A stretch of 64,000 nucleotides of DNA from Clostridium sp. (GTDB lineage Bacteria; Bacillota; Clostridia; Lachnospirales; Lachnospiraceae). The position numbers and the translations under genes are program-made. The stretch is from contig JAMPFF010000004.1 of the NCBI GenBank assembly GCA_023664605.1, forward strand, positions 47,461 through 111,460. The letters are read 5' to 3'. A model generated the notes under the pieces. That model was given only the letters and a program-made list of their open reading frames with translations, searched no databases and was not told the DNA's origin. The first letter of the stretch is position 1; each line of letters starts with the position of its first letter. Below, one piece after another: positions 1-64,000 of the stretch.

Positions 1-1
1 A

Positions 2-475
2 CTAAACACTGCCGCAAGAATCAGCGACTTATTACAGTTGCAATGGAAAGATGTTTATATGAAAGAAGAACAGACATTCAGAAAACACATTTTTATGAGA
101 GAACAAAAAACCGGCAAGGAACGGGCAGTTGCCATCAATCCTATCGTCAGGGAGACATTGTGTAGTCTTCTAAAAAACTGTACCTCTTTTGATAATGAAG
201 ACTATCTTTTTCCCAGCAGCAAAAATAAAGCACATCCCATCAGCCGTTATCAGGCATACCGCATTATCAGGGAAGCCGCCGAAAATACCGGACTACAGGA
301 ACACATCAGCTGTCATTCCCTCCGTAAAACTTTCGGCTACCATGCCTGGAAGCAGGGCGCATCTCCTGCCGTACTAATGGATATTTATAACCATTCTTCG
401 TATACAATTACTAAAAGATATCTCTGCATCGAACAGGATGACAGAGACAAAGTGTATATGAATATCAAGCTTTAA
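2..475 (+). CDS. Tyrosine recombinase / integrase, C-terminal part (cut by window edge)
   Basis: Site-specific DNA recombinase of the phage integrase family. The reading frame is open from base 2, so the true start lies upstream. Visible catalytic residues are the first Arg in the segment ARISDLLQL, the Lys in KTGKERAV, the HxxR box as HSLRKTFGYH, the later His in NHSSYTITKRY and the nucleophile Tyr in KRYLCI. The catalytic half is therefore intact although the N-terminal SAM-like DNA-binding domain is outside the window. A strong terminator follows. No matching excisionase or attachment site could be identified, so it is unclear whether it serves a mobile element to the left or acts as an orphan recombinase. 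Confidence 0.9.
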   Translation, partial: LNTAARISDLLQLQWKDVYMKEEQTFRKHIFMREQKTGKERAVAINPIVRETLCSLLKNCTSFDNEDYLFPSSKNKAHPISRYQAYRIIREAAENTGLQEHISCHSLRKTFGYHAWKQGASPAVLMDIYNHSSYTITKRYLCIEQDDRDKVYMNIKL

Positions 476-560
476 ACGCCCAAACAAAAATTTTTTAAAA
501 AATTTTAAAATAACTATAAAGTTTAAAAAAACAACTCCGATATATAGAGTGTAAACAAAA

Positions 561-596
561 AAACGCAACATTTAATATAAAATGTTGCGTTTTTTA
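561..596. terminator. Intrinsic terminator after the recombinase
   Basis: Inverted repeat with arms CGCAACATTT and AAATGTTGCG around a short AT loop. An A-run precedes it and a T-run follows, so it can work in both directions. It closes the recombinase transcript. The rest of 476-845 holds no gene; its remaining content is the repeat array and promoter listed next. Confidence 0.85.
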
Positions 597-708
597 TTTT
601 GTACAATTTTTGTTTTTCTATACCTGTTATTTATTTTATCAGCGATTTCGCCAGTTGTTCCAACTGCCCGCCGGATAATCCGCCATCCTCCTTTACCGTA
701 CTGCCCCA

Positions 709-791
709 TGATGCAACTTTGATGCAAAAATGATGTTCTTTTGATGCAAAAATTATGCTTTTTTGATGCAACTTTGATACAGCTATGATGC
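709..791 (+). promoter_or_regulatory. Eight-copy 11-bp periodic TGATGC array (operator)
   Basis: Hexamers start at 709, 720, 731, 742, 753, 764, 775 and 786, exactly 11 bp apart. Five read TGATGC; the variants are TGATGT (731), TTATGC (753) and TGATAC (775). Spacers are A/T rich, often AA followed by CTT or AAA. Direct repeats at one helical turn are the known binding geometry of OmpR/PhoB-type response regulators (7-bp box plus 4 bp). A second array of the same hexamer lies before the amidase-deacetylase gene on the other strand. That the neighbouring OmpR-type regulator binds here is inference. Confidence 0.75.
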
Positions 792-802
792 TTTTCTATT
801 AT
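774..802 (+). promoter_or_regulatory. Candidate promoter of the VIT/VWA-exosortase operon
   Basis: A TTGATA -35 hexamer at 774-779 and a TATTAT -10 hexamer at 797-802 are separated by 17 bp. The -35 overlaps the seventh TGATGC repeat, and the eighth repeat lies inside the spacer. A protein bound to the array would therefore touch RNA polymerase directly, either activating or blocking it. Confidence 0.5.
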
Positions 803-845
803 ACCATAAGAACAGGCATTATCAAGATAGAAGAAAGGTGTGGAA

Positions 846-2879
846 ATGAAAATGAAAAAACGAAAAATGCTTCAAAAACTGATATGTTTTTCTCTGAGCA
901 TTCTGCTTTGCGTAAGCCATACGACGATTGTTTACGCTAATGAAGCCGATGAGGAACAAAAAGACAAAACGTATGCCCCCTATTTTTATGTGGAAAGTGA
1001 GGAAGTCGGCGTAGACTGCTTCCCACTAAAGGAAACAAACGTTACTGCTATTATAGAGGGCGTTATTGCAGACATCTATGTCATACAAACCTATACCAAC
1101 CAGGGAACAAAGCCAATCAATGCAAGTTATGTCTTTCCGGCATCTACCAAGGTTACCGTTCATGGTATGCAGATGCAGATTGGAAATCAACGCGTAACTG
1201 CAACGATTAAGGAAAAAGAAGAAGCCGCACAGGAATTTGAAACCGCTAAAAGCGAGGGTAAAAGCGCGTCTATGCTTTCACAGGAAAGAAGCAATGTCTT
1301 CAGTATGGATGTCGCTAATATTATGCCCGGTGATGAAGTAAAAATTGAACTGCATTACACGGAACTTATCATGCCCACGAACGGAACCTACCAATTTGTC
1401 TTCCCGACCGTTGCCGGTCCGCGTTACGTAGGGCCTGTCATTGACGATACCGGGAACCGGGAGGAATGGACCGGAACTTCCTATTTGACCGAGGGCGATA
1501 CCCCACCCGGCAAATATAATATCAACGTTCTGCTTTCCACGGGCGTTCCTATCGCTTCGCTTACCAGCAGTTCCCACGACATCAAAATCGGTCAGGATGA
1601 AAACGGCGCTTCAATCGTTAAACTTGCCAATCCGGACGACTATGCCGGAAACCGTGATTTCATTTTGGATTACAGACTTATCGGTGAAGAAATCAGCATG
1701 GGATTAACGCTTGATAAAAGTGACAACGAAAACTTTTTTATGTTGATGTTACAGCCGCCGGAACGTTGTGAACCGGAAGAAATACCGCCGCGGGAATATA
1801 TTTTCGTACTGGACGTATCGGGTTCCATGTCCGGTTTTCCATTGGAGACCGCCAAGGAATTATTAAGCGGCCTTGTCTCCAATCTTCGGGAAACGGACAC
1901 TTTTAACCTCGTCCTGTTTTCCGGCGCTTCCTATCAGATGGCAGAGCGTTCCCTTCCTGCCACACAGGAAAATATGGAGAAGGCGCTTAGACTTATCAAA
2001 GAGCAGACAGGAGCCGGAGGCACGGAACTCGCCGCCGCGTTGGAAGATACTTTGCAAATTCCCGCCGATAAAAATTATGCCCGTAATATCGTCATTGTCA
2101 CAGACGGCTATATCAGCGGTGAATCTGAGATTTTTGAACTTATTCATGACAATTTAAACCGGGCTGACTTTTTCGCGTTCGGTATCGGCACTGCGGTCAA
2201 CCGCTACCTGATAGAGGGTATTGCCTCAATCGGACAGGGAGAACCTTTCATTGTCACCGAAAAAGAGCAGGCATCCGCCGCTGCCGCACAGTTTCGCGCT
2301 TACATAGAATCGCCTGTCTTAACGGATATCCAGGTATCATTCGAGGGATTCGACGCTTATGATGTGGAACCCGCCATCCTGCCTACGCTCTATGCACAAA
2401 AACCCATTCTCTTATTGGGAAAATGGCGGGGAGAGGTCTCCGGTACGATTCATATTACCGGCAAAACCGGAAACGGTGAATATGCAAAAGATATCTCCGT
2501 TGCCGATTCCATAGCCGGAGAGGAAGATGCACTCGGCTATTTATGGGCGCGCAAGCGCGTAGAACGTTTAACGGACTATGGACGAACCACCGATAATCCT
2601 GATGTAAAAGAAGAGGTTACACAGCTTGGACTGGATTATCATATGATAACGCCTTATACTTCCTTTATTGCCGTACTGGATGTTGTAAGGAATCCTGATG
2701 GCAATAGCACAGACGTCAACCAGCCGCTGCCACTGCCGCTTGAAGTCTCCAACCTGGCGGTCGGCTACCGCATCGGTTCGGAACCGGGCGATATCATTTT
2801 TATCATAGTGCCGACAGCGCTGCTTACAATAACGGTCTTTAACAGAAAGCGTAAAAGCAAGAAAGGAATAGCCATATGA
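846..2879 (+). CDS. Secreted VIT-VWA domain protein with exosortase-type C-terminal anchor
   Basis: Predicted surface protein of about 677 residues. Start chosen at ATG 846, five bases after AAAGGTG. A signal peptide (residues 1-32, basic then hydrophobic, ending near VYA) leads into a VIT (inter-alpha-trypsin N-terminal) domain at about 40-170. A von Willebrand A domain follows at about 315-480 with an intact MIDAS: DVSGS beginning at Asp323, Thr in GAGGTEL, and VTDG. The C-terminus has a short EPGD motif, a hydrophobic span and a basic tail (NRKRKSKKG), the three-part layout of exosortase substrates. The next gene is an exosortase-type protease and overlaps this one by ATGA. VIT/VWA proteins bind matrix or protein ligands through a metal ion; the ligand here is unknown. 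Confidence 0.88.
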   Translation: MKMKKRKMLQKLICFSLSILLCVSHTTIVYANEADEEQKDKTYAPYFYVESEEVGVDCFPLKETNVTAIIEGVIADIYVIQTYTNQGTKPINASYVFPASTKVTVHGMQMQIGNQRVTATIKEKEEAAQEFETAKSEGKSASMLSQERSNVFSMDVANIMPGDEVKIELHYTELIMPTNGTYQFVFPTVAGPRYVGPVIDDTGNREEWTGTSYLTEGDTPPGKYNINVLLSTGVPIASLTSSSHDIKIGQDENGASIVKLANPDDYAGNRDFILDYRLIGEEISMGLTLDKSDNENFFMLMLQPPERCEPEEIPPREYIFVLDVSGSMSGFPLETAKELLSGLVSNLRETDTFNLVLFSGASYQMAERSLPATQENMEKALRLIKEQTGAGGTELAAALEDTLQIPADKNYARNIVIVTDGYISGESEIFELIHDNLNRADFFAFGIGTAVNRYLIEGIASIGQGEPFIVTEKEQASAAAAQFRAYIESPVLTDIQVSFEGFDAYDVEPAILPTLYAQKPILLLGKWRGEVSGTIHITGKTGNGEYAKDISVADSIAGEEDALGYLWARKRVERLTDYGRTTDNPDVKEEVTQLGLDYHMITPYTSFIAVLDVVRNPDGNSTDVNQPLPLPLEVSNLAVGYRIGSEPGDIIFIIVPTALLTITVFNRKRKSKKGIAI

Positions 2880-3676
2880 AAACTTTCCGTTTCAAAACCA
2901 TACAAAAATATATACCGCTTTATCTGCCTGTCATAGCGATTGCCGCATGGATGAGATACCTTTGCCGTATCAATGACAGCGATACGCTTACCTGGATACT
3001 GACACCCACCGCAAGGTGGGTCAGTATCTTAAGCGGTATTTCTTTTGAATATATCGCGCATTCAGGTTATGTAAACCATTTTCATCAGTTCCTGATTGCA
3101 CCCGCCTGCTCCGGCATCCGCTTCATGCTGCTTACATTCCTGATGCTTGTATTTTCTTTTTTAAAGCCTGATGATGTCCTGATGAAAGAATCTTCTGTAT
3201 GCAAAAGATATCTCTGGCTCGGATGCAGTCTTCTCCTGTCCTATTTCTTTACCATTTTTGTCAACGGCATCCGCATCAGCGCCTCCATCTATCTGCCCGC
3301 TGTTTTGGAAGATAACGGACTCTTAAACGGATGGCTTACGCCCGAGAAACTGCATACCCTGATTGGCAGCGTCATCTATTTTTCATCCCTGTATTTTATC
3401 TATCCGGCGGCCGGTTTTATCTACCGCTGCGTATTGCTTCGGGCAGACAAAAAGAACCAAAACATATCTTCACCATGTTCTGATTCTTTTCTTTCACGCT
3501 CCATGATTCCCGTATTCTGGTATCTTCTGATTGTTCTTGCCGTTCCTTTTCTGGGCAGGCTCTATCGAAATGAATGGGAGGGATTCGGAACATATACAAC
3601 GCTCGTTCTCTGTGTCTGCCTTGGCGTTGTTTTATTACGATATCTGATACAAGCGTTTCATCAACACATTTCGTAA
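2876..3676 (+). CDS. Exosortase-family membrane transpeptidase/protease
   Basis: Polytopic membrane protein (266 residues, about seven or eight hydrophobic spans). It carries the exosortase catalytic set: Cys78 in APACSGIR, Arg133 in NGIRIS and His160 in EKLHTLIG. Exosortases recognise a C-terminal short motif, membrane span and basic tail on a secreted substrate and are thought to cleave and transfer it to a surface acceptor. The overlapping upstream VIT/VWA gene encodes the only tail of this kind noticed nearby, so this looks like a dedicated one-substrate pair. It may belong to the exosortase K type, but this could not be confirmed. Its 3' end converges on the amidase-deacetylase gene, 23 bp away. 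Confidence 0.85.
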   Translation: MKTFRFKTIQKYIPLYLPVIAIAAWMRYLCRINDSDTLTWILTPTARWVSILSGISFEYIAHSGYVNHFHQFLIAPACSGIRFMLLTFLMLVFSFLKPDDVLMKESSVCKRYLWLGCSLLLSYFFTIFVNGIRISASIYLPAVLEDNGLLNGWLTPEKLHTLIGSVIYFSSLYFIYPAAGFIYRCVLLRADKKNQNISSPCSDSFLSRSMIPVFWYLLIVLAVPFLGRLYRNEWEGFGTYTTLVLCVCLGVVLLRYLIQAFHQHIS

Positions 3677-3699
3677 TGCTTTATTACGGGAAATTCGGG

Positions 3700-5118
3700 C
3701 TAAAACTGTATCGGTTCCACATCAGCGTCGATTGGCTTCATTTCATACTCCGGGAGTTTGTCCAGCAAATCATTCAGGCAGACTCCCGTACTATATACAA
3801 CGTCATGCGCCAGCATCACAATCCGTTTTCTTCCCAGCGTCGTTTCTACGCCGTTAGCGACCAGATTCTCTGGCACTGCATTTTCCACGGCATCCCCCAG
3901 GCTTGCATTCCAGTCAAAGTAAACATATCCCTGCTTTGTCATTTCCTCAATGATACTTTCACTCACCTTTTCATTATAGGCATTGATGCTGCCTCCCGGG
4001 AAACGTACCAGTTTCGTATCAACGCCGGTTACTTCATATATGATTTGGTGTGCTGCTTCCAAATCCTGCATGAAGCTGTCCACATCCGCATAAATATTTT
4101 TATAATCGTGCGTATCGCTGTGGATGCCTATCGTATGTCCTTCCTCCACGATACGTTTTGCCATTTCCGGATGCCGGCGCACATTTTCCCCTACAAGAAA
4201 AAATGTCGCCTTGATATTCCTTTCTTTTAAAACATCCAGGACTCTTGCCGTGTTTTCTTCGGAAGGACCGTCATCGAAAGTCAGATACATGGTCTTGGGG
4301 TGAAAATAATATTCGATGCCCTGTACAATCCCTTTGGCAATCTTCTCCTGATATTGTGCAGTGACTAGTTTAGCGCGTTCTTCTTTATTGGAAAGAAATC
4401 CCGTCTCGATAAGGCAGGCCGGCATTGTTGTACTGCCCGTCACATGAAAATCGGCATTTCCCCGAATTTCTCTTTCTTCCGCCTGTGTGCTGATGACCGT
4501 TTGCTGTTTGATAAGTTGCGCCAGTTTCTTATTATCGCGGCTTGCATCTGTTCCGTCATACCATACTTCTATTCCCCTGGCCTCATCTCCGTCATCAGCA
4601 GCATTCTGATGAATGCTCACATAAATATCCGCCTTTGCGGCATTGGCAAGCTCCACTCTGTCTTCTTTTGTTATATAAGTATCATCCTCTCTCGCCATCA
4701 TAACCTCATACCCCAGAGATTCCAACTCTGCTTTTACCAGTTTAGCAATGGCCAGATTAATCGTCTTTTCTTCTACGCCGTCCCTGGAACATCCCATATC
4801 CGCCCCACCGTGTCCGGCGTCTACAAAGATAACCGGCGCCGTTTTTTCCCGCGCCATCATCAAGGCGTCTATTTTTTCTTTTAATATTGTTTTTTCATAT
4901 TCCAGTTTTATTCCCGCCTCTTCCATCTCTGGTACGGTGTCTGCTTCCGGTGACGCATACACCTCCCCCATCGGAATGCTATGTATTGTCATAACGGCAA
5001 AAATAACGAAAAATATCGCCATCACCACAGATAAAATACGCTTTCCTGTTTTTATCCGTCTCTCCTTTTTCTGGTAACGTCTGCAGTATACTGTCAAATA
5101 TGAATCCCGTCTGCTCAT
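3700..5118 (-). CDS. Bifunctional N-acetylmuramoyl-L-alanine amidase / polysaccharide deacetylase
   Basis: Cell-wall enzyme of 472 residues fusing two catalytic modules. Start placed at ATG 5118, behind AAAGGAG. A basic N-terminus is followed by one membrane anchor (about 30-50). The Amidase_3 domain (about 95-275) has its zinc and catalytic residues: DAGHGGAD, Glu in GVEEKT, SIHQNA and IETGFLSN. The NodB domain (about 280-455) has TFDDGP, the HSDTH zinc motif and RFPGGS. It should cut the glycan-peptide bond and remove acetyl groups from peptidoglycan or another wall glycan. The two activities are usually on separate proteins. Its upstream region has a TGATGC array like that of the VIT/VWA gene, suggesting coordinated wall remodelling and surface display. 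Confidence 0.92.
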   Translation of the reverse strand: MSRRDSYLTVYCRRYQKKERRIKTGKRILSVVMAIFFVIFAVMTIHSIPMGEVYASPEADTVPEMEEAGIKLEYEKTILKEKIDALMMAREKTAPVIFVDAGHGGADMGCSRDGVEEKTINLAIAKLVKAELESLGYEVMMAREDDTYITKEDRVELANAAKADIYVSIHQNAADDGDEARGIEVWYDGTDASRDNKKLAQLIKQQTVISTQAEEREIRGNADFHVTGSTTMPACLIETGFLSNKEERAKLVTAQYQEKIAKGIVQGIEYYFHPKTMYLTFDDGPSEENTARVLDVLKERNIKATFFLVGENVRRHPEMAKRIVEEGHTIGIHSDTHDYKNIYADVDSFMQDLEAAHQIIYEVTGVDTKLVRFPGGSINAYNEKVSESIIEEMTKQGYVYFDWNASLGDAVENAVPENLVANGVETTLGRKRIVMLAHDVVYSTGVCLNDLLDKLPEYEMKPIDADVEPIQF

Positions 5119-5162
5119 TCTATGATGCTCCTTTCCCGGCTTATCCACGTTGTATCTGGAAA

Positions 5163-5210
5163 TTAAAAAAGCTCCTGTGTTATCCTGTTACTACCAGAAT
5201 ACACAAGAGC
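5163..5210 (-). terminator. Terminator-like hairpin between the kinase operon and the amidase-deacetylase
   Basis: On the minus strand GCTCTTGTGT pairs with ACACAGGAGC (10 bp, one wobble) around a roughly 20-base loop, followed by TTTTTT. It may end the upstream four-gene operon. If transcription instead starts upstream of the TGATGC array, it would be a leader attenuator for the amidase-deacetylase gene. The sequence does not decide between these. Confidence 0.55.
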
Positions 5211-5211
5211 T

Positions 5212-5272
5212 GCATCATAATTTCATCATTTCTGCATCATAGTTCCATCAAATTTGCATCATTTTTGCATCA
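5212..5272 (-). promoter_or_regulatory. Six-copy 11-bp periodic TGATGC array (operator)
   Basis: Read on the minus strand, hexamers occupy 5272-5267, 5261-5256, 5250-5245, 5239-5234, 5228-5223 and 5217-5212, exactly 11 bp apart. Four are perfect TGATGC; two are TGATGG (5250) and TGATGA (5228). The hexamers point toward the downstream amidase-deacetylase gene, just as the 709-791 array points toward the VIT/VWA gene. A possible -10 (TATTCT, 5201-5196) follows without a good -35, as expected for an activator-dependent promoter. The two arrays share unit, period and orientation. Confidence 0.75.
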
Positions 5273-5284
5273 TTTTCTATTTTT

Positions 5285-6070
5285 CTATTTGGAAATTTTC
5301 AAAAACAATTCGTTAATTCCTTCATAGAATCCTACCGTCACTATCGTCCGGGTATCTCCCATCCCCGGAAATACATATTTCTTAAAATAGGGCGTCGTCT
5401 CCAATAACGGGTTGTCTGATTCATAGGGCTGCGGCGTGCCAAGATCCATGTATTTACTCCATTCCTCCACCACCTTATCTGTATCGATATCCTCCCATAA
5501 AAGCGGCGTTCTGACATAAAACTCATATAATTTACCGTCCTCCGCGCCGATATAGGCGTCCATAAGGCGGTTTTCCTTATTGGCATTTTTCTGGCTGTTG
5601 GAAAGGCTTAGTTTCCAGACCGCAATATTATTTCTAGGCTCCAACACATCAATGGCCGAATACAAGGTAGCCTCATAAGACGACGGTACGACTTCCCTTA
5701 TCTCTTCCGGCAGGATGCCCGCTTCCTTTAGTATCGCTATGGCGCTGTTGCAGGTTTCATAAATCTGTTCATCAGTAATCTCTTCATCCGACGGGCTTCG
5801 GTAATTTGCCACAAAGGCATAGGAACCTTCTTTCTGCTCGTTTTCCGGAATCTCCTGTGTATCCAAGCACCTGGAAAGAATGTAGAGTTTTTCATTGGCG
5901 TTTAGCTTATAACTATAACCCTCGCCCGATGCCTCCACCTCTTCTTTATGAATTTCATTTAACATCCCCTTATCCTGATATCTCGCCAGAGCTTCCGGCC
6001 CTAAAATGGATAATATCATGGAAAATACCGTCGCAAGGATGAACACCGTTATCTTTATTTTGTACTTCAT
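5285..6070 (-). CDS. Anchored extracytoplasmic protein, last gene of the two-component operon
   Basis: A protein of 261 residues with one N-terminal hydrophobic segment (about 5-27), probably an uncleaved anchor or signal peptide, followed by a soluble alpha/beta region rich in charged residues. No catalytic motif is recognised. It overlaps the histidine kinase gene by 4 bp (ATGA), so the two are translationally coupled. Such small exported proteins downstream of a sensor kinase often modulate the kinase, comparable to YycH/YycI-type accessory proteins; this is inference from position only. Confidence 0.7.
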   Translation of the reverse strand: MKYKIKITVFILATVFSMILSILGPEALARYQDKGMLNEIHKEEVEASGEGYSYKLNANEKLYILSRCLDTQEIPENEQKEGSYAFVANYRSPSDEEITDEQIYETCNSAIAILKEAGILPEEIREVVPSSYEATLYSAIDVLEPRNNIAVWKLSLSNSQKNANKENRLMDAYIGAEDGKLYEFYVRTPLLWEDIDTDKVVEEWSKYMDLGTPQPYESDNPLLETTPYFKKYVFPGMGDTRTIVTVGFYEGINELFLKISK

Positions 6071-7476
6071 CCTATTTCCCCGCCTTTCTCTAATACAAAG
6101 CTGAAACAGGAACCTTCGCCCGTTTTGCTCTCAATTTCCAGTTCGCTGTGATGAATCTTCAAAATCTCCACACAGAGCGCAAGACCAAGTCCTGCGCCAT
6201 TTTTACTCCTTGCGCGGGATTTATCCACCATATAAAATGCCTTGGTAATCTTACGTTGTTCTTCCTCCGGAATGCCAATTCCATAATCTTTGACCGAAAA
6301 ACGATAGCCGGATTCCACAACTGCGCCGCCTATTTCGATGCGTCCGCCGGATTCCGACGCCTTGCAGGCATTATCAATCAAATTCACAAGAACGGTCTTA
6401 ATCAAATTGACCTCCGCCAGCATTTCCCCCTGTTCATAGGCAAAGGTAAACGACATATCCCTGCTGCCGCCAAACATATCTTTCAGATAATCAAATATCA
6501 CGTCGGCAGAAACATTTTGTAACTGCGCTTCCTCTTTTCCCGCCACAATAATATCCAAAAGCCGAAGCGACATTGCTTCCAGCCTCTTTCCCTCGGTATA
6601 GATATAATTGGCGGACATAATGCTTTTTTCTTCGTCCATCTTATGCGAACGAAGCATATCCGCATAACCGATAATCGCTGTCAGCGGCGTCTTTAATTCA
6701 TGCGCAAATGCGCCCATAAATTCCTCTTTTGCCTCAATCTCTACTTTCAGCTTCTCTATATTTTCTTCCAGAGTTTCCGCCATGCTGTTAAAGTCCTGCG
6801 TCAGCTCGCCCAGCTCATCCTGGCTGATCTGCTTTGCCCGGTAGGCATAATCCCCCGCCGCCATCCGTTTGGTCGCTTTCGTCAAAAGACGGACAGGCCT
6901 TGTCAAACTGGACGAAATAAAGTGCATAATAACCATACCGACAAGAAGCATGGCCAGCGTTACCCGCCGGTATAAAGAAAATCCCATCGCCCGCTCCGTA
7001 AATACCTCCGAAACGTCCTTCATGTTTTCCAGATAAAGAATCCTGTTAAGTGCATTGACAGTAGTGCCGCTATGCACATAATACTTATCCCCTGCCTGAA
7101 TAATCCGATAGGTTTTCATATTCTCATCGGTCTGCATCAAAAGCGCATCATCCATTTCAAAGCCGTCGCTCGTATACAGCACATTTTTTTCTTCATCTGC
7201 AATGCGCAAAAGACGCCCGTCGCTCTGTCCGCCTCTTTCCAGATTCGACGCAATCTCCTCCACCGTATTGTCCGGCAGTACGCTGTATTTGGCCGGCACG
7301 CTTAAAGCCGCCGTTTCAAAGGCGAAACCGAGAATATTCGTTTCGTCCATCGCCTGTCCGACTTCTCTTTCCAGAGACGTCTCAAATACATAATTCACAA
7401 AATAGAAGCCGCTGAATCCCAGCGCGAGCGCCATGACAATAACCATCCACAGCAAAATTTTTAACGAAAATTTCAT
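6067..7476 (-). CDS. Sensor histidine kinase (HAMP-HisKA-HATPase)
   Basis: Membrane sensor kinase of about 469 residues. Transmembrane spans at about 8-28 and 170-192 bracket an extracellular sensor region of about 140 residues. Then follow HAMP, HisKA with the phospho-acceptor in FAHELKTPL, and a HATPase domain with NLIDNACKAS, KDYGIGIP and NGAGLGLAL. Its ATG (7476) overlaps the stop of the regulator gene (TGATG), which is its evident partner. The signal is unknown, but operon partners and the neighbouring wall enzyme point to envelope sensing. The sensor region is not a recognised domain. Confidence 0.93.
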   Translation of the reverse strand: MKFSLKILLWMVIVMALALGFSGFYFVNYVFETSLEREVGQAMDETNILGFAFETAALSVPAKYSVLPDNTVEEIASNLERGGQSDGRLLRIADEEKNVLYTSDGFEMDDALLMQTDENMKTYRIIQAGDKYYVHSGTTVNALNRILYLENMKDVSEVFTERAMGFSLYRRVTLAMLLVGMVIMHFISSSLTRPVRLLTKATKRMAAGDYAYRAKQISQDELGELTQDFNSMAETLEENIEKLKVEIEAKEEFMGAFAHELKTPLTAIIGYADMLRSHKMDEEKSIMSANYIYTEGKRLEAMSLRLLDIIVAGKEEAQLQNVSADVIFDYLKDMFGGSRDMSFTFAYEQGEMLAEVNLIKTVLVNLIDNACKASESGGRIEIGGAVVESGYRFSVKDYGIGIPEEEQRKITKAFYMVDKSRARSKNGAGLGLALCVEILKIHHSELEIESKTGEGSCFSFVLEKGGEIG

Positions 7477-8132
7477 CACGATACCTCTAAACGGTAACCG
7501 ACTTTATATACGGCTACCAGATTATGCTCCCATCCCAGTTTTCTTCTTAAACGCTGCACATGCAAATCCAGTGTGCGGCTGTCGCCGTAATATTCCTCTT
7601 CCCAGACTTTCTCATACAGCGTTTCCCGAAACAGGGCTACATTTTTATTTCTCATGAAAAGCACTAAAAGACCAAACTCTTTATTGGTCAATTCCACAGG
7701 TTTTCCCGCTCTGGTTACCCTGCGCGCTTCCACATCCACCACAATGTCTCCGGCCGTCAATTTCTGTTCCGCTTTATTATACCGGCGAAGCACCGCCTCC
7801 ACACGCGCCACCAGTTCCACAACGTCAAACGGCTTTACAAGATAATCATCCGCTCCAAGCTTTAGGCCTTTTACCCTGTCTTTCACCTCATGTTTAGCCG
7901 TGATAAAGATAACCGGCACACCAAGCGGTCTGATATATTCCATCACATCATAGCCATCCGCACCCGGCAGCATAATGTCTAGCAAAATCAAATCAAACTC
8001 TTCTTTTTCAATCTTCTCAATGGCCGATATTCCATCCTGTACCGCAATACAATGATATCCTGCGGAAGACAGGTTCAAATCTATCAAATCGCAAATCGGT
8101 TTTTCATCATCCACTATCAGTATCCTAATCAT
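7476..8132 (-). CDS. OmpR/PhoB-family response regulator
   Basis: DNA-binding response regulator of 218 residues. The receiver domain (1-115) has the acidic DDE pair, phospho-acceptor Asp in LILLDIMLPG, Thr in FITAKH and Lys in LVKPFD. The winged-helix domain (about 125-215) has NKEFGLL and DLHVQRLRRKLG. This family binds direct repeats with 11-bp periodicity, and two TGATGC arrays of exactly that period lie 2 to 7 kb away before surface and wall genes. It is the first candidate for the protein that reads them. It follows the FG-GAP-like gene by 19 bp. Confidence 0.94.
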   Translation of the reverse strand: MIRILIVDDEKPICDLIDLNLSSAGYHCIAVQDGISAIEKIEKEEFDLILLDIMLPGADGYDVMEYIRPLGVPVIFITAKHEVKDRVKGLKLGADDYLVKPFDVVELVARVEAVLRRYNKAEQKLTAGDIVVDVEARRVTRAGKPVELTNKEFGLLVLFMRNKNVALFRETLYEKVWEEEYYGDSRTLDLHVQRLRRKLGWEHNLVAVYKVGYRLEVS

Positions 8133-8151
8133 CCTTATCTCTCCGTTTCTT

Positions 8152-9309
8152 TCAACCTACCCACCCCCAGTAGGCGCGCGCTTTCTCTATCAGCAGTTCC
8201 ATTGTATCCTCATCACTGCACCGATACGTTTCCTTGATATCCATATCCGCCGAGAATCCCCCGGTTCTCTGGTAATAAATGGCATAATCGCTTTCCACAA
8301 CAAGTTCTCCCGCTTCTCCCTCATAACTATAACGGGCTAACACTACAATGTCTTTTAACCCGTCTCCGTCAATATCGCGGCAGTTAATGCCCTTAAGCGC
8401 ATACAGATTATCATAATCCCCCATCGGCTGTAAGCTGGAAATAATATCGCCCTGTTCGTTGACAAGATAAATCATAAAAACATCAAAATTCGCAATCCGA
8501 TACGTTCCCGGCACAACCTGTAACCGTCCTAATTTCCCAAATGTTCTGAAATAACATTGTTCATTGATGATATCAAGTCCATGGGCAAGCAGTTCTTTTA
8601 AAGTAGTCGCCGTATATAAAAATTCCGTCGAATAACCGTCTCTGACAAAAGCCGTAATTACCTCCGCGCTCTTATTCATTCCGAAACGATTGATTTTGTC
8701 TGAAATCCGATAATCCCTGTAAAATCCCGCCTTTCCATTCTGGAAAAGCACGTCGCCCACCTTATAAGTTTTTCCCTCATAAACGCCTTCTACGCCCATA
8801 CAGGAAGTAATCAGGATAATATCCATATGTCCGTCCTCGTCCAAATCCCGAAAAGAAACGGCCGCAATATCACAGTCAGGCTGCTTCATCTGTCCCAACA
8901 CCCGGCTGTTTGCTGCAAGCTGGTCCGTCTTATAAATGACGCTTCCGCCCTCTGTCACAAAAAACAGGGCAAGGCGGTGATACTCCCTCTCAAAAGCAGG
9001 AATCAGGGAGACTTCTCCATATCCTGTAATCTCTATCGGAAAAATCTGATTTTCCACGATATCAAAACCGTTAGCCTCAATACCGCTTCTGTTTTCTATC
9101 GCTTCCAACCGTGCCTGATACTCCTGATATATGGCAAGCACATTTTCCTCCTGCCCGGTCTGCTCTGCCGCCTGTAAGGTAAGCGAAAATAACGGCCAAA
9201 AAGCAAGACAGGATATCATAAATCCCAAAAACATCATCCATCCGTTTTCTTTGGCATTCTTCATTCTGTTGTCACTTCTTATGTACTTTAAAAATGCTGT
9301 CATTTTCAA
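8152..9309 (-). CDS. Secreted or anchored FG-GAP/VCBS-like repeat protein, first gene of the two-component operon
   Basis: A protein of 385 residues with an N-terminal hydrophobic segment (about 25-48) followed by an exported region. Two Asp-rich calcium-loop motifs, DLDEDGHMDI and DIDGDGLKDI, are typical of FG-GAP or integrin-alpha-like beta-propeller repeats, each followed by a hydrophobic strand. A TTG start at 9309 lies seven bases after GGAGG; an ATG at 9303 is the alternative. It precedes the regulator gene by 19 bp, so it is probably co-transcribed with the two-component system and could be its ligand-binding partner or target. Exact function unknown. Confidence 0.78.
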   Translation of the reverse strand: MKMTAFLKYIRSDNRMKNAKENGWMMFLGFMISCLAFWPLFSLTLQAAEQTGQEENVLAIYQEYQARLEAIENRSGIEANGFDIVENQIFPIEITGYGEVSLIPAFEREYHRLALFFVTEGGSVIYKTDQLAANSRVLGQMKQPDCDIAAVSFRDLDEDGHMDIILITSCMGVEGVYEGKTYKVGDVLFQNGKAGFYRDYRISDKINRFGMNKSAEVITAFVRDGYSTEFLYTATTLKELLAHGLDIINEQCYFRTFGKLGRLQVVPGTYRIANFDVFMIYLVNEQGDIISSLQPMGDYDNLYALKGINCRDIDGDGLKDIVVLARYSYEGEAGELVVESDYAIYYQRTGGFSADMDIKETYRCSDEDTMELLIEKARAYWGWVG

Positions 9310-9352
9310 TCAACCGCCTCCAAATAACTGCCGGTTCTTATCGTTCTTTCCC

Positions 9353-10222
9353 TTAAAATAAACTTAGCTGCTCATACCCCTTATTTTCCGGAAATTCATA
9401 CAGATAGCCAAACAGATTCTTTCTATCGCATACGATGTTATGTTTTTTACATTCCTCTTGAAAAAACGTCATCAATTCCTCATTGTTATCGCTTGTAATT
9501 TCATAATCATAGCCGTATTTTTTATGATACTTTTCATGCAGTCCCGGGAAATGTTTATCCAGCGCCTTGTAAAAATATTCCCGATTACCCTGCCTGAGCG
9601 TTACGCCTATCCCGAAGCATAAAATTCCGTATACGCCCGCCCGTATGCCGTAATCCAGGACGCCTCTCACATTCTCTTTCGTATCATTGATAAAAGGCAG
9701 AAGCGGCGACATCCATAGCACGGTCGGAATGCCGTTTTCTTTCATAATCTGCAGCACCTCATAACGCCTTTTGGTCGTGCAGACATTCGGTTCCAGTATC
9801 CGGCACAGTTCTTCGTCATAAGTTGTCAATGTCATCTGCACCACGCACTTTCCGTTGCGGTGGATGCTTCGTAATAAATCCAAATCCCGCAAAATAAGGT
9901 CTGACTTCGTCTGGATGGCAAGTCCATAGCCATATTCCGCTATCAGTTCCAGACATCTTCTTGTCAGTTGTAACTGTTCTTCGCACTGCATATACGGGTC
10001 GCACATCGCGCCCGTGCCAATCATACATTTTTTCCGTTTGGAACGCAGCGACCGCTCCAATAACTTTGGCGCGTTCTGCTTTACCTCGATATCCTCAAAG
10101 TCATGCGTAAACTGATAACATTCGCTGCGGCTGTCGCAGTAAATACAGCCATGCGTGCATCCCCTGTACAGGTTCATGCCGTTTCCAGACGATAAAATTC
10201 CTTTTGCTTCTACGAAGTGCAT
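9353..10222 (-). CDS. Radical SAM protein, spore-photoproduct-lyase-like (Rv2578c type)
   Basis: A 289-residue enzyme with the radical SAM Cys cluster CTHGCIYC (CxxxCxxC) near residue 22 in the context NLYRGCTHGCIYCDSR. This context is characteristic of SPL-like radical SAM proteins rather than of maturases. The remainder fits a partial TIM barrel. A good SD (AAGGAACACAAT) precedes the ATG. The substrate of this branch is not established. It lies next to, but is probably independent of, the two-component operon. Confidence 0.85.
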   Translation of the reverse strand: MHFVEAKGILSSGNGMNLYRGCTHGCIYCDSRSECYQFTHDFEDIEVKQNAPKLLERSLRSKRKKCMIGTGAMCDPYMQCEEQLQLTRRCLELIAEYGYGLAIQTKSDLILRDLDLLRSIHRNGKCVVQMTLTTYDEELCRILEPNVCTTKRRYEVLQIMKENGIPTVLWMSPLLPFINDTKENVRGVLDYGIRAGVYGILCFGIGVTLRQGNREYFYKALDKHFPGLHEKYHKKYGYDYEITSDNNEELMTFFQEECKKHNIVCDRKNLFGYLYEFPENKGYEQLSLF

Positions 10223-10357
10223 ATTGTGTTCCTTTTTTATTTGGTGGAGTGGGAATCTATTTATATTATATGATACAAATACACTTTAAGCAATGCGCGA
10301 TTCATTTTGTTGTGGTAACATATTCTAAAAATGTTATTTAAAAAAACGGATATTTTT

Positions 10358-10383
10358 TGTAACAAATCATCATCTGCTCCGTC
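10358..10383 (+). promoter_or_regulatory. Candidate ECF-sigma promoter (autoregulatory)
   Basis: TGTAAC at 10358-10363, a 16-bp spacer and CGTC at 10380-10383 form the bipartite pattern typical of ECF sigma factors (AAC -35, CGTC -10). It lies 30 bases before the sigma gene start, so the sigma factor probably activates its own operon. Confidence 0.65.
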
Positions 10384-10412
10384 TAACTTATGAAAAGGCA
10401 AAGGAGGTGAAT

Positions 10413-10898
10413 ATGTCCATGGACTTCGACAAGCTGTACCAGACCTATTATATGCAGGTATATTCCTATGTCATGACGCTTGTTAAAAATGCCCACTTAG
10501 CCGAGGAAATCACGCAGGAAGTATTTTATAAGGCGTTAAAATCCCGCAGCGCCTATGCGCACCGGGCGAGCGAGCTGACATGGCTGTGCGCTATCGCCAA
10601 AAACAGTTGTATCGACGAGATGCGAAAGCAGTCTCGTTTTCAGGAATTAGACGGCGAGCTGCCCTCTGATGATAACATACAACAGGCGGTGGAGGATGAA
10701 AATACCACCTTACAGATTCACCAAATCCTGCACCATATGGAAGAACCTTATAAGGAAGTATTCCAACTGCGCATCTTCGGCGAACTGTCTTTTAAAAATA
10801 TCGGACAGATATTCGGGAAAACGGAAAGCTGGGCGCGTGTGACATATCACCGCGCCAGAATAAAAATTCAGGAAAGGATGAACCACTATGAATCATAA
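10413..10898 (+). CDS. ECF-type RNA polymerase sigma factor
   Basis: Sigma-70 family regulator of about 161 residues. Region 2 (YMQVYSYVMTL with EEITQEVFYKAL) and region 4 (EVFQLRIFGELSFKNI, ending in an HTH) are present; regions 1 and 3 are absent, as in ECF factors. Start placed at ATG 10413, five bases after AAGGAGG; a GTG at 10407 would overlap that SD and is unlikely. The next gene encodes a zinc-finger anti-sigma factor and overlaps the 3' end by 11 bp, so release from that membrane protein is the likely control. Confidence 0.93.
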   Translation: MSMDFDKLYQTYYMQVYSYVMTLVKNAHLAEEITQEVFYKALKSRSAYAHRASELTWLCAIAKNSCIDEMRKQSRFQELDGELPSDDNIQQAVEDENTTLQIHQILHHMEEPYKEVFQLRIFGELSFKNIGQIFGKTESWARVTYHRARIKIQERMNHYES

Positions 10899-11850
10899 TA
10901 TAAACAACTGTGAAATTATACAGGATTTACTCCCTTTATATCAGGATGGCATATGCAGCAGTTCCAGCAGACAGATGATAGACGAACACCTGTCGGCATG
11001 CGCGGACTGTAGTTTATTTTTGCAAAAACTGCAAAACAACGAAATGGAGAAACAATTAGTTCAGGAAAAAAACAGCGTATTAACGGCGCATTCCAAAAAA
11101 GAGAAAAAAAAGACTTATATCATCGGCATATGCACCGCCGCGATTCTTATGATTCCCGTTATTGTCTGCCTGATATGTAATCTCGCTATCGGACACGGAC
11201 TGGATTGGTTTTTTATCGTACTGGCTTCTTTGCTTGTCACAGCCTCTTTAAGCGTCGTTCCGCTTATCATGGAAGAACATAGAGGATTATGGACTTTGGG
11301 CAGTTTCATCGTATCTTTGCTTTTGCTGCTTCTCACTACCTGTATATATACGCATGGAAACTGGTTTTTCCTTGCATCCATTCCCACTCTGTTTGGTCTG
11401 TCGGTTGTGTTTATGCCATATGTCATCCACTGCATTCCCTTACCGGAACCGGCGGCGCATCATAAAGGGCTGTTGGTGATGCTCTGGGATACGATTTGGC
11501 TCTACTGCGTTATTATTGTCTGTGGTTTTCATTCCTCCACAGCGGACTATTGGCGTATCGCTTTAGAAATAACGAATTTCTGCCTCCTTTTGCCATGGAT
11601 ATTATTTCTTATTATCCGTTATTTAAAAAGCAACGCTTTCACCAAAGCCGGTATCTGTACGCTGTATGCAGGAATTTTCTGTTCGGTTATCAACTATGTC
11701 GTTGCATTGGTTTTGCGAGACCCATTGAATCATCCGATGAACTGGATACTCTGGAATAACGCCGCATATGATATCCTTATCACTACGATACCGCTTGGCA
11801 TTATTTTCCTTATCATCGGATATTGTAGAAGAAAAAAAGATACGTATTAA
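10888..11850 (+). CDS. Membrane anti-sigma factor with zinc-finger N-terminus
   Basis: A 320-residue protein. The N-terminal zf-HC2 anti-sigma domain (about 5-45) has the HLSACADC motif (HxxxCxxC), which binds zinc and clamps the sigma factor. About seven or eight hydrophobic spans follow, unusually many for an anti-sigma factor, so the membrane part may itself sense an envelope signal. Its start lies inside the sigma gene (11-bp overlap), giving fixed stoichiometry. Confidence 0.85.
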   Translation: MNHNINNCEIIQDLLPLYQDGICSSSSRQMIDEHLSACADCSLFLQKLQNNEMEKQLVQEKNSVLTAHSKKEKKKTYIIGICTAAILMIPVIVCLICNLAIGHGLDWFFIVLASLLVTASLSVVPLIMEEHRGLWTLGSFIVSLLLLLLTTCIYTHGNWFFLASIPTLFGLSVVFMPYVIHCIPLPEPAAHHKGLLVMLWDTIWLYCVIIVCGFHSSTADYWRIALEITNFCLLLPWILFLIIRYLKSNAFTKAGICTLYAGIFCSVINYVVALVLRDPLNHPMNWILWNNAAYDILITTIPLGIIFLIIGYCRRKKDTY

Positions 11851-11858
11851 GAACAAAG

Positions 11859-11904
11859 AAAAACAGGCTATTCTATTATTTATGATAAAATAACCTGTTT
11901 TTTT
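11859..11904. terminator. Bidirectional terminator
   Basis: Arms AAACAGG and CCTGTTT with an AT-rich extension and loop, an A-run before and a T-run after. It separates the convergent sigma/anti-sigma operon from the gene at 11914-12924. Confidence 0.8.
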
Positions 11905-11913
11905 ATTTGTATG

Positions 11914-12924
11914 CTATACCACAGTTTCCGTCCATTCATCCATCATTTCAAAATAACTGAAGAGTTCCGCAGCAATTTTATCGGTATCCGGAGAAACCGG
12001 CGTCTGTATCATGCAACCGTGAAGCGGCAGATTGTGCGTACCGGTTTCTTTATCCAACTTTTCACCCGTGATGAGATAAGCAGAACTTCCCCGATGCGTT
12101 TCCGGCCGGGATTGCAAATACTGTTTGGCATAAAATATCAAATTCAAGTCCTTACTGCATTCATATTCCACGCTGACATAACACATGCCCTTCGGACAAT
12201 TCTGTTCCAATGCCTCATACATATATCTACTTACCTGTTCTAACTGCTCCGGCGAAAATTTATCCGTCGTCTCAGCGTCGTTTAACTGCTCCTTTGTATT
12301 TTCCCACACATCTACTAAGGTAACATTATTAATATAACACCACACCTCATCCCCATAGCTGTCTGTAAAAGAAAAAGAACGGTTTTTCCCCACATGCAGC
12401 GTAACAGGTTTTTCCAATATATGCCGGACAGGCTCCGGTTTGTGTTTTATCGTGATAGGCATTTGCGGCGAATATTTCGGGAGTCTTTCCATTTCATCAA
12501 GATGCAGCGTCACAAGCTGTAAGTTCTCCCAATCTTCCTCCCTTAACCATTCAGGAACCGTCCATCCGGCGCTCATCATATCAAAAAATAACTGTATCAG
12601 CCCACAATCTTCAGCAGAATATAAAAGCGGGCCACCCTGACCGCCCTGTGTCTGTAATCTTTCCTCTCCCAGATAGAAGTCGCTGCAATGCAGATAACAA
12701 CACGTGCTTCCTCCCTGTTCTTTGATGATTCTCCGCATATTACGAACGCCTTTTAAACTTATCTTTTTCGATTCCATATGTGGTTCAAGAATATAAAGTT
12801 TGGCCTCGTCAGATAATGTCATACCGATAATATGGTACTTTTTCCCATCACGTTCTATTGTTTTTCCAATCACAAGAATATCATCCCACTTCTCGTGAAT
12901 ATCTTCCAAAAATGAAAATTCCAT
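11914..12924 (-). CDS. Uncharacterised soluble protein (336 aa)
   Basis: No family recognised with confidence. The protein has no signal peptide and no membrane span. It contains several Trp and Cys residues, including GGSTCCYLHCSDF and a TQGGQGGPLL segment, a mixed alpha/beta pattern, and an acidic C-terminus. A clear SD (GAGGTG) precedes the ATG. It is a single-gene unit between the bidirectional terminator and a divergent small gene. It appears to be an intact cytoplasmic protein of unknown role. Confidence 0.75.
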   Translation of the reverse strand: MEFSFLEDIHEKWDDILVIGKTIERDGKKYHIIGMTLSDEAKLYILEPHMESKKISLKGVRNMRRIIKEQGGSTCCYLHCSDFYLGEERLQTQGGQGGPLLYSAEDCGLIQLFFDMMSAGWTVPEWLREEDWENLQLVTLHLDEMERLPKYSPQMPITIKHKPEPVRHILEKPVTLHVGKNRSFSFTDSYGDEVWCYINNVTLVDVWENTKEQLNDAETTDKFSPEQLEQVSRYMYEALEQNCPKGMCYVSVEYECSKDLNLIFYAKQYLQSRPETHRGSSAYLITGEKLDKETGTHNLPLHGCMIQTPVSPDTDKIAAELFSYFEMMDEWTETVV

Positions 12925-13053
12925 AATCGCACCTCGTTTTTTAATATAATCATTATAACATAGATGTGTTAAGATTACCAGTTATCAGTCAAACATATTT
13001 TTTATAAATTTGAATATACTATTTGTCATATCAGGAAAGGAGTATGGATTATA

Positions 13054-13488
13054 ATGGAAAATCGGGATACCATCGCTTTACTAAAAGAATGCGATTCCGG
13101 CACAAAAATGGCAGTCACCTCCATCGACGAAGTACTGGATAAAGTACAGGATGGCAGCATGAAAAGCCTTTTGACGGAAAGTAAGATGCACCATGAGAAA
13201 TTAGGAAATGAAATACACTCTCTATTAATAGAACATAATAGCGAGGAAAAAGACCCCAGCCCTATGGCAAAAAGTATGTCATGGCTGAAAACGAATATGA
13301 AAGTCGGCATGAACGAAAGCGACGCAGCTGTCGCGGACGTCATCACAGACGGCTGCAATATGGGCGTCAAATCGCTCCACAAATATCTGAATCAATACCA
13401 GTCCGCGGATAAAACTTCCAAAGACATCTGCAAGCGGCTTGTATCTATCGAGGAAGAATTGTGTAAGGATTTGAAAGATTATCTGTAA
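13054..13488 (+). CDS. Small all-helical, ferritin-like hypothetical protein
   Basis: A protein of 144 residues, almost entirely amphipathic helix and rich in Lys, Glu and Met. The pattern suggests a four-helix bundle as in DUF2383/PA2169-like ferritin-fold proteins. No clear di-iron EXXH pair is visible, so metal binding is not supported. The start follows AGGAAAGGAG. A GC-rich hairpin lies 24 bp after the stop. Confidence 0.65.
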   Translation: MENRDTIALLKECDSGTKMAVTSIDEVLDKVQDGSMKSLLTESKMHHEKLGNEIHSLLIEHNSEEKDPSPMAKSMSWLKTNMKVGMNESDAAVADVITDGCNMGVKSLHKYLNQYQSADKTSKDICKRLVSIEEELCKDLKDYL

Positions 13489-13511
13489 TGTCTGCCTCAC
13501 AAGGCATAGAC

Positions 13512-13539
13512 TGGGGCGGTCAATGTATATGCCGCCCCA
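13512..13539. terminator. GC-rich hairpin between convergent genes
   Basis: Perfect arms TGGGGCGG and CCGCCCCA with a 12-base loop between the stops of the 13054 and 13589 genes. No long T-run follows on either strand, so termination may be inefficient or need a factor. Confidence 0.5.
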
Positions 13540-13588
13540 TAAAAGCTATGGTAAATTTTGTCAAGCAGATATGTCATAACCATATTTT

Positions 13589-14986
13589 TTAATGACCTGT
13601 CACAATATTCCGCATCCATACGCCCTTTTTTACCAGAATAAATCCGATAATACACTTTATCCAGTCCGCTATCTGCACCATGGCAAAAATCACAATCACA
13701 GGAACCGCCGTAAAACGGCTGAGACCATATGCAACCGGAACGCTCACGCACCAGACAAAGACGCTGTCAAACAAAAAAGTAACTACCGTCCTTCCGCCCG
13801 AACGCAAAGTAAAATACGCCGCGTGCATAAACGCCGCCTGCGGCATGAAGATTGCCTGTGCAATAATAAACTGTACCGCGACCGCTTTTACATCATCCGT
13901 CGTATTATAAATCTGCGGGAACATAGGCGCAATGCAAATCATCAGAGCCGCCACGCCAATGCAGCAGAAAACGGAAAAAGCAATAATTTTATTATCCGTA
14001 TCGCGCGCTTCTTTCATTTTTCCCGCTCCTAAAAGCTGACCGATAATAATCGCCACCGCGTCTCCCATCGCAATAAATACCACATTAAACACGTTATTGA
14101 TAGTATTTGCAATATTCAATCCGGCGATGACGCTGAGCCCTCTCACCGAATAACACTGGGTCAGCATCGCCATACCCGCCGACCATAACGTTTCATTAAT
14201 AAGAAGCGGCGCGCCTTTTACGAAAAATTTTCCGGCAAGATGACCCGGTACTTTCAGAGTCGAATAAACGCCTATAATATAGCGGTTTTTCTCTTTATGC
14301 CGATGCGTCCATACAATCACAATCGCCGCCTCTACATACCTTGAAACCACCGTTGCGATTGCCGCGCCCGCAACGCCCATAGCCGGAAGCCCGCACTTCC
14401 CGTATATCAACAGATAATTCAGGCACAGATTGACGACAACCGCCGCAATACCGGCTTTCATCGGTACTATCGTTTCTCCGCATTCGCGCAGCGTGCTGAC
14501 ATAAATCTGCACGAACATAAACGCCGGAAGCCCTAAAAACATGATATGCAGATAATTTTCACCATAACGAAGCGCAGCCGCCAAATCCCCGCCGTCGCTG
14601 CTGCCGCTTAGATACATCTGAATCAGATTTTCTCCCAGTCCCCATAACAGTAAAACCGCGCCCACCGTTAAAATAAGCGCCATCCAGAATTTATAACGAA
14701 AAGTCTGTCTGATACCCTCGTCGTCTTTTTGCCCGAAATACTGCGCCGTAAAAATGCCCGCACCGGCAAGACCGCCGAAAATACACAAATAATATACCAT
14801 TAAAAGCTGGTTGACGATGGCGACGCCGGACATCTGCTCCGTGCCAATCTGCCCCACCATGATATTATCCAAAAGCCCTACGAAATTCGTGATGCCGTTC
14901 TGAATCATAATCGGAACCGCCACCGCAAGCACCATTTTATAAAACGCCTTATCGCCTATGAATTTTTCTCTGATTTTCCCGAACAT
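13589..14986 (-). CDS. MATE-family efflux transporter
   Basis: A 465-residue polytopic membrane protein with about 12 spans in two homologous halves, beginning FYKMVLAVAVPIMIQNGI and containing GLLDNIMVGQIG. These are hallmarks of MATE Na+/H+-coupled drug or metabolite exporters. The substrate cannot be read from the sequence. It is a single-gene unit; its upstream region (14987-15370) is a hairpin-rich non-coding stretch. Confidence 0.92.
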   Translation of the reverse strand: MFGKIREKFIGDKAFYKMVLAVAVPIMIQNGITNFVGLLDNIMVGQIGTEQMSGVAIVNQLLMVYYLCIFGGLAGAGIFTAQYFGQKDDEGIRQTFRYKFWMALILTVGAVLLLWGLGENLIQMYLSGSSDGGDLAAALRYGENYLHIMFLGLPAFMFVQIYVSTLRECGETIVPMKAGIAAVVVNLCLNYLLIYGKCGLPAMGVAGAAIATVVSRYVEAAIVIVWTHRHKEKNRYIIGVYSTLKVPGHLAGKFFVKGAPLLINETLWSAGMAMLTQCYSVRGLSVIAGLNIANTINNVFNVVFIAMGDAVAIIIGQLLGAGKMKEARDTDNKIIAFSVFCCIGVAALMICIAPMFPQIYNTTDDVKAVAVQFIIAQAIFMPQAAFMHAAYFTLRSGGRTVVTFLFDSVFVWCVSVPVAYGLSRFTAVPVIVIFAMVQIADWIKCIIGFILVKKGVWMRNIVTGH

Positions 14987-15106
14987 ATTTATTACCGTAC
15001 CTTTTTCATACTATCTTCTGTCCCAGAACATTGTCTCTTTGGACGTGCCTTTTCATTATACCGTAAGCATAAGGAAATGCAAGCAAAACTTTTCATACTA
15101 TCATTC

Positions 15107-15300
15107 ATGTCAGCGCAGTTTACTGCGATGACATCGCGCCGAGAATTTCAAATTCTCGGCTGCGCTCATGGCATATTTGAGGCTCTGACTCAAATTGCCG
15201 GTTGAAAAATAAGCTATCAAGCTTATTTTTCAACCTAATCCCCGTTCCGAAGCGTTTTCGCGACGGGGTGACGCAAATATCAAATTTGTGCTATACTATA
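15107..15300. repeat. Cluster of consecutive palindromes in a non-coding region
   Basis: The 384-bp gap 14987-15370 has no gene. It carries at least four hairpins in series: CCGAGAATTTCAAATTCTCGG-like (near 15139-15159), a TTTGAG/CTCAAA pair (15177-15196), arms GGTTGAAAAATAAG and CTTATTTTTCAACC (about 15200-15236), and CCCCGT/ACGGGG (15240-15267). Comparable clusters lie at 23591-23640 and 47532-47588, also between divergent genes. They could form a structured RNA, a bidirectional transcription barrier, or decayed repeat elements. Confidence 0.6.
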
Positions 15301-15370
15301 AAAGAAGCCATACATAGTTCCGCTTCGTACGCTTACACAGCATGATAATCAAAACTTGTGAGGATAAAGA

Positions 15371-15925
15371 ATGGATAAAATACGCTGCAAATGGTGCAAT
15401 TTAAAAAACGAACGATATGTCCAATATCATGATGAAGAATGGGGCGTTCCCACCTATGACGACGAAACGCTTTTTGAATTTCTCCTTCTGGAACCTTTTC
15501 AGGCGGGGCTGTCATGGGAGACGATATTAAACAAACGCGAAAATTTCAGAAAAGCATTTTCCGATTACGATATCGACAAAATATGTCATTACGGGGAAAA
15601 AGAAATATCCGAAATGCTGCAAAACGCTTCTATTATACGGAACCACAAAAAGATTGAAGCCGCAATCAACAATACGAAAGTCTTTCGGGATATCCAAAAA
15701 GAATGGGGTTCTTTTTCCGAATACATCTGGCATTTTACAAACCGGAAAATCATATATGAGGCAGGGAAAGCATACTCTGCACTGTCCGATGAAATTGCCA
15801 ATGATATGAAAAAAAGAGGCATGAAATTTATCGGTACAACGACCGTTTATGCCTATTTACAGTCAATCGGCATTATTAATTCGCATGATGCGGACTGCTT
15901 TATGTATAAAAGTAAAGAGGATTAG
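15371..15925 (+). CDS. tag: DNA-3-methyladenine glycosylase I
   Basis: Base-excision enzyme that removes 3-methyladenine from alkylated DNA. The 184 residues match the Tag family in length and order: N-terminal CKWC with YVQYHDEEWGVP, then the LLEPFQAGLSWETIL motif containing the catalytic Glu, and late His/Cys zinc ligands (HDADC). The start follows GTGAGGATAAAGA. The last residues run to 15925, seven bases before the convergent response regulator gene. Confidence 0.95.
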   Translation: MDKIRCKWCNLKNERYVQYHDEEWGVPTYDDETLFEFLLLEPFQAGLSWETILNKRENFRKAFSDYDIDKICHYGEKEISEMLQNASIIRNHKKIEAAINNTKVFRDIQKEWGSFSEYIWHFTNRKIIYEAGKAYSALSDEIANDMKKRGMKFIGTTTVYAYLQSIGIINSHDADCFMYKSKED

Positions 15926-15931
15926 CTCCTC

Positions 15932-16690
15932 TTACTCTTTCCCCAACACTTCCTCAATCTTGTTAATCAAAACATCCTTTACGGGTGGTTTTAGATAATA
16001 TCCTGCCGGTCGTAAGTCCAGAACGGCATTGATATGTTCTCTGCTGTTTACACCGGTTAAAAAAATGACAGGTATGTCGCAAAATTCTTCCTCTGCACGA
16101 ATCATTTCAAGCGTCATACGCCCGTCGCAGACCGGCATTTCATAATCCAGCAGAATCAAATCCGGTCGTTTTTTCCCCATGGAAGTCATCGCCTGCGCGC
16201 CGGAAATGGCAAGCGAAACCTCGAACTTCTCTTCCAGCATAGCCTTAACCGTGCGCAGCGTCGTTCCGTTATCGTCCACCACCAGAATATGTTTTTTAGC
16301 GTCAGCCGCTCCGTTTTTATTATCCGCATCGTCTATTCCAAGCCTGCGGCAGACTGCCTGATAAATAATTTTATTTTCAACCGGACGAATCAGATTTTCA
16401 AACTGCTCTTCCTCATAATATTTGGTAAAATAAGCGCATTCCTCCTGTGTTCCTATGGTAATAACCGGCGTATCGCCATATTGCGTACTCAACAGATAAA
16501 ATATAAAGGAATCCATATCATAGGCGCCTACCAGACTAATCAAAACCAAATCCGGTTTTACCATTTTTAACATTCCCTCTAAAACATTTGCACTTTCAGA
16601 ACATAACTGCACATGAAAATATTCTGACAGGTACAAATTCACATCCTTTACGATATCATTCAATCTTCCAACTAATAATATATTTTTCAT
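15932..16690 (-). CDS. Double-receiver response regulator without output domain
   Basis: A 252-residue protein with two CheY-like receivers. The first (about 1-115) is degenerate: it has lost the acidic pair and the usual DxxMP stretch (DLVLISLVGAYD). The second (about 130-250) is complete, with VVDDN, LILLDYEMPV, FLTGV and YLKPP. Its ATG overlaps the stop of the hybrid kinase gene (TAATG), so it is probably the phosphotransfer partner of that kinase. With no DNA-binding domain it likely acts by protein contact. Confidence 0.88.
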   Translation of the reverse strand: MKNILLVGRLNDIVKDVNLYLSEYFHVQLCSESANVLEGMLKMVKPDLVLISLVGAYDMDSFIFYLLSTQYGDTPVITIGTQEECAYFTKYYEEEQFENLIRPVENKIIYQAVCRRLGIDDADNKNGAADAKKHILVVDDNGTTLRTVKAMLEEKFEVSLAISGAQAMTSMGKKRPDLILLDYEMPVCDGRMTLEMIRAEEEFCDIPVIFLTGVNSREHINAVLDLRPAGYYLKPPVKDVLINKIEEVLGKE

Positions 16691-19600
16691 TATATATCCT
16701 CTTTCTGCCCGGAAAGCTGTTTTATTATCAACTGCGTACTATTTTCAGTTTGTTCCACATCCAGATTTTCTACCGCAGCCTTTAAAATCTCCACATTCTT
16801 TTGTATTTCCTCCGGATACCGATATGTATCAATCAACTTCATCTTCTCGTCAGCTTCATCTATATTCATATCCTGCATGGCGATACGAATCATTTCCAGT
16901 AATGCGCAGATAATGGAAGCGTCCTCCATCTCTGCTTTTTCCTCCGGCGCCGTTATCCCGAAAACGCCCGTCAGTTTTTCCCGATAACCGTTCCATTGCG
17001 TGATAAATATCTGATGCAGGCTTTGAATCACTTCCATCCGCTCTTCTCCTGCCGCATCTTCCAATACTTTCGCCATTCCCGCCAGCGGAAGAATCCCCAC
17101 CGTAGCAGCCAGACTCTTCATAGCGTGTACCTGAATACGGTACGCCTGAAACTCGCCCGACGTACAAATATCCTGATAGCAGCCGTCAAGTTTTTCCGCA
17201 GCCGCCGGTATCTGTTCATAGAACGCCTCTACCGTACTTTGCAGCAGATTCATCCCCGACAGATGCAGCCACGCATAATTCCAGTCCAATCCGTCCACCG
17301 CCGGAAGCTGTTCCAAATCGGGTTTCTCCGACACTTCTGTCACTTCTGTTTTTTCCGCCTCTTTCAACAATTCTTCCGGCAGATAGGTTTGCAGCATTTG
17401 CTCCAGTTTTTCCGAAACAATCGGCTTCGACAGATAATCATGAAAACCGCTTGCCAAATACTTTTCTTTCGCGCCGGAAACAGCGTTTGCCGTCAAAGCA
17501 ATGACAGGTGTGTCAGTACACATATTGGCGGAATCCGCTTTCATCTTTTGCAGAGTTTCCACGCCGTCCATATCCGGCATCATATGGTCTAAAAAGATTA
17601 TGTCAAAGTGTTTCTGTTTTGTCAACTCAAGACATTTCATTCCGCTTTCCGCCTCAGTAATTTTTATCTGCGTCTGATTTAGCAAATTTGCAAACACCTT
17701 ACGATTCACCGCATTATCATCCACTACCAGAACTTCAGCGTCCGGCGCCGTAAAGCCCGCCGCATAAGTATATCCTTGCGCCAACTGCTGCACATTTTTT
17801 TCAAAATTACCAATCGGCTTATCATCTATAATATCCTGTTCCAGATAAAATGAGAATTTTGAACCTTTTCCATATACGCTTTCCACCTGCAGACGGCTCC
17901 CCATCATCTGCAGCAGTTGAAGCGTGATACTCATACCCAATCCGGTTCCTTCTATATTCCGGTTCCGGTTCTCTTCTATCCGCTCAAATTCCACATATAA
18001 TTTCGGTAAATCTTCTTCTTTGATGCCGATTCCCGTATCTTCTATTTCAAAATAAAGCGTTACTTTCCGAGCCTCTTTCTTTGCCATACGAACTCTGAAC
18101 CAGATATCGCCCTCTTTCGTATACTTCACCGCATTTGTCAGAATATTGGTAAGCGCCTGCCGTATTCTGACGTCGTCCCCATATAAAGTGCAGGGAATTT
18201 CACGTTCAACCTCCACATGGAGCTGTAAATCTTTATTTTTTGCACGCATCTCTATCATATTAGATAAATCGTGAATCATACTGCTTACATCATAATTGAC
18301 CGGTATAATTTCCATCTTTCCCGATTCTATCTTAGACAAGTCTAAAATATCATTGATAATGGAAAGAAGCGACTGACCGGCTGAAAAAATATCCATTGCA
18401 TATTCCCGTATTTTGATTTCTTTCGCTTCCCGCAGTATCATTTCGTCCATACCTAAAACCGCATTAATCGGGGTACGGATTTCATGCGACATATTGGCAA
18501 GGAATTTTCCTTTTGCTTCGTTTGCCGCAAGAGCTTTTCTGGCATTTTCCTCCGCCTCTTCCTTGTAATCCTGTGTCACGCGGATAATATGATAGCCTGC
18601 AAGGATAAATAAAAATATCATCATGGCAAACTGACTGTATTTTATGCTTCCATATACATTTTCCGCCGCTTTTATTCTTGATATCAATTCTCCGGCTATT
18701 AACACTATGCCGACCAAAACCATAATCCAATATGTATTTTTCTTATATGTTACTATCTCTTTTATATATAAAAATATACCGACAACAATAACCAGACTAA
18801 ACAGCATTGCCGTATACTTTGCCATATCCGCCAAATCATAAATATCGCTGACCTGTAATGCGAGCTGCACAAACACATTCAAGTTTGCTATCGTAAATAA
18901 TCCCATTAAAAGTTTAGGACAAGACTTTTTCAGATTCTTTCCCAGATACAGCAGTAAAAATATCGGTATCAGCATGACAAAAAGATACTGCCCCATGGAA
19001 TATATCGCCCTTGCCCCGTAAAAAAGGCTTAACACCTCTGTCTTTATCAGGTAATAAAGTCCGGCGTCCATTCCCAGCGCAGCCAGCCAGAATACGCCGT
19101 ATGTATTTTGGTTCGTCCGCATACATACAAATCCTAAAATTAAAAATACTACCGTACTAATCAGCATGACAATACAGCAAAAGAAATTTACCAGATTGTT
19201 CTCAATGAACTGCAGAATTGCCATGTCTTTTTGTAATACCGTTACCTTATCAAGCGTCGCTGCCGCATTTGCATAAGATGAAATAAATTCAATACGAAGC
19301 TTCCCATCCCCTATCCGCTCAGGCAAATCCACAAAATTGATTCTGTTGCCCGGAGATTTGCCAAACATTCGCTGGCTCTCTACACCATATTGGTAAATAA
19401 CCTCATTGTTCAAGCTCACGAGTACCGTAGATTCCGTAGAATAGAAAACCATTGTCAAACCCGCATAATTGCGTGGAATCGTATTTTGAAACACTATCAT
19501 TTCACCGGGTTCGCTCGTTCCCGCATAGGGCAGAGAAACTACTTCTCCCGGCTTTTCTTCGGAGACAACATCTCCCGGCTTTCCTCCGTTTTCTCTCGAA

Positions 19601-19767
19601 TGCTCCTTAAACGAATCCGCCGAAATACACTGCCAGTTATCATTCATTGCATAGACGGCATTTTCGTCCGCCGTATCATCCTCCGACTGAAATTGATGCA
19701 AAACAGCAAACACGCTCAATATTGTCAGAATCGTAATGCCCATAACGATATTGTAATATTTTTTCAT
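16690..19767 (-). CDS. Hybrid histidine kinase with receiver and Hpt domains
   Basis: About 1025 residues; ATG 19767 (MKKYYN) is preferred over the upstream Met codons because AAAGGCGG lies at a normal distance. Domain order: N-terminal membrane span and extracellular beta-rich region (to about 190) resembling 7TMR-DISM sensors; about seven membrane spans (190-405); HisKA with FLANMSHEIRTPINAV; HATPase with NAVKYT and GTGLGMSI; receiver with VVDDNAVN and FLDHMMPDMDG; and a C-terminal Hpt region with HAMKSLAATVG. It can run a full phosphorelay internally and pass phosphate to the double-receiver protein next to it. Confidence 0.92.
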   Translation of the reverse strand: MKKYYNIVMGITILTILSVFAVLHQFQSEDDTADENAVYAMNDNWQCISADSFKEHSRENGGKPGDVVSEEKPGEVVSLPYAGTSEPGEMIVFQNTIPRNYAGLTMVFYSTESTVLVSLNNEVIYQYGVESQRMFGKSPGNRINFVDLPERIGDGKLRIEFISSYANAAATLDKVTVLQKDMAILQFIENNLVNFFCCIVMLISTVVFLILGFVCMRTNQNTYGVFWLAALGMDAGLYYLIKTEVLSLFYGARAIYSMGQYLFVMLIPIFLLLYLGKNLKKSCPKLLMGLFTIANLNVFVQLALQVSDIYDLADMAKYTAMLFSLVIVVGIFLYIKEIVTYKKNTYWIMVLVGIVLIAGELISRIKAAENVYGSIKYSQFAMMIFLFILAGYHIIRVTQDYKEEAEENARKALAANEAKGKFLANMSHEIRTPINAVLGMDEMILREAKEIKIREYAMDIFSAGQSLLSIINDILDLSKIESGKMEIIPVNYDVSSMIHDLSNMIEMRAKNKDLQLHVEVEREIPCTLYGDDVRIRQALTNILTNAVKYTKEGDIWFRVRMAKKEARKVTLYFEIEDTGIGIKEEDLPKLYVEFERIEENRNRNIEGTGLGMSITLQLLQMMGSRLQVESVYGKGSKFSFYLEQDIIDDKPIGNFEKNVQQLAQGYTYAAGFTAPDAEVLVVDDNAVNRKVFANLLNQTQIKITEAESGMKCLELTKQKHFDIIFLDHMMPDMDGVETLQKMKADSANMCTDTPVIALTANAVSGAKEKYLASGFHDYLSKPIVSEKLEQMLQTYLPEELLKEAEKTEVTEVSEKPDLEQLPAVDGLDWNYAWLHLSGMNLLQSTVEAFYEQIPAAAEKLDGCYQDICTSGEFQAYRIQVHAMKSLAATVGILPLAGMAKVLEDAAGEERMEVIQSLHQIFITQWNGYREKLTGVFGITAPEEKAEMEDASIICALLEMIRIAMQDMNIDEADEKMKLIDTYRYPEEIQKNVEILKAAVENLDVEQTENSTQLIIKQLSGQKEDI

Positions 19768-19879
19768 ATTTAACATACCGCCTTTCTTCATCCTATGAAA
19801 AATTTTGACTGAGGCAGTCCTAAATTAAGCAGATTATATCATTTTCTCCAGAATAAATAAAGGAAAAAGGATGCTGGCA

Positions 19880-19917
19880 AAAAAGAGCAGATTCCAAAAT
19901 GATAACCTGCTCTTTTC
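19880..19917 (-). terminator. Terminator after flagellin
   Basis: On the minus strand AAAAGAGCAGG... pairs with ...CTGCTCTTTT, with the T-run included in the second arm. It lies about 30 bp past the flagellin stop and ends the chemoreceptor-flagellin unit. Confidence 0.8.
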
Positions 19918-19946
19918 TTACTATCCTAATTTTCATCATCATAAAA

Positions 19947-20708
19947 TCACTGGAACAGTCTGGTAACCATGCCTTCCTGCTCTCTTTGCTTTTTCTGCGC
20001 CATAATCTGGTACTCGAATAAAAGCTCGCGTTTCTGTTTTTCCGAAACAGCTTTCGGGATATCCAAATCCTCCAGACGGCTTCTGGAACCAAGCTGCTCT
20101 AAGGAAGCGGACATATTATAATTATAAGTATGCTCCAGACGATTCGTTGACGCGCCAAGGCTGCTGCGCTGTGAAGATACCATCTTCATTGCATTATCGA
20201 TGGCGTCCAGGCTGAAATCATCGGAGGTTACATCAAAGTCCGCAATGCCGAGCGCTTCCAGCGTAGAGTTTTCCATCTGGATTTTAACGCCGCCCCCGTT
20301 GGGATTGGTCGCCAGATTCATATCCGCCATACTGCCGTCCAGCAGTTTTTGCTCATTCAAAGAAGTGTCTTTTGCTAAAGACTGGATCCCCTCTTTTAAC
20401 TGGTTAATTTCATTCTGATAAATCTCCTTATCAGAATCGGAATTGAGCCCGTTCATGGACTTTAGGGCAAGCTCGCGGATCCTCTGCAGATAATCCGTCA
20501 TGCCGTCTAACGCGCCATCCGCTACATTTAAAACGCCGATACCGTCCTGCGCATTCTGTGCGCCGACGCGAAGACCGGTCTCCTCCCGCTGCATTTTCTG
20601 CGCAATCGCAAGACCTGACGCATCATCCGCCGCAGAATTGATTCTTTTCCCGCTGGATAAATGGGAATAGACAGAAAACATTCCGCCGCTGATTGACATA
20701 TTGCTCAT
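19947..20708 (-). CDS. Atypical short flagellin
   Basis: A 253-residue flagellar filament-like protein. The D0/D1 core is clear: HLSSGKRINSAADDASGLAI near the N-terminus, then VGAQNAQDGIGVLNVADGAL and SLGASTNRLEHTYNY in the C-terminal D1 helix. The extreme N-terminus (MSNMSISGGMFSVYS) differs from the usual MRINHN-type start, and the C-terminus carries a Lys/Gln-rich extension ending VTRLFQ instead of the canonical LLR-type end. There is no large variable domain. It may be a minor or specialised flagellin. It follows a chemoreceptor gene by 35 bp with its own SD (GAGGAGGTG). Confidence 0.88.
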   Translation of the reverse strand: MSNMSISGGMFSVYSHLSSGKRINSAADDASGLAIAQKMQREETGLRVGAQNAQDGIGVLNVADGALDGMTDYLQRIRELALKSMNGLNSDSDKEIYQNEINQLKEGIQSLAKDTSLNEQKLLDGSMADMNLATNPNGGGVKIQMENSTLEALGIADFDVTSDDFSLDAIDNAMKMVSSQRSSLGASTNRLEHTYNYNMSASLEQLGSRSRLEDLDIPKAVSEKQKRELLFEYQIMAQKKQREQEGMVTRLFQ

Positions 20709-20743
20709 AACCGCACCTCCTCTCTATCTCATCATTTATTATC

Positions 20744-21517
20744 CTATTCGTTCAATTCGTTAATGGTAACCGTAAGCTGGGAAAGCCTGTCATTAATTTC
20801 CTTGCTGGTCTCCGCCATGCCGCCCGCCAATTTCTGTACCTCTGCCGCAACAACCGCAAATCCTTTTCCTGTCTCTCCGGCGCGCGCCGCCTCAATGGAA
20901 GCGTTTAACGCCAGCATATTCTGTCTCTTGCTGAACGCCGCAATCTGTGACGTGCTTGCATTCGCTCCGTCTATTTCCTCCGCCGCTTTCGCAATGCCGT
21001 TACGAAGTTTTACCAGCAGCTTATCATTCACCTGTTCCTGATAGCTGGAACGCACAAACATATTGATAACGTCGCCGAGCAGATTAGCAGACGCCTCAAT
21101 CTGCTCCCTTGTCTTAACATTGACCTTATGCAGCGCATTAATATATGTATCTTCATCAATACCCAATTCTCTCGCCGTCGCCCTGAATTTCTCATCATCC
21201 GGATTCTCCGGCAAAACCTGCCCGCCGATAACGCTGCCAAGCGCCGTACCGTCGCTTAACGTAATCGGGATTCCGAAATCCACCAGTCCTGCATGGCAGG
21301 AGTATACGCCCTGTCCTTCCTGGTCGCACTTCTCACACCGTCTGCATCCCTCTTTACTGCCACGCGTCAGTTTGATACAAAAATCCGTGAAATTATAGCA
21401 TTCACTGATATACTTCCCGTCCGCGCCTACCGCTACCGTTGCCAAACCCGTACTCTTCGCCCAGTTGTCCATAATGCTTTCAAATTTCTTCATGTCGCAG
21501 AAATCTTCTATTCTCAT
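20744..21517 (-). CDS. PocR-domain soluble chemoreceptor with minimal signalling tip
   Basis: A 257-residue protein with no membrane span. The N-terminal PocR-type ligand domain (about 5-150) shows CRRCEKCDQ and [15 protein letters not shown], likely metal- or small-molecule-binding. It is joined to a short methyl-accepting signalling segment (about 165-257) with the conserved tip [21 protein letters not shown]. The coiled coils are far shorter than in ordinary chemoreceptors and no adaptation sites are evident. It precedes flagellin in the same unit, supporting a motility role. Confidence 0.88.
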
Positions 21518-21582
21518 ACCGTTCTCCTTTTCGCAAGTATTTTTGTATTATTAGTGAGAATTGCAGACTAAATGTCATTTTT

Positions 21583-21611
21583 ATTTTATCATCCCGGCAT
21601 AAAAATGTAAA
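21583..21611 (-). promoter_or_regulatory. Candidate sigma-A promoter of the chemoreceptor-flagellin unit
   Basis: On the minus strand TTTACA (21611-21606), a 17-bp spacer and TAAAAT (21588-21583) precede the chemoreceptor start by about 65 bp. No convincing sigma-28 sequence was seen at this site. Confidence 0.5.
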
Positions 21612-21640
21612 GAATATAAATGCAATCCGCGCATTTAGTG

Positions 21641-23509
21641 TTAGTCTTCCTCTCCAAAATAAAACTTTTCACGGATTCCGTCCGTATATTCCAAAATAGC
21701 ATCTAAAAAGCGTTCCCCGTAGCGCGCGAATTTATTTTCTCCGACTCCCGTAACCTTTAACATTTCCTTTTTCGTCAGCGGCGCTTTGATGCACATATCC
21801 ACCAACGTCTTATCTGCAAATATAATATACGGCGGCATATTTTCTTCTTTTGCAATAGTTGTGCGCAGCTCTCTAAGCTCTTCAAACAACTCCAGCCCTC
21901 TGGAATTTAAAATATCGGAACGCCTCGTTTTCGTGGAAACTTTCTTTTCTTTTTCTTCTTTCGCTTCTTTTATCTTTTTCATTATGACACTCCTGTCATC
22001 ATTTAAAACATCCTGCGCCGCAGGCGATACTTTTATGAGGGCATACTTATCATTTGTCATAAAAAGCAGCTCCTCTATTATCATCTGGTTAATGATCTGC
22101 TTGATTTCCATCTCTTTCATTGGTTTTAACGCCGCATATGACTGATAGGAAAACATACCGTATTCCTGCAGTTTAGCGCGTTCCGCCCCCGCCAACATCC
22201 CCGCAATGACATTGATGCCGTAGCGCTGCTTCACTTCCAGGACGCAGGATATAATCGTTTTGGCCGTTTGTGTAATATCCGTTTCTTCGTATTCCCTGAG
22301 GCAGTTTAAACAATTTCCACAGGCTGCGCTGCCGCTTTCCCCGAAATAACGCAGAATATATTGCCGCAGACAGTTTGTTGTCGTGCAGTAGTATGTCATG
22401 GCGCGCAGCCTCTCCTCATCCCGCTCTCTGACAGCCTCCGTTTCTTCCCTCGTATACTCCGTATTCTGTTCCTTATTATCCAGCAAAAAACGATTAATGA
22501 CAACATCCTGCGCCGAGTAAAGGAGAATACATTCCGCCCTTTCTCCATCCCTGCCGGCGCGCCCCGCCTCCTGATAATAATTTTCCAGACTCTGCGGCAT
22601 GTTATAATGAATCACATAACGGACATTGGATTTGTCAATGCCCATCCCAAAAGCGTTTGTCGCCACCATGACCGGATTATTATCGTAAATAAAATCCTCT
22701 TGGTTTTTCTTCCGCTCTTCCGCGGCCAGCCCCGCATGATACCTTGTAGCTGCAACATTTTCCTCCTGCAGTTTCTGATAAAGCGCATCCACATTTTTCC
22801 TGGTGGCACAGTAGATAATGCCGCTTTCCGATGTATGTTCCCTGATATAATTTATGACATATGTGTCTTTTTTCTTTGGCGTCTCTACGGCAAAATATAG
22901 ATTTTTACGGTCGAATCCGGTGACAAGCACGTCGGGAGCCGTCAGCCCAAGCACGCAGATAATATCTTCTTTGACATTTTCCGTCGCCGTTGCCGTAAAC
23001 GCGCTGATGACCGGCCGTTTGGGGAGTTTTTTTATAAACTGCACGATTTTTAAATAGCTTGGCCGAAAGTCCTGCCCCCATTGGGAAATACAATGCGCCT
23101 CATCCACCGTCAGCATAGAGATTTCCACACGCTCCGCAAAGGCCAGAAATTCATACGTTTCCAAACGTTCCGGCGCCACATAAATAATTTTATACTGCCC
23201 TTCGGCCGCTAACCGTAAGGCTTTGGCAATCTGGGCATCACTTAAAGAACTATTGATAAATGCGGCATGAACGCCCGCCTGATTTAACGCCTGCACTTGG
23301 TCTTTCATAAGAGAAATGAGCGGCGAAACAACAAGCGTAATACCCGGCATAAGCAGCGCCGGAACCTGATAGCAGATAGATTTTCCCGCTCCGGTCGGCA
23401 TGATGCCCAATACATCCCGCCCCTCTAAAATACTGTCAATCAACGTTTCCTGCCCTTGTCTGAATGTCGAATAGCCAAAATATTTCTTTAGTGCCTCAAT
23501 TTTATCCAT
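21641..23509 (-). CDS. recQ: ATP-dependent DNA helicase RecQ
   Basis: A 622-residue 3'-5' helicase. Walker A is MPTGAGKSICYQ and the DExH box is VDEAHCISQWGQDFRP. The helicase C domain includes GMGIDKSNVRYVIHYNMP and QEAGRAGRDG. The RecQ zinc-binding Cys set (CLRQ, CGNCLNC) follows, then the winged helix and a C-terminal HRDC domain. All domains of full-length RecQ are present. Single-gene unit with SD AGAGGACAGG. Confidence 0.97.
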   Translation of the reverse strand: MDKIEALKKYFGYSTFRQGQETLIDSILEGRDVLGIMPTGAGKSICYQVPALLMPGITLVVSPLISLMKDQVQALNQAGVHAAFINSSLSDAQIAKALRLAAEGQYKIIYVAPERLETYEFLAFAERVEISMLTVDEAHCISQWGQDFRPSYLKIVQFIKKLPKRPVISAFTATATENVKEDIICVLGLTAPDVLVTGFDRKNLYFAVETPKKKDTYVINYIREHTSESGIIYCATRKNVDALYQKLQEENVAATRYHAGLAAEERKKNQEDFIYDNNPVMVATNAFGMGIDKSNVRYVIHYNMPQSLENYYQEAGRAGRDGERAECILLYSAQDVVINRFLLDNKEQNTEYTREETEAVRERDEERLRAMTYYCTTTNCLRQYILRYFGESGSAACGNCLNCLREYEETDITQTAKTIISCVLEVKQRYGINVIAGMLAGAERAKLQEYGMFSYQSYAALKPMKEMEIKQIINQMIIEELLFMTNDKYALIKVSPAAQDVLNDDRSVIMKKIKEAKEEKEKKVSTKTRRSDILNSRGLELFEELRELRTTIAKEENMPPYIIFADKTLVDMCIKAPLTKKEMLKVTGVGENKFARYGERFLDAILEYTDGIREKFYFGEED

Positions 23510-23590
23510 CCTGTCCTCTCTTATCTTTCTTCTTTCTTATATCACCCATATTTCTAATCATACTATAAAATGGCGCGTATGTCAGTAAAA

Positions 23591-23640
23591 AATCGTCGTG
23601 AGAAGCCGACGATTACAAGAATTTGCATAGCAAATTCTTG
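23591..23640. repeat. Two adjacent hairpins between divergent genes
   Basis: Arms AATCGTCG/CGACGATT and then CAAGAATTTG/CAAATTCTTG lie in the 203-bp gap between recQ and the HD-domain gene. On the minus strand the first pair is followed by TTTTTT, a terminator-like arrangement that is odd upstream of both genes. It resembles the clusters at 15107-15300 and 47532-47588. Confidence 0.55.
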
Positions 23641-23712
23641 ATTCCTTTTTCCATCAACGGTATAATAAAAAAAGTAAAGCAGTCAGAATATAGCGTATAA
23701 AGAGGTAATGGA

Positions 23713-25560
23713 ATGGACTACACAAACTACAAGCGCTTATTGGAACGCTATCATGAATTAGACGAAATAAGCTTTGAAGGGCAAAAGACACAAGCGGAAC
23801 TTATCCGGAAGCTGATGGACATTTCGTATGAGAAAAAACAGATTCAGACCGATTGCAATGCCATCATCCGGGATTATATTGCTGCTTATGAAAAATCGCC
23901 CGAACTTATCAATGATGAAAGCGCTGACATGCTCAAAACTTTTAACGATATGCTCTTAACGGACTCCGGGCAGATATTGGACCCTCCCATCGCCTTTCGT
24001 CTTTCCAAAATTTTATTACAATATTACCAGTCTGTAAAAAATCAGGAACAGGCTGTTTTAATGTTAGAACGCTGCACCGTACTCGATATTATTTTAAAAG
24101 AGCATCTGGATGATTATGCAGGTACATCCTACAACCCTATGATAGCGCAATATATGTCGCACTACGGCGAGTTTTCCGAAAGAGGGCAGCGTGCGCTGAT
24201 AAATTGCAGGCTCTTAAGCGTCATCAACAGAAAAGATATGACATTCCCCCTAAAGCAGTACCGCACGGTAAGCGTTGAATATAAAGAAATGCAGAAACGT
24301 ATGGGCGAGCAGTTCATGAAAGCCCAATTTGTCATGTGCCAGGCAAATGCGCTTGCCTTTGCGCTGGAATCATGCCGCCGGACGGAATATGCCCAAAAAT
24401 GCGGTGAAACGCTTGACGAACCGACGCTTGACATGGAAAAGGATGCGCCGTTAATCGCCGAACTTGGCAGGGAACTAGAAGCTGTTCTTGCCTTGGAAGA
24501 TGCACAGAATCTGATTGCCGACAAGGTTGTCATCCGCCTCTACTGTGTACAGGCGGCATATCATACCGATGCGATTACAATAGAAGAGCTTCTTGCCAAA
24601 CTCGAAGAATATTCCAAACCGCAAAAGGAACACAACACAATGGAGCAATGTTCCGCACTGTTTACGGCAAACGCCTACTATATGGATTATCTATATAAGT
24701 CTTTTCATTATGACGAGCAATATGTCCTTACGAAATGCAAAGAAATTGTAGCGCATGTACTGGACGCCGCCAAAGGCATGGTGCATCAGTTTGGCAACTA
24801 TCAGATTAATCACTGTGTATTGATGTTGGTCAATTCCGCTTCCAATATTATTGATTTTGACTCTTTTAAAACGACGGTATTGGACGCCACCGTCTACGCG
24901 AATAAGGCTCTGTTCGTCCACACCATGATGGTAAAGGAAATCGCCGTCGTACTGTTATTCTATATATTGGAACACAATCCAAAATATCTGGACGGCGTCG
25001 CGGGTTACGATTATGAATATTGTAAGACACACCGGGAACAACTGTTAGCATTAATGGAAAACTGCGCCCTTTTTCATGATATTGGCAAATATTTCTGTCT
25101 GGACTATGTGTCCAATTCCTCCAGAAACCTGACCGATGATGAGTTTGAGATTATCAAGGCGCATCCCGCCAACTTTTCTAAGATTTATCATGGCAAAATG
25201 AATCCGGAAGTGGAATGTATTCACGACTGCGCCCTGTTACACCATTTATGGTATAACGAATGCGGCGGCTACCCGAAAGAAAAGCATACGAAAAACAAGC
25301 CTTTTGTCAATATATTAAGCATTGCAGACAGTATCGACGCCGCAACCGACAATATCGGCAGACCTTACGGAACGGGTAAAACACTGACGCAGTTAATAGA
25401 GGAATTTGACTCTATGAAAGATACGCGCTACTGCGGCTGTATCGCCAATCTGCTCCATATTCCGGAAGTGAATAAAAAAATAGAACATATTTTACAGGAC
25501 ACACGCAAAAAAATCTATTATCACATTTATCAGACCGACGCGCAATCTCCCATTACGTGA
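23713..25560 (+). CDS. HD-GYP-like phosphohydrolase with long helical N-terminal region
   Basis: A 615-residue protein. Residues 1-430 are a helical, probably TPR-like region without membrane spans. The C-terminal quarter is an HD domain with FHDIGKYFC, IIKAHPANF, HHLWYNECGGYP and a final ADSIDAATD motif. This is close to the HD-GYP signature of cyclic-di-GMP phosphodiesterases, with GGYP in the expected place. The activity is likely but not proven; it could instead act on another cyclic nucleotide. Its 3' end overlaps by 8 bp the 3' end of the convergent gene at 25553. Confidence 0.82.
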   Translation: MDYTNYKRLLERYHELDEISFEGQKTQAELIRKLMDISYEKKQIQTDCNAIIRDYIAAYEKSPELINDESADMLKTFNDMLLTDSGQILDPPIAFRLSKILLQYYQSVKNQEQAVLMLERCTVLDIILKEHLDDYAGTSYNPMIAQYMSHYGEFSERGQRALINCRLLSVINRKDMTFPLKQYRTVSVEYKEMQKRMGEQFMKAQFVMCQANALAFALESCRRTEYAQKCGETLDEPTLDMEKDAPLIAELGRELEAVLALEDAQNLIADKVVIRLYCVQAAYHTDAITIEELLAKLEEYSKPQKEHNTMEQCSALFTANAYYMDYLYKSFHYDEQYVLTKCKEIVAHVLDAAKGMVHQFGNYQINHCVLMLVNSASNIIDFDSFKTTVLDATVYANKALFVHTMMVKEIAVVLLFYILEHNPKYLDGVAGYDYEYCKTHREQLLALMENCALFHDIGKYFCLDYVSNSSRNLTDDEFEIIKAHPANFSKIYHGKMNPEVECIHDCALLHHLWYNECGGYPKEKHTKNKPFVNILSIADSIDAATDNIGRPYGTGKTLTQLIEEFDSMKDTRYCGCIANLLHIPEVNKKIEHILQDTRKKIYYHIYQTDAQSPIT

Positions 25561-26257
25561 AAAGGAAGCGGTTGGGTACGGCGTTTTCTCCAAATGTCTT
25601 AACTGCCATTCTATACATTGCCTTAGCATGAATCCTATCATGCCAGATAAAACGCCGTAAAACTTTTCTAAGCGACCAGTCCTCGTCGTAACTACCCGTA
25701 TACACTTTATTTTCCAGATAGTCCGGCGTCTGCTCCAACAACTCGAAACCTCTTTGTCTGCATTCTGCAATCGTTCCCTCATTATCTGTTTCTATGCCAA
25801 TTTCACCGAAATAATAATCATTTACATTTTTTGTGTGCTGATACATTTCCTCGGCGGTTCTTGGCACATCTCCATAAAACGTTGTCCGATACGGCAGACT
25901 GCTCTTATTTTTATCCGGGATATCCTCATACAAGGCAAGAAAATCCTGCGCCGATTGCAATGCCAGTTTTTTTAACTTCTCATACTCTTCTTTCGTCAAG
26001 GCTCCCTTTTCCGTATCAAAGATAACGTCGGAATCCGCGTCACATATCTGCAAGCCGGACTGCTTCTCCTGTACAATTTCAATCGGGAGTTCTTCATACC
26101 GGGAAAGTTTGGACCAGTCCAGATACGAAGCGACCTCTTTGTTCATCTTTTCCATCGCTATCTGTAAGGATGCGCCTCTTGTGTATGCGCCGATAAAATT
26201 ATCCGCATACAGAATCGTATCGTCGCCGTTATGTTCGTATACGCATCTGATTTTCAT
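25553..26257 (-). CDS. DinB-like/HicB-like hypothetical protein
   Basis: Protein with a short N-terminal beta-rich section (MKIRCVYEHNGDDTILY) reminiscent of HicB-type domains, and a helical C-terminal part with FIWHDRIHAKAMYRMA as in DinB-like metalloenzymes. The start is uncertain. ATG 26257 has a weak GGAA at suitable distance, but the frame stays open back to 26398 and could start at TTG 26362 after AGGTGG. The extra open stretch abuts the toxin gene stop and may be leftover sequence from before the toxin-antitoxin pair arrived. Function unknown. Confidence 0.65.
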   Translation of the reverse strand: MKIRCVYEHNGDDTILYADNFIGAYTRGASLQIAMEKMNKEVASYLDWSKLSRYEELPIEIVQEKQSGLQICDADSDVIFDTEKGALTKEEYEKLKKLALQSAQDFLALYEDIPDKNKSSLPYRTTFYGDVPRTAEEMYQHTKNVNDYYFGEIGIETDNEGTIAECRQRGFELLEQTPDYLENKVYTGSYDEDWSLRKVLRRFIWHDRIHAKAMYRMAVKTFGENAVPNRFLFT

Positions 26258-26398
26258 GTTATAAAATTCCATTTCCAATAATACCTTTATACTGTCCAAT
26301 CGAGTTGCTGGTTGCGTAGTTCCATCTAGCATATGCATAATGGTCTGAGAATCTTCCGGCAAATCAAAATATCCACCTGAACCAAATAAATGTTGCCG

Positions 26399-26746
26399 CT
26401 AATCTTCCCAATAATTCTCTGTTTCTTCTGTAATAGTCTTAATCCCAAAGAGTTTCCACATAAAGTCCTCTTTTTCGCTATATATATCTATGATTTTTAT
26501 AACATCAGGTTCAATTTGATAAAACACATAATTATGCTGAATATATAACATTCTGTAATCACATGGAATGCCTAAAACACTTTCCACAGAAATACCTTTA
26601 TTTTCAAATTGTGGTAAATCACGAAAAGATTTTGTCAACTCACTAATAACCTTACCAGCTGTGTCAGTTCCAAACTTCTGTTCCACATACTGTTTTATCT
26701 GCTTTAACTTCTCACGAGCATCTGGAGAGTATTTCAGTTTTTTCAA
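26399..26746 (-). CDS. RelE/ParE-family toxin
   Basis: A 115-residue toxin-like protein of the RelE/ParE fold: N-terminal helical hairpin (SPDAREKLKQIKQYVEQKFG), central strands (YRMLYIQHNYVFYQIEP) and a late basic/hydrophobic end. Its start overlaps the antitoxin stop by 4 bp, the usual order of antitoxin first. Members either cleave ribosome-bound mRNA or inhibit gyrase; which applies here cannot be told. The C-terminal extension (KTITEETENYWED) is acidic. Confidence 0.88.
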   Translation of the reverse strand: MKKLKYSPDAREKLKQIKQYVEQKFGTDTAGKVISELTKSFRDLPQFENKGISVESVLGIPCDYRMLYIQHNYVFYQIEPDVIKIIDIYSEKEDFMWKLFGIKTITEETENYWED

Positions 26747-27003
26747 TCTGCTCCCTCCAATTCTTTTTCCAAATCATCTGCCGAAATCCAGCCCTCCTTA
26801 TCTGCACGCTCCTCTGCTTTCTTCAGTTTGGAAAAAAGTGTATAAGCAGCCCGGCATCTGTCAAGTTCATCTATCTCAGACATAGTAAGAATGCCATATT
26901 CTCCATGCCCGTTCCGTGTAAGATACACACGGCTTGAAGCATCTACCTGTTTCAATACTTCTGTGTAATTTCGCAAATCTGAAATTGGTTTTATATTAGG
27001 CAT
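26743..27003 (-). CDS. Phd/YefM-family antitoxin
   Basis: An 86-residue antitoxin. The N-terminal Phd/YefM DNA-binding fold (IKPISDLRNYTEVLKQVD, then VYLTRNGHGEYGILT) is followed by an acidic C-terminal arm (about 55-86) that should wrap and neutralise the toxin. The upstream promoter carries a palindrome, fitting conditional autoregulation by the toxin-antitoxin complex. SD is GAGAGGAG. Confidence 0.9.
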   Translation of the reverse strand: MPNIKPISDLRNYTEVLKQVDASSRVYLTRNGHGEYGILTMSEIDELDRCRAAYTLFSKLKKAEERADKEGWISADDLEKELEGAD

Positions 27004-27035
27004 AGCAATTATCTCCTCTCTCTTAACTTTCTTTC

Positions 27036-27064
27036 ATTATACACATATGAGTATACTTCAACAA
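27036..27064 (-). promoter_or_regulatory. Promoter and operator of the toxin-antitoxin operon
   Basis: On the minus strand TTGTTG (27064-27059), 17 bp and TATAAT (27041-27036). The spacer holds the palindrome GTATACTCATATGTGTATA, so a bound Phd-type dimer would cover the promoter. Confidence 0.65.
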
Positions 27065-27192
27065 GCAAATTCACATGCGAATTTGCAAATTTTTGTATCC
27101 TCAATATATGGTTCTACTGCGTCTACATTTTTGTCAGTAATGATAACACAATCTTTTACTCTTTTTAACGACGGAGAAAAAAGTTGCTTTAA
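27058..27192 (-). pseudogene. Open remnant without start codon (43 codons)
   Basis: On the minus strand an open stretch between two TGA stops translates to a protein-like sequence containing RVKDCVIITDKNVDAVEPYI. It has no ATG, GTG or TTG with an SD. It may be the tail of a lost gene. The remaining gap up to 27356 shows no feature. Confidence 0.3.
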
Positions 27193-27356
27193 TCATTCTC
27201 CTAAAATTTCTAAGCCTTTCTTTTAATATCCTCCTAATGCTTTGACTTGCTGGATAAAAGTTTAAAAGTACAGATAATACTGTTACTAAGCAGTGCAAGA
27301 CACCGTGGACGACTATCGAATGAATAATTCAGGCTTAATTATAACAATAAACATAC

Positions 27357-27866
27357 TTAAAAAAATAGTTGTGGAACACCTTTCCAATTTAAAACCGGCA
27401 TCTTGTCTAATTTATTCATGAAAACATATATATCTTGGTCATCTCCCCAAATTCCACTACTTGGCTTATTTGTCAATATAGTCAAATGATAAATTCCTTC
27501 TTCCACTTCAGTTTGTTGTTCTTCCGGAACATAATCGCTCCATTCCATAAGCCAAAAAAGGTCAATGATAGATATCTTATTTCCTTTAACATCTAATGCC
27601 AGCCTAATAGATACGGGAAACAATTTATTAATTTCTTCATCTGGATATCCTTCCCTAACCTTAATATTATACTTTCCACTTGCCCCTGTATTAAAGCCAA
27701 CAATATCACCTTTGGTTATATGTTCAGCAACCTTTTCTGGTGTTGAAAATTCATTCCTAAAATAATCTTCTCCCTCTATAACATATTTCATTGCAGCATT
27801 AGAATAAATAACCAAACCCATTCCATCAATAACTAACTCTATATCCTTACATTTATTACTATTCAT
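27357..27866 (-). CDS. Hypothetical protein (169 aa), possibly immunity-like
   Basis: Soluble acidic protein with alternating strands and helices, including GMGLVIYSN, WLMEWSDYVPEEQQ and a C-terminal aromatic VPQLFF. No family could be assigned. Small acidic soluble proteins of this kind near toxin genes are sometimes immunity proteins, but nothing here proves that. The SD CAAAGGGGA is well placed. Base composition is more AT-rich than the flanking repair genes. Confidence 0.6.
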   Translation of the reverse strand: MNSNKCKDIELVIDGMGLVIYSNAAMKYVIEGEDYFRNEFSTPEKVAEHITKGDIVGFNTGASGKYNIKVREGYPDEEINKLFPVSIRLALDVKGNKISIIDLFWLMEWSDYVPEEQQTEVEEGIYHLTILTNKPSSGIWGDDQDIYVFMNKLDKMPVLNWKGVPQLFF

Positions 27867-27985
27867 AAAAATCCCCTTTGATTAATGCTCTTTCTCTAAT
27901 ATTTGTTCTGGATTGTCACTCGCAACGCTGCTTGCGATATTGTTTCTATTGTACACAGGGCTATAAATCTTAATTTCGTAATCAC

Positions 27986-28807
27986 CTAATTTACAAGTTT
28001 ATCGCCAAATAGTTCATAATAAAATATGTACTGCTGGATAACGCCCTGATATCCCTCGTACAGACTGTCGGGAAACCCCTGCGGGTAGTGGGCTGCAAAC
28101 GCCTGTTTGATATGCGTATCCACAGGAAACGCCTGTAGATGGTGCAGGGCAAAAAGACAGATGCAGTCTGCGACTTTCTCTCCTACGCCGTATAATTGCA
28201 GCAATTTTGTTCTTGCCTCATCATAAGGCATCTTATATAACTCTGTCAGATTCATTTCTCCCGAAACAATGCTTTTTGCGCTGCGAACCACATATTTACT
28301 ACGATATCCCAGATTGCACTCCATCAGGGCGTCCTCGTCTAGCCCCGCAAAAGCTTCCGGTTCAGGAAACGCGTAATAGGCCTGTCCTTTGTCGTCTATC
28401 TTTTTCTCTCCGTACTGTCTGCATATATTTTGAATACACTTACGAATCCGCGTAATATTATTCTGCTGGGAAATTAAAAAAGAAACTATCATCTCCCATA
28501 AATCCTGCCGTAGAATCCGTATGCCCGAACCAAAAGACGCCGCTCTTTGCAGATAGGCGTCCGTCTGTGGTACACGCGTTATATACGCCGCATAATCGCC
28601 GTCCAGGTCAAAATAACTTTTCCAAAAATCTTCAAACGCCGCCTCTTCACAATGAAAGAGACACGTTCCGCCTTTTTGCTCTATTTCCAGATATCGGCTG
28701 CCCGCGATGATGCTATAGACGTTATCACTTTCTTTCGTCATGCGGAAACACTGACCCGACCGGCAGATTTGCTCTAAGTCAAAGTTATCTTTTGTAATTG
28801 ATACCAT
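27986..28807 (-). CDS. ogg: 8-oxoguanine DNA glycosylase, OGG1 type
   Basis: A 273-residue base-excision enzyme. An N-terminal OGG_N beta domain (LEQICRSGQCFRM) precedes the HhH-GPD fold: LISQQNNITRI, the hairpin GVGEKVADCI containing the catalytic Lys, and the conserved Asp in AFPVDTHIK. It removes 8-oxoguanine opposite cytosine. The eukaryote-like OGG1 form is common in anaerobic clostridia. Confidence 0.92.
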   Translation of the reverse strand: MVSITKDNFDLEQICRSGQCFRMTKESDNVYSIIAGSRYLEIEQKGGTCLFHCEEAAFEDFWKSYFDLDGDYAAYITRVPQTDAYLQRAASFGSGIRILRQDLWEMIVSFLISQQNNITRIRKCIQNICRQYGEKKIDDKGQAYYAFPEPEAFAGLDEDALMECNLGYRSKYVVRSAKSIVSGEMNLTELYKMPYDEARTKLLQLYGVGEKVADCICLFALHHLQAFPVDTHIKQAFAAHYPQGFPDSLYEGYQGVIQQYIFYYELFGDKLVN

Positions 28808-28847
28808 ACTATTTTTTCATCACCTTATCAGCCGGAATCTAAAACTC

Positions 28848-30251
28848 TTACATACTGAATATCTTAATATTCGTTTCCTCTGTCTCTCCGGTAGATTTTA
28901 AGACTCTCCGCAGTCCTTCCAGAGCTTTCTGGAAACGTCCGTATACTTCATAGGTGCGGTTAAACTGTTCTAAAGCCTCCGCCCTGTCTCCCCTGTCCTT
29001 AGCATACCAGGACTCGCAGCCATATTTGTGCAGTTCTTCATGCAGGCTGGCGGCATTTTTAAACTCCGAAGAGGATGTAATGCGGGTATCGGTCTGCTCC
29101 GCCATCCACTTACCGAACTTACATCCGGCAGGATTGTTAAGCTGTGTAATCTTCAATCTCTCAAAATCAGCGAGATTATTATAAATACGCCATGTAAATA
29201 TCAGATGGTCTATCTCAAAGACGGTAATCCAATCCAGCGTCGTAATCTTGGAATTATGCCTTGCCATATCACTTCTTGCACGGTCTATGTCACGGGAAAT
29301 ACGATATAAATGCTCGCCTGTTCCCGCACATTCTTTCATCAGCGTATCGTAGCTGTCCGCAATCGTATCTATCGACGATACAAAATTCTGCGTCAATGCG
29401 GACTGCGTACTGATTTCCCCGTAAATATGGTCGATTTCGTTACCCATGGAATCTAACCGCTCCACCATGCCGCCGATATTCTCGATAGACTGGTGTACGC
29501 TCTCGTTGCCCTCTTTTAAACTCTTAGCCGTCGTATCAATCGATTCGGAAAGGGCGCTGATACCCTCCATCAGTTCTCCGACATACTGCACGACATTTTC
29601 CGCGGAAGCGGTCGTATTAGCGGAAAGGTCTCTAATCTGCGTCGCCACAACCGCAAAACTTCTTCCGGCGTCTCCGGCGCGCGCCGCCTCGATAGAGGCA
29701 TTCAAAGCGAGCAGTCCGCTCTTGCTGGCAATCTTTTTTACCATATCGATAATATTATTAATGCTGATTGCTTTCTCCCTGAAAACGGCTACCTGTTCAT
29801 TGATTGCCAATACCTGTCTGGCGGATTCATCCACAATCTGCACGCTCGCCTCCATATCGTTTAGGCTGCTCTGCGACGTCTCGATAACGCTGTGCGCCTT
29901 ATTCTGAATATTCTGCACCGCGCTCTGGATGTTCTGGATGGAATCCTCCAATTCCTGACTGGAATCCCGCATACCGCCGATGGATTCCGTCTGGGAATTT
30001 ACCTGTTCAATCATTTCTTTTACGCATGAGCTGTCCCCGATTCTGGTCATGGAATCATTTAAGCGCATTACGAAGTTATTATTGGCTTTCAAAAAAGCAT
30101 CCAGTACGGCATTGTACTTCTGCGCAAGCGCCGTATCATGAAAACCCGCTATGTCAATTTGGGTAAAATCTCCCTCAATCGCTTTCTCCATACAGGATAG
30201 TAAAAGTTCTCTATCCTCATCATAAAAATTATTCTGCTTTTTCTTCTGCAT
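28848..30251 (-). CDS. Soluble methyl-accepting chemotaxis protein with C-terminal CZB domain
   Basis: A 467-residue cytoplasmic chemoreceptor with no membrane span. The signalling coiled coil (about 70-340) carries the tip [21 protein letters not shown]. The C-terminal chemoreceptor zinc-binding domain (about 345-440) shows its ligand set: His in IDHLIFTW, Cys in AGCKFGKWM, and two His in LHEELHKYG. CZB domains respond to zinc or hypochlorous acid. SD AGGAGG precedes the ATG. Single-gene unit. Confidence 0.92.
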   Translation of the reverse strand: MQKKKQNNFYDEDRELLLSCMEKAIEGDFTQIDIAGFHDTALAQKYNAVLDAFLKANNNFVMRLNDSMTRIGDSSCVKEMIEQVNSQTESIGGMRDSSQELEDSIQNIQSAVQNIQNKAHSVIETSQSSLNDMEASVQIVDESARQVLAINEQVAVFREKAISINNIIDMVKKIASKSGLLALNASIEAARAGDAGRSFAVVATQIRDLSANTTASAENVVQYVGELMEGISALSESIDTTAKSLKEGNESVHQSIENIGGMVERLDSMGNEIDHIYGEISTQSALTQNFVSSIDTIADSYDTLMKECAGTGEHLYRISRDIDRARSDMARHNSKITTLDWITVFEIDHLIFTWRIYNNLADFERLKITQLNNPAGCKFGKWMAEQTDTRITSSSEFKNAASLHEELHKYGCESWYAKDRGDRAEALEQFNRTYEVYGRFQKALEGLRRVLKSTGETEETNIKIFSM

Positions 30252-30371
30252 CAGGGAATCCTCCTATTCATACGCTAAAAACTGCCGCCTCTATCAACGT
30301 TTACTATTTTAGAATAACACATTTTCCGATAAACTGATACTTTTATTTCATGAAATTTTCGGAAACATCTG

Positions 30372-31253
30372 TCAACAAAACTCACCCTCATGTTTTTTGA
30401 AAAATTCGTAATACGCGCGCACGTTGCCAAGCTGCGTCCAGCGCTTGACGTCCACCATATCTTCATCCAAATCATATATCTTAGCGTCCCGCATGGACAA
30501 AAGGAACGGGGAATGCGTCGCAATCACAAACTGACAGCCGAAAAACCTGACGGAATCCTCTAAAAACTTCGATAACTCCTGCTGCTTATCCGGCGAAAGG
30601 CTGTTCTCCGGCTCGTCCAGCAGATAAAGTCCGTTTTCTTTGATATTTTCCGTAAAATATAAAAACGCGCTCTCGCCGTTGGAATGCTCCCTGACGTTAT
30701 CCTTTACATTCTTACGCACATACTTAGACTGCGTCAGCGTCTTTGCCGCATGGGATTTTTTTAGCTGCTCGTAATCTTCTAACGATCTCATCTGAAAGCG
30801 GGAATACTTCGTGTCCAGATAGTCCTCCAGCAGTTGTTCCCTTCTATCGTCGATTCCCTCGTTCATGCTTCTTAAATTCAGCATAAAGTCAAACACATCA
30901 TCACTGGTAATTATCCTGCTGCCCCGCGGCATCTTCTTACGGCTTCTCTCCGCTCTGTCGCCATAGCTTCGGTAACTGCACATACCGGTGTAATCCTCAA
31001 AAAAATTGGAGCGGTTATACAACGTATCCCGCTCTAGTCCCAGCTTTTCCGCCATCACATTTAAAGCCGTCGATTTCCCGCAGCCATTGCCGCCGTATAA
31101 AATCGTCACCGGCTCAAAATCCAGCATCGTCAGATTGTGCCGCGATAAAACCAGAAACGGATAAAATGTGTCATAACAAGTCCGTTTCTGCCCCATCGTA
31201 AAGGTATACTCCATTTCTCTTCCGGGAAACTCAAAGTGGGAAAGATATACCAT
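30372..31253 (-). CDS. AAA family ATPase, RecF/SMC-like single-chain type
   Basis: A protein of about 293 residues. Walker A is GGNGCGKSTALN, and Walker B with the D-loop is GLYLLDEPENSLSPD followed by FVIATHSPFLLS. There is no long coiled coil. ATG 31253 (MVYLSHF) is nine bases after GGAGAGG and better than the 31262 codon; the gene overlaps the end of the pectinesterase gene by about 23 bp. Proteins of this type act in DNA repair, defence or transport regulation, and the partner is unknown. Confidence 0.85.
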   Translation of the reverse strand: MVYLSHFEFPGREMEYTFTMGQKRTCYDTFYPFLVLSRHNLTMLDFEPVTILYGGNGCGKSTALNVMAEKLGLERDTLYNRSNFFEDYTGMCSYRSYGDRAERSRKKMPRGSRIITSDDVFDFMLNLRSMNEGIDDRREQLLEDYLDTKYSRFQMRSLEDYEQLKKSHAAKTLTQSKYVRKNVKDNVREHSNGESAFLYFTENIKENGLYLLDEPENSLSPDKQQELSKFLEDSVRFFGCQFVIATHSPFLLSMRDAKIYDLDEDMVDVKRWTQLGNVRAYYEFFKKHEGEFC

Positions 31254-32664
31254 GCCATCCATCCTCTCCGCCCAGCGTTTTTTCCTTAGAAAAACCGTCC
31301 GCCTCTTCTTTCGTCAGCAGCCGCACAAAATCCGCCCGCTCTGAAAATGTTTCTTTTCCCTCCGCGCCGTCAATCCCGTAAAGAACAGTTTCCCTTGCCG
31401 CTTCCTTGTTCCAGTCATGGAAAAGCGCCGGACGGATATGCTTTCCGATGTTACATCCGATAAATACGGTCTTTGCATAATTGCGCCACGGTCTCCCCAG
31501 ATAGACGGAAGCCTCCGGACAATCTCCTGGAATGATATCGCACTTATGAAAAACATAGCCATACTCCTGCCCTTCGGGCGTGGACGCCGCCGTTACATAG
31601 CCCTGCGGCGTAGATGCGTCCTCCTCCCCGTCTGCAAAACGGCGCAGCGACTCTATCACGCAGTCCTCAAAATACGCCGTCGCGCTTCCGAAGATAAAAT
31701 CCACGTCGCCGCAGATATAACAGTTTTTATAATACTGCCTGCCGTTGATGCGGGGTGCGTATTGCTTCGGTCCGATAAAACCGTCTTTTACAATCTCTTT
31801 CGGCGGCAGCGGTCCGGTAAAGAGCGTATCCTGATGCCCTAACAAACGGCAGTTATCCACCGTCAGCCTGTCTCCGTCCGCGTACAGCGCAATCGCCTGT
31901 CCATGCATTTTGGAATCCCCGGAGGCATTCTCTATCGTCAGGTTTTTTAATGTAACGTCATGCGCATCGACCAACACGGAATAAGAGCGGAATGTCCCCA
32001 TTTTACTGCCGTCCTCCATGATAAAATTCGCATAATCATCATAGGTGAGGCAGGTCTGCTTATTATTTTTCCCGCACCCTGTCAACGTCACAAACGGTCT
32101 GTCGATAATAATTTTTTCATGATAAACGCCCGGCGCGATACGAATTTCCACCGCTTCTTTATTATCCGCGGGAATGCTTTGCAGTGCGTCCGTAACGCCG
32201 GTAAAAGCACTTTGCTCTTTCTCATCTTTTGAAACATAAATTATTTTTTTGCCGGAAGCGTCTCTTCTTTTTCCCGTCTCAATAAAAAACATCAATTCCT
32301 CCACGTCGTCAAAATCATCATAGTCACCGGTCAGCCCATCCCTATGATACACGACGCCGTTTTTTTCATTTCTTTCCAGACAGTCCAATAAATGCTCTTC
32401 TCCGTAGCGTCCGGCAAATAAGGTAAACGTATAGGTTCTTAATCCCTGTAATAAGCCTTTCCTGCAGTTTTCGTCACATAAAAAGCAATGACTGATATTT
32501 TTTTCGATGCTGCATCTGCGGTTTTCGCAAGTATCCTTATCCTTACATTCTTCCGAGTTGCAGCCCGCGCAGTCTCCGTTTTCCGAACACAGACAACACG
32601 CCAGACCGCACCTTGCAATTCCTAATTCTCTTTTCATGTCAGCTACCATTTTCCTTTCTTTCAT
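31231..32664 (-). CDS. Pectinesterase (CE8) fused to Cys-rich DUF3795-like domain
   Basis: A protein of about 477 residues; the start is ambiguous among Met codons at 32664, 32649 and 32637. The N-terminus (about 10-75) has many Cys (CGLACCLCSENGDCAGC, CENRRC, CFLCDENC) arranged as zinc or iron-sulphur ligands as in DUF3795. The remaining 320 residues form a right-handed parallel beta-helix pectin methylesterase with GDVDFIFGSA (catalytic Asp pair region) and YLGRPWRNY. There is no signal peptide, so it would act inside the cell on imported methylated galacturonides. This fusion is unusual. The structured element at 32677-32870 lies immediately upstream. Confidence 0.88.
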   Translation of the reverse strand: MKERKMVADMKRELGIARCGLACCLCSENGDCAGCNSEECKDKDTCENRRCSIEKNISHCFLCDENCRKGLLQGLRTYTFTLFAGRYGEEHLLDCLERNEKNGVVYHRDGLTGDYDDFDDVEELMFFIETGKRRDASGKKIIYVSKDEKEQSAFTGVTDALQSIPADNKEAVEIRIAPGVYHEKIIIDRPFVTLTGCGKNNKQTCLTYDDYANFIMEDGSKMGTFRSYSVLVDAHDVTLKNLTIENASGDSKMHGQAIALYADGDRLTVDNCRLLGHQDTLFTGPLPPKEIVKDGFIGPKQYAPRINGRQYYKNCYICGDVDFIFGSATAYFEDCVIESLRRFADGEEDASTPQGYVTAASTPEGQEYGYVFHKCDIIPGDCPEASVYLGRPWRNYAKTVFIGCNIGKHIRPALFHDWNKEAARETVLYGIDGAEGKETFSERADFVRLLTKEEADGFSKEKTLGGEDGWHGISFPL

Positions 32665-32676
32665 TTTCACCAACAA

Positions 32677-32870
32677 GTGATTGCGAAACGCCTAAGACAC
32701 TGTGTACAGGTAACATATACAATCCATAAGCGGGTACTGTGAGACCGTCGGCGTTTAGGCGCTGTCTTTTAGCGCCTTATGCGCCGCTACGGTTGAACTG
32801 TAACGAAAGTGTACCCGTGTTGGACTGTATATGTTACCCATACACAGCTTCTTGGAAGTTTCGCAATCAC
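32677..32870. repeat. Structured intergenic element, copy A
   Basis: A 194-bp element bounded by perfect terminal inverted repeats GTGATTGCGAAAC and GTTTCGCAATCAC. Its inner core, 32711-32836, begins TAACATATACAATCCA and ends TGGACTGTATATGTTA, so it folds as one long stem with internal hairpins and a GAAA tetraloop. The core is 94 percent identical (119 of 126) to copy B at 37201-37326. The right end touches the MATE stop codon and the left end touches the pectinesterase start region. Confidence 0.85.
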
Positions 32871-34229
32871 CTAGTTTTCATCAAACAAATCATCCCGCGT
32901 AATATTATGCAGCCACTTCTTGCTTCTGTAATGTTTAATGACCCACGGCCATTTTACAAACTCGTCCGTGCATAGCAAAAAATATACCCACATCACGGGA
33001 AGTTTCAGGGCAAACGCCGCAATAAATCCAAGCGGCACGGCATAGCACCACATATCTATCGAGTCGCAGATAAAACCGAAACGGCTGTCGCCCCCCGCAC
33101 GGAAAACGCCCGCAATCAAGGTCGTATTCACCGCCGCGCCCATGACATAATAGGTATTAATGAGCAGCATATATTTCAGATAGTGCATCGACTGTTGTGA
33201 CAACGACGCATATTTTAGCACAAACGGCGTAGCCGCAAGGATAATGAGTCCGCCGATGGCGCCGGTAATAATCGTAAGTTTCATCAGCTTTTTTGCACCG
33301 GCTTCCGCTTCTTCCAATTTATTTTCACCGATGATATTTCCAAGCAAAATACCGCCCGCGCTCGCCATACCGAAGCACAAAATAGTGCCGAAATTCCTGA
33401 CTACGACCACAAAGGAATTAGCGGCTACCGCATCCGTCCCCAGATGCCCTATAATAACCGAGTACATGGAAAAAGCCACGCTCCAGCTGATATCATTGCC
33501 AAGCGCAGGGAGCGAAAGCTTAATAAAATCGGCAAACAACGTCTTATTGCGTACGAACAGGTAACGGAAATTCAATTTAATATCCTTACTCATAAAAGAA
33601 ACAACAAAGCACGCCGCCAGTTCAATCAGTCTGGAAAGCGAAGTCGCGATTGCCACGCCCATTGCCCCTAACTTCGGCGCGCCGAACAGACCGAAAATGA
33701 AAACGGCATTCAAAAAGATATTCAAAGAAAAGGCAAGCACATTCATTGCCGTACTGATAACCACCCTGCCGATACTTCTAAGCACCGCCAGATAGACCTC
33801 CGTAATGCCCCAGCAAAGATAACTGACGCTCATAAAACGCAGATAGGAGGCTCCTATCTCAATCAGTTCCGCATCATTGGTAAAAATGTGCATCATCTGC
33901 TTCGGAATCAAAACCGCCAATCCGGCAAAAACCAGAGAAATAATAATGGAAAAACGCAGTGCAATTCCTTCGATGACCTGAATCGCCTGCATATCTCCTT
34001 TTCCGTAATACTGCGCGCACAGTATCGTCGCGCCGGTTCCCAGCCCGTAAAATACCATGAAAAGCACACTGGCATACTGCGCCGCCAGCGATACCGCCGA
34101 AATGGACGACTGCCCCACGGAATTAAGCATCACAACGTCGGCGGAAGATACCGCCGCGCTTAAAAGGTTCTGCACCACAATAGGCAGCACCAGTTTAAAT
34201 ATCTGACTGTAAAAAGCATCTTTTTTCAT
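32871..34229 (-). CDS. MATE-family transporter in the carbohydrate gene set
   Basis: About 452 residues. ATG 34229 (MKKDAFYSQIF) is preceded by AGGAG at seven bases, and the upstream 27 codons are rejected as start. About 12 membrane spans and MATE features (NLLSAAVSSADVVMLNSVGQ in the first half and its counterpart in the second half). It starts one base after the GH2 stop, so the two are co-transcribed. It is only distantly similar to the MATE at 13589. A MATE inside a pectin-type gene set is unexpected and may export a product or protect against plant phenolics. Confidence 0.9.
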   Translation of the reverse strand: MKKDAFYSQIFKLVLPIVVQNLLSAAVSSADVVMLNSVGQSSISAVSLAAQYASVLFMVFYGLGTGATILCAQYYGKGDMQAIQVIEGIALRFSIIISLVFAGLAVLIPKQMMHIFTNDAELIEIGASYLRFMSVSYLCWGITEVYLAVLRSIGRVVISTAMNVLAFSLNIFLNAVFIFGLFGAPKLGAMGVAIATSLSRLIELAACFVVSFMSKDIKLNFRYLFVRNKTLFADFIKLSLPALGNDISWSVAFSMYSVIIGHLGTDAVAANSFVVVVRNFGTILCFGMASAGGILLGNIIGENKLEEAEAGAKKLMKLTIITGAIGGLIILAATPFVLKYASLSQQSMHYLKYMLLINTYYVMGAAVNTTLIAGVFRAGGDSRFGFICDSIDMWCYAVPLGFIAAFALKLPVMWVYFLLCTDEFVKWPWVIKHYRSKKWLHNITRDDLFDEN

Positions 34230-34230
34230 A

Positions 34231-37095
34231 TCATATCTCCTCGTCAAACCACTCCATAAATAACTCTTCTTCAATACGATTCGCCGGATGAAAAAGTTCG
34301 GACTCCACATAACGGCGGATACTTTCCCTAAGCTGTCTTGCCGCCAAATCCTCCGCCTTTAACTTTTGCATTTCTAAATCTTCCGTCTCTGACTTCTGCA
34401 TCTCTAAATCTTTTGCCTCTAAATCAAATCCACAGAATAAAATATCCGCGCGCCCCACTCTTGCTTCAAATAACGGGGAGGCGGGCGTATTGTCTACAAA
34501 ATTCGGCACAATTTCCACAATCGGCAGAAAGTCTTTTCCAAACGACGATATATCCATGTTAATAGAATTGTCCAATAAGCTTTTCCACTGATAATCCGGA
34601 TATTTTTCCGTCGGAAAATCCATAAATATCGGATGCGTCTCATCAATGATGGCTCCACACGGTTTTTGCGACGGGAAATGTACCGGCGACCAGAATACCG
34701 GAATAAAACTGCCCGCTATCGGGTTTTTCAGGCAGTCCGCCGTTATGATGGCTCTGCCGCCTGTGTGGATAATTTTTTGAATATCTTCTGCTCTGCTGAC
34801 AACCGGTACACTGCTGCCGATGTCTGCGCCAACGTTGCCGTTTCCGATTCTTGCACCGCCGTTGCCTCCAGCAGCGCACCCTCTTCCGGCATCTGCATCA
34901 CCACTATGTACTTTCGCAGGAAAGACATAAATATTCCAATGGTTTGCATAACTTTCCACTCTTACTTCTGCCAGAAGCCTTGACGGCTTATGAATACTAT
35001 GTAGTGGAACGCTTATGTTCCTGTCTGCGGTTTCGGTCTGATAAAAAACTTCTCCGTCTATTGAAATCTCCACTTTAAATACAGGCTGTTCTATCCTGAC
35101 CCGCCCGTAATCGTACAAATCAAGTTCCGCCTCCAATATTTCCGTATTCTGAAAGAGCCGTTTCGACTTCCATAACGGTACCACGTCGCCACAAAATTCC
35201 CGAAACTGTCCGCTCTCCACAATGCCTTTGCTGTCAAAAAATGCGTCGAGTATGCCGATGGTCGCCGTACTCTGCCCCGTATAGTCGCTGAGGGAAAGCA
35301 GTTCAAAGCCGCCGAAATCCTTTGTCCGAAGCGCCGTCTCAATATCCTCTTTATAGAGTTTGACCGCCAGATTGCCCGACGCTTTTATATAATCGTGCAG
35401 TCTGTGGTAGACGCCCTTTTTCATCATCTGCTTTTTTATCACATCAAAATTGACGGGAAGCATATTCCCCGTGTATTTTTCTATCACATTGACATCCGGA
35501 TAGACGCAGTACTGCCCCGTTTCAAAGGAAATCACAGGCACGGGAACATCCCTTACCGCCCCGCTGTAGGTATATGTCGTACCCTCTGCGATAATATCAT
35601 GGATATCCTGTATACGCACTTTATGCCCGCCCGCTTCAAAAGCGCACAAATAGTCCTCGCACGGCAAAACGGGATGGTCGAAATTCGTCGTCAGGGTGTA
35701 AAGACGGCGCGTATCACAGGCTTTCATCTGTATGATAATATCCTCTAACAATTCAAAATCGCCCATATTTTCATTGCCGTTTGAAAACATGATAAAAGAG
35801 GGATGATTGCCGTATGTTTTGGAAATCGTCATCGCCTCCTGCGTATAATAGGCGCGGTGCGCGCTATCCTCCCCGACCTCTAACGGGCATACGTCGCGGT
35901 TTAACCATAACGGCATCTCAACCGAAAGATACAGTCCCAGTTCGTCGGCGGCGCAAAACGCAGCCTCTGGCGGACACCACGCATGAAAACGCACATGGTT
36001 CAAGCCGTAGCTTTTTATCGTCTCAAAATTCTTCCGCCATGTGTTAATATCCGTCGGCGGATATCCCGTCAATGGGTAAATGGCGCAGTCAATCGTTCCC
36101 CGAAGCGATATCGGCTTTTGATTCAAAAAAATCTGTTTACCATGCGTTTCGATGGTACGCATACCAAAACTGACACTTTTGTCATCAATCGTATCCCCGC
36201 ACACATACTTTATATGCAGCGTATACAGATTGGGCGTAAATTCATCCCAATATTGTATGCCGCCTTGTCTGTCCTCTTCGCCTGCTTCTTTCACTTCAGA
36301 TATGAAGTTTTCATGTGTGAAATTTTCATATGTGAAATATTCCACCTGCCTGGAAGTAAAAAGCTTACGCGAGAAATGTTTCTCCGGCAGCCGCTTTCCA
36401 TCCGGTGTACTCACGGACAGCGTTATTTGCGCATCCCGTCTCTGCGTCGGATTATATACGTCGCTTATTGCCACAAGGCGCACGTCTATCCCGTTTTCTT
36501 TCGGATATACCTGAATATTTCCCAGACGGAACATCTCCTCGCACTGTATTTCCATCCTGCCGATAATGCCGTTCCAGTACCCCTGCGTATCAATGCTGTA
36601 GCCGCTTGCCATCGTGCCGATATTTAACAGGTTTCTATTATCAATGCGAAGCGTTAAGGTATGCTCTCCCGCCGTCAGCTTATCCGTTACGTCATAGATA
36701 TGGGGCGCGGAAAGTTCGATAATCTGTCTGCCTGCTTTTTCCCCGTCAATCCAAAGTTCGGAAGCGATATTGACCCGTTCCAGAAAAAGCCGGATATGTT
36801 TCCCCGTAAACTCCTGCGGGATATCCACCCTACGCTGCAGCCACAGCGGCGCAATGTATTCAAACCGCTCCCTTGGCGCACGGACGGCTTCTTTTGTCAT
36901 CTCCTCATAATACTGTTGTTTTTTGCCGACGCCGTTTTCACACGCCGAACCCGGCAGCATAAAGCCGCCTGATGCAAACTCTTCTTTATAATACTGTCCG
37001 GCGCATCCGGCGTCGTCGTAGTCGGTCTGATAACGCCAGCTGCCGCTTATGTCCAAAATCTTCACTTTTACAACCATGTTCCTTTCTACTACCAT
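34231..37095 (-). CDS. Glycoside hydrolase family 2 enzyme
   Basis: 954 residues, no signal peptide, so cytoplasmic. GH2 order: sugar-binding jelly-roll (about 10-200; APLWLQRRVDIP, LFLERVNIASELWIDG), immunoglobulin-like domain, then the TIM barrel (about 310-640) with acid/base Glu in FSNGNENMG and nucleophile Glu in ISFETGQYC. The C-terminal region (about 700-954) contains a Gly/Ala-rich low-complexity stretch (GGNGGARIGNGNVGADIG) and a short tandem repeat around DLEMQK. Substrate is uncertain; proximity to a pectinesterase suggests a beta-linked uronide or galactoside from pectin. The promoter region holds structured element copy B. Confidence 0.9.
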   Translation of the reverse strand: MVVERNMVVKVKILDISGSWRYQTDYDDAGCAGQYYKEEFASGGFMLPGSACENGVGKKQQYYEEMTKEAVRAPRERFEYIAPLWLQRRVDIPQEFTGKHIRLFLERVNIASELWIDGEKAGRQIIELSAPHIYDVTDKLTAGEHTLTLRIDNRNLLNIGTMASGYSIDTQGYWNGIIGRMEIQCEEMFRLGNIQVYPKENGIDVRLVAISDVYNPTQRRDAQITLSVSTPDGKRLPEKHFSRKLFTSRQVEYFTYENFTHENFISEVKEAGEEDRQGGIQYWDEFTPNLYTLHIKYVCGDTIDDKSVSFGMRTIETHGKQIFLNQKPISLRGTIDCAIYPLTGYPPTDINTWRKNFETIKSYGLNHVRFHAWCPPEAAFCAADELGLYLSVEMPLWLNRDVCPLEVGEDSAHRAYYTQEAMTISKTYGNHPSFIMFSNGNENMGDFELLEDIIIQMKACDTRRLYTLTTNFDHPVLPCEDYLCAFEAGGHKVRIQDIHDIIAEGTTYTYSGAVRDVPVPVISFETGQYCVYPDVNVIEKYTGNMLPVNFDVIKKQMMKKGVYHRLHDYIKASGNLAVKLYKEDIETALRTKDFGGFELLSLSDYTGQSTATIGILDAFFDSKGIVESGQFREFCGDVVPLWKSKRLFQNTEILEAELDLYDYGRVRIEQPVFKVEISIDGEVFYQTETADRNISVPLHSIHKPSRLLAEVRVESYANHWNIYVFPAKVHSGDADAGRGCAAGGNGGARIGNGNVGADIGSSVPVVSRAEDIQKIIHTGGRAIITADCLKNPIAGSFIPVFWSPVHFPSQKPCGAIIDETHPIFMDFPTEKYPDYQWKSLLDNSINMDISSFGKDFLPIVEIVPNFVDNTPASPLFEARVGRADILFCGFDLEAKDLEMQKSETEDLEMQKLKAEDLAARQLRESIRRYVESELFHPANRIEEELFMEWFDEEI

Positions 37096-37164
37096 ATTTC
37101 AGGTAATTGCGAAACTAAGATTTTAATAACCATTCTTATACAATAAAGTTTCGCATTTATTGAC

Positions 37165-37360
37165 GATTGTGAATCATTTCCAATAACGTCCGGTATAGGG
37201 TAACATATACAATCCATAAGCGGGTACTGTGAGACCGTCGGCGTTTAGACGCTGTCCTTTAGCGTCTTACGCGCCGCTACGGTTGAACTGTAGCGAAAGC
37301 GGACCCGTGTTGGACTGTATATGTTAGCCATACACAGTGTTTTGGAAACTTCACAATCAC
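37165..37360. repeat. Structured intergenic element, copy B
   Basis: A 196-bp element matching copy A (32677-32870): core 37201-37326, same length (126 bp) and seven differences. Two pairs of differences are compensatory: GGCGCT/AGCGCC became GACGCT/AGCGTC, and the pair closing the GAAA loop changed from A-T to G-C. The terminal inverted repeats are less perfect here (GATTGTGAA on the left, TTCACAATC on the right). The element fills most of the 296-bp gap between the DUF5107 gene and the GH2 gene. Confidence 0.85.
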
Positions 37361-37391
37361 TAGTCTGCAATATTGTCCAGCATTGCGAACG

Positions 37392-40300
37392 TCAGCGCAA
37401 ACCGCTTTCTTTCACTATCTCTAACAGCCCCATATGGCATTTATCCAGTGCAAGTCCTTTTCCGGCATATTCTTTTGCTTTTTTGCTATCGCCTTTTCCA
37501 AGATAACCTAACGCCGCCATATAATAGCAATGTACTTTATTCTTTTTATTCAAATCCGCCTCGAAAATCAAAAAGTCGGGAAGCGATACCGCAAAATAAT
37601 CTATCTTTATATTATCATTCAGGTGCGCATCCGCATAAGCAATAAAAGCGTCAAAACGCGCCTCCGCCTCTTGTTTTCTGCCAAGCGCCCGTAAGGCAAG
37701 CGCCGCATAGTACATCATTTCGGGCGGCTGGTCGTTATAATACATGGCGGACGATAGCGCAAAGTCCCCTCTTGCCGCCAGCCAGTACGCATTTTCCGAT
37801 TTTTCCTTATCCTCATACAGCGTGCCGAGCAGATAATAAATATCATTATCCAGATTGCCAATCAGCTTGCCCTCACCGAGGTTATACGGATAGACCAGCG
37901 CGCTCTCCAAAAGCGTAACCGCTTTTTTTCTGCCGTCTGTTTCAGCGTCCGGCTCTGCTATAGCGGCTTTCGCCATATTGATTAAAGCAGTTCGATACTG
38001 CGCCGGAATCTTTCCTTCGCCGCCCTCCCACGGATGGAAATTGTGGTTCATAATGCGGCGGTATGCGTTTTCATATTCGCCGTTTTCGTTAAGGAGCGTT
38101 ATATATTCCGTATACAAATCGTCGCGCTTCTCTAAAAGCTGCGGGTATTTGTTCATATTATCAAGACGCTCCTGCAAAGAATAGTTCAAAGTTTTATAAA
38201 GCGAATCGAGTTCAAAAAAGACACGCGCGTCATTTTCATCCATGGCAAACGCTTTCTCCATTGCCGCTTTCGCCCTGTCCGCATCTTTTCTTTTATTATA
38301 ATAGGCAAGCGAAAGATTCCTGTATACCGTCGCCAGATTGATTTTTCCCGCGCAGTTTTCCCATAGAGCGATGCTTTCCTCATACCGCCCCTTATCATAA
38401 AACAGGCAGCCGAGATAATATGCCGCATAATGCCCGCCGTTTTCTACGGCTTTTTGCAAGACGGCGATATCCTCTATGCGGTTCGGGAAACAGTAAAGCG
38501 GACTGCCGCTTTCGGCTTTCGCCAACTGCGCCGCGTCGCCCGTACACGCGTAACGGTAATAATGCGCCATCGGCTCGTCGTCATGGGGCGCAAGGGAAAG
38601 AATCTCATCCGCTTCACGATAAAGCCCCGCCGCGAAATAGGAAAGCGCAAGCTCCACATAATTATGGTTGTCTCCCCGCATCAGCGTCCGCAGTTCGTCC
38701 AGACCGCTTCCATTTAATTTATATAATTCATAACGCCAGCCGTAATCCAGCGCATCAATCTTCTTCGTTTCCTCCGCAAAAGCCGCCGCTTCTTTGGTTC
38801 TGCCCATAATACGGAGGAGTGCGGTTTTGAGTGTCCGCGCTTTTAAGTTATGTAAACCTTTTGTAAGCGACTTTTCCACAAAAGCAAGCGCATTTTCATA
38901 CTCACCTTTTCCCGCCGCGATACAAGCAAGCTGATAAAACGCCTTATCCTGCATACTGCCATCCCATGCCGCCTTATAAAACGCGTCGTATGCCTTGTCC
39001 GTATCGCCCGCCGCTTTCAGGGCAAGACCGAGATTATAATACGGCTCGCAGTCATACGGATTGGGATTTTTCCAAGTAGAAGAGTTGACCGCCGCCTGAA
39101 AATAGGGAATGCTTTCTGCAAAAAGCCCTTTCCCGTATAAATATTTTCCGTAGCCGTTATTCAAACGGATATCCGATGCATCCCGTTTTAATCCCTCCAA
39201 ATAATACGGTTCCGGCGAATAAGTCGCGTGACGGTACTGCTCCAAATGCTGCGCCGCCAGAAAAAGTTTTTCGTTCGTTTCTAGCATTTCGGGTTCCGGT
39301 ATCGCTTCGGCAGGCGACGGAACCGGTTCGCTTATTTTCACAGGCGCGCAGGAAAGAATTTCTTTCCCCTCTTTTTTGATTGTACAGACGATTGTTTTAT
39401 CCGCCGCAGTAAAAGGCACGCTTCTTTTCCAGACCTGCGCCGTTGACAGATGTATGCTGTCCGTATAAATTTCCTCTCCGTCTGCGGTAAGCGTAATCTC
39501 CCCCTCTATGCCTGTCGGCGTATACAGGATAAATTCCACTTCCGCCGCTTTTACCGCCATATGGACGACGATATCCGTAGAAGCGTTGCTGAGTTCCCCT
39601 GCCGCTTTGTAAGGCATAAAATATTGCGTAAATGTTTTTTCCTCATATGGTTTTAAGAATGTAAAATCAGGCTGGTTATCGGTAAACATACCCGTCATCA
39701 GTTCTATATACGGTCCGTTTTCATCCGTCAAATTCCTGTCCCATGCCCTGCCAAAATCGCCGTTTCCCCATGTCCACTGTTTTTTGCCCGGCGATACATG
39801 ATGGTCCGCGATATGTAAAAGCCCCGCTTCCCTACGATAATCATAATTACCGATAAAATCAAAATCGGAATGATACGCCATATAGGAAGTCGGCACGGGG
39901 ATATTTTTATAGCGCGAAATATCCGTTCCCGGCGCATAATTGACTTTGTAATATTCTCCGTCCGCAATCGGGAATTTGGACACGGCGCGTTTGCCATGGT
40001 CCATGACTGCATGGACGTCCGGCGGAAAGATGGACTGCGTATCGTCGTTGACCGCGACGGCGGGATTTGCCCACCAAAGGAAAGTCTGCGGCCTGTCCGT
40101 CGGATTATACAGCTGTCCCTTAATTTCCAGATATGCTTTGTCGGGATAAATGGTAAAGCCCGCCATCCCTTTTGTATGGAACATCTTTTCTATCTCGCCT
40201 ACCCACACCGTAGCGGAGCCGTCGGCGTTTTCTTCTATGCTGTAATCGACGGCATCAAACGTGGACGGTCTGTGGTGCTGCGGCCAGTTAAACTCGATGC

Positions 40301-40640
40301 CTCCGGATATCCATGGTCCCGCCAGTCCTACGAGCGCGGGTTTTATTACCTCATTATAATAGACGGCGTCATAGCCGTTTGTTTTATCATAAAGACGTTG
40401 GATTTTCCCGCCGATTTCAGGCAGAATCATTACGAGGATATAATCGTTTTCCAGAAAAACAGCGTTATACTCCTTATCTTTTTTTACATCTAAAACGCCC
40501 TCGCAGACCGGATGCGGATACACGCGCCCCGAAGAACCCTGATAGACCCTCTTTTCCAAAAACATCGGGTTTTTGTCATACTCCGCAATTTCATAGGTGG
40601 GGATTGTCACTTTTTCCTGTCTGATTATCACTTTTTTCAT
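37392..40640 (-). CDS. DUF5107 and tetratricopeptide-repeat protein
   Basis: 1082 residues, cytoplasmic. The N-terminal half (about 1-330) is a DUF5107 domain, a beta-rich fold like sugar-mutarotase or glycosidase supersandwiches (ILPEIGGKIQRLYDK, WISGGIEFNWPQHHRP). The C-terminal half (about 440-1080) is an array of TPR helices (YYNLGLALKAAGDTDKAYDAF). Genes of this kind usually sit with glycosidases, and this one lies upstream of the GH2 gene on the same strand. It is presumed to process or bind oligosaccharides; the reaction is not established. SD GGAGG. Confidence 0.85.
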   Translation of the reverse strand: MKKVIIRQEKVTIPTYEIAEYDKNPMFLEKRVYQGSSGRVYPHPVCEGVLDVKKDKEYNAVFLENDYILVMILPEIGGKIQRLYDKTNGYDAVYYNEVIKPALVGLAGPWISGGIEFNWPQHHRPSTFDAVDYSIEENADGSATVWVGEIEKMFHTKGMAGFTIYPDKAYLEIKGQLYNPTDRPQTFLWWANPAVAVNDDTQSIFPPDVHAVMDHGKRAVSKFPIADGEYYKVNYAPGTDISRYKNIPVPTSYMAYHSDFDFIGNYDYRREAGLLHIADHHVSPGKKQWTWGNGDFGRAWDRNLTDENGPYIELMTGMFTDNQPDFTFLKPYEEKTFTQYFMPYKAAGELSNASTDIVVHMAVKAAEVEFILYTPTGIEGEITLTADGEEIYTDSIHLSTAQVWKRSVPFTAADKTIVCTIKKEGKEILSCAPVKISEPVPSPAEAIPEPEMLETNEKLFLAAQHLEQYRHATYSPEPYYLEGLKRDASDIRLNNGYGKYLYGKGLFAESIPYFQAAVNSSTWKNPNPYDCEPYYNLGLALKAAGDTDKAYDAFYKAAWDGSMQDKAFYQLACIAAGKGEYENALAFVEKSLTKGLHNLKARTLKTALLRIMGRTKEAAAFAEETKKIDALDYGWRYELYKLNGSGLDELRTLMRGDNHNYVELALSYFAAGLYREADEILSLAPHDDEPMAHYYRYACTGDAAQLAKAESGSPLYCFPNRIEDIAVLQKAVENGGHYAAYYLGCLFYDKGRYEESIALWENCAGKINLATVYRNLSLAYYNKRKDADRAKAAMEKAFAMDENDARVFFELDSLYKTLNYSLQERLDNMNKYPQLLEKRDDLYTEYITLLNENGEYENAYRRIMNHNFHPWEGGEGKIPAQYRTALINMAKAAIAEPDAETDGRKKAVTLLESALVYPYNLGEGKLIGNLDNDIYYLLGTLYEDKEKSENAYWLAARGDFALSSAMYYNDQPPEMMYYAALALRALGRKQEAEARFDAFIAYADAHLNDNIKIDYFAVSLPDFLIFEADLNKKNKVHCYYMAALGYLGKGDSKKAKEYAGKGLALDKCHMGLLEIVKESGLR

Positions 40641-40830
40641 ATCCGGTTTCCTCCGCGGGCGGATTTATGATTTAATAGTAGTATCCGCTTTTCATTTTTG
40701 CCTGTATCTCTACTATGGCACACCTAAAAGCCAACTGCAAGAAAAAATACAATAAAAAGTGAAACCAGTTAAGGATTATTTCATAATTTCCGCTCTATGA
40801 TAAAGTCACAACAACGAAAGGAGCAGAAAG

Positions 40831-43179
40831 ATGTATTTACGGATTTTAAAAAAAGACTTAAAGCGCAAAAAGACGATGAACGCCATCATGCTGATTTTTA
40901 TTATTCTGGCGGCTATGTTTATCGCAAGCAGCGCCAACAACTTGATTACGGTCACAACCGCGCTGGATAACTATTTCGCCATGGCGGACGTTCCCGATTA
41001 CTGGTTCATGACGCCTTACGCAGAAGAACGCGGACGCTTTATCGAGTTTGCCGACACAAACAGCTATCGGATAAAAACGGCGGAGTTTATCCGGATTGAC
41101 CCCGTCTGCGCCACGATAGACGGGGAAGCGTTCGATTACAGCAACTCCATCTTTTTATCGACTGCCGCCAATGCAAAAGTTTTCGATGAATACGGCGAGG
41201 TAATCACCCATGTAAACGACGGAGAAATTTATATCAACAGCGATATTTTTAATTCCACGGAAAACAATTTTTACAACGGCTGTAAAATTAAAATCGATAC
41301 CGGATATGTGCAAAAAGAATTTACTTTAAAAGGGTATGACAAGGACGCCCTTTTTGGCTCAAGTGTAATTGACCTGACGCGTTTTCTTATCAGTGAAAAC
41401 GATTACCTTTTATTTGATACGCCGGATAAGACCGCCTTTTTCTCCCTTATGGCATATACGGAAGATGAAAATTTTATGGACAAATTCAATGACTTAGATT
41501 TAAAAACTTCGACGAATATTAATCGTTCGGGCGTCAAAATGATGTATGTTATGGATACGCTGATTGCCGCAGTCGTCCTTGTCGTAAGCATCTGCCTGAT
41601 TTTGATTTCCATGGTGATTCTGCGCTTTACCATCAATTTCACGATGAATGAGGAATTTCGGGAAATAGGCGTTATGAAAGCCATCGGCATTGCCAACGGC
41701 AAAATACGCGCCCTCTATCTCATTAAATATCTGGCAATTTCCATCATTGGCGCATCCGTTGGTCTTGCGTTCAGCTTTCCGTTCGGACGCCTTTTGCTGG
41801 AAAGCGTGTCAAGAAATATTATTATTACAGGCGGAAATAACTTTTACTATAATATTATCTTCGCTATCGTAGCGGCAGGTATTGTTGTTCTGTTCTCCTA
41901 TCTCTGCACCGGTAAAGTCAAAAAATTCTCCCCGATTGACGCTATCCGAAACGGGGAGACAGGCGAGCGGTATACGAAAAAGAGTTTTATCCGTTTAAGC
42001 GGCTCTTTCTTTCCGCCCGTGCCTTTTATGGCTCTAAACGATATTTTAAGCGGCGTCAAAAAATACCTTTCGATGATTTTGATTTTTACGCTGGGGCTGC
42101 TGCTTATTATTATCCCTGTCAACACGATAAGCACGCTGCAATCCGACTCTTTAATCAGCTTATTTAATATGGCGGACTGCGACCTTTTTATTACGCAGGA
42201 ACTCCTGCTTTCTTCTAACGGGCACAACAAGGAAACGGCAGAGGAAAAACTAAGTGAAGTGCGCCAAATACTGCATGAGAATCATATCGAAGCGGATGTT
42301 TTTCAGGAAGTTATGTTCCGCTTCACAACTTCCCATAATGGCAAAAAATGCTCTTCCGTTGCTTTTCAGGGCATCGGCGGCGTTATGACAACGCAGTATT
42401 CCTATCTGGAGGGCACGCCTCCGCAAAATTCCGGCGAGATTGCCCTCAGCCATATCGTCGCGGATAACATTGAGGCGGATATCGGCGATACGGTCGAAGT
42501 CAATATAGGCGACGAATCAAGGAGTTATATCGTGACCGCCATCTATCAGTCAATGAATAACCTTGGCGAGGGCATACGCTTCTATCAGGGAGAAGAACTG
42601 GATTACGATTTTGCCGCCGGAAGCTTTGGCGTCCAGATTTTATATCATGACAATCCTGATAAGGAAACAAAGGCGGCGCGCAAAGAACTGTTACAAAAAG
42701 CGTATCCCGATAACAACGTCAATACGCCGGGCGAATATGTCAGTTATATGACCGGAGACATCGCGGGTCAGCTTGAGGACGTCAAAACCCTGATTCTTGC
42801 TATCGTTATCTGTATCAATGTTTTAGTGGCATTATTGATGGTGAAAAGTTTTATTACCAAAGAAAAAGGGGAAATCGCCATACTAAAGGCTGTCGGCTTT
42901 CAAAATGTTTCGCTTATTGCATGGCAGTCCATGCGTATCGGCATCGTGCTTTTGATTGCCATTCTTATCAGCACGATTGTCTCGGCGCCGCTTTCCAAGC
43001 TGATAATTGAGCCGATTTTTAAGATGATAGGAGCCTACAGCATCACCTTTGAGGTGATTCCTTTAGAGGTCTATGTCATCTATCCACTTGCCGTCCTTGC
43101 GGCTACGGTGCTGGCGGCGGTTATCGGGGCATTGCAGCTTAGGAAAATTTCTGCGGCGGAGACGGGGAATATAGAGTGA
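40831..43179 (+). CDS. FtsX-type ABC transporter permease
   Basis: 782 residues with two FtsX modules. One membrane span (about 12-34) is followed by an extracytoplasmic region to about 235 and three spans; a second set of spans around 400-430, another extracytoplasmic region (about 440-645) and three final spans complete it. FREIGVMKAIGIANGKIRALY and EIAILKAVGF are typical coupling-helix segments. It forms a four-gene unit with an ATPase, response regulator and kinase, the layout of antimicrobial-peptide resistance or lipoprotein-export exporters. SD AAAGGAG. Confidence 0.9.
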   Translation: MYLRILKKDLKRKKTMNAIMLIFIILAAMFIASSANNLITVTTALDNYFAMADVPDYWFMTPYAEERGRFIEFADTNSYRIKTAEFIRIDPVCATIDGEAFDYSNSIFLSTAANAKVFDEYGEVITHVNDGEIYINSDIFNSTENNFYNGCKIKIDTGYVQKEFTLKGYDKDALFGSSVIDLTRFLISENDYLLFDTPDKTAFFSLMAYTEDENFMDKFNDLDLKTSTNINRSGVKMMYVMDTLIAAVVLVVSICLILISMVILRFTINFTMNEEFREIGVMKAIGIANGKIRALYLIKYLAISIIGASVGLAFSFPFGRLLLESVSRNIIITGGNNFYYNIIFAIVAAGIVVLFSYLCTGKVKKFSPIDAIRNGETGERYTKKSFIRLSGSFFPPVPFMALNDILSGVKKYLSMILIFTLGLLLIIIPVNTISTLQSDSLISLFNMADCDLFITQELLLSSNGHNKETAEEKLSEVRQILHENHIEADVFQEVMFRFTTSHNGKKCSSVAFQGIGGVMTTQYSYLEGTPPQNSGEIALSHIVADNIEADIGDTVEVNIGDESRSYIVTAIYQSMNNLGEGIRFYQGEELDYDFAAGSFGVQILYHDNPDKETKAARKELLQKAYPDNNVNTPGEYVSYMTGDIAGQLEDVKTLILAIVICINVLVALLMVKSFITKEKGEIAILKAVGFQNVSLIAWQSMRIGIVLLIAILISTIVSAPLSKLIIEPIFKMIGAYSITFEVIPLEVYVIYPLAVLAATVLAAVIGALQLRKISAAETGNIE

Positions 43180-43236
43180 AATAGTTGACAGCTAAACGCC
43201 ACTAAAATGAATAAAAAGAAGAAAGGAAAGTATCAC

Positions 43237-44004
43237 ATGGAAAACATATTAGAAGTAATAAATCTTTGTAAAACATATATCACAAACAAACGGCAGAACA
43301 ATGTATTGAAAAATGTAAATTTTACGGTTTCCGAGGGGGAGATGGTCGCGGTGATGGGTCCGTCCGGTTCGGGAAAGTCCACGCTTTTATATGCGGTGTC
43401 CGGCATGGACGACATTACCGCGGGAGAAGTGGATTTTGACGGCAGGGATATTGCGCAGTTAAGTCAGAAAGAGCTTGCCTCCCTCAGACTGGATGAGATG
43501 GGTTTCATTTTCCAGCAGATGTATATGTTAAAAAATTTAACGATATTGGATAATATCATCCTGCCCGCCTGCCAGTCGAAAAAGATTCCCGAAAGCCGCC
43601 GCGACACGGTAAAGCAGGGTGAAAATTTAATGCGCAAACTTGGCATTATTGAGATTGCGGACAACGACATCAACGAAGTTTCCGGCGGACAGCTGCAAAG
43701 AGCCTGTATATGCAGAAGCATGATAAACAAGCCGAAAATGATTTTTGCAGACGAACCCACGGGCGCGCTGAATCGCACTTCCTCCGAAGAAGTAATGGAA
43801 GAACTGGCAAAAATAAACGGCGAGGGAACAACGGTTATGCTTGTTACGCATGATGTAAAAGTCGCGGCAAAATGCACAAGAGTGTTATATATTGTTGACG
43901 GCAGCATAAAAGGGGAGCATCATTTAGATAAGTACGTTTCTTCCTCCACGCTGCGGGAAAGAGAACGCTCCTTAAATAACTGGCTGATGGAACTGGGATG
44001 GTAA
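43237..44004 (+). CDS. ABC transporter ATP-binding protein (MacB/LolD type)
   Basis: About 255 residues; ATG 43237 follows AGAAAGGAAAG. Walker A is GPSGSGKSTLL, Q-loop FQQMYMLKNL, signature SGGQLQRACI, Walker B KMIFADEPTGAL and H-loop VTHD. It powers the permease encoded 57 bp upstream. MacB/LolD-type ATPases drive mechanotransmission rather than ordinary transmembrane transport. The C-terminal 25 residues are a basic/acidic extension beyond the usual end. Confidence 0.94.
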   Translation: MENILEVINLCKTYITNKRQNNVLKNVNFTVSEGEMVAVMGPSGSGKSTLLYAVSGMDDITAGEVDFDGRDIAQLSQKELASLRLDEMGFIFQQMYMLKNLTILDNIILPACQSKKIPESRRDTVKQGENLMRKLGIIEIADNDINEVSGGQLQRACICRSMINKPKMIFADEPTGALNRTSSEEVMEELAKINGEGTTVMLVTHDVKVAAKCTRVLYIVDGSIKGEHHLDKYVSSSTLRERERSLNNWLMELGW

Positions 44005-44058
44005 AATGCGCCAAATTCAATGTCTGCGCTCTGTGTTTTAAGTAAGAAAGGATTCTTT

Positions 44059-44721
44059 ATGATTGATATTTTAATTGTGGAAGATAATAAGGAACTTGCC
44101 AACCTTTTGTGTGATTTTCTCCGTGCGGAGAATTACACAGTAAGTATCGCCGAAACAGGGGAAAAAGCGCTTGCGCTGTATGAAAAATACGGAGCAAAGC
44201 TTATCGTCTTGGATATCATGCTGCCCGGCATGGATGGTTTTGCCGTATGCAAAAAAATCCGTAACACAGACGACGCTCCGATACTGATTGTCAGCGCCAG
44301 AACCGCTAAAGACGATAAGCTTAACGGATTATTAGCCGGTGCGGACGATTATATCGAAAAGCCATATGACATCGATATCATGCTTGCGAAAATAAACGGC
44401 ATTTTCAAACGCCGATATTCTCTCGATGAACTTATTTGTGAAAATATCCGCATCAACCGGATAACGCGCACCGTATATAAAAATGACACAAGTGTCGAAA
44501 TGACGGCAAAAGAATTTGACCTGCTTTTACTGCTTGCCGAAAACAAAGGAAAGGCACTCTCTAAAGAATATCTTTTCAACACTATCTGGGGGAGCGACAG
44601 CTTTTCCGAACCGCAGACGTTGACCGTGCATATTAAGCGGCTGCGGGAAAAAATTGAGGATGACCCGAAAAATCCGCAGAAAATTCTGACGGTATGGGGT
44701 GTGGGGTATCAATATCAATGA
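44059..44721 (+). CDS. OmpR-family response regulator of the ABC exporter
   Basis: About 220 residues; ATG 44059 chosen after AGAAAGGA. Receiver with VEDNKEL, IVLDIMLPGMDG, IVSARTAKDDK and IEKPYD; winged-helix output with LTVHIKRLREKI. It overlaps the kinase start (ATGA). By genomic position it controls the exporter genes upstream of it. Confidence 0.94.
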   Translation: MIDILIVEDNKELANLLCDFLRAENYTVSIAETGEKALALYEKYGAKLIVLDIMLPGMDGFAVCKKIRNTDDAPILIVSARTAKDDKLNGLLAGADDYIEKPYDIDIMLAKINGIFKRRYSLDELICENIRINRITRTVYKNDTSVEMTAKEFDLLLLLAENKGKALSKEYLFNTIWGSDSFSEPQTLTVHIKRLREKIEDDPKNPQKILTVWGVGYQYQ

Positions 44722-46046
44722 AAACATATCGTAAATTTTTAGGCATTGTCATATTGTTTATTTTGCTTATCTTTGCAGGCGCGAATTTATTTTTCTATTA
44801 TTACGACGCAGATGAAAGCGGCAGAGAGTACCGCGTGGAGATAGAACGGCTTGCCCGTGAAATAGAGGAAAACGGGCTGGAGAGTATTGATTTAGCTGAG
44901 TGTGAGTATGTTGTAAATATCGTCACTAGCACAATTTCCGACTACTCTCTTTCTGAACTTCACGAAACGTCCAATGATACCACAGACCGCTCTTATTCTG
45001 GCGCAGACAACTTCTCCGACGACGAAAACAGCTTTTTTGTCTCTGACAGCGACTATATAATTCGGGAAATCGACGGCGTATGGTATCGTTTTGACTATTC
45101 TAGTCAAGATGATGTTGGCAAAAATGACTTCCTTATTGCCGTAAACATGGCATTGGGCATGATGGCGGCTTTGCTGTTATGGGTTCTGTTTTTTATCAAA
45201 AATAAAATTCTCTCCCCGTTCGAGCAGTTAAGTAACGCTCCTTATGAATTGGCAAAAGGAAACCTCACTACGCCGCTACTGGAACATAAGAGCCGTTTCT
45301 TTGGCAGATTTGTATGGGGAATCAATCTGTTGAGAGAACATATCGAGGAGGGCAAAAGCCGTGAACTTGCGCTGCAAAAGGAGAAAAAAACGCTGCTGCT
45401 CTCCCTTTCCCATGACATAAAAACGCCCCTTTCGGCGGTAAAACTATATGCGAAAGCATTGATGAAAAATTTATATCAGGATAAGGAAAAGCAGATGGAA
45501 ATTGCCGAAAACATCCACCAAAAAGCGGATGAAATTGAATCTTACGTTGCGCAGATTATCACCGCTTCCAAAGAGGATTTTTTAAGTCTTGAAGTACAAC
45601 TGTCTGAATTTTATCTCACCGATTTAATGCGCAATATTACAGACTATTATCGCGAAAAGTTATCGCTCAATAAAACAGATTTTACTGTTGCTCCTTACGA
45701 AAACTGTCTGCTTATCGGCGATTTGGAGCGCGCTGTGGAAGTGATGCAAAACGTCATGGAAAATGCCATCAAATATGGTGACGGAGATAATATTTTCCTT
45801 ACCTTTTCGGAAGAAGAAAACTGCCGCCTCATTAGCATAAACAATAGCGGCTGCACGCTTACAGAGACGGAACTGCCACATATCTTTGAAAGTTTCTGGC
45901 GCGGAGCAAATGCCGAAAAGACATCCGGCAGCGGACTCGGTCTCTACATCTGCCGCCAGCTTATGCACAAAATGAACGGTGATATTTATGCGAAAATCGA
46001 GGACGGCAATATGTGTGTGACGCTTGTATTTGAGATGGCGGGGTAA
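44718..46046 (+). CDS. Sensor histidine kinase of the ABC exporter
   Basis: About 442 residues; ATG 44718 (MKTYRKF) overlaps the regulator stop. Two membrane spans (about 8-26 and 148-170) enclose a roughly 120-residue acidic, Ser/Asp-rich extracellular region. HisKA contains LSLSHDIKTPLSAVK and the HATPase NAIKYGDG and GSGLGLYICRQL. The extracellular region is larger than in BceS-type intramembrane kinases, so it may bind a ligand itself rather than read the transporter. Confidence 0.93.
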   Translation: MKTYRKFLGIVILFILLIFAGANLFFYYYDADESGREYRVEIERLAREIEENGLESIDLAECEYVVNIVTSTISDYSLSELHETSNDTTDRSYSGADNFSDDENSFFVSDSDYIIREIDGVWYRFDYSSQDDVGKNDFLIAVNMALGMMAALLLWVLFFIKNKILSPFEQLSNAPYELAKGNLTTPLLEHKSRFFGRFVWGINLLREHIEEGKSRELALQKEKKTLLLSLSHDIKTPLSAVKLYAKALMKNLYQDKEKQMEIAENIHQKADEIESYVAQIITASKEDFLSLEVQLSEFYLTDLMRNITDYYREKLSLNKTDFTVAPYENCLLIGDLERAVEVMQNVMENAIKYGDGDNIFLTFSEEENCRLISINNSGCTLTETELPHIFESFWRGANAEKTSGSGLGLYICRQLMHKMNGDIYAKIEDGNMCVTLVFEMAG

Positions 46047-46118
46047 TGCGCTGATGCAAATACGCCACCCCACCGCTGAAAATGTCAATACTTTTTCACT
46101 ATATTTATCACATAGAAT

Positions 46119-47408
46119 TTAACTGTTCTTTACAGCCGCAAATCCCAACTCTAAATCCGCGATAATATCGTCAATATGTTCCGTGCCGATGGACAGACGG
46201 ATAGTATTGGGCTTGATGCCCTGGTCTAACAGTTCTTCCTCGCTAAGCTGTGAATGCGTTGTCGTCGCCGGATGAATCACCAGACTCTTTACGTCAGCCA
46301 CATTCGCCAGCAGGGAAAAGATTTTCAGACTGTCAATAAACTTATGCGCTTCTTTCTGCCCGCCTTTTATCTCGAATGTAAAAATGGACGCGCCCCCGTT
46401 CGGGAAATAACGTTCATATAACGCATGGTCGGGATGCTCCGGCAAAGAAGGATGGTTGACGTACTCCACCTGCGGATGCTTCGCCAGATATTCCACAACT
46501 TTCTTTGTATTTTCCGCATGACGCTCCAATCTTAAAGAGAGCGTCTCCACGCCCTGTAAAAGTAAGAAAGCGTTAAAAGGTGAAATTGCCGCTCCCGTAT
46601 CACGCAACAAAATAGCGCGGATATAGGTCACAAACGCAGCCAGACCTACTGCATCCACAAAAGAAACGCCATGATAGCTGGGGTTCGCCTCCGCAATCGG
46701 CGCATAGTTACCGCTTGCTTTCCAGTCAAACTTACCGGAATCCACAATAATGCCGCCTAACGTCGTGCCATGACCGCCGATAAATTTAGTAGCGGAATGA
46801 ACGACAATGTCCGCGCCATGTTCAATCGGGCGGATTAAATACGGCGTGCCGAAAGTATTATCAATGACTAACGGCAATCCGTGTTTATGGGCAATTTCAG
46901 CGATAGCATCAATATCGGGGATATCGCTGTTGGGGTTTCCGAGCGTTTCGAGATAGATTGCTCTGGTATTCGGTCTAATCGCTTCTTCTATGGCTTTTAA
47001 ATCATGCGCATCTACAAATGTTGTAGAAATGCCGTACTGCGGCAGCGTATGCGCCAGCAGATTATAACTGCCGCCATAGATGGTTTTCTGGGAAACAATA
47101 TGTCCGCCGTTTTGCGCTAACGCCTGAATCGTATAGGTAATCGCCGCCGCGCCGCTTGCCAGCGCCAATGCCGCAACGCCGCCCTCTAAAGCCGCCAGTC
47201 TTTTTTCCAATACATCCTGCGTAGAATTAGTCAGCCTGCCATAAATATTGCCCGCGTCGGAAAGCCCGAAACGCGCCGCCGCGTGCGCGGAATTGCGGAA
47301 TACATAGGAAGTCGTCTGATAAATCGGAACGGCTCTTGCGTCCGTTGCCGGGTCCGGCTCTTCCTGTCCAACATGTAACTGAAGTGTTTCAAATTTATAA
47401 TCGCTCAT
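46119..47408 (-). CDS. metY: O-acetylhomoserine sulfhydrylase / cysteine synthase-like (MetY)
   Basis: A 429-residue PLP enzyme of the Cys/Met metabolism family that makes homocysteine from O-acetylhomoserine and sulfide. The PLP Lys is in HSATKFIGGHGTT, and the family motifs ALASGAAAI, DNTFGTPY and LGNPNSD are present. The length and the N-terminal FETLQLHVGQ segment fit MetY rather than MetB or MetC. It is divergent from an Rrf2 regulator with two identical-type operators in between. Confidence 0.95.
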   Translation of the reverse strand: MSDYKFETLQLHVGQEEPDPATDARAVPIYQTTSYVFRNSAHAAARFGLSDAGNIYGRLTNSTQDVLEKRLAALEGGVAALALASGAAAITYTIQALAQNGGHIVSQKTIYGGSYNLLAHTLPQYGISTTFVDAHDLKAIEEAIRPNTRAIYLETLGNPNSDIPDIDAIAEIAHKHGLPLVIDNTFGTPYLIRPIEHGADIVVHSATKFIGGHGTTLGGIIVDSGKFDWKASGNYAPIAEANPSYHGVSFVDAVGLAAFVTYIRAILLRDTGAAISPFNAFLLLQGVETLSLRLERHAENTKKVVEYLAKHPQVEYVNHPSLPEHPDHALYERYFPNGGASIFTFEIKGGQKEAHKFIDSLKIFSLLANVADVKSLVIHPATTTHSQLSEEELLDQGIKPNTIRLSIGTEHIDDIIADLELGFAAVKNS

Positions 47409-47445
47409 TGTCTCGTCCTCTTTTCTTTTTTTCTTGTCATTATAT

Positions 47446-47522
47446 ACCTACTAAACTACTATGTCAATAGGTGAATGTTTTTTCTCTTCTTGATTACCTA
47501 TTAAACTAGTGGTAAAATAGGT
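47446..47522. promoter_or_regulatory. Twin 27-bp operators between metY and the Rrf2 regulator
   Basis: Two copies of the pattern ACCTA-(C/T)TAAACTA-N8-ATAGGT, at 47446-47472 and 47496-47522, are spaced exactly 50 bp start to start. The ends ACCTA(T)/ATAGGT are inverted, as for a dimeric Rrf2-type regulator. The copy nearer metY probably represses metY, and the other the regulator itself. CymR-like control by cysteine or sulfide status is inference. Confidence 0.75.
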
Positions 47523-47531
47523 TAAAATCAG

Positions 47532-47588
47532 AGATTTTAACCGCAAGTATTGTGCTGACGCTGTTAGCGTCCGACACAATACTCGCAA
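47532..47588 (+). other. Extended hairpin in the leader of the Rrf2 gene
   Basis: Arms AGTATTGTG and CACAATACT flank an inner GACGCT-GTT-AGCGTC stem. The structure ends about 30 bases before the ATG and could form a leader RNA structure. No known riboswitch class was recognised. Confidence 0.5.
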
Positions 47589-47618
47589 GCTATGAAGCAA
47601 ATGTGAGGAGAGGTGACT

Positions 47619-48032
47619 ATGATATCTACACGAGGGCGCTATGCTTTACGGGTTATGATTGATTTGGCGCAGCAGAACAGCGACGACTATATTCCTTTAA
47701 GTACAGTCGCCGCAAGACAGGAAATATCCGCCAAATATCTGCAGCAGATTGTAAAAGTTCTGGTGGAAGAAAAGATGCTGACCGGCATCAGCGGAAAAGG
47801 CGGCGGCTATAAACTGACCCGCAGACCGGAGGAATATTCCGTCGGAGAAATACTCGAACTCATGGAGGGAACGCTTGCTCCGGTTTCCTGCCTTGCCGCG
47901 GACGGCAAAGAATGCAGCCGTTACTCCACTTGTAAAACGCTCCCCATGTGGCGGCAGTTTGACAAGATGGTGCATGACTTTTTTGCTCATATCACGATTG
48001 CCGATTTGGTGAATGGCACATTCGATTTTTAA
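47619..48032 (+). CDS. Rrf2-family transcriptional regulator with conserved Cys cluster
   Basis: About 137 residues; ATG 47619 is five bases after GGAGAGG. The N-terminal winged helix (ISTRGRYALRVMIDLA, GGGYKLTR) is typical of IscR/CymR/NsrR proteins. Three Cys in CLAADGKECSRYSTC are spaced as for an iron-sulphur cluster, which true CymR lacks, so it may sense Fe-S status, NO or redox as well as sulfur. The divergent metY and twin operators identify sulfur metabolism as its target. Confidence 0.92.
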   Translation: MISTRGRYALRVMIDLAQQNSDDYIPLSTVAARQEISAKYLQQIVKVLVEEKMLTGISGKGGGYKLTRRPEEYSVGEILELMEGTLAPVSCLAADGKECSRYSTCKTLPMWRQFDKMVHDFFAHITIADLVNGTFDF

Positions 48033-48036
48033 CAGC

Positions 48037-48612
48037 TTATATCTCTTTTGCCAGCATTTTCAGTATCATAATATGATACTCTTCGTCCTGAATGATTCTT
48101 CTTAAAACCGCGTTAATATGCTCATCCCGAATCCAGGAAATGTGCATTTCATATTGATTAATCGCCGATATTTCTGATTCTATATCCGCTTCCAGCATTT
48201 TACTGCACTCCGACGGGATATTTAAAGAAGCCGGTGACCACATCACCGGTTTCCCGTTTCGTCCTGCCGCCGTAAAACCGATATTTCCTCCGAGCAGAGA
48301 AATCAACTCTCCAAGTTTTTGTAAGTGCATCATTTCACAAATTGCCATTCCTAAAAGTGTTTTGGCTATGGAACATTTTTCACAGGATAAACGATTCTCA
48401 TTATTGATATACTGTGCGATTGCCGACAATTCCGATACGGCGCCGCAATAATCCACGCTTAGCAAATCCGCGTAAGAAAGATTTCTCTCACTTACTTCAA
48501 GCGGTGGATACGGCAAATCCAGCATAACCGGTTTGATGCCGCTAAAGTCGCATCCTACCTCTATATCTTTTCCCTCCATAAAATATTTCTCCATGGCATT
48601 ATTTATTTCCAT
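48037..48612 (-). CDS. Ferritin-like / Mn-catalase-like protein
   Basis: A 191-residue helical protein with two candidate metal-binding motifs, EMMHLQKLGE and EEYHIMIL (ExxH pattern), plus E-rich helices (YCGAVSELSAIAQY, ADIESEISAINQYEMH). This matches the four-helix ferritin-like fold with a di-metal site. An oxidative-stress role is likely. No signal peptide. The SD is weak and the start is uncertain. Convergent with the Rrf2 gene, four bases apart. Confidence 0.8.
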   Translation of the reverse strand: MEINNAMEKYFMEGKDIEVGCDFSGIKPVMLDLPYPPLEVSERNLSYADLLSVDYCGAVSELSAIAQYINNENRLSCEKCSIAKTLLGMAICEMMHLQKLGELISLLGGNIGFTAAGRNGKPVMWSPASLNIPSECSKMLEADIESEISAINQYEMHISWIRDEHINAVLRRIIQDEEYHIMILKMLAKEI

Positions 48613-48649
48613 ATTTTATGAGTGGATGGGGAAAATTATGCTTTCTTAA

Positions 48650-49270
48650 TTATCGTAATCTGCGCTCTTCCTCTAAATCCTCCGCCGTAATTTTCCAATC
48701 TTTATAATAATACATTTTATCTTTCTCGCCAATTTCCCTGATTACCTTGCATGGATTGCCCACCGCAATACAGTTTGCCGGAATATCTTTTACCACCACA
48801 CTTCCTGCGCCAATCACCGTATTTTCTCCAATCGTTACTCCCGGACAGATTGTCACTCCGGCAGCAATCCAGCAATTATCTCCAATCGTCACAGGCAGAG
48901 AATACATATACTCCCTCATATCCGGATTCACAGGATGCCCAACCGTTGCAATCGTAACCGCAGGGCCAAACATTACTTTTTTGCCAATTATTATCTTTCC
49001 ATCATCCACAAAATTACAATTAAAATTCAGATAAGAACCTTCCCCAATCGTAATATTATATCCATAACAGCAATAAAAGGGCGGCTCTATCCACGCATCT
49101 GTCTCTTTTCCGAATAACTCCTGCATCGCCGCCATCCGCCCCTCTGTATCCTCCGGCGAGGTATTATTGAATGCAATCATACGTTTCTTACCCTGCACCC
49201 TGTCTTCGGGAAGCCCCTCGCAGTAATCTGTAAATAATTTTCCATTTGCAATTCTTTCTCTCATTGTCAT
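48650..49270 (-). CDS. Sugar O-acetyltransferase (maltose/galactoside type)
   Basis: About 206 residues; ATG 49270 (MTMRERIANG) follows GGAGGG at seven bases. An N-terminal Mac-type helix segment (AGERLFTDYCEGL-like) is followed by left-handed parallel beta-helix hexapeptide repeats (IGDNCWIAAGVTICPGVTIGENTVIGAG). The catalytic His lies in TVGHPVNP. It acetylates free sugars with acetyl-CoA. Divergent from an AraC-family gene. Confidence 0.9.
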   Translation of the reverse strand: MTMRERIANGKLFTDYCEGLPEDRVQGKKRMIAFNNTSPEDTEGRMAAMQELFGKETDAWIEPPFYCCYGYNITIGEGSYLNFNCNFVDDGKIIIGKKVMFGPAVTIATVGHPVNPDMREYMYSLPVTIGDNCWIAAGVTICPGVTIGENTVIGAGSVVVKDIPANCIAVGNPCKVIREIGEKDKMYYYKDWKITAEDLEEERRLR

Positions 49271-49384
49271 TGCCTGACCCTCCATAAAAGAAACATATTA
49301 TTTATAACAATATCATATTTTTCTTTTCATTTATTTCAAAATCATTTATAATTTTATAACAATATTTTTTAAGAAGGTGAAAAC

Positions 49385-50293
49385 ATGAATGAACATACCA
49401 GTTACTGCTCTGCATTTAATCTGGACTCTTCCGAGACAGTCGCCTATAACAATCCGTTATTTCCCTTTTATGCACAATATGGCTTTTTGTCGCATTATCC
49501 GAATTATTCGGCAGTCAGCCACTGGCACAACGATTTGGAATTTATTTTCATAAAAAAAGGATACATGACCTACAACGTAAACGGAAATTTAATTGACTTA
49601 TATGAAAATAATGGAATTATGGTAAACAGCAGACAGATACATTATGGATTTTCTGCAAAACACCAGGAATGTGAATTTATATGTATTTTATTGTCACCGG
49701 AATTATTGCAGGGCAGTAAATGGTTTTATCATAATTATGTGGAATACATTACGGAAAATGCTTCCTGCCCATATTTATACCTTTCCTCTAATGATTGGCA
49801 GTCGGACATATTAGAAAAAACAGATATGCTGTACAACTTGTGGCAAAATGAGAATAAAAGCTATTTTAAGGTAATAGAACTTTTTTCCTCTATGATGGAA
49901 ATATTATATAAAAACCTCTCCGTTCCGCAGCAGACATTGAAAAATAAATCTTCTGAAATCACGTCGCTTAAAAATATGATTACTTATATTGAAGAACATT
50001 TTACGGAGCATATCACACTTGATAGCATCGCATTTTCCGGTGCCTGCTGCAAAAGCCGCTGCTCTCTCCTATTCAAAAAATACCTTCGCGATACACCGGT
50101 TTCCTATATTACAAAGTTCCGCTTAAGGAAAAGCCTTGCCGCATTATTGGAAAGCGATTTAAGCATAACAGAGATTGCCTATGAATATGGTTTTGGCGGA
50201 GCAAGCTATTACTGCGAAACTTTCCGGAAATATTATGGAATATCGCCATTACAATATAGAAAAGAGCAGCTTGGTATAATGGATTTTAGCTAA
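49385..50293 (+). CDS. AraC-family transcriptional regulator
   Basis: A 302-residue protein. An N-terminal cupin-like sensing domain (HWHNDLEFIFIKKG, FSAKHQECEF) is followed by an AraC double helix-turn-helix (about 200-298) with SITEIAYEYGFGGASYYCETFRKYYGISPLQYR, split into its usual two motifs. It probably controls the divergent acetyltransferase, a sugar gene. The 3' end overlaps the convergent hydrolase gene by 4 bp. Confidence 0.92.
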   Translation: MNEHTSYCSAFNLDSSETVAYNNPLFPFYAQYGFLSHYPNYSAVSHWHNDLEFIFIKKGYMTYNVNGNLIDLYENNGIMVNSRQIHYGFSAKHQECEFICILLSPELLQGSKWFYHNYVEYITENASCPYLYLSSNDWQSDILEKTDMLYNLWQNENKSYFKVIELFSSMMEILYKNLSVPQQTLKNKSSEITSLKNMITYIEEHFTEHITLDSIAFSGACCKSRCSLLFKKYLRDTPVSYITKFRLRKSLAALLESDLSITEIAYEYGFGGASYYCETFRKYYGISPLQYRKEQLGIMDFS

Positions 50294-51168
50294 TATGACT
50301 GCTTATTTTCTTCATATGCCTTGATGCCTGCTTTTATATCCGGTTTTAATATGAATTGACGGAAAAACCAGTTTCCTTTCGTAATATTCTCTCCATAGAA
50401 ATGAATATCGCTTTTCCTCGTCTGTGGGAATATAACAATATCTGCACCGACCACCTCTTCCATATCACAATCAATCGCAGTTCCCTCAGAATAATATATT
50501 TTGGAAAAACCGTTCATGGCAAATCCGGCTTTTTCCATCATCCGCCCCATCTTACCCGACATATGGGCGAGCCTGCCTTTGCTATTTGCATACACGACCG
50601 GAACATGGAATGCCTTTTCATATGCGCCGCAAAAAAAATCGTTTGCATTTTGCTCCGCTTCCGGCTTTTTAGGGTCTGCCGGCGCACCATGTGGAAACAG
50701 AATAAGCGAAAGTTCTTTATTCTTTACATTTTCATAAAAATGCTTTCGTTTTGCATCATAACAAATAGCAACGCCAATATTGCCAAACGGCGTGTGAATC
50801 ACATTGTCAAAAGAACCACGCTTAAATACCGCGGCTTCTCCCTCTGACTTCGTAACAACGCCGAACACTTTGTTTTTATCCGCAACCAGATACCGATTGT
50901 AGTAATCTCCGTTTTCCTTATCCAGATATCCTGTGCCGATAAAGGTATGATATTTTTCCGCCATCTTCATCGTCCATGCGAAAGCATCCTTTCCACAATC
51001 ATCTGCATATTGCCAAATCTCCCGGCTTGCCATATAGCTGCATAATGCCAGTTCAGGCAACACAACAAAATTCGGGGAAGGCAGACTCGCAATCAAGGAC
51101 TCAATATACTCTTTTCTTTGTGTAATGCCTTTTATGTCGTTGTTTAGTTCCAAGGTGAATATGCGCAT
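50290..51168 (-). CDS. Carbon-nitrogen hydrolase (nitrilase superfamily)
   Basis: A 292-residue amidase-type enzyme with the Glu-Lys-Cys triad: Glu in VLPELALC, Lys in the central strand (VVTKSEGEAAVFKRG), Cys in IGVAICYDAKR. It hydrolyses a small amide or nitrile, and the substrate is not evident. It is the last ordinary-composition gene before the AT-rich island. The 278-bp gap 51169-51446 has no gene and holds the left inverted repeat of that island. Confidence 0.9.
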   Translation of the reverse strand: MRIFTLELNNDIKGITQRKEYIESLIASLPSPNFVVLPELALCSYMASREIWQYADDCGKDAFAWTMKMAEKYHTFIGTGYLDKENGDYYNRYLVADKNKVFGVVTKSEGEAAVFKRGSFDNVIHTPFGNIGVAICYDAKRKHFYENVKNKELSLILFPHGAPADPKKPEAEQNANDFFCGAYEKAFHVPVVYANSKGRLAHMSGKMGRMMEKAGFAMNGFSKIYYSEGTAIDCDMEEVVGADIVIFPQTRKSDIHFYGENITKGNWFFRQFILKPDIKAGIKAYEENKQSY

Positions 51169-51299
51169 GATGAGTTCTCCGGGGTTTGGTATGTATCTAT
51201 GTTCTTATCGAGTATTTGTGTGTTTCTATGTGCTATGGGTTTGATTATAACATTTTTATATTTGAGTTTCTATCGTAAATTGCAGGAGGTTTATGGGGA

Positions 51300-51327
51300 A
51301 TATTTGATGGATAATTGTTTATTATCT
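51300..51327. repeat. Left 28-bp inverted repeat of the AT-rich island
   Basis: Begins ATATTTGATGGATAATTG and ends TTATTATCT. It is the exact reverse complement of 55685-55712. The copies bound a 4.4-kb AT-rich segment containing the STAND ATPase and glycosyltransferase genes. Confidence 0.9.
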
Positions 51328-51446
51328 GTTGAAAACTAGGTATTAGGTTCTATTTACTGAGTTATTCTTAAAGATAATTGAAGACTATTCATAAGTAAAA
51401 TAACAAATACTGGATATCTAATATTAAATAAGCAAGGAAACTTCAT

Positions 51447-54400
51447 ATGAAACTAAAAATAGAATGGGAAAAAATAAAAAATGGGTTTTCAGGGTTTGAA
51501 AATCTGGCATGTAAATATGTTGAAATGAATTTTCCCAATCCAACATGGACACCAACTAATCCAACTCGGGATGGTAATAAAGATGCAGTTGCTGTTTTTT
51601 TGGGATATAAAGAAAACGAATCATCTATGGAAAAATGGTGGATGGAAGCCAAATACTCCACATCTACGGATGTTTTAAGCCGTTATCGTTTAGATGCGAC
51701 AATTGTAAGCGCTATTTTAGAAAAAAATGTAACTAAAGTAATTTTTGTTACCAATGTTATTATAAATACTAAAATTATTAATGATATTCGGAATGCTTTA
51801 TACAATTCTATTCAATGTGATGATGTTTCTTTCTGCACTAAATACTCTTTGGAATATTGGCTATCTAACAATATTAATATTTATACAGATTTTTTTAATG
51901 TTTCTACAGATATTACTTCTATAGATATAGAATGTCCTGATTTATTTATAATGTCCGAAGTGGAATACTATTCAGAAATCAGTAATATTCTTACCTTTCG
52001 TGAACCGTTAAGGGAATTACACACTGATGAAAAATATTTTGGTTATTTTGAAGTTTTTTCTTCTAAAGCCAGAACACTTACTCTTAAACCTCATAAGAAA
52101 ATAAAAGGGATTACTGTTATTGATAATAATATTTCTTTATTACCAGGAGAAAATCCTGTAAAATTCTCATTTTACATCAATGGATTTGATTTTAATGAAA
52201 GTAAATCTTCACCTATTTTTGTTTTAGGTAATATTGAAATTCCGTCAGCTCGATATATAATTCCAGTAAAAAAAGACAAATTTACATTTGAATTATTTGC
52301 ACAAAAAAAAATGATTCAATCCTTAGAAAGCAAATATGAAAAATTTATAAGTGATAAAACATATAGTTTTAACTTTATTGAGGGAGTATCTGGTAGTGGT
52401 AAAAGTTATGTATTAGAGAATTTCTTAAAAAAGATTATTTTATCTACTACAGAAGTATTTTATGCCGAATTTACATATTCACCTCGTAATAATAATGAGT
52501 TATTATTGCATTTGCTGTTATTTATTTTATTTCCTTTTCTTAATCCGTCCGACATAGATAGTAATTACTTAAAGGAAGTTCAACATAATTTTGTGGGTTA
52601 TCCAATTATAGATTTAATTTCTCATAAACAAGATTTTGATAAGCTTGCTCAGATTATGTCTAATTATCATATTAATGATTGTATTTTACCTATAAAGATA
52701 AATATTCACGAACGTATTATAATTTTAGATGATTTGCAAAAACTCACAAAATATGAAGCCAATTTTTTATCTACTATTATTGCTGATTTACAAAGACATA
52801 ATGTACCAGTTTTTGCGGTTCTAAGTTCCCAGCCATCTTTTTATACACAAAAGTCTTTTAAAAATTTAATAGAGCATTGTGTAATAGAACATTACAATTA
52901 TTCTATTGGATTAAATGATATTTTTCATGCACTTCCTGATAATGGAAATAATAGTGTCTACTTAAATAATGAGATATCATATACAATACAATTTAATGTT
53001 GTTGAAATTTTCTTATTCTCTAAATATATTGTAGATAATGATATTACTATAAATAACATTCATGATTTTATAAAAGTTTGTAAGATATTTCAAAGAACAT
53101 CTATATTAGAATTATATATACTTAAGCAATTTGAAGCTTTTTTTAATGTATATCCTCAGTGTAGAAATACTTGCGACTCTATTTATTGGGCAAGTGAACC
53201 CAGAAAAGTTGATTTTTATGATAATAACGAATTAAGATTGTTATTATCGTATGGTTTTGTAAAATATAATTTTGATTCGCGTTTAGTACCAATACATGAT
53301 ATTTATAAATTTTATTATTGTAAGCATTTTAAACTAACTTTTTTTAATAAAAATGAATATAGAGAAGATAGTTTAGAAATAATTAAATATAGATTAGAGT
53401 ATGAAATAGAACGTAAACTTTTATTAAAAGAAGCTAATAAAATTATAGATTTATCAAATAAACAAAAATTTTATTCAGTTTCCTTTATATTGCAAGATAT
53501 TTTTGAAACTTCCCTCAAAGAAAATTTAAAGAATCGTTTAGATGAAGTAACATATTATAAACTTTACTTTGCGTATGCACTATCTGCAACTCATCAAAGC
53601 ATTGAAAAGACAGGATATGATATTTTTGCAGAACTAGGTGATGAAATAAGAAATATAAATATACCAGAAATTCTAGACTTATCTATCAGCGTTGATTGGG
53701 ATTTAGCTATTGGGGATTATGAGCGTTTGAGATATCAGCAAGCACTTTTTCGATTAAAAACAATTATATTGTCATTAATGAAATTAATAAAAATTAGTAA
53801 TAAATCAGATGATTTAAAACAATTTTCAAAATATTATGATGTATTAATGTTAGATACCCTTATTCGTGCAAATAGAGAAAAACCACGGACATATAATATT
53901 TACTTACAAAGAATTTCGCTGATGGAAAAATATGGATTTATTTATAGAAGCAAAAGTTTTCAAGTTCGTTTTGCCTTAACTTTATGTACACAAGATATAG
54001 AGCAAAGTTTAGAGATATTATCAACGTGTAGCGAGTATTTTCAGAAAGAATATGGTATAGAAGAAAAATATTATTTATGGGCAAAATACCATTTTAACTA
54101 TTTTTCTATGATATATAATCAAAAGCGAGAACTTCTTGATGAAGTGATAAAATATCATAATAATTTAAAAAAAGATTTTTCCTTAAATTATAGACAACGA
54201 ATAAATGGTTTGGCTTCATATTTCTATTATATTGGAGACATAACAAATGGCAATAAGTATATACTATTAGAAGCTTCATTTGATAATGAGCTACCCCTAC
54301 GACAAATTGCTTTTCATTATGAAACCGTTGCATTACATGAAATTTTGATTAATAATGTTGAAGATGCTAAACAAGCTTTGCAACAGACCATTGACTTATT

Positions 54401-54545
54401 TAATGAGTTGCCTTCTTATCAGCAAATTGCAATTCATAATTTACACTTATTACAGCAAGTTTCAACTATACCTATTATAAAGTACTGGTTTGGAGGTAGC
54501 TTGTCTGATGAAATTTATTACATAGATAGTCGCTGTTCTTGGTAA
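51447..54545 (+). CDS. Nuclease-STAND NTPase-TPR protein, Avs-like defence candidate
   Basis: A 1032-residue cytoplasmic protein, very AT-rich compared with the core. The N-terminus (about 1-120) resembles an Mrr-like PD-(D/E)XK nuclease: GFENLACKYVEMNF, Asp in GNKDAVAVFLG and the ExK pair in WWMEAKYS. A beta-rich linker follows. The STAND-type P-loop ATPase has Walker A EGVSGSGKSYVLENF (about 311-325) and Walker B RIIILDDLQKL (about 423-433). The last 500 residues are helical and TPR-like, the usual sensor region. This effector-switch-sensor order is that of Avs antiviral proteins, but the gene was not matched to a named Avs type. SD AAGGAAAC. Confidence 0.8.
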   Translation: MKLKIEWEKIKNGFSGFENLACKYVEMNFPNPTWTPTNPTRDGNKDAVAVFLGYKENESSMEKWWMEAKYSTSTDVLSRYRLDATIVSAILEKNVTKVIFVTNVIINTKIINDIRNALYNSIQCDDVSFCTKYSLEYWLSNNINIYTDFFNVSTDITSIDIECPDLFIMSEVEYYSEISNILTFREPLRELHTDEKYFGYFEVFSSKARTLTLKPHKKIKGITVIDNNISLLPGENPVKFSFYINGFDFNESKSSPIFVLGNIEIPSARYIIPVKKDKFTFELFAQKKMIQSLESKYEKFISDKTYSFNFIEGVSGSGKSYVLENFLKKIILSTTEVFYAEFTYSPRNNNELLLHLLLFILFPFLNPSDIDSNYLKEVQHNFVGYPIIDLISHKQDFDKLAQIMSNYHINDCILPIKINIHERIIILDDLQKLTKYEANFLSTIIADLQRHNVPVFAVLSSQPSFYTQKSFKNLIEHCVIEHYNYSIGLNDIFHALPDNGNNSVYLNNEISYTIQFNVVEIFLFSKYIVDNDITINNIHDFIKVCKIFQRTSILELYILKQFEAFFNVYPQCRNTCDSIYWASEPRKVDFYDNNELRLLLSYGFVKYNFDSRLVPIHDIYKFYYCKHFKLTFFNKNEYREDSLEIIKYRLEYEIERKLLLKEANKIIDLSNKQKFYSVSFILQDIFETSLKENLKNRLDEVTYYKLYFAYALSATHQSIEKTGYDIFAELGDEIRNINIPEILDLSISVDWDLAIGDYERLRYQQALFRLKTIILSLMKLIKISNKSDDLKQFSKYYDVLMLDTLIRANREKPRTYNIYLQRISLMEKYGFIYRSKSFQVRFALTLCTQDIEQSLEILSTCSEYFQKEYGIEEKYYLWAKYHFNYFSMIYNQKRELLDEVIKYHNNLKKDFSLNYRQRINGLASYFYYIGDITNGNKYILLEASFDNELPLRQIAFHYETVALHEILINNVEDAKQALQQTIDLFNELPSYQQIAIHNLHLLQQVSTIPIIKYWFGGSLSDEIYYIDSRCSW

Positions 54546-54570
54546 CTTTGTTATATATATTTATATTTTT

Positions 54571-55557
54571 CTATTTTAATGTTGTGTCAGATATATATGG
54601 TTGTATATGTTTTCTAATTTCATCAGCATTAGCATATTCAAAATAATCTTCTAAAGATACTAATTCCTGCATTGCTAGTATTGCTTTTTTTAAATATACT
54701 TTTTTCATATCATCATCATTAACAAATTCAAATATTTGTTTTATCACAAGGTCTAATGATTTTTCACACAATTTATAATATTGAAATCTATATATCTCAT
54801 ATTTATTAGCATTTTCTAAATATAATCGTATTATAAGCATACTTTTTTTGAAATCATCTATATGTCTTTCATTAAAAGACTGAATGGCCGAGTTTTTACG
54901 GCGATAATGTCTATAACACACATCTGGAATACAAATTATTTTTTTTGCATAAAGGAAAGTATAAATAGAAAATATTTTCCCTTGATAAGAAATATTTTCT
55001 TCAAAAGATGCAGATATAGTATTTAGAAATTCTTTACGAAATACTTTATTTGTACAATAAAATGGTATTGTTATTCCCATATCATACTGTTGCAATAAAA
55101 TTTTGAAAGCTATATCTGGACTAAGCGAATAATATTGACTATATCTACAGATATAATAAGGTATATCTATAGGATTATCATATTCCCTTTTTATAGAGAC
55201 TACTCCTATATCACTGCTATATTGTTCCATAGCATTATATACTTTTTCATACATATTTAATTCAACCCAATCATCACTATCACAAAAAGCAATATATTTG
55301 CCATGAGCAATTTTTAAACCTTTATTACGTGCACCACCAGCACCTGAATGTTTTTCATTTTTCAGAAATAAAACATTTGAATATTGTGAATAGTATTTTT
55401 GAACTTCATCAAGTGATTCTGTAGAGGCATCATCAATAATAATAATTTCAATAGATTTAATTGTTTGATTAATCAATGAATCTATGCATTTATATAAATA
55501 TTTTGCAGTATTGTATGTTGGTACTATAACGCTAATATCATATTCAAGCTTATTCAT
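54571..55557 (-). CDS. Family 2 glycosyltransferase
   Basis: About 328 residues; ATG 55557 (MNKLEYDISVIVP) follows GGAGAGGAAC. The GT-A fold has VIVPTYNTAKYLYKCIDSL, the nucleotide-binding Asp in IDDAST, the GAGGARNKGL motif and the DSDDW metal-binding DxD. It transfers a sugar to a wall or capsule polymer or to a protein. Same AT-rich composition as the STAND gene and convergent with it. There is no polysaccharide cluster nearby. Confidence 0.92.
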   Translation of the reverse strand: MNKLEYDISVIVPTYNTAKYLYKCIDSLINQTIKSIEIIIIDDASTESLDEVQKYYSQYSNVLFLKNEKHSGAGGARNKGLKIAHGKYIAFCDSDDWVELNMYEKVYNAMEQYSSDIGVVSIKREYDNPIDIPYYICRYSQYYSLSPDIAFKILLQQYDMGITIPFYCTNKVFRKEFLNTISASFEENISYQGKIFSIYTFLYAKKIICIPDVCYRHYRRKNSAIQSFNERHIDDFKKSMLIIRLYLENANKYEIYRFQYYKLCEKSLDLVIKQIFEFVNDDDMKKVYLKKAILAMQELVSLEDYFEYANADEIRKHIQPYISDTTLK

Positions 55558-55684
55558 ATATAAGTTCCTCTCCAGTATAATAATCTTTGGTATTAGTAAT
55601 ATATTTAAAAATAATTTAAACACTAAACTACTTGCTTATAAATAATTTAGCGAATAATAACTAATAATCAATCCAGTTTCCGTT

Positions 55685-55712
55685 AGATAATAAACAATTA
55701 TCCATCAAATAT
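55685..55712. repeat. Right 28-bp inverted repeat of the AT-rich island
   Basis: Exact reverse complement of 51300-51327. The 387-bp gap 55558-55944 otherwise holds AT-rich non-coding DNA and a terminator; no gene is seen. Confidence 0.9.
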
Positions 55713-55866
55713 AACCTCTTTTCCAAAATGTAATATATACACATATAATTATACCCCACCCCTTCCACCACTGCCCTGCAATTTTTGCCCATTTTCCCGC
55801 TTTTTTTGCCCTAATCAACATTTTTCCCGCGCTTTAACCTATCCTTCCACACCCTAAGCACAAAAA

Positions 55867-55894
55867 AGACGTATGGTTTTTATACCATACGCCT
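55867..55894 (-). terminator. Terminator of the C45 hydrolase gene
   Basis: On the minus strand GGCGTATGG pairs with CCATACGTC and is followed by TTTTTT. It lies about 50 bp past the stop of the C45 gene. Confidence 0.8.
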
Positions 55895-55944
55895 ATACAA
55901 ATGCGTTTCATAAACACAATACTAATTTTTAAAAACTTTCACAC

Positions 55945-56841
55945 CTACAGCCACTTCATCCTCCCATCCTCCACAAACCTTTTCCGCGACGGATTCCCCT
56001 CCGCCCTGTAGATTTTTCTGTTGCCAACATCATAGATAACCGACCATACCGTGTCCGTTCCCTTACTTCTTTCATACTGGCACATAAAACCATATTTCCC
56101 CGACAAAATATCCCTTGCCAGTTCGAGACAAAAACAGTCTTTATTTTCCCTTAACGCATGGCAGGCAGCGGCATATCTTTCATCAGAGCGCCAGTTATCT
56201 ATGTGATAGCTATTATACTTTTCCATTGCCTGGGAAACGAAACCATTCGTAGCTGCCACAAAGTTATCGCTCCCCTTTGGTTTTATGACCTCAACATGAT
56301 TACAGTTACATTCTATCACCGCCAAATTTCCGGCGCTGTCCATAACGGTCAGCGTTTGCTGGGAAGCAATGGGCAGCATATGCAGACTTTCAACCGCCTC
56401 ATCAACGGTTTGGCACTTTTCCAGCAGATAACGCACCAGCATACCGGCGTTCAATCCTGCGCGCACAATCTTAGGATATATAAAGGTAAGCCCGACAGCC
56501 AAACCGTATTCATTTATCCCGTCCTCCATTTCTATAAATGCAGTAGTATTGCCATTAAAACCATATGCCCCATCTAATCGATACAGGCAGTTCATATACA
56601 ACTTTTCCAGCGCAGTAAGAAAATCACTGTTCCTGCCGAAAATAAGATGCTCCTTATCTCTAAACGCGAAGCAAGTACAATGATTCTGAAATGCAAAGCA
56701 ATACATACTCAATAGAAACGTATAAAAATCTTCATACCTGCTTTTTTGTCCGTCTGCCAGTCCTCTGATTTCCTCTAAAATTTCCGGATAATATTTCTCG
56801 TAAACAGGCAGGCACTCTCCGGCAAATGCCTTACGTTCCTC
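55945..56841 (-). pseudogene. C45-family autoproteolytic acyltransferase/hydrolase, 5'-truncated
   Basis: The only ATG in the frame lies at 56706, but homologous-looking sequence (EERKAFAGECLPVYEKYYPE, then EIRGLADGQ) continues in frame upstream to a TAG at 56844-56842. Family members normally have about 45 further residues that are missing here. The Ntn-hydrolase nucleophile Cys (HCTCFAF) and later NGNTTAFI and EYGLAVGLTF motifs remain. A promoter-like TTGACT-17-TAGCAT (56905-56877) and a perfect AGGAGG (56843-56838) lie just upstream, but the next in-frame codon at start distance is AAG, not ATG. Probably a decayed gene; translation from TTG 56712 is the alternative. Confidence 0.7.
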
Positions 56842-57070
56842 CTACTGTTTTTTGAGTAGGCGCCCGCTCTGATTAAATGCTATCAAAATAAAAAATTTAA
56901 GTCAATGAAATAAAATTAAACCGCTCCTGTACAAGTTAAAAATCTTCCAATCCCGTTCCAAAGCGGCAACCGGACACATTTAGATTGCTTTCATGAAAAA
57001 AACGTAGTATTCTATATATCAATAAGCATCGACTTAAAAACACATTATATTACGATAAGGAAGTTTTACT

Positions 57071-57976
57071 ATGAGCGAACCTTTTCACATTATCAGCGAC
57101 GGCGCCTGCGACTTACCCGTAGAACTGACACAGGCAAAAAACATTACGATAGTGCCTTTTTATGTATCTTTTGACGACGAACATTATTATAAGGAAAACG
57201 TAGAAATCGGCGTCAGGGATTTCTATCAACAGATGGTGGATAAAAAAGGCGTATACCCCAAGTCCTCTATGCCCTCTATCGAAGATTATGAACAGGCATT
57301 TTTACCCTTTGCCAAAGAAGGGACTCCCGTTATCTGCATCTGCATCACTACGAAGTTTAGCGGTTCCATGCAGTCCGCGCTCAATGCCCGCTCGCTTTTA
57401 CGGGAAAAATATCCCCAGACAGAGATTACCATTATCGACTCTACTGTCGATACTGTTTTAGAGGGACAATATGTACTGGAAGCGGCAGCATTACGGGATA
57501 ACGGCTTTGGTTATCAGGACGCTGTCGCGCGTCTGGAAACAATCAAAAGCACCGGCAGAATTTTCTTTACGGTCGGCAATATGGAATACTTAAAACACGG
57601 CGGACGCATCGGCAAGGTAGCCGCCCTGACGGGAAGCGTTCTGGATATCCGCCCTATCATCACGTTAAAGCAGGGAGAAATTTTCCCCTCCGGTCTCGAC
57701 AGAGGACGCAAACGCACTTTAAAGAAAGTACAGGAACTTCTTTTGAATTATTTAAGGCAAAGCAGTCTGGACACAGATTGTTACAGCCTTGCGGTCGGAT
57801 ATGGCTATGACATAGAAGAGGGCGCTATGTTCCGCGACCAGGCGTTATCCATTCTACACGAAAACGGCTATGCCATCGACGAAATAGCCCTTTATCAAAT
57901 CGGCGCTACGATTGGCGTACACACCGGACCTTATCCGTTGGGATTTGGCATTATGGAAAAGGGGATTCATGCTTAA
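57071..57976 (+). CDS. DegV-family fatty-acid-binding protein
   Basis: A 301-residue protein with the DegV fold. FHIISDGACDLP at the N-terminus, KKGVYPKSSMPS, CICITTKFSGSMQSA and the C-terminal GATIGVHTGPYPLGFG loop identify the family. DegV (FakB-type) proteins hold a fatty acid for phosphorylation by FakA; no fakA-like gene is in the window. SD AAGGAAG. The gene precedes dgt by 26 bp and may share its transcript. Confidence 0.94.
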   Translation: MSEPFHIISDGACDLPVELTQAKNITIVPFYVSFDDEHYYKENVEIGVRDFYQQMVDKKGVYPKSSMPSIEDYEQAFLPFAKEGTPVICICITTKFSGSMQSALNARSLLREKYPQTEITIIDSTVDTVLEGQYVLEAAALRDNGFGYQDAVARLETIKSTGRIFFTVGNMEYLKHGGRIGKVAALTGSVLDIRPIITLKQGEIFPSGLDRGRKRTLKKVQELLLNYLRQSSLDTDCYSLAVGYGYDIEEGAMFRDQALSILHENGYAIDEIALYQIGATIGVHTGPYPLGFGIMEKGIHA

Positions 57977-58002
57977 AATACAATTTATTACGGAGGATAA
58001 AA

Positions 58003-59472
58003 ATGGATTGGGAACGATTATTGTCATCACAAACACAAGTACCAAGAGACGAAGAACCGGAAGAGTTCAAACGCTACTCAATAAGTGATTTAGAAAAAGA
58101 TTATAAGGCTATCGTCTCCAGTTCTGCATTCCGCAGGTTACAGGATAAAACGCAGGTATTTCCTTTGGACAAAAGTGATTTTGTAAGAACGCGCCTGACG
58201 CATTCCATGGAAGTATCTACCATCGCACGACAGCTGGGTATCATGATTACTAGCGATGCCACCCAATATTTACCCGCTGCATTTCAGAAAAATAAAAATG
58301 CCGAGCGTGAAAAAATTCCCTCCATACTGTCCTGTGCAGGATTATTACATGATATAGGCAATCCGCCATTTGGACATTTTGGAGAAGTTGTTATCGGCGA
58401 ATGGTTTAAAAACGAATTTGAAAAAGAAACCTTTACTTATAAAGGACAACGCATTAAAGAACTCTTAACTCCACAAATGCGTGAAGATTTATGCCATTTT
58501 GAAGGCAATGCACAAGCATTGAGGATTCTTTCTAAAATCTCTAATAAAAAAACTGGCCACGAAATTAACCTTACAAAAGGAGTCATCAGTTCACTTATCA
58601 AATATCCTGTCGATTCCCTACATTACACTAACAGTTCCGACCAAGATATCCGAAAACATAAACTGGGATATTTTTATGCCGAAACCAAAAGTTTTAATGA
58701 CATAGCACGGGAAACGGGTACACTGCTTTCAAATGGCGAAGTTGCACGTCATCCGCTCGCCTATCTCATGGAAGCTGCAGATGACATTGCCTACTCAACA
58801 GCTGACCTTGAAGACGCTTATCAAAAAGGATTATTTACATTAACCGAATTTATAGCCTTTTTTGAAAAGACATTGAAAACAAAACATGAACAGACATATG
58901 TGGATAAGGTTATCGTACTAATTGACGATTTAAAAAACAGAATCAAACAAATAGAGGCCCAAAATCCAAAATGTACAAAGGAAGATTATATGATTGCTTT
59001 CCAAAACTGGATGGATTTTGCCAGACAATGGTTTATGTATTGTGTCGCTTTCAGTTTTTCAAAAAACTATAGTGAAATTATGCACGGAACCTATAATCAA
59101 GAATTAATCGCTGAAACTTTTCATGGTGCATCTATAGAAATATTAAAAGATGCTATGAGAGAATTTGTTTATATTAACCCTGAGATTGTCAAACTGGAGT
59201 TATCCGCACAAAAAATATTGTCTTCGTTATTAAATGATTTTATTTATGCAATACTCTATTATGATGAAAAAGACTATAAATTATCACAAAAAGACAAGAA
59301 ACTATGCGGCTTAATTCCAGAAAACCTACGCAATGACTATGTAAATGCCAAAAAGAACAACAATGACGCATATAACCTATATTTACGTTTTTTGATGATT
59401 ACAGATTTTTTAAGCGGCATGACAGACTCCTATGCCAAAAATTTATATCAAGAATTAAATGGAATTTATTAA
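58003..59472 (+). CDS. dgt: Deoxyguanosinetriphosphate triphosphohydrolase (dGTPase)
   Basis: A 489-residue HD-domain enzyme that splits dGTP to deoxyguanosine and triphosphate. The signature RLQDKTQVFPLD with RTRLTHSMEVSTIARQLG and the metal motifs LLHDIGNPPFGHFGE are present, as is HPLAYLMEAADDIAYSTADLEDA. Length and C-terminal helices match the dGTPase family. dGTPases can also limit phage replication by lowering dNTPs, of interest given the defence genes nearby. SD GGAGG. Confidence 0.95.
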   Translation: MDWERLLSSQTQVPRDEEPEEFKRYSISDLEKDYKAIVSSSAFRRLQDKTQVFPLDKSDFVRTRLTHSMEVSTIARQLGIMITSDATQYLPAAFQKNKNAEREKIPSILSCAGLLHDIGNPPFGHFGEVVIGEWFKNEFEKETFTYKGQRIKELLTPQMREDLCHFEGNAQALRILSKISNKKTGHEINLTKGVISSLIKYPVDSLHYTNSSDQDIRKHKLGYFYAETKSFNDIARETGTLLSNGEVARHPLAYLMEAADDIAYSTADLEDAYQKGLFTLTEFIAFFEKTLKTKHEQTYVDKVIVLIDDLKNRIKQIEAQNPKCTKEDYMIAFQNWMDFARQWFMYCVAFSFSKNYSEIMHGTYNQELIAETFHGASIEILKDAMREFVYINPEIVKLELSAQKILSSLLNDFIYAILYYDEKDYKLSQKDKKLCGLIPENLRNDYVNAKKNNNDAYNLYLRFLMITDFLSGMTDSYAKNLYQELNGIY

Positions 59473-59612
59473 AAAGTATTGACTTCAACGTAACGAGATA
59501 CTGTATTCTTTTTTAGAGAGTAATTTAGGTTACTTCGACATATATTCTGCTTTCCAATATGTTAAGAGACCAGTCAGATTCAGCTTCTTAGCCATTTCGA
59601 GAAAGGAAATGT

Positions 59613-59847
59613 ATGAGTTTTAAAGAATTTGACCTGTCCTCGAATGCAAAAAATCGCATAGCAAAGCGGCCGTTTGCATGCCAGACTGACCGCCAGTATT
59701 TCGTTGGACAAAGCCTACTGGAATGCGGTTATCCATTCATATTCCAGCGACTATGTGAAGATGGTTACGGATGCCAAGCACGACGAGGGCACTGAGGATT
59801 ATATTGTGAAAGTGTTTCGAGGGTATTTAAAGAAACATTGTATGTAA
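59613..59847 (+). pseudogene. Remnant of a regulator-like gene with a 19-bp-spacer promoter
   Basis: A short frame starting at ATG 59613 (after GAAAGGAAATGT) loses sense after about 30 codons. A second frame then reads SLDKAYWNAVIHSYSSDYVK and ends DYIVKVFRGYLKKHCM at TAA 59845-59847, which resembles the tail of a MerR/TipAS-type sensor domain. Upstream, TTGACT (59479-59484) and TATTCT (59504-59509) are 19 bp apart, a spacing typical of MerR-controlled promoters. The DNA-binding half is absent. The region 59473-59871 has no intact gene. Confidence 0.4.
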
Positions 59848-59871
59848 AGCAATCAAGGTCAGATTGGGTAA

Positions 59872-60642
59872 TCATAACTTCCTGGCCTTAATACAAAATG
59901 AAAGCGGCATCATTTGCGCCTTTCTTGTTTTAGCATCGATATCGCCATCGGCATTTAAAGATTTTTCATCACTTTCCTCTACTAATTGTTCCACAAAAAA
60001 TCCTGCTTTTGCCAACGCATTTATATAAGTTGATATTTTCCTGTTACATAAAACAATTTTACTATCATGTACCGGCATTTTAAAATAGGATTCATCATAA
60101 TAGCTTTTATTCAAAACAAGCTTGTCATCTTCAAAAACTTCTTTCCGTTCATTACAAGACCATGCTATGCAATAATTTAAAGTATGATGCCAGCTAAAAA
60201 TGAATATCCCATCTTTTTTCAAGTAGGAAGCAATTTTATCAAAAGTACCCTGTAAATCAGTTGTCCAGCCAATACCATAAATAGAATATACATAATCAAA
60301 ATAGTTCTTTGGCACATCCAGTTCATCTTCCATTTTGGCACACATCAACTTGGCGTAATATCCGTTTTCATTCAACAGCCTGGCTGCATTATCAAGCTGC
60401 TTTTGTGATAAATCTACTCCCCAAAGTTCTCCCGCGCCTTTTTGGGCATTATACTTCAAAGAATGTCCGCTTCCGCAGCATATTTCCAACATCTTCTTAT
60501 CTGTAATATCTTCAAATAAATGCAAATCATCTTCTGTCGGAAATCTGACTCCATATACAGGCAGCGCTGTCGTTCCAAACCATAAATCTGCATGTTCATT
60601 CCAATATGTCTTGTTACTTTCTATTATTTCATCATTATTCAT
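59872..60642 (-). CDS. Class I SAM-dependent methyltransferase
   Basis: A 256-residue protein with a Rossmann-type SAM fold: motif I LEICCGSGHS, acidic motif II WGVDLSQKQLDNA, then YVYSIYGIGW and LKKDGIFIFSWH. It methylates a small molecule or a protein; the C-terminal part is rich in aromatic residues and has no known specificity motif. SD AAGGAGA. Followed by a small secreted-protein gene on the same strand, 25 bp upstream. Confidence 0.9.
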   Translation of the reverse strand: MNNDEIIESNKTYWNEHADLWFGTTALPVYGVRFPTEDDLHLFEDITDKKMLEICCGSGHSLKYNAQKGAGELWGVDLSQKQLDNAARLLNENGYYAKLMCAKMEDELDVPKNYFDYVYSIYGIGWTTDLQGTFDKIASYLKKDGIFIFSWHHTLNYCIAWSCNERKEVFEDDKLVLNKSYYDESYFKMPVHDSKIVLCNRKISTYINALAKAGFFVEQLVEESDEKSLNADGDIDAKTRKAQMMPLSFCIKARKL

Positions 60643-60666
60643 AGACGACCATTCTCCTTATACCAT

Positions 60667-61272
60667 TCACCAGCCGATAATTTCTTTTCTTAATTTTTCA
60701 TATTCTTCCATCGTGATTTTTTCGTCCCGACAAGTAAAATCACTGTTTTCATCATATCCATCATAAGAATCCCAGTATTCCGCTGTCAATTCAAATTCAT
60801 CTACAATGTTTCCTTCGCCGTCATACTTCATCAGCCAAAACATCTGCCTTCCCGCATGTGAAGTATCACTATGCACAATCCAGACTGCATCTTCATATTC
60901 TGCATAAGACAAAACCCCTGTAGTTCCCTCACCCGTTGCTAATACATATACTTTTCCGTCTCTTGCATCAAAATACATACCGCCATATGGTCCATCCACA
61001 ATCTGCTCATTTTCGCCGTCGTTATCCAGGTCAAGCCGCTCTCCCACTGAGAAACATTCCCAATCATTTTCATCATGAGGCAGTTGGTCATATATGATAA
61101 TTGATTCACTAACATCGTCATAAACTGCCGGAATTTCACTGGCAAGAAAGGCGTCCAACAGTGCGTCAGCCTCCATATTCGCATAAAATATTTCGGGATT
61201 ATTTTTCACAATTACCGCTTCCTGCATAGAAAATAGAAAAAGCATAAGCATAATGATATTTTGGATATGCAA
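60667..61272 (-). CDS. Small secreted protein of unknown function
   Basis: A 201-residue protein with an N-terminal hydrophobic signal (about 4-18), then an acidic exported region with VCBS-like loops (LDLDNDGENEQIVDG) and a strand-rich middle. The start is probably TTG 61272, nine bases after GGAGG. No enzyme motif. It lies between mazG and the methyltransferase in one minus-strand run; the functional link is unknown. Confidence 0.7.
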   Translation of the reverse strand: MHIQNIIMLMLFLFSMQEAVIVKNNPEIFYANMEADALLDAFLASEIPAVYDDVSESIIIYDQLPHDENDWECFSVGERLDLDNDGENEQIVDGPYGGMYFDARDGKVYVLATGEGTTGVLSYAEYEDAVWIVHSDTSHAGRQMFWLMKYDGEGNIVDEFELTAEYWDSYDGYDENSDFTCRDEKITMEEYEKLRKEIIGW

Positions 61273-61289
61273 TTCAGTAAACCTCCGTT

Positions 61290-61763
61290 CTACTTAAAGC
61301 CTTTCCTTTTTCTTGCCTTATCAATCAACTCTTCCGCTTCCCGGAAAGCACCCGGAAGATAGTTTTCCATCCACTCTTTTCCGGTTTTCTCTTTCTTTTT
61401 TATATCGTTCCATTTATCCAGCACTTCTGCCGAATCAGACGCCGTCTCCCCGCCAAAAACATGCGGATGGCGTCGAATCATCTTTTCACTGATGCCCTGA
61501 ATGACGTCATCCATCGTAAACATCCCCTCTTCTTCTGCAATCTGTGCGTGCATCACTACCTGCAAAAGCAAATCGCCAAGTTCTTCTTTCAAGTTGTCCG
61601 GATTATTGGTGTCCTCTAAAATATTGATGCCGCAGACTACCTCTGCCGCTTCTTCAATACAGGCGGCTTTAAGGCTCGAATGAGTTTGTTCCCTATCCCA
61701 TGGACAGCCGTCGGGCGCTCTGAGGCGCGCTATTATATTTTGAAATTCTTCAAATTTTGTCAT
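61290..61763 (-). CDS. mazG: MazG-family nucleotide pyrophosphohydrolase
   Basis: About 157 residues; ATG 61763 (MTKFEEFQN) is preceded by AGGAGA. Family motifs: LRAPDGCPWDREQTHSSL, the metal ligands in EEAAEVV and KEELGDLLLQVVMHAQIAEEEG, and IRRHPHVFGG. It hydrolyses NTPs or damaged nucleotides. This short single-domain form is common in Firmicutes. Confidence 0.94.
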   Translation of the reverse strand: MTKFEEFQNIIARLRAPDGCPWDREQTHSSLKAACIEEAAEVVCGINILEDTNNPDNLKEELGDLLLQVVMHAQIAEEEGMFTMDDVIQGISEKMIRRHPHVFGGETASDSAEVLDKWNDIKKKEKTGKEWMENYLPGAFREAEELIDKARKRKGFK

Positions 61764-61786
61764 GGGTAATTTCTCCTGTTGCTGCA

Positions 61787-62473
61787 TTATTCGTTTTCTT
61801 CATCATTCTCTATACTATCCCGCAAATCACTTAAAGAAATTTCATCTTTCGTAAAATACCGCCACCCATTAATATGCCAATTCCCGGACCATCCGTGCCG
61901 CTCCATTAACAGCTTACGCGCCAGAGCAGTAACAGAGTAATTTTCACCCTCGTATTCAATTTGGTTTTTATCGTCTTTTACTTTTGCGGTAATTGTTTCA
62001 TCATACAAAAAGGTTATTTTTTCCCCGACAGTAATATTCAACAGTCTAAACGAATTGTTAGAACGTTTGGTTCTTCTTTCAGCAACTTCCTGTTCCTGAG
62101 ACTGCTCCAGCGTAGGGGTGTACGGTTTCAACTTATCTATATCTCCACGCAGTCCTGCAACATCCTTAAATATGCCATATGCTGTTTCAGGTGAAATCTT
62201 GAAAAATTCACGCACTCTGGTTCTGCCATTCTCTAGCTGTTCTCTTGCGTGCAACGAATCATCAATTCTATCAATCAGGCTATGTATTCTTTTTTCAACC
62301 TCATGAGGGTTGTCCACTTCATAAACAGCATAACAACGATATGAAAGAGGGATATTCGGCGGTGCATTTAGTTCCTGTAACCTTTTCTCTATATCATTGC
62401 GTTCTGTCATACCAATTTTAACCCAGCCAACAAGACAGGGATTGGTAAGTATATAAACTAATCCTTTTGGCAT
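61787..62473 (-). CDS. GIY-YIG nuclease-like protein with C-terminal RAMA domain
   Basis: About 228 residues; ATG 62473 (MPKGLVYIL) follows GGAGA. The N-terminal T5orf172/GIY-YIG type domain (about 1-95) reads GLVYILTNPC, WVKIGMT and EKRLQELN. A charged linker leads to a RAMA/DUF4357-like domain (about 160-225) with YSVTALARKLL and GWSGNWHINGWRYF. RAMA domains accompany adenine-methyl restriction systems, so the protein may read modified DNA and cut it. No methyltransferase partner is adjacent. Confidence 0.88.
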   Translation of the reverse strand: MPKGLVYILTNPCLVGWVKIGMTERNDIEKRLQELNAPPNIPLSYRCYAVYEVDNPHEVEKRIHSLIDRIDDSLHAREQLENGRTRVREFFKISPETAYGIFKDVAGLRGDIDKLKPYTPTLEQSQEQEVAERRTKRSNNSFRLLNITVGEKITFLYDETITAKVKDDKNQIEYEGENYSVTALARKLLMERHGWSGNWHINGWRYFTKDEISLSDLRDSIENDEENE

Positions 62474-62653
62474 TTGAAGTCTCCGTTTCTGAATTATTTT
62501 TTGAATCAATCACTCGAACTCAGCGTGTTCTTTTTTGTCCTTAACTATATTTGTTTAAGTTTTGTGCAAATACACACCCTTTTTTACTTCTATTACATCA
62601 TTTATTATGGCTTGCTGATTTTTTGTTACCAAAATGTTGCCGCCATGCTAGCA

Positions 62654-63418
62654 CTATTTTTGTTCATTAGAAGATTTGTCTATTTTTTCTTGCAATTTCA
62701 TCAGCGCATCAAAACTTTGCATTCCTTTTTGAGGATTCTCCATCAATTTATTCATAAATATCTCCAGCAATCTATCCTCTGGTTTAGTCGAACTTCCAAT
62801 CTGTTCATTCTTTATAGTTTCTATAAACGCAGAAAGCATCTGTGAAAACCTTGCTTCAATATTATTTTCCAATACCTTCAAATTATCAGGGATTTGTTGC
62901 ACTTCCAACAATAATGTTGATAAAATTTCTGCATTCTCCTCTGTGCTATTTTCAGAGAGATTTAACAAAGTACTTACTTCGCTAACCGGATTTTGAACAA
63001 TTTCACCATTCTCAATAGCATTCAACATGGCTTCTATTTCTTTTTTTGCCAAATTTGCACCGCTCAAAGTTGTATCATATGAAATAGTTCTCATATTAGA
63101 CACATCAAACGGTATTTCAATATCTCCTTTTACAATTTGGATAGCTGGTTTCCGGTAGGAATGCCTAATCGCCAATTCGTAAAATACGTTAGGATTATTT
63201 CCCGTTAAATCTGCAATAACTAAATCTGCTGAAATAATTTGTTCAATAATAGCCTTTGTAATAAGTCCACTATTTGCCATTTTATCAGCTCTCACAACAG
63301 AGTATCCAAAATCTTGGCATACTGGACTAATAATATACTCCATTACTTCATCTGCATTTTTACGTACTTCTGTTCCCTCTTTACCAATAGGTGTTATCAT
63401 AAAACATATTTTGTCCAT
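62654..63418 (-). CDS. Nucleoside 2-deoxyribosyltransferase-like (TIR-related) protein with coiled coil
   Basis: A 254-residue protein. The N-terminal 130 residues show the deoxyribosyltransferase/TIR-like fold: CFMITPIGKEGT, ADLVIADLTGNNPNVFYELAIRH with the catalytic-type Glu, then KPAIQIV. The C-terminal 110 residues are helical, probably coiled coil, and may mediate oligomerisation. Stand-alone proteins of this kind occur in phage-defence contexts as nucleotide- or NAD-processing effectors. SD GAGGGAAA. The 144-bp gap to the GIY-YIG gene shows no feature. Confidence 0.82.
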   Translation of the reverse strand: MDKICFMITPIGKEGTEVRKNADEVMEYIISPVCQDFGYSVVRADKMANSGLITKAIIEQIISADLVIADLTGNNPNVFYELAIRHSYRKPAIQIVKGDIEIPFDVSNMRTISYDTTLSGANLAKKEIEAMLNAIENGEIVQNPVSEVSTLLNLSENSTEENAEILSTLLLEVQQIPDNLKVLENNIEARFSQMLSAFIETIKNEQIGSSTKPEDRLLEIFMNKLMENPQKGMQSFDALMKLQEKIDKSSNEQK

Positions 63419-63763
63419 CTTATTTCCCTCTTTTTCAAATATTGTATTTTCAGTTCTAAATGCTTAATTTAGCAATAAATTTTTCTTACATTATATGCAA
63501 ATAAATAATATAGCTAAAAAATATGTAGACTTAAATAATACTGAATATATAAAATAATCGTTGTCGCAATTTTATCATCTGCCCCTACATAACATAATCA
63601 ATAAATATTTGATTTAAGTTTTTTCTAGTCATGGTATCAATACTTTACACCTTACTTACAGTTTCAGAACAAACAGGGTATCATACAAGTATCTTAAACA
63701 TTCTTCTTGACTGTTTTATAAACATGGTGCTAACACCATATAATACTACGTTTAGAGGAAAAC

Positions 63764-64000
63764 TTACTTTCCCTGTTGCAGTTTCTCCAGTATAGCCATG
63801 ACATCCGGTTGTGTTGGTGTAAACTTTACCCCACGCTTCAACATACCCATAACTTTTTGGCTTTCTGCTCAATCTCCTTAGCTGTATGTTCACTTGTCAG
63901 CATCAGATGATTTCCCACTATGGTATATTCCCTGCCTTATTTCCCTTGAGGTACGGATCAGACATATCCTCAAAAAATTTGTCCTTAATAATATAAAATC
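63764..64000 (-). pseudogene. Decayed type III toxin (ToxN/CptN-like) gene, continues past window edge
   Basis: On the minus strand the N-terminal part (FYIIKDKFFEDMSDPYLKGN, ending in TAG at 63920-63918) and a C-terminal part (SEHTAKEIEQKAKK, then GMLKRGVKFTPTQP to a TAA at 63766-63764) are recognisable. About 90 residues between them are missing, and a one-base loss in an A-run shifts the last part. The parts look like ends of one type III toxin-antitoxin endoRNase. Its RNA antitoxin repeats, if any, would lie right of the window. The gap 63419-63763 shows only a small hairpin (ATGGTG/CACCAT) and AT-rich DNA. Confidence 0.55.

Follow-up and report, generated by a model that had tools for sequence, protein, structure and literature searches.

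A nuclease-STAND gene of Clostridium sp. lies in a two-strand cassette that is likely invertible and exchangeable and probably serves defence

Several described systems resemble parts of the locus reported here. Avs (AVAST) proteins, e.g. Avs1-5, carry an N-terminal effector nuclease, a central STAND ATPase and a long helical C-terminus in about 1000 residues. In Thoeris, which consists of ThsA (SIR2-STALD) and a TIR protein, both proteins are normally needed and work together. Avs5 is the subject of a paper of its own (PMC12931631). The pdif/dif modules of Acinetobacter are reported to be gene modules that are bounded by Xer-type sites and shuffled (PMC13141974, PMC6449649). DNA inversion within a defence locus is represented by hsdS of type I restriction, which is among the invertible loci surveyed in PMC5903667; there, inversion by recombination between hsdS genes alters restriction specificity, whereas in the cassettes reported here whole genes on opposite strands swap place. 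PinQ, which acts through inversion of a prophage segment, is termed the first recombinase reported with a part in anti-phage defence in PMC12529663. The cassettes share inverted repeats with palindromic core sites, a linked tyrosine recombinase and the presence of both orientations in one assembly with tyrosine-recombinase invertons, but differ from them in that they enclose a convergent pair of genes or operons, about 2-6 kb in size, the cargo is of defence type and it is exchanged between species. In a search of the open literature, a scope outside which most subscription papers and preprints fall, none of the papers listed dealt with invertible cassettes of the STAND, Thoeris or SIR2 kind.

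The stretch analysed here (the window) comprises 64,000 nucleotides of the Clostridium sp. genome G000, and the features of the locus are collected in Table 1. The initial annotation proposed that the open reading frame at 51447-54545 is a single-gene antiviral protein of Avs type, with an Mrr-like nuclease, a P-loop ATPase and a long helical stretch, and that it lies in an island prone to horizontal spread. A whole-length alignment of 16 family members and the residues conserved in it supported the order from candidate nuclease through P-loop ATPase to helical-looking C-terminus. Besides the ExK motif, with which E18 and D42 were grouped, the residues E18, D42, N44 and D46 were nearly invariant, a pattern which we take to be that of a PD-(D/E)xK nuclease of the Mrr type. 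The Pfam matches of the window protein were of the AAA type only and all fell under the curated cut-offs; its nuclease and TPR-like regions matched no Pfam model at E ≤ 1. Among the 16 members, AAA_22 matched 16, AAA_16 matched 14 and nSTAND_NTPase5 matched four at E ≤ 0.1. The protein is hence named a candidate nuclease from its conserved residues, and its C-terminus is described as helical-looking from the appearance of the sequence.

Table 1. Positions of the cassette features in the window
Feature	Position	Strand	Remarks
Left inverted-repeat arm, proposed tyrosine-recombinase site, core GGATAAT-TGTTT-ATTATCT	51300..51337	+	pairs with 55675-55712
Candidate defence protein, nuclease-STAND-helical	51447..54545	+	1032 aa, ATG start
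ExK motif E67-A68-K69 of the candidate N-terminal PD-(D/E)xK-type nuclease	51645..51653	+	invariant in 16 of 16 members
Walker A GVSGSGKS, residues 313-320	52383..52406	+	G313, G316, G318 and K319 invariant in 16 of 16
Walker B region IIILDD, residues 424-429	52716..52733	+	D428 invariant in 16 of 16
GT2 glycosyltransferase	54571..55623	-	listed length 350 aa; 55557 is the likelier ATG start; PF00535 E = 3e-36
Right inverted-repeat arm, same core site	55675..55712	-	homology with the sister genome G034 resumes inside the arm at 55695

The window protein is like Avs proteins in the succession of an N-terminal candidate effector nuclease, a central STAND-type P-loop ATPase and a long helical-looking C-terminus, and in its length of about 1000 residues. 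The comparison with Avs that the initial annotation had suggested was run with PADLOC, which we take to include Avs models, and with a PDB search, and it gave no support for membership: none of the 16 members matched an Avs model at E ≤ 0.1, and the sole repeated weak PADLOC match was mad8, on the P-loop of 11 members. In the PDB profile search (E ≤ 10), the best 60 of 90 matches were generic P-loop proteins at E = 0.11 or worse, and no STAND defence structure was among them. The nuclease-STAND-like order of the Avs reading finds support, and the Avs membership does not. Unlike Avs proteins, the window protein has no Avs model or structure match among the matches listed, has a linker at about residues 160-280 that reads as β-rich in the sequence and a C-terminal tail, conserved in the 16-sequence alignment, whose last residue is W1032, and sits in a recombination cassette with a convergent GT2 gene.

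A scan of genome contigs gave 17 further loci of the nuclease-STAND family, or 18 with the window. Since the units of L027 and L028 are 99.98% identical, these represent 17 distinct units. The hosts include Lachnospiraceae, Clostridia, Erysipelotrichales, Desulfosporosinus hippei and Paenibacillus athensensis. Within the genus, five of 77 genomes had a match, one of them a fragment. A sample of the order gave matches in 15 of 392 genomes at E ≤ 1e-3, of which only those in G000 and G319 were full-length, the other 13 being short and mostly matches to the P-loop; a phylum sample of 398 genomes, with two candidates scored per genome, returned G000 alone at E ≤ 1e-10. No relatives were found in viral contigs, plasmids or phages at the limits used. 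A protein at L122 was considered as a relative of the window protein and rejected (BLASTP E = 0.15, with only the nuclease motifs aligning).

The STAND gene runs towards a GT2 gene or a GT2-containing operon in 17 of the 18 loci, and 0-51 bp separate the convergent stop codons there; only L037, which is truncated, departs from this. PF00535 was present in all 16 partner loci scanned, L027 being left out as a duplicate. A perfect inverted repeat of at least 17 bp spans the STAND gene in 15 of the 18 loci. The three others are L033, with a single core site at a contig end, L035, whose contig reaches no further than the ends of the gene, and the truncated L037. In 54 control spans of comparable length, drawn from 10 of the loci, no perfect repeat exceeded 16, so the shortest family repeat (L034, 17) is barely above the controls. 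Part of the repeat length as listed for L023, L024 and L030 may have been made by the assembly; the 438 bp repeat of L030 consists of junctions joined in one scaffold, and its true left-right pair matches at 35 of 40 positions, 21 of them identical and consecutive. The recurrent GT2 partner and the bounding repeats contradict the description as a single gene, which observed the protein correctly and is incomplete. If the protein were an ordinary single-gene Avs-like sensor nuclease with a glycosyltransferase as a chance neighbour, the domain order and the conserved nuclease and Walker residues would be accounted for. This explanation conflicts with the frequency of the GT2 partner and of the repeats and with the absent Avs model match, and we consider it very improbable.

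In the window itself, the two 38-nt arms are identical at 34 of 38 positions overall and at 28 of 28 in a perfect core, and they bound exactly the gene pair, which lies tail to tail with 25 bp between the genes. No inverted-repeat pair of this kind appeared in 100 shuffles. The GC content of the cassette unit is 25.4%, compared to 43.2% in the rest of the window. The proposed island is thus real as a low-GC bounded unit, although its exact ends, the inverted-repeat pair, had been overlooked. At up to three mismatches, the 25-base site of the window occurred in G000 only as the pair itself. A terminator-like hairpin is located at 55867-55894, outside the unit, and a promoter scan of the window flanks gave results not clearly above those of shuffles. 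We regard it as likely that 51300-55712 forms a cassette with genes on both strands that can be inverted and exchanged at specific sites and that probably serves defence; its defence activity, the switching of its expression and the inversion of the window's own copy are predictions.

Across the loci, the site in the arms is RGATAAY-N5-RTTATCY or closely similar to it; in L026 and L027/L028, for example, outer letters deviate. The five-base spacer is the same in both arms of a locus, and 20 different spacers, typed by hand, were counted over 23 loci (three of 253 pairs alike), where the cassettes found through the recombinase had been chosen for equal spacers and the STAND loci had not. A tyrosine recombinase lies near six of the 10 well-flanked STAND loci (L025, with the gene split over two frames, L026, L028, with the gene about 1.6 kb away, L029, L030 and L036). 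There is none beside the window unit, nor is it adjacent at L022, L032 and L038; G000, G032 and G039 carry one elsewhere, and the gene on contig C19 of G000 is intact (PF00589, E = 9e-44). The recombinase family was found in 44 of 77 genus genomes (46 genes) at E ≤ 1e-60. In 13 aligned recombinases R155, K179, H248, R251, H274 and Y283 were invariant, and these are presumably the catalytic residues. We infer that this XerC/D-like enzyme acts on the RGATAAY-N5-RTTATCY sites in both repeat arms.

A contig end within 250 bp of the recombinase was found on the cassette side of 15 of 44 genes and on the other side of one, where 0.35 per side was expected; the count covers 44 of the 46 genes, with G026:C109 and G045:C33 left out, and such breaks could also stem from repeats or strain mixtures. 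Inversion was seen in the assembly of L030, the record of G319:C37, in which all four junctions are present, each flank being joined both to the radical-SAM end and to the glycosyltransferase end. The matching junction pairs are identical at 60 of 60 (outer) and 54 of 54 (inner) positions, and the common 40-bp site agrees at 35-39 of 40. Since the contig has two N gaps, it is a scaffold with both forms built in. A second case was found in G000, where contig C29 ends in a convergent pair, a ThsA-like SIR2-STALD gene and a TIR gene. On C29 the SIR2 end of this cassette adjoins the far flank, and on C19 it adjoins the recombinase flank. Three positions tell the SIR2 end and the TIR end apart; C19 agrees with the SIR2 end at each of them, and two of the three are its last two bases; both orientations were therefore probably assembled, as judged by three letters near contig ends. 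The evidence in both cases consists of assembly data and not of read counts.

L027 and L028 have the same orientation, so no flipped copy was found between them. The short contigs of L023 and L024, which end at the repeats, were rejected as proof of inversion: in them, the site forms the inner border of a longer stretch of identity, and this stretch could be either a repeat or a single flank attached at each of the two ends. The orientation was also counted in ten recombinase-adjacent units having a clear ATPase or STAND gene plus a partner, with L030, L094 and L112 left out. The partner was next to the recombinase in eight units (L025, L026, L028, L029, L036, L093, L096 and L122) and the ATPase in two (L117 and L134), which are too few for an orientation bias to be called.

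Exchange of the cargo was observed at the window locus. In the sister species genome G034, the flanks of the window are present at 91-94% identity and a different cassette lies between them, in which an 805-aa ATPase_2/TPR protein is convergent with an ATP-grasp enzyme inside a 73/73 inverted repeat. The outer half-site of G034 equals that of the window letter for letter, and a methyltransferase gene lies outside the cassette on its left side. The other cargo at the same locus supports the horizontal spread that the initial annotation had proposed. As with the Acinetobacter dif modules, different modules lie within the same bounding sites; in contrast to them, the cassettes are chromosomal, have another recombinase, two-strand cargo of defence type and a core sequence of their own. 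The window's site, at two and three mismatches, also flanks isoprenoid-type genes and membrane-type proteins in G006.

Other cargo was found by way of the recombinase. In 42 recombinase loci (two sets of 20, L062 and L005), a complete strict site pair beside the gene was found in eight; it was absent in 16 of 20 and 17 of 20 loci of the two sets, in some since the contig stops there. Several of the other 34 loci end beside the recombinase, and others, e.g. L097, L098 and L102-L106, have no strict site nearby. L005 carries the nuclease-STAND family of the window. L093 and L096 hold a SIR2-type STAND protein (with SIR2-NACHT among the related cargo) versus GT2, ATP-grasp, kinase and methyltransferase, L094 holds ThsA versus TIR, L117 an SHMT-like protein versus an ATPase with a weak ATPase_2 match, L122 a GT4 versus an AAA/TPR protein with a nuclease motif recognized by eye, and L134 an ATP-grasp enzyme versus a 774-aa protein with a P-loop recognized by eye; the two proteins of L112 have no Pfam or PADLOC match at E ≤ 0.01. 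In L094 and L139 the ThsA model matched at E = 1e-59 and 8e-51, with SIR2_2 and STALD domains, and the partner has a TIR_2 domain. The TIR protein of L139 did not match any ThsB model at E ≤ 0.01, and that of L094 matched one at E = 6e-12, behind PDC-S66. Two sister cassettes (L094 and that on C29 of G000) thus carry ThsA-like and TIR genes as Thoeris does; unlike Thoeris, these genes are convergent on a site-bounded segment, and the window cassette holds a nuclease-STAND gene with GT2. The pair of recombinase and site can serve as a search key, which already yields ThsA/TIR, SIR2-NACHT, several STAND-like ATPases and a protein pair lacking a family match as candidate defence cargo. That related cassettes flip and swap between bacteria hints at an ability of some bacteria to switch their immune genes or to trade them, and the precise ends, site motif, recombinase, both orientations and cargo exchange make this directly testable. 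Defence islands, by comparison, are usually read as lists of independent genes.

The common plan of the cassettes is a protein of the sensor or NADase type on one strand and, in most of them, a modifying enzyme on the other. That a sensor ATPase is paired again and again with a modifying enzyme, in cassettes of unrelated cargo, would suit two proteins that form one system. The STAND protein would then guard a molecule or surface polymer which the glycosyltransferase group (GT2, ATP-grasp, kinase, methyltransferase or radical SAM) produces or alters, and inversion would turn the system as a whole up or down. The Thoeris cassettes, with two cooperating proteins, fit as well. On the other side, the genes are mutually antisense, the partner chemistry varies widely and nothing connects the enzyme product to the sensor; we hold this reading to be rather unlikely.

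For the invertible and exchangeable cassette, the mechanism would be as follows. The recombinase would invert the window's copy, as cassettes are seen inverted in the L030 assembly and probably at the ThsA/TIR locus of G000, and cassettes with other cargo are exchanged at the same sites, as the window locus and the sister species illustrate. The orientation would most likely decide which strand faces transcription from outside, with the sensor on one face and an enzyme modifying the surface or a small molecule on the other. By analogy with Avs, the STAND protein, when made, may bind a phage component, oligomerize with ATP and cut DNA with its N-terminal nuclease, while GT2 would most likely decorate a surface glycan and so alter phage adsorption. 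Tentatively, and as a possibility that we hold to be well short of probable, we propose a new class of elements in Firmicutes, in which a dedicated tyrosine recombinase keeps interchangeable two-faced immune cassettes and flipping is the cell's choice between an intracellular suicide-type sensor (STAND nuclease or SIR2-STAND) and a surface- or metabolite-modifying enzyme that blocks the phage earlier. If true, this would be an either/or immune switch at the DNA level, leading to bet-hedging in the population. If orientation controls expression, costly sensors could be off in part of the population, which would help explain how they are tolerated.

The cargo differing at one locus between G000 and G034, and the recurrence of the site sequence in G006, where it surrounds unrelated cargo of isoprenoid type, also agree with cassettes that are mobile only. 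The inverted sites would then serve the acquisition and exchange of two-gene modules, as in the Acinetobacter dif modules, promoters located within the arms or close to them would drive both genes, and inversion would be a by-product of no regulatory meaning. ThsA and TIR lie on opposite strands though both are normally needed, and a promoter scan of 14 units found the recombinase side not richer in promoter-like sites and no consistent side, which both favour this explanation. It has to contend with the assembly of both orientations in L030 and probably in G000, with the accumulation of contig breaks at the recombinase-side site, and with the tail-to-tail genes, whose narrow separation offers scant space for terminators. 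In addition, the arms of the Paenibacillus cassette and of the G000 ThsA/TIR cassette supply both genes with an identical ribosome site and start codon, so that one leader serves either gene, an arrangement that suits transcription from outside. We rate the mobile-only explanation as a serious possibility, approaching an even chance.

Returning to orientation-dependent expression, the distance from arm to start codon is about 11-60 bp in many loci, which leaves little space for internal promoters. A hairpin with a T-run was noticed by eye between the recombinase and the unit in L029. This hairpin, the lack of a consistent promoter side and the opposite strands of the cooperating Thoeris pair disfavour strict either/or expression. 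In nine recombinase-adjacent units the far side scored higher in six and equal in three, as measured against single-base shuffles, a weak control. By eye, the sequence TAGACA-N17-TATAAT was observed on the recombinase flank of L030.

In the genome G110, the recombinase immediately adjoins an SRAP-like gene, whereas in G038 the STAND/GT unit, the candidate nuclease-STAND gene and its convergent glycosyltransferase gene, lies between these two genes. The junction in G110 is likely an empty cassette site. A short open reading frame in G033 is possibly the remnant of a decayed cassette; by eye, it resembles the beginning of another Mrr-type nuclease gene.

In G006, copies of the window's site sequence enclose unrelated cargo: two genes for membrane-type proteins, of which one is on the opposite strand, together with a polyprenyl synthetase gene and a gene for an FAD-dependent oxidoreductase. 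A second cassette in the window's genome (G000) adjoins a recombinase, contains a ThsA-like SIR2-STALD gene convergent with a TIR gene, and is divided between two contigs; both orientations are probably present in the assembly. The unit in L112 encodes two convergent proteins of 562 and 352 aa. At E<=0.01, neither Pfam nor PADLOC gave a family match for them, and they are a candidate new defence pair.

Coordinates of the features, in the numbering of each locus
Feature	Locus	Position	Genome or contig	Remark
Recombinase/SRAP-like junction	L109	8880-10451	G110	compared for empty site
Corresponding occupied locus	L005	2894-9967	G038	compared for empty site
Short ORF	L111	10540-10824	G033	adjoins recombinase and core site
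Unrelated cargo	L013	6131-10837	G006	bounded by the window's site sequence
Second cassette, part 1	L139	12337-14486	G000, end of C29	
Second cassette, part 2	L062	1-1027	G000, start of C19	
Site-bounded unit	L112	267-3068		adjoins recombinase
SIR2 and HerA genes	L032	7121-9931		strong PADLOC matches
Methyltransferase gene	L115	6602-7276	G034	

The SIR2 and HerA genes are directed toward the STAND gene and stop 17 bp short of the repeat that bounds the STAND/GT unit on its left. In the sister genome G034, the methyltransferase gene is located immediately outside the left site, at the locus equivalent to the window's.

Nearly all members in the alignment of 16 STAND proteins (A2) end in a conserved C-terminal tail (residues 1020-1032 of the window's protein), in which D1027 and W1032 are nearly invariant.
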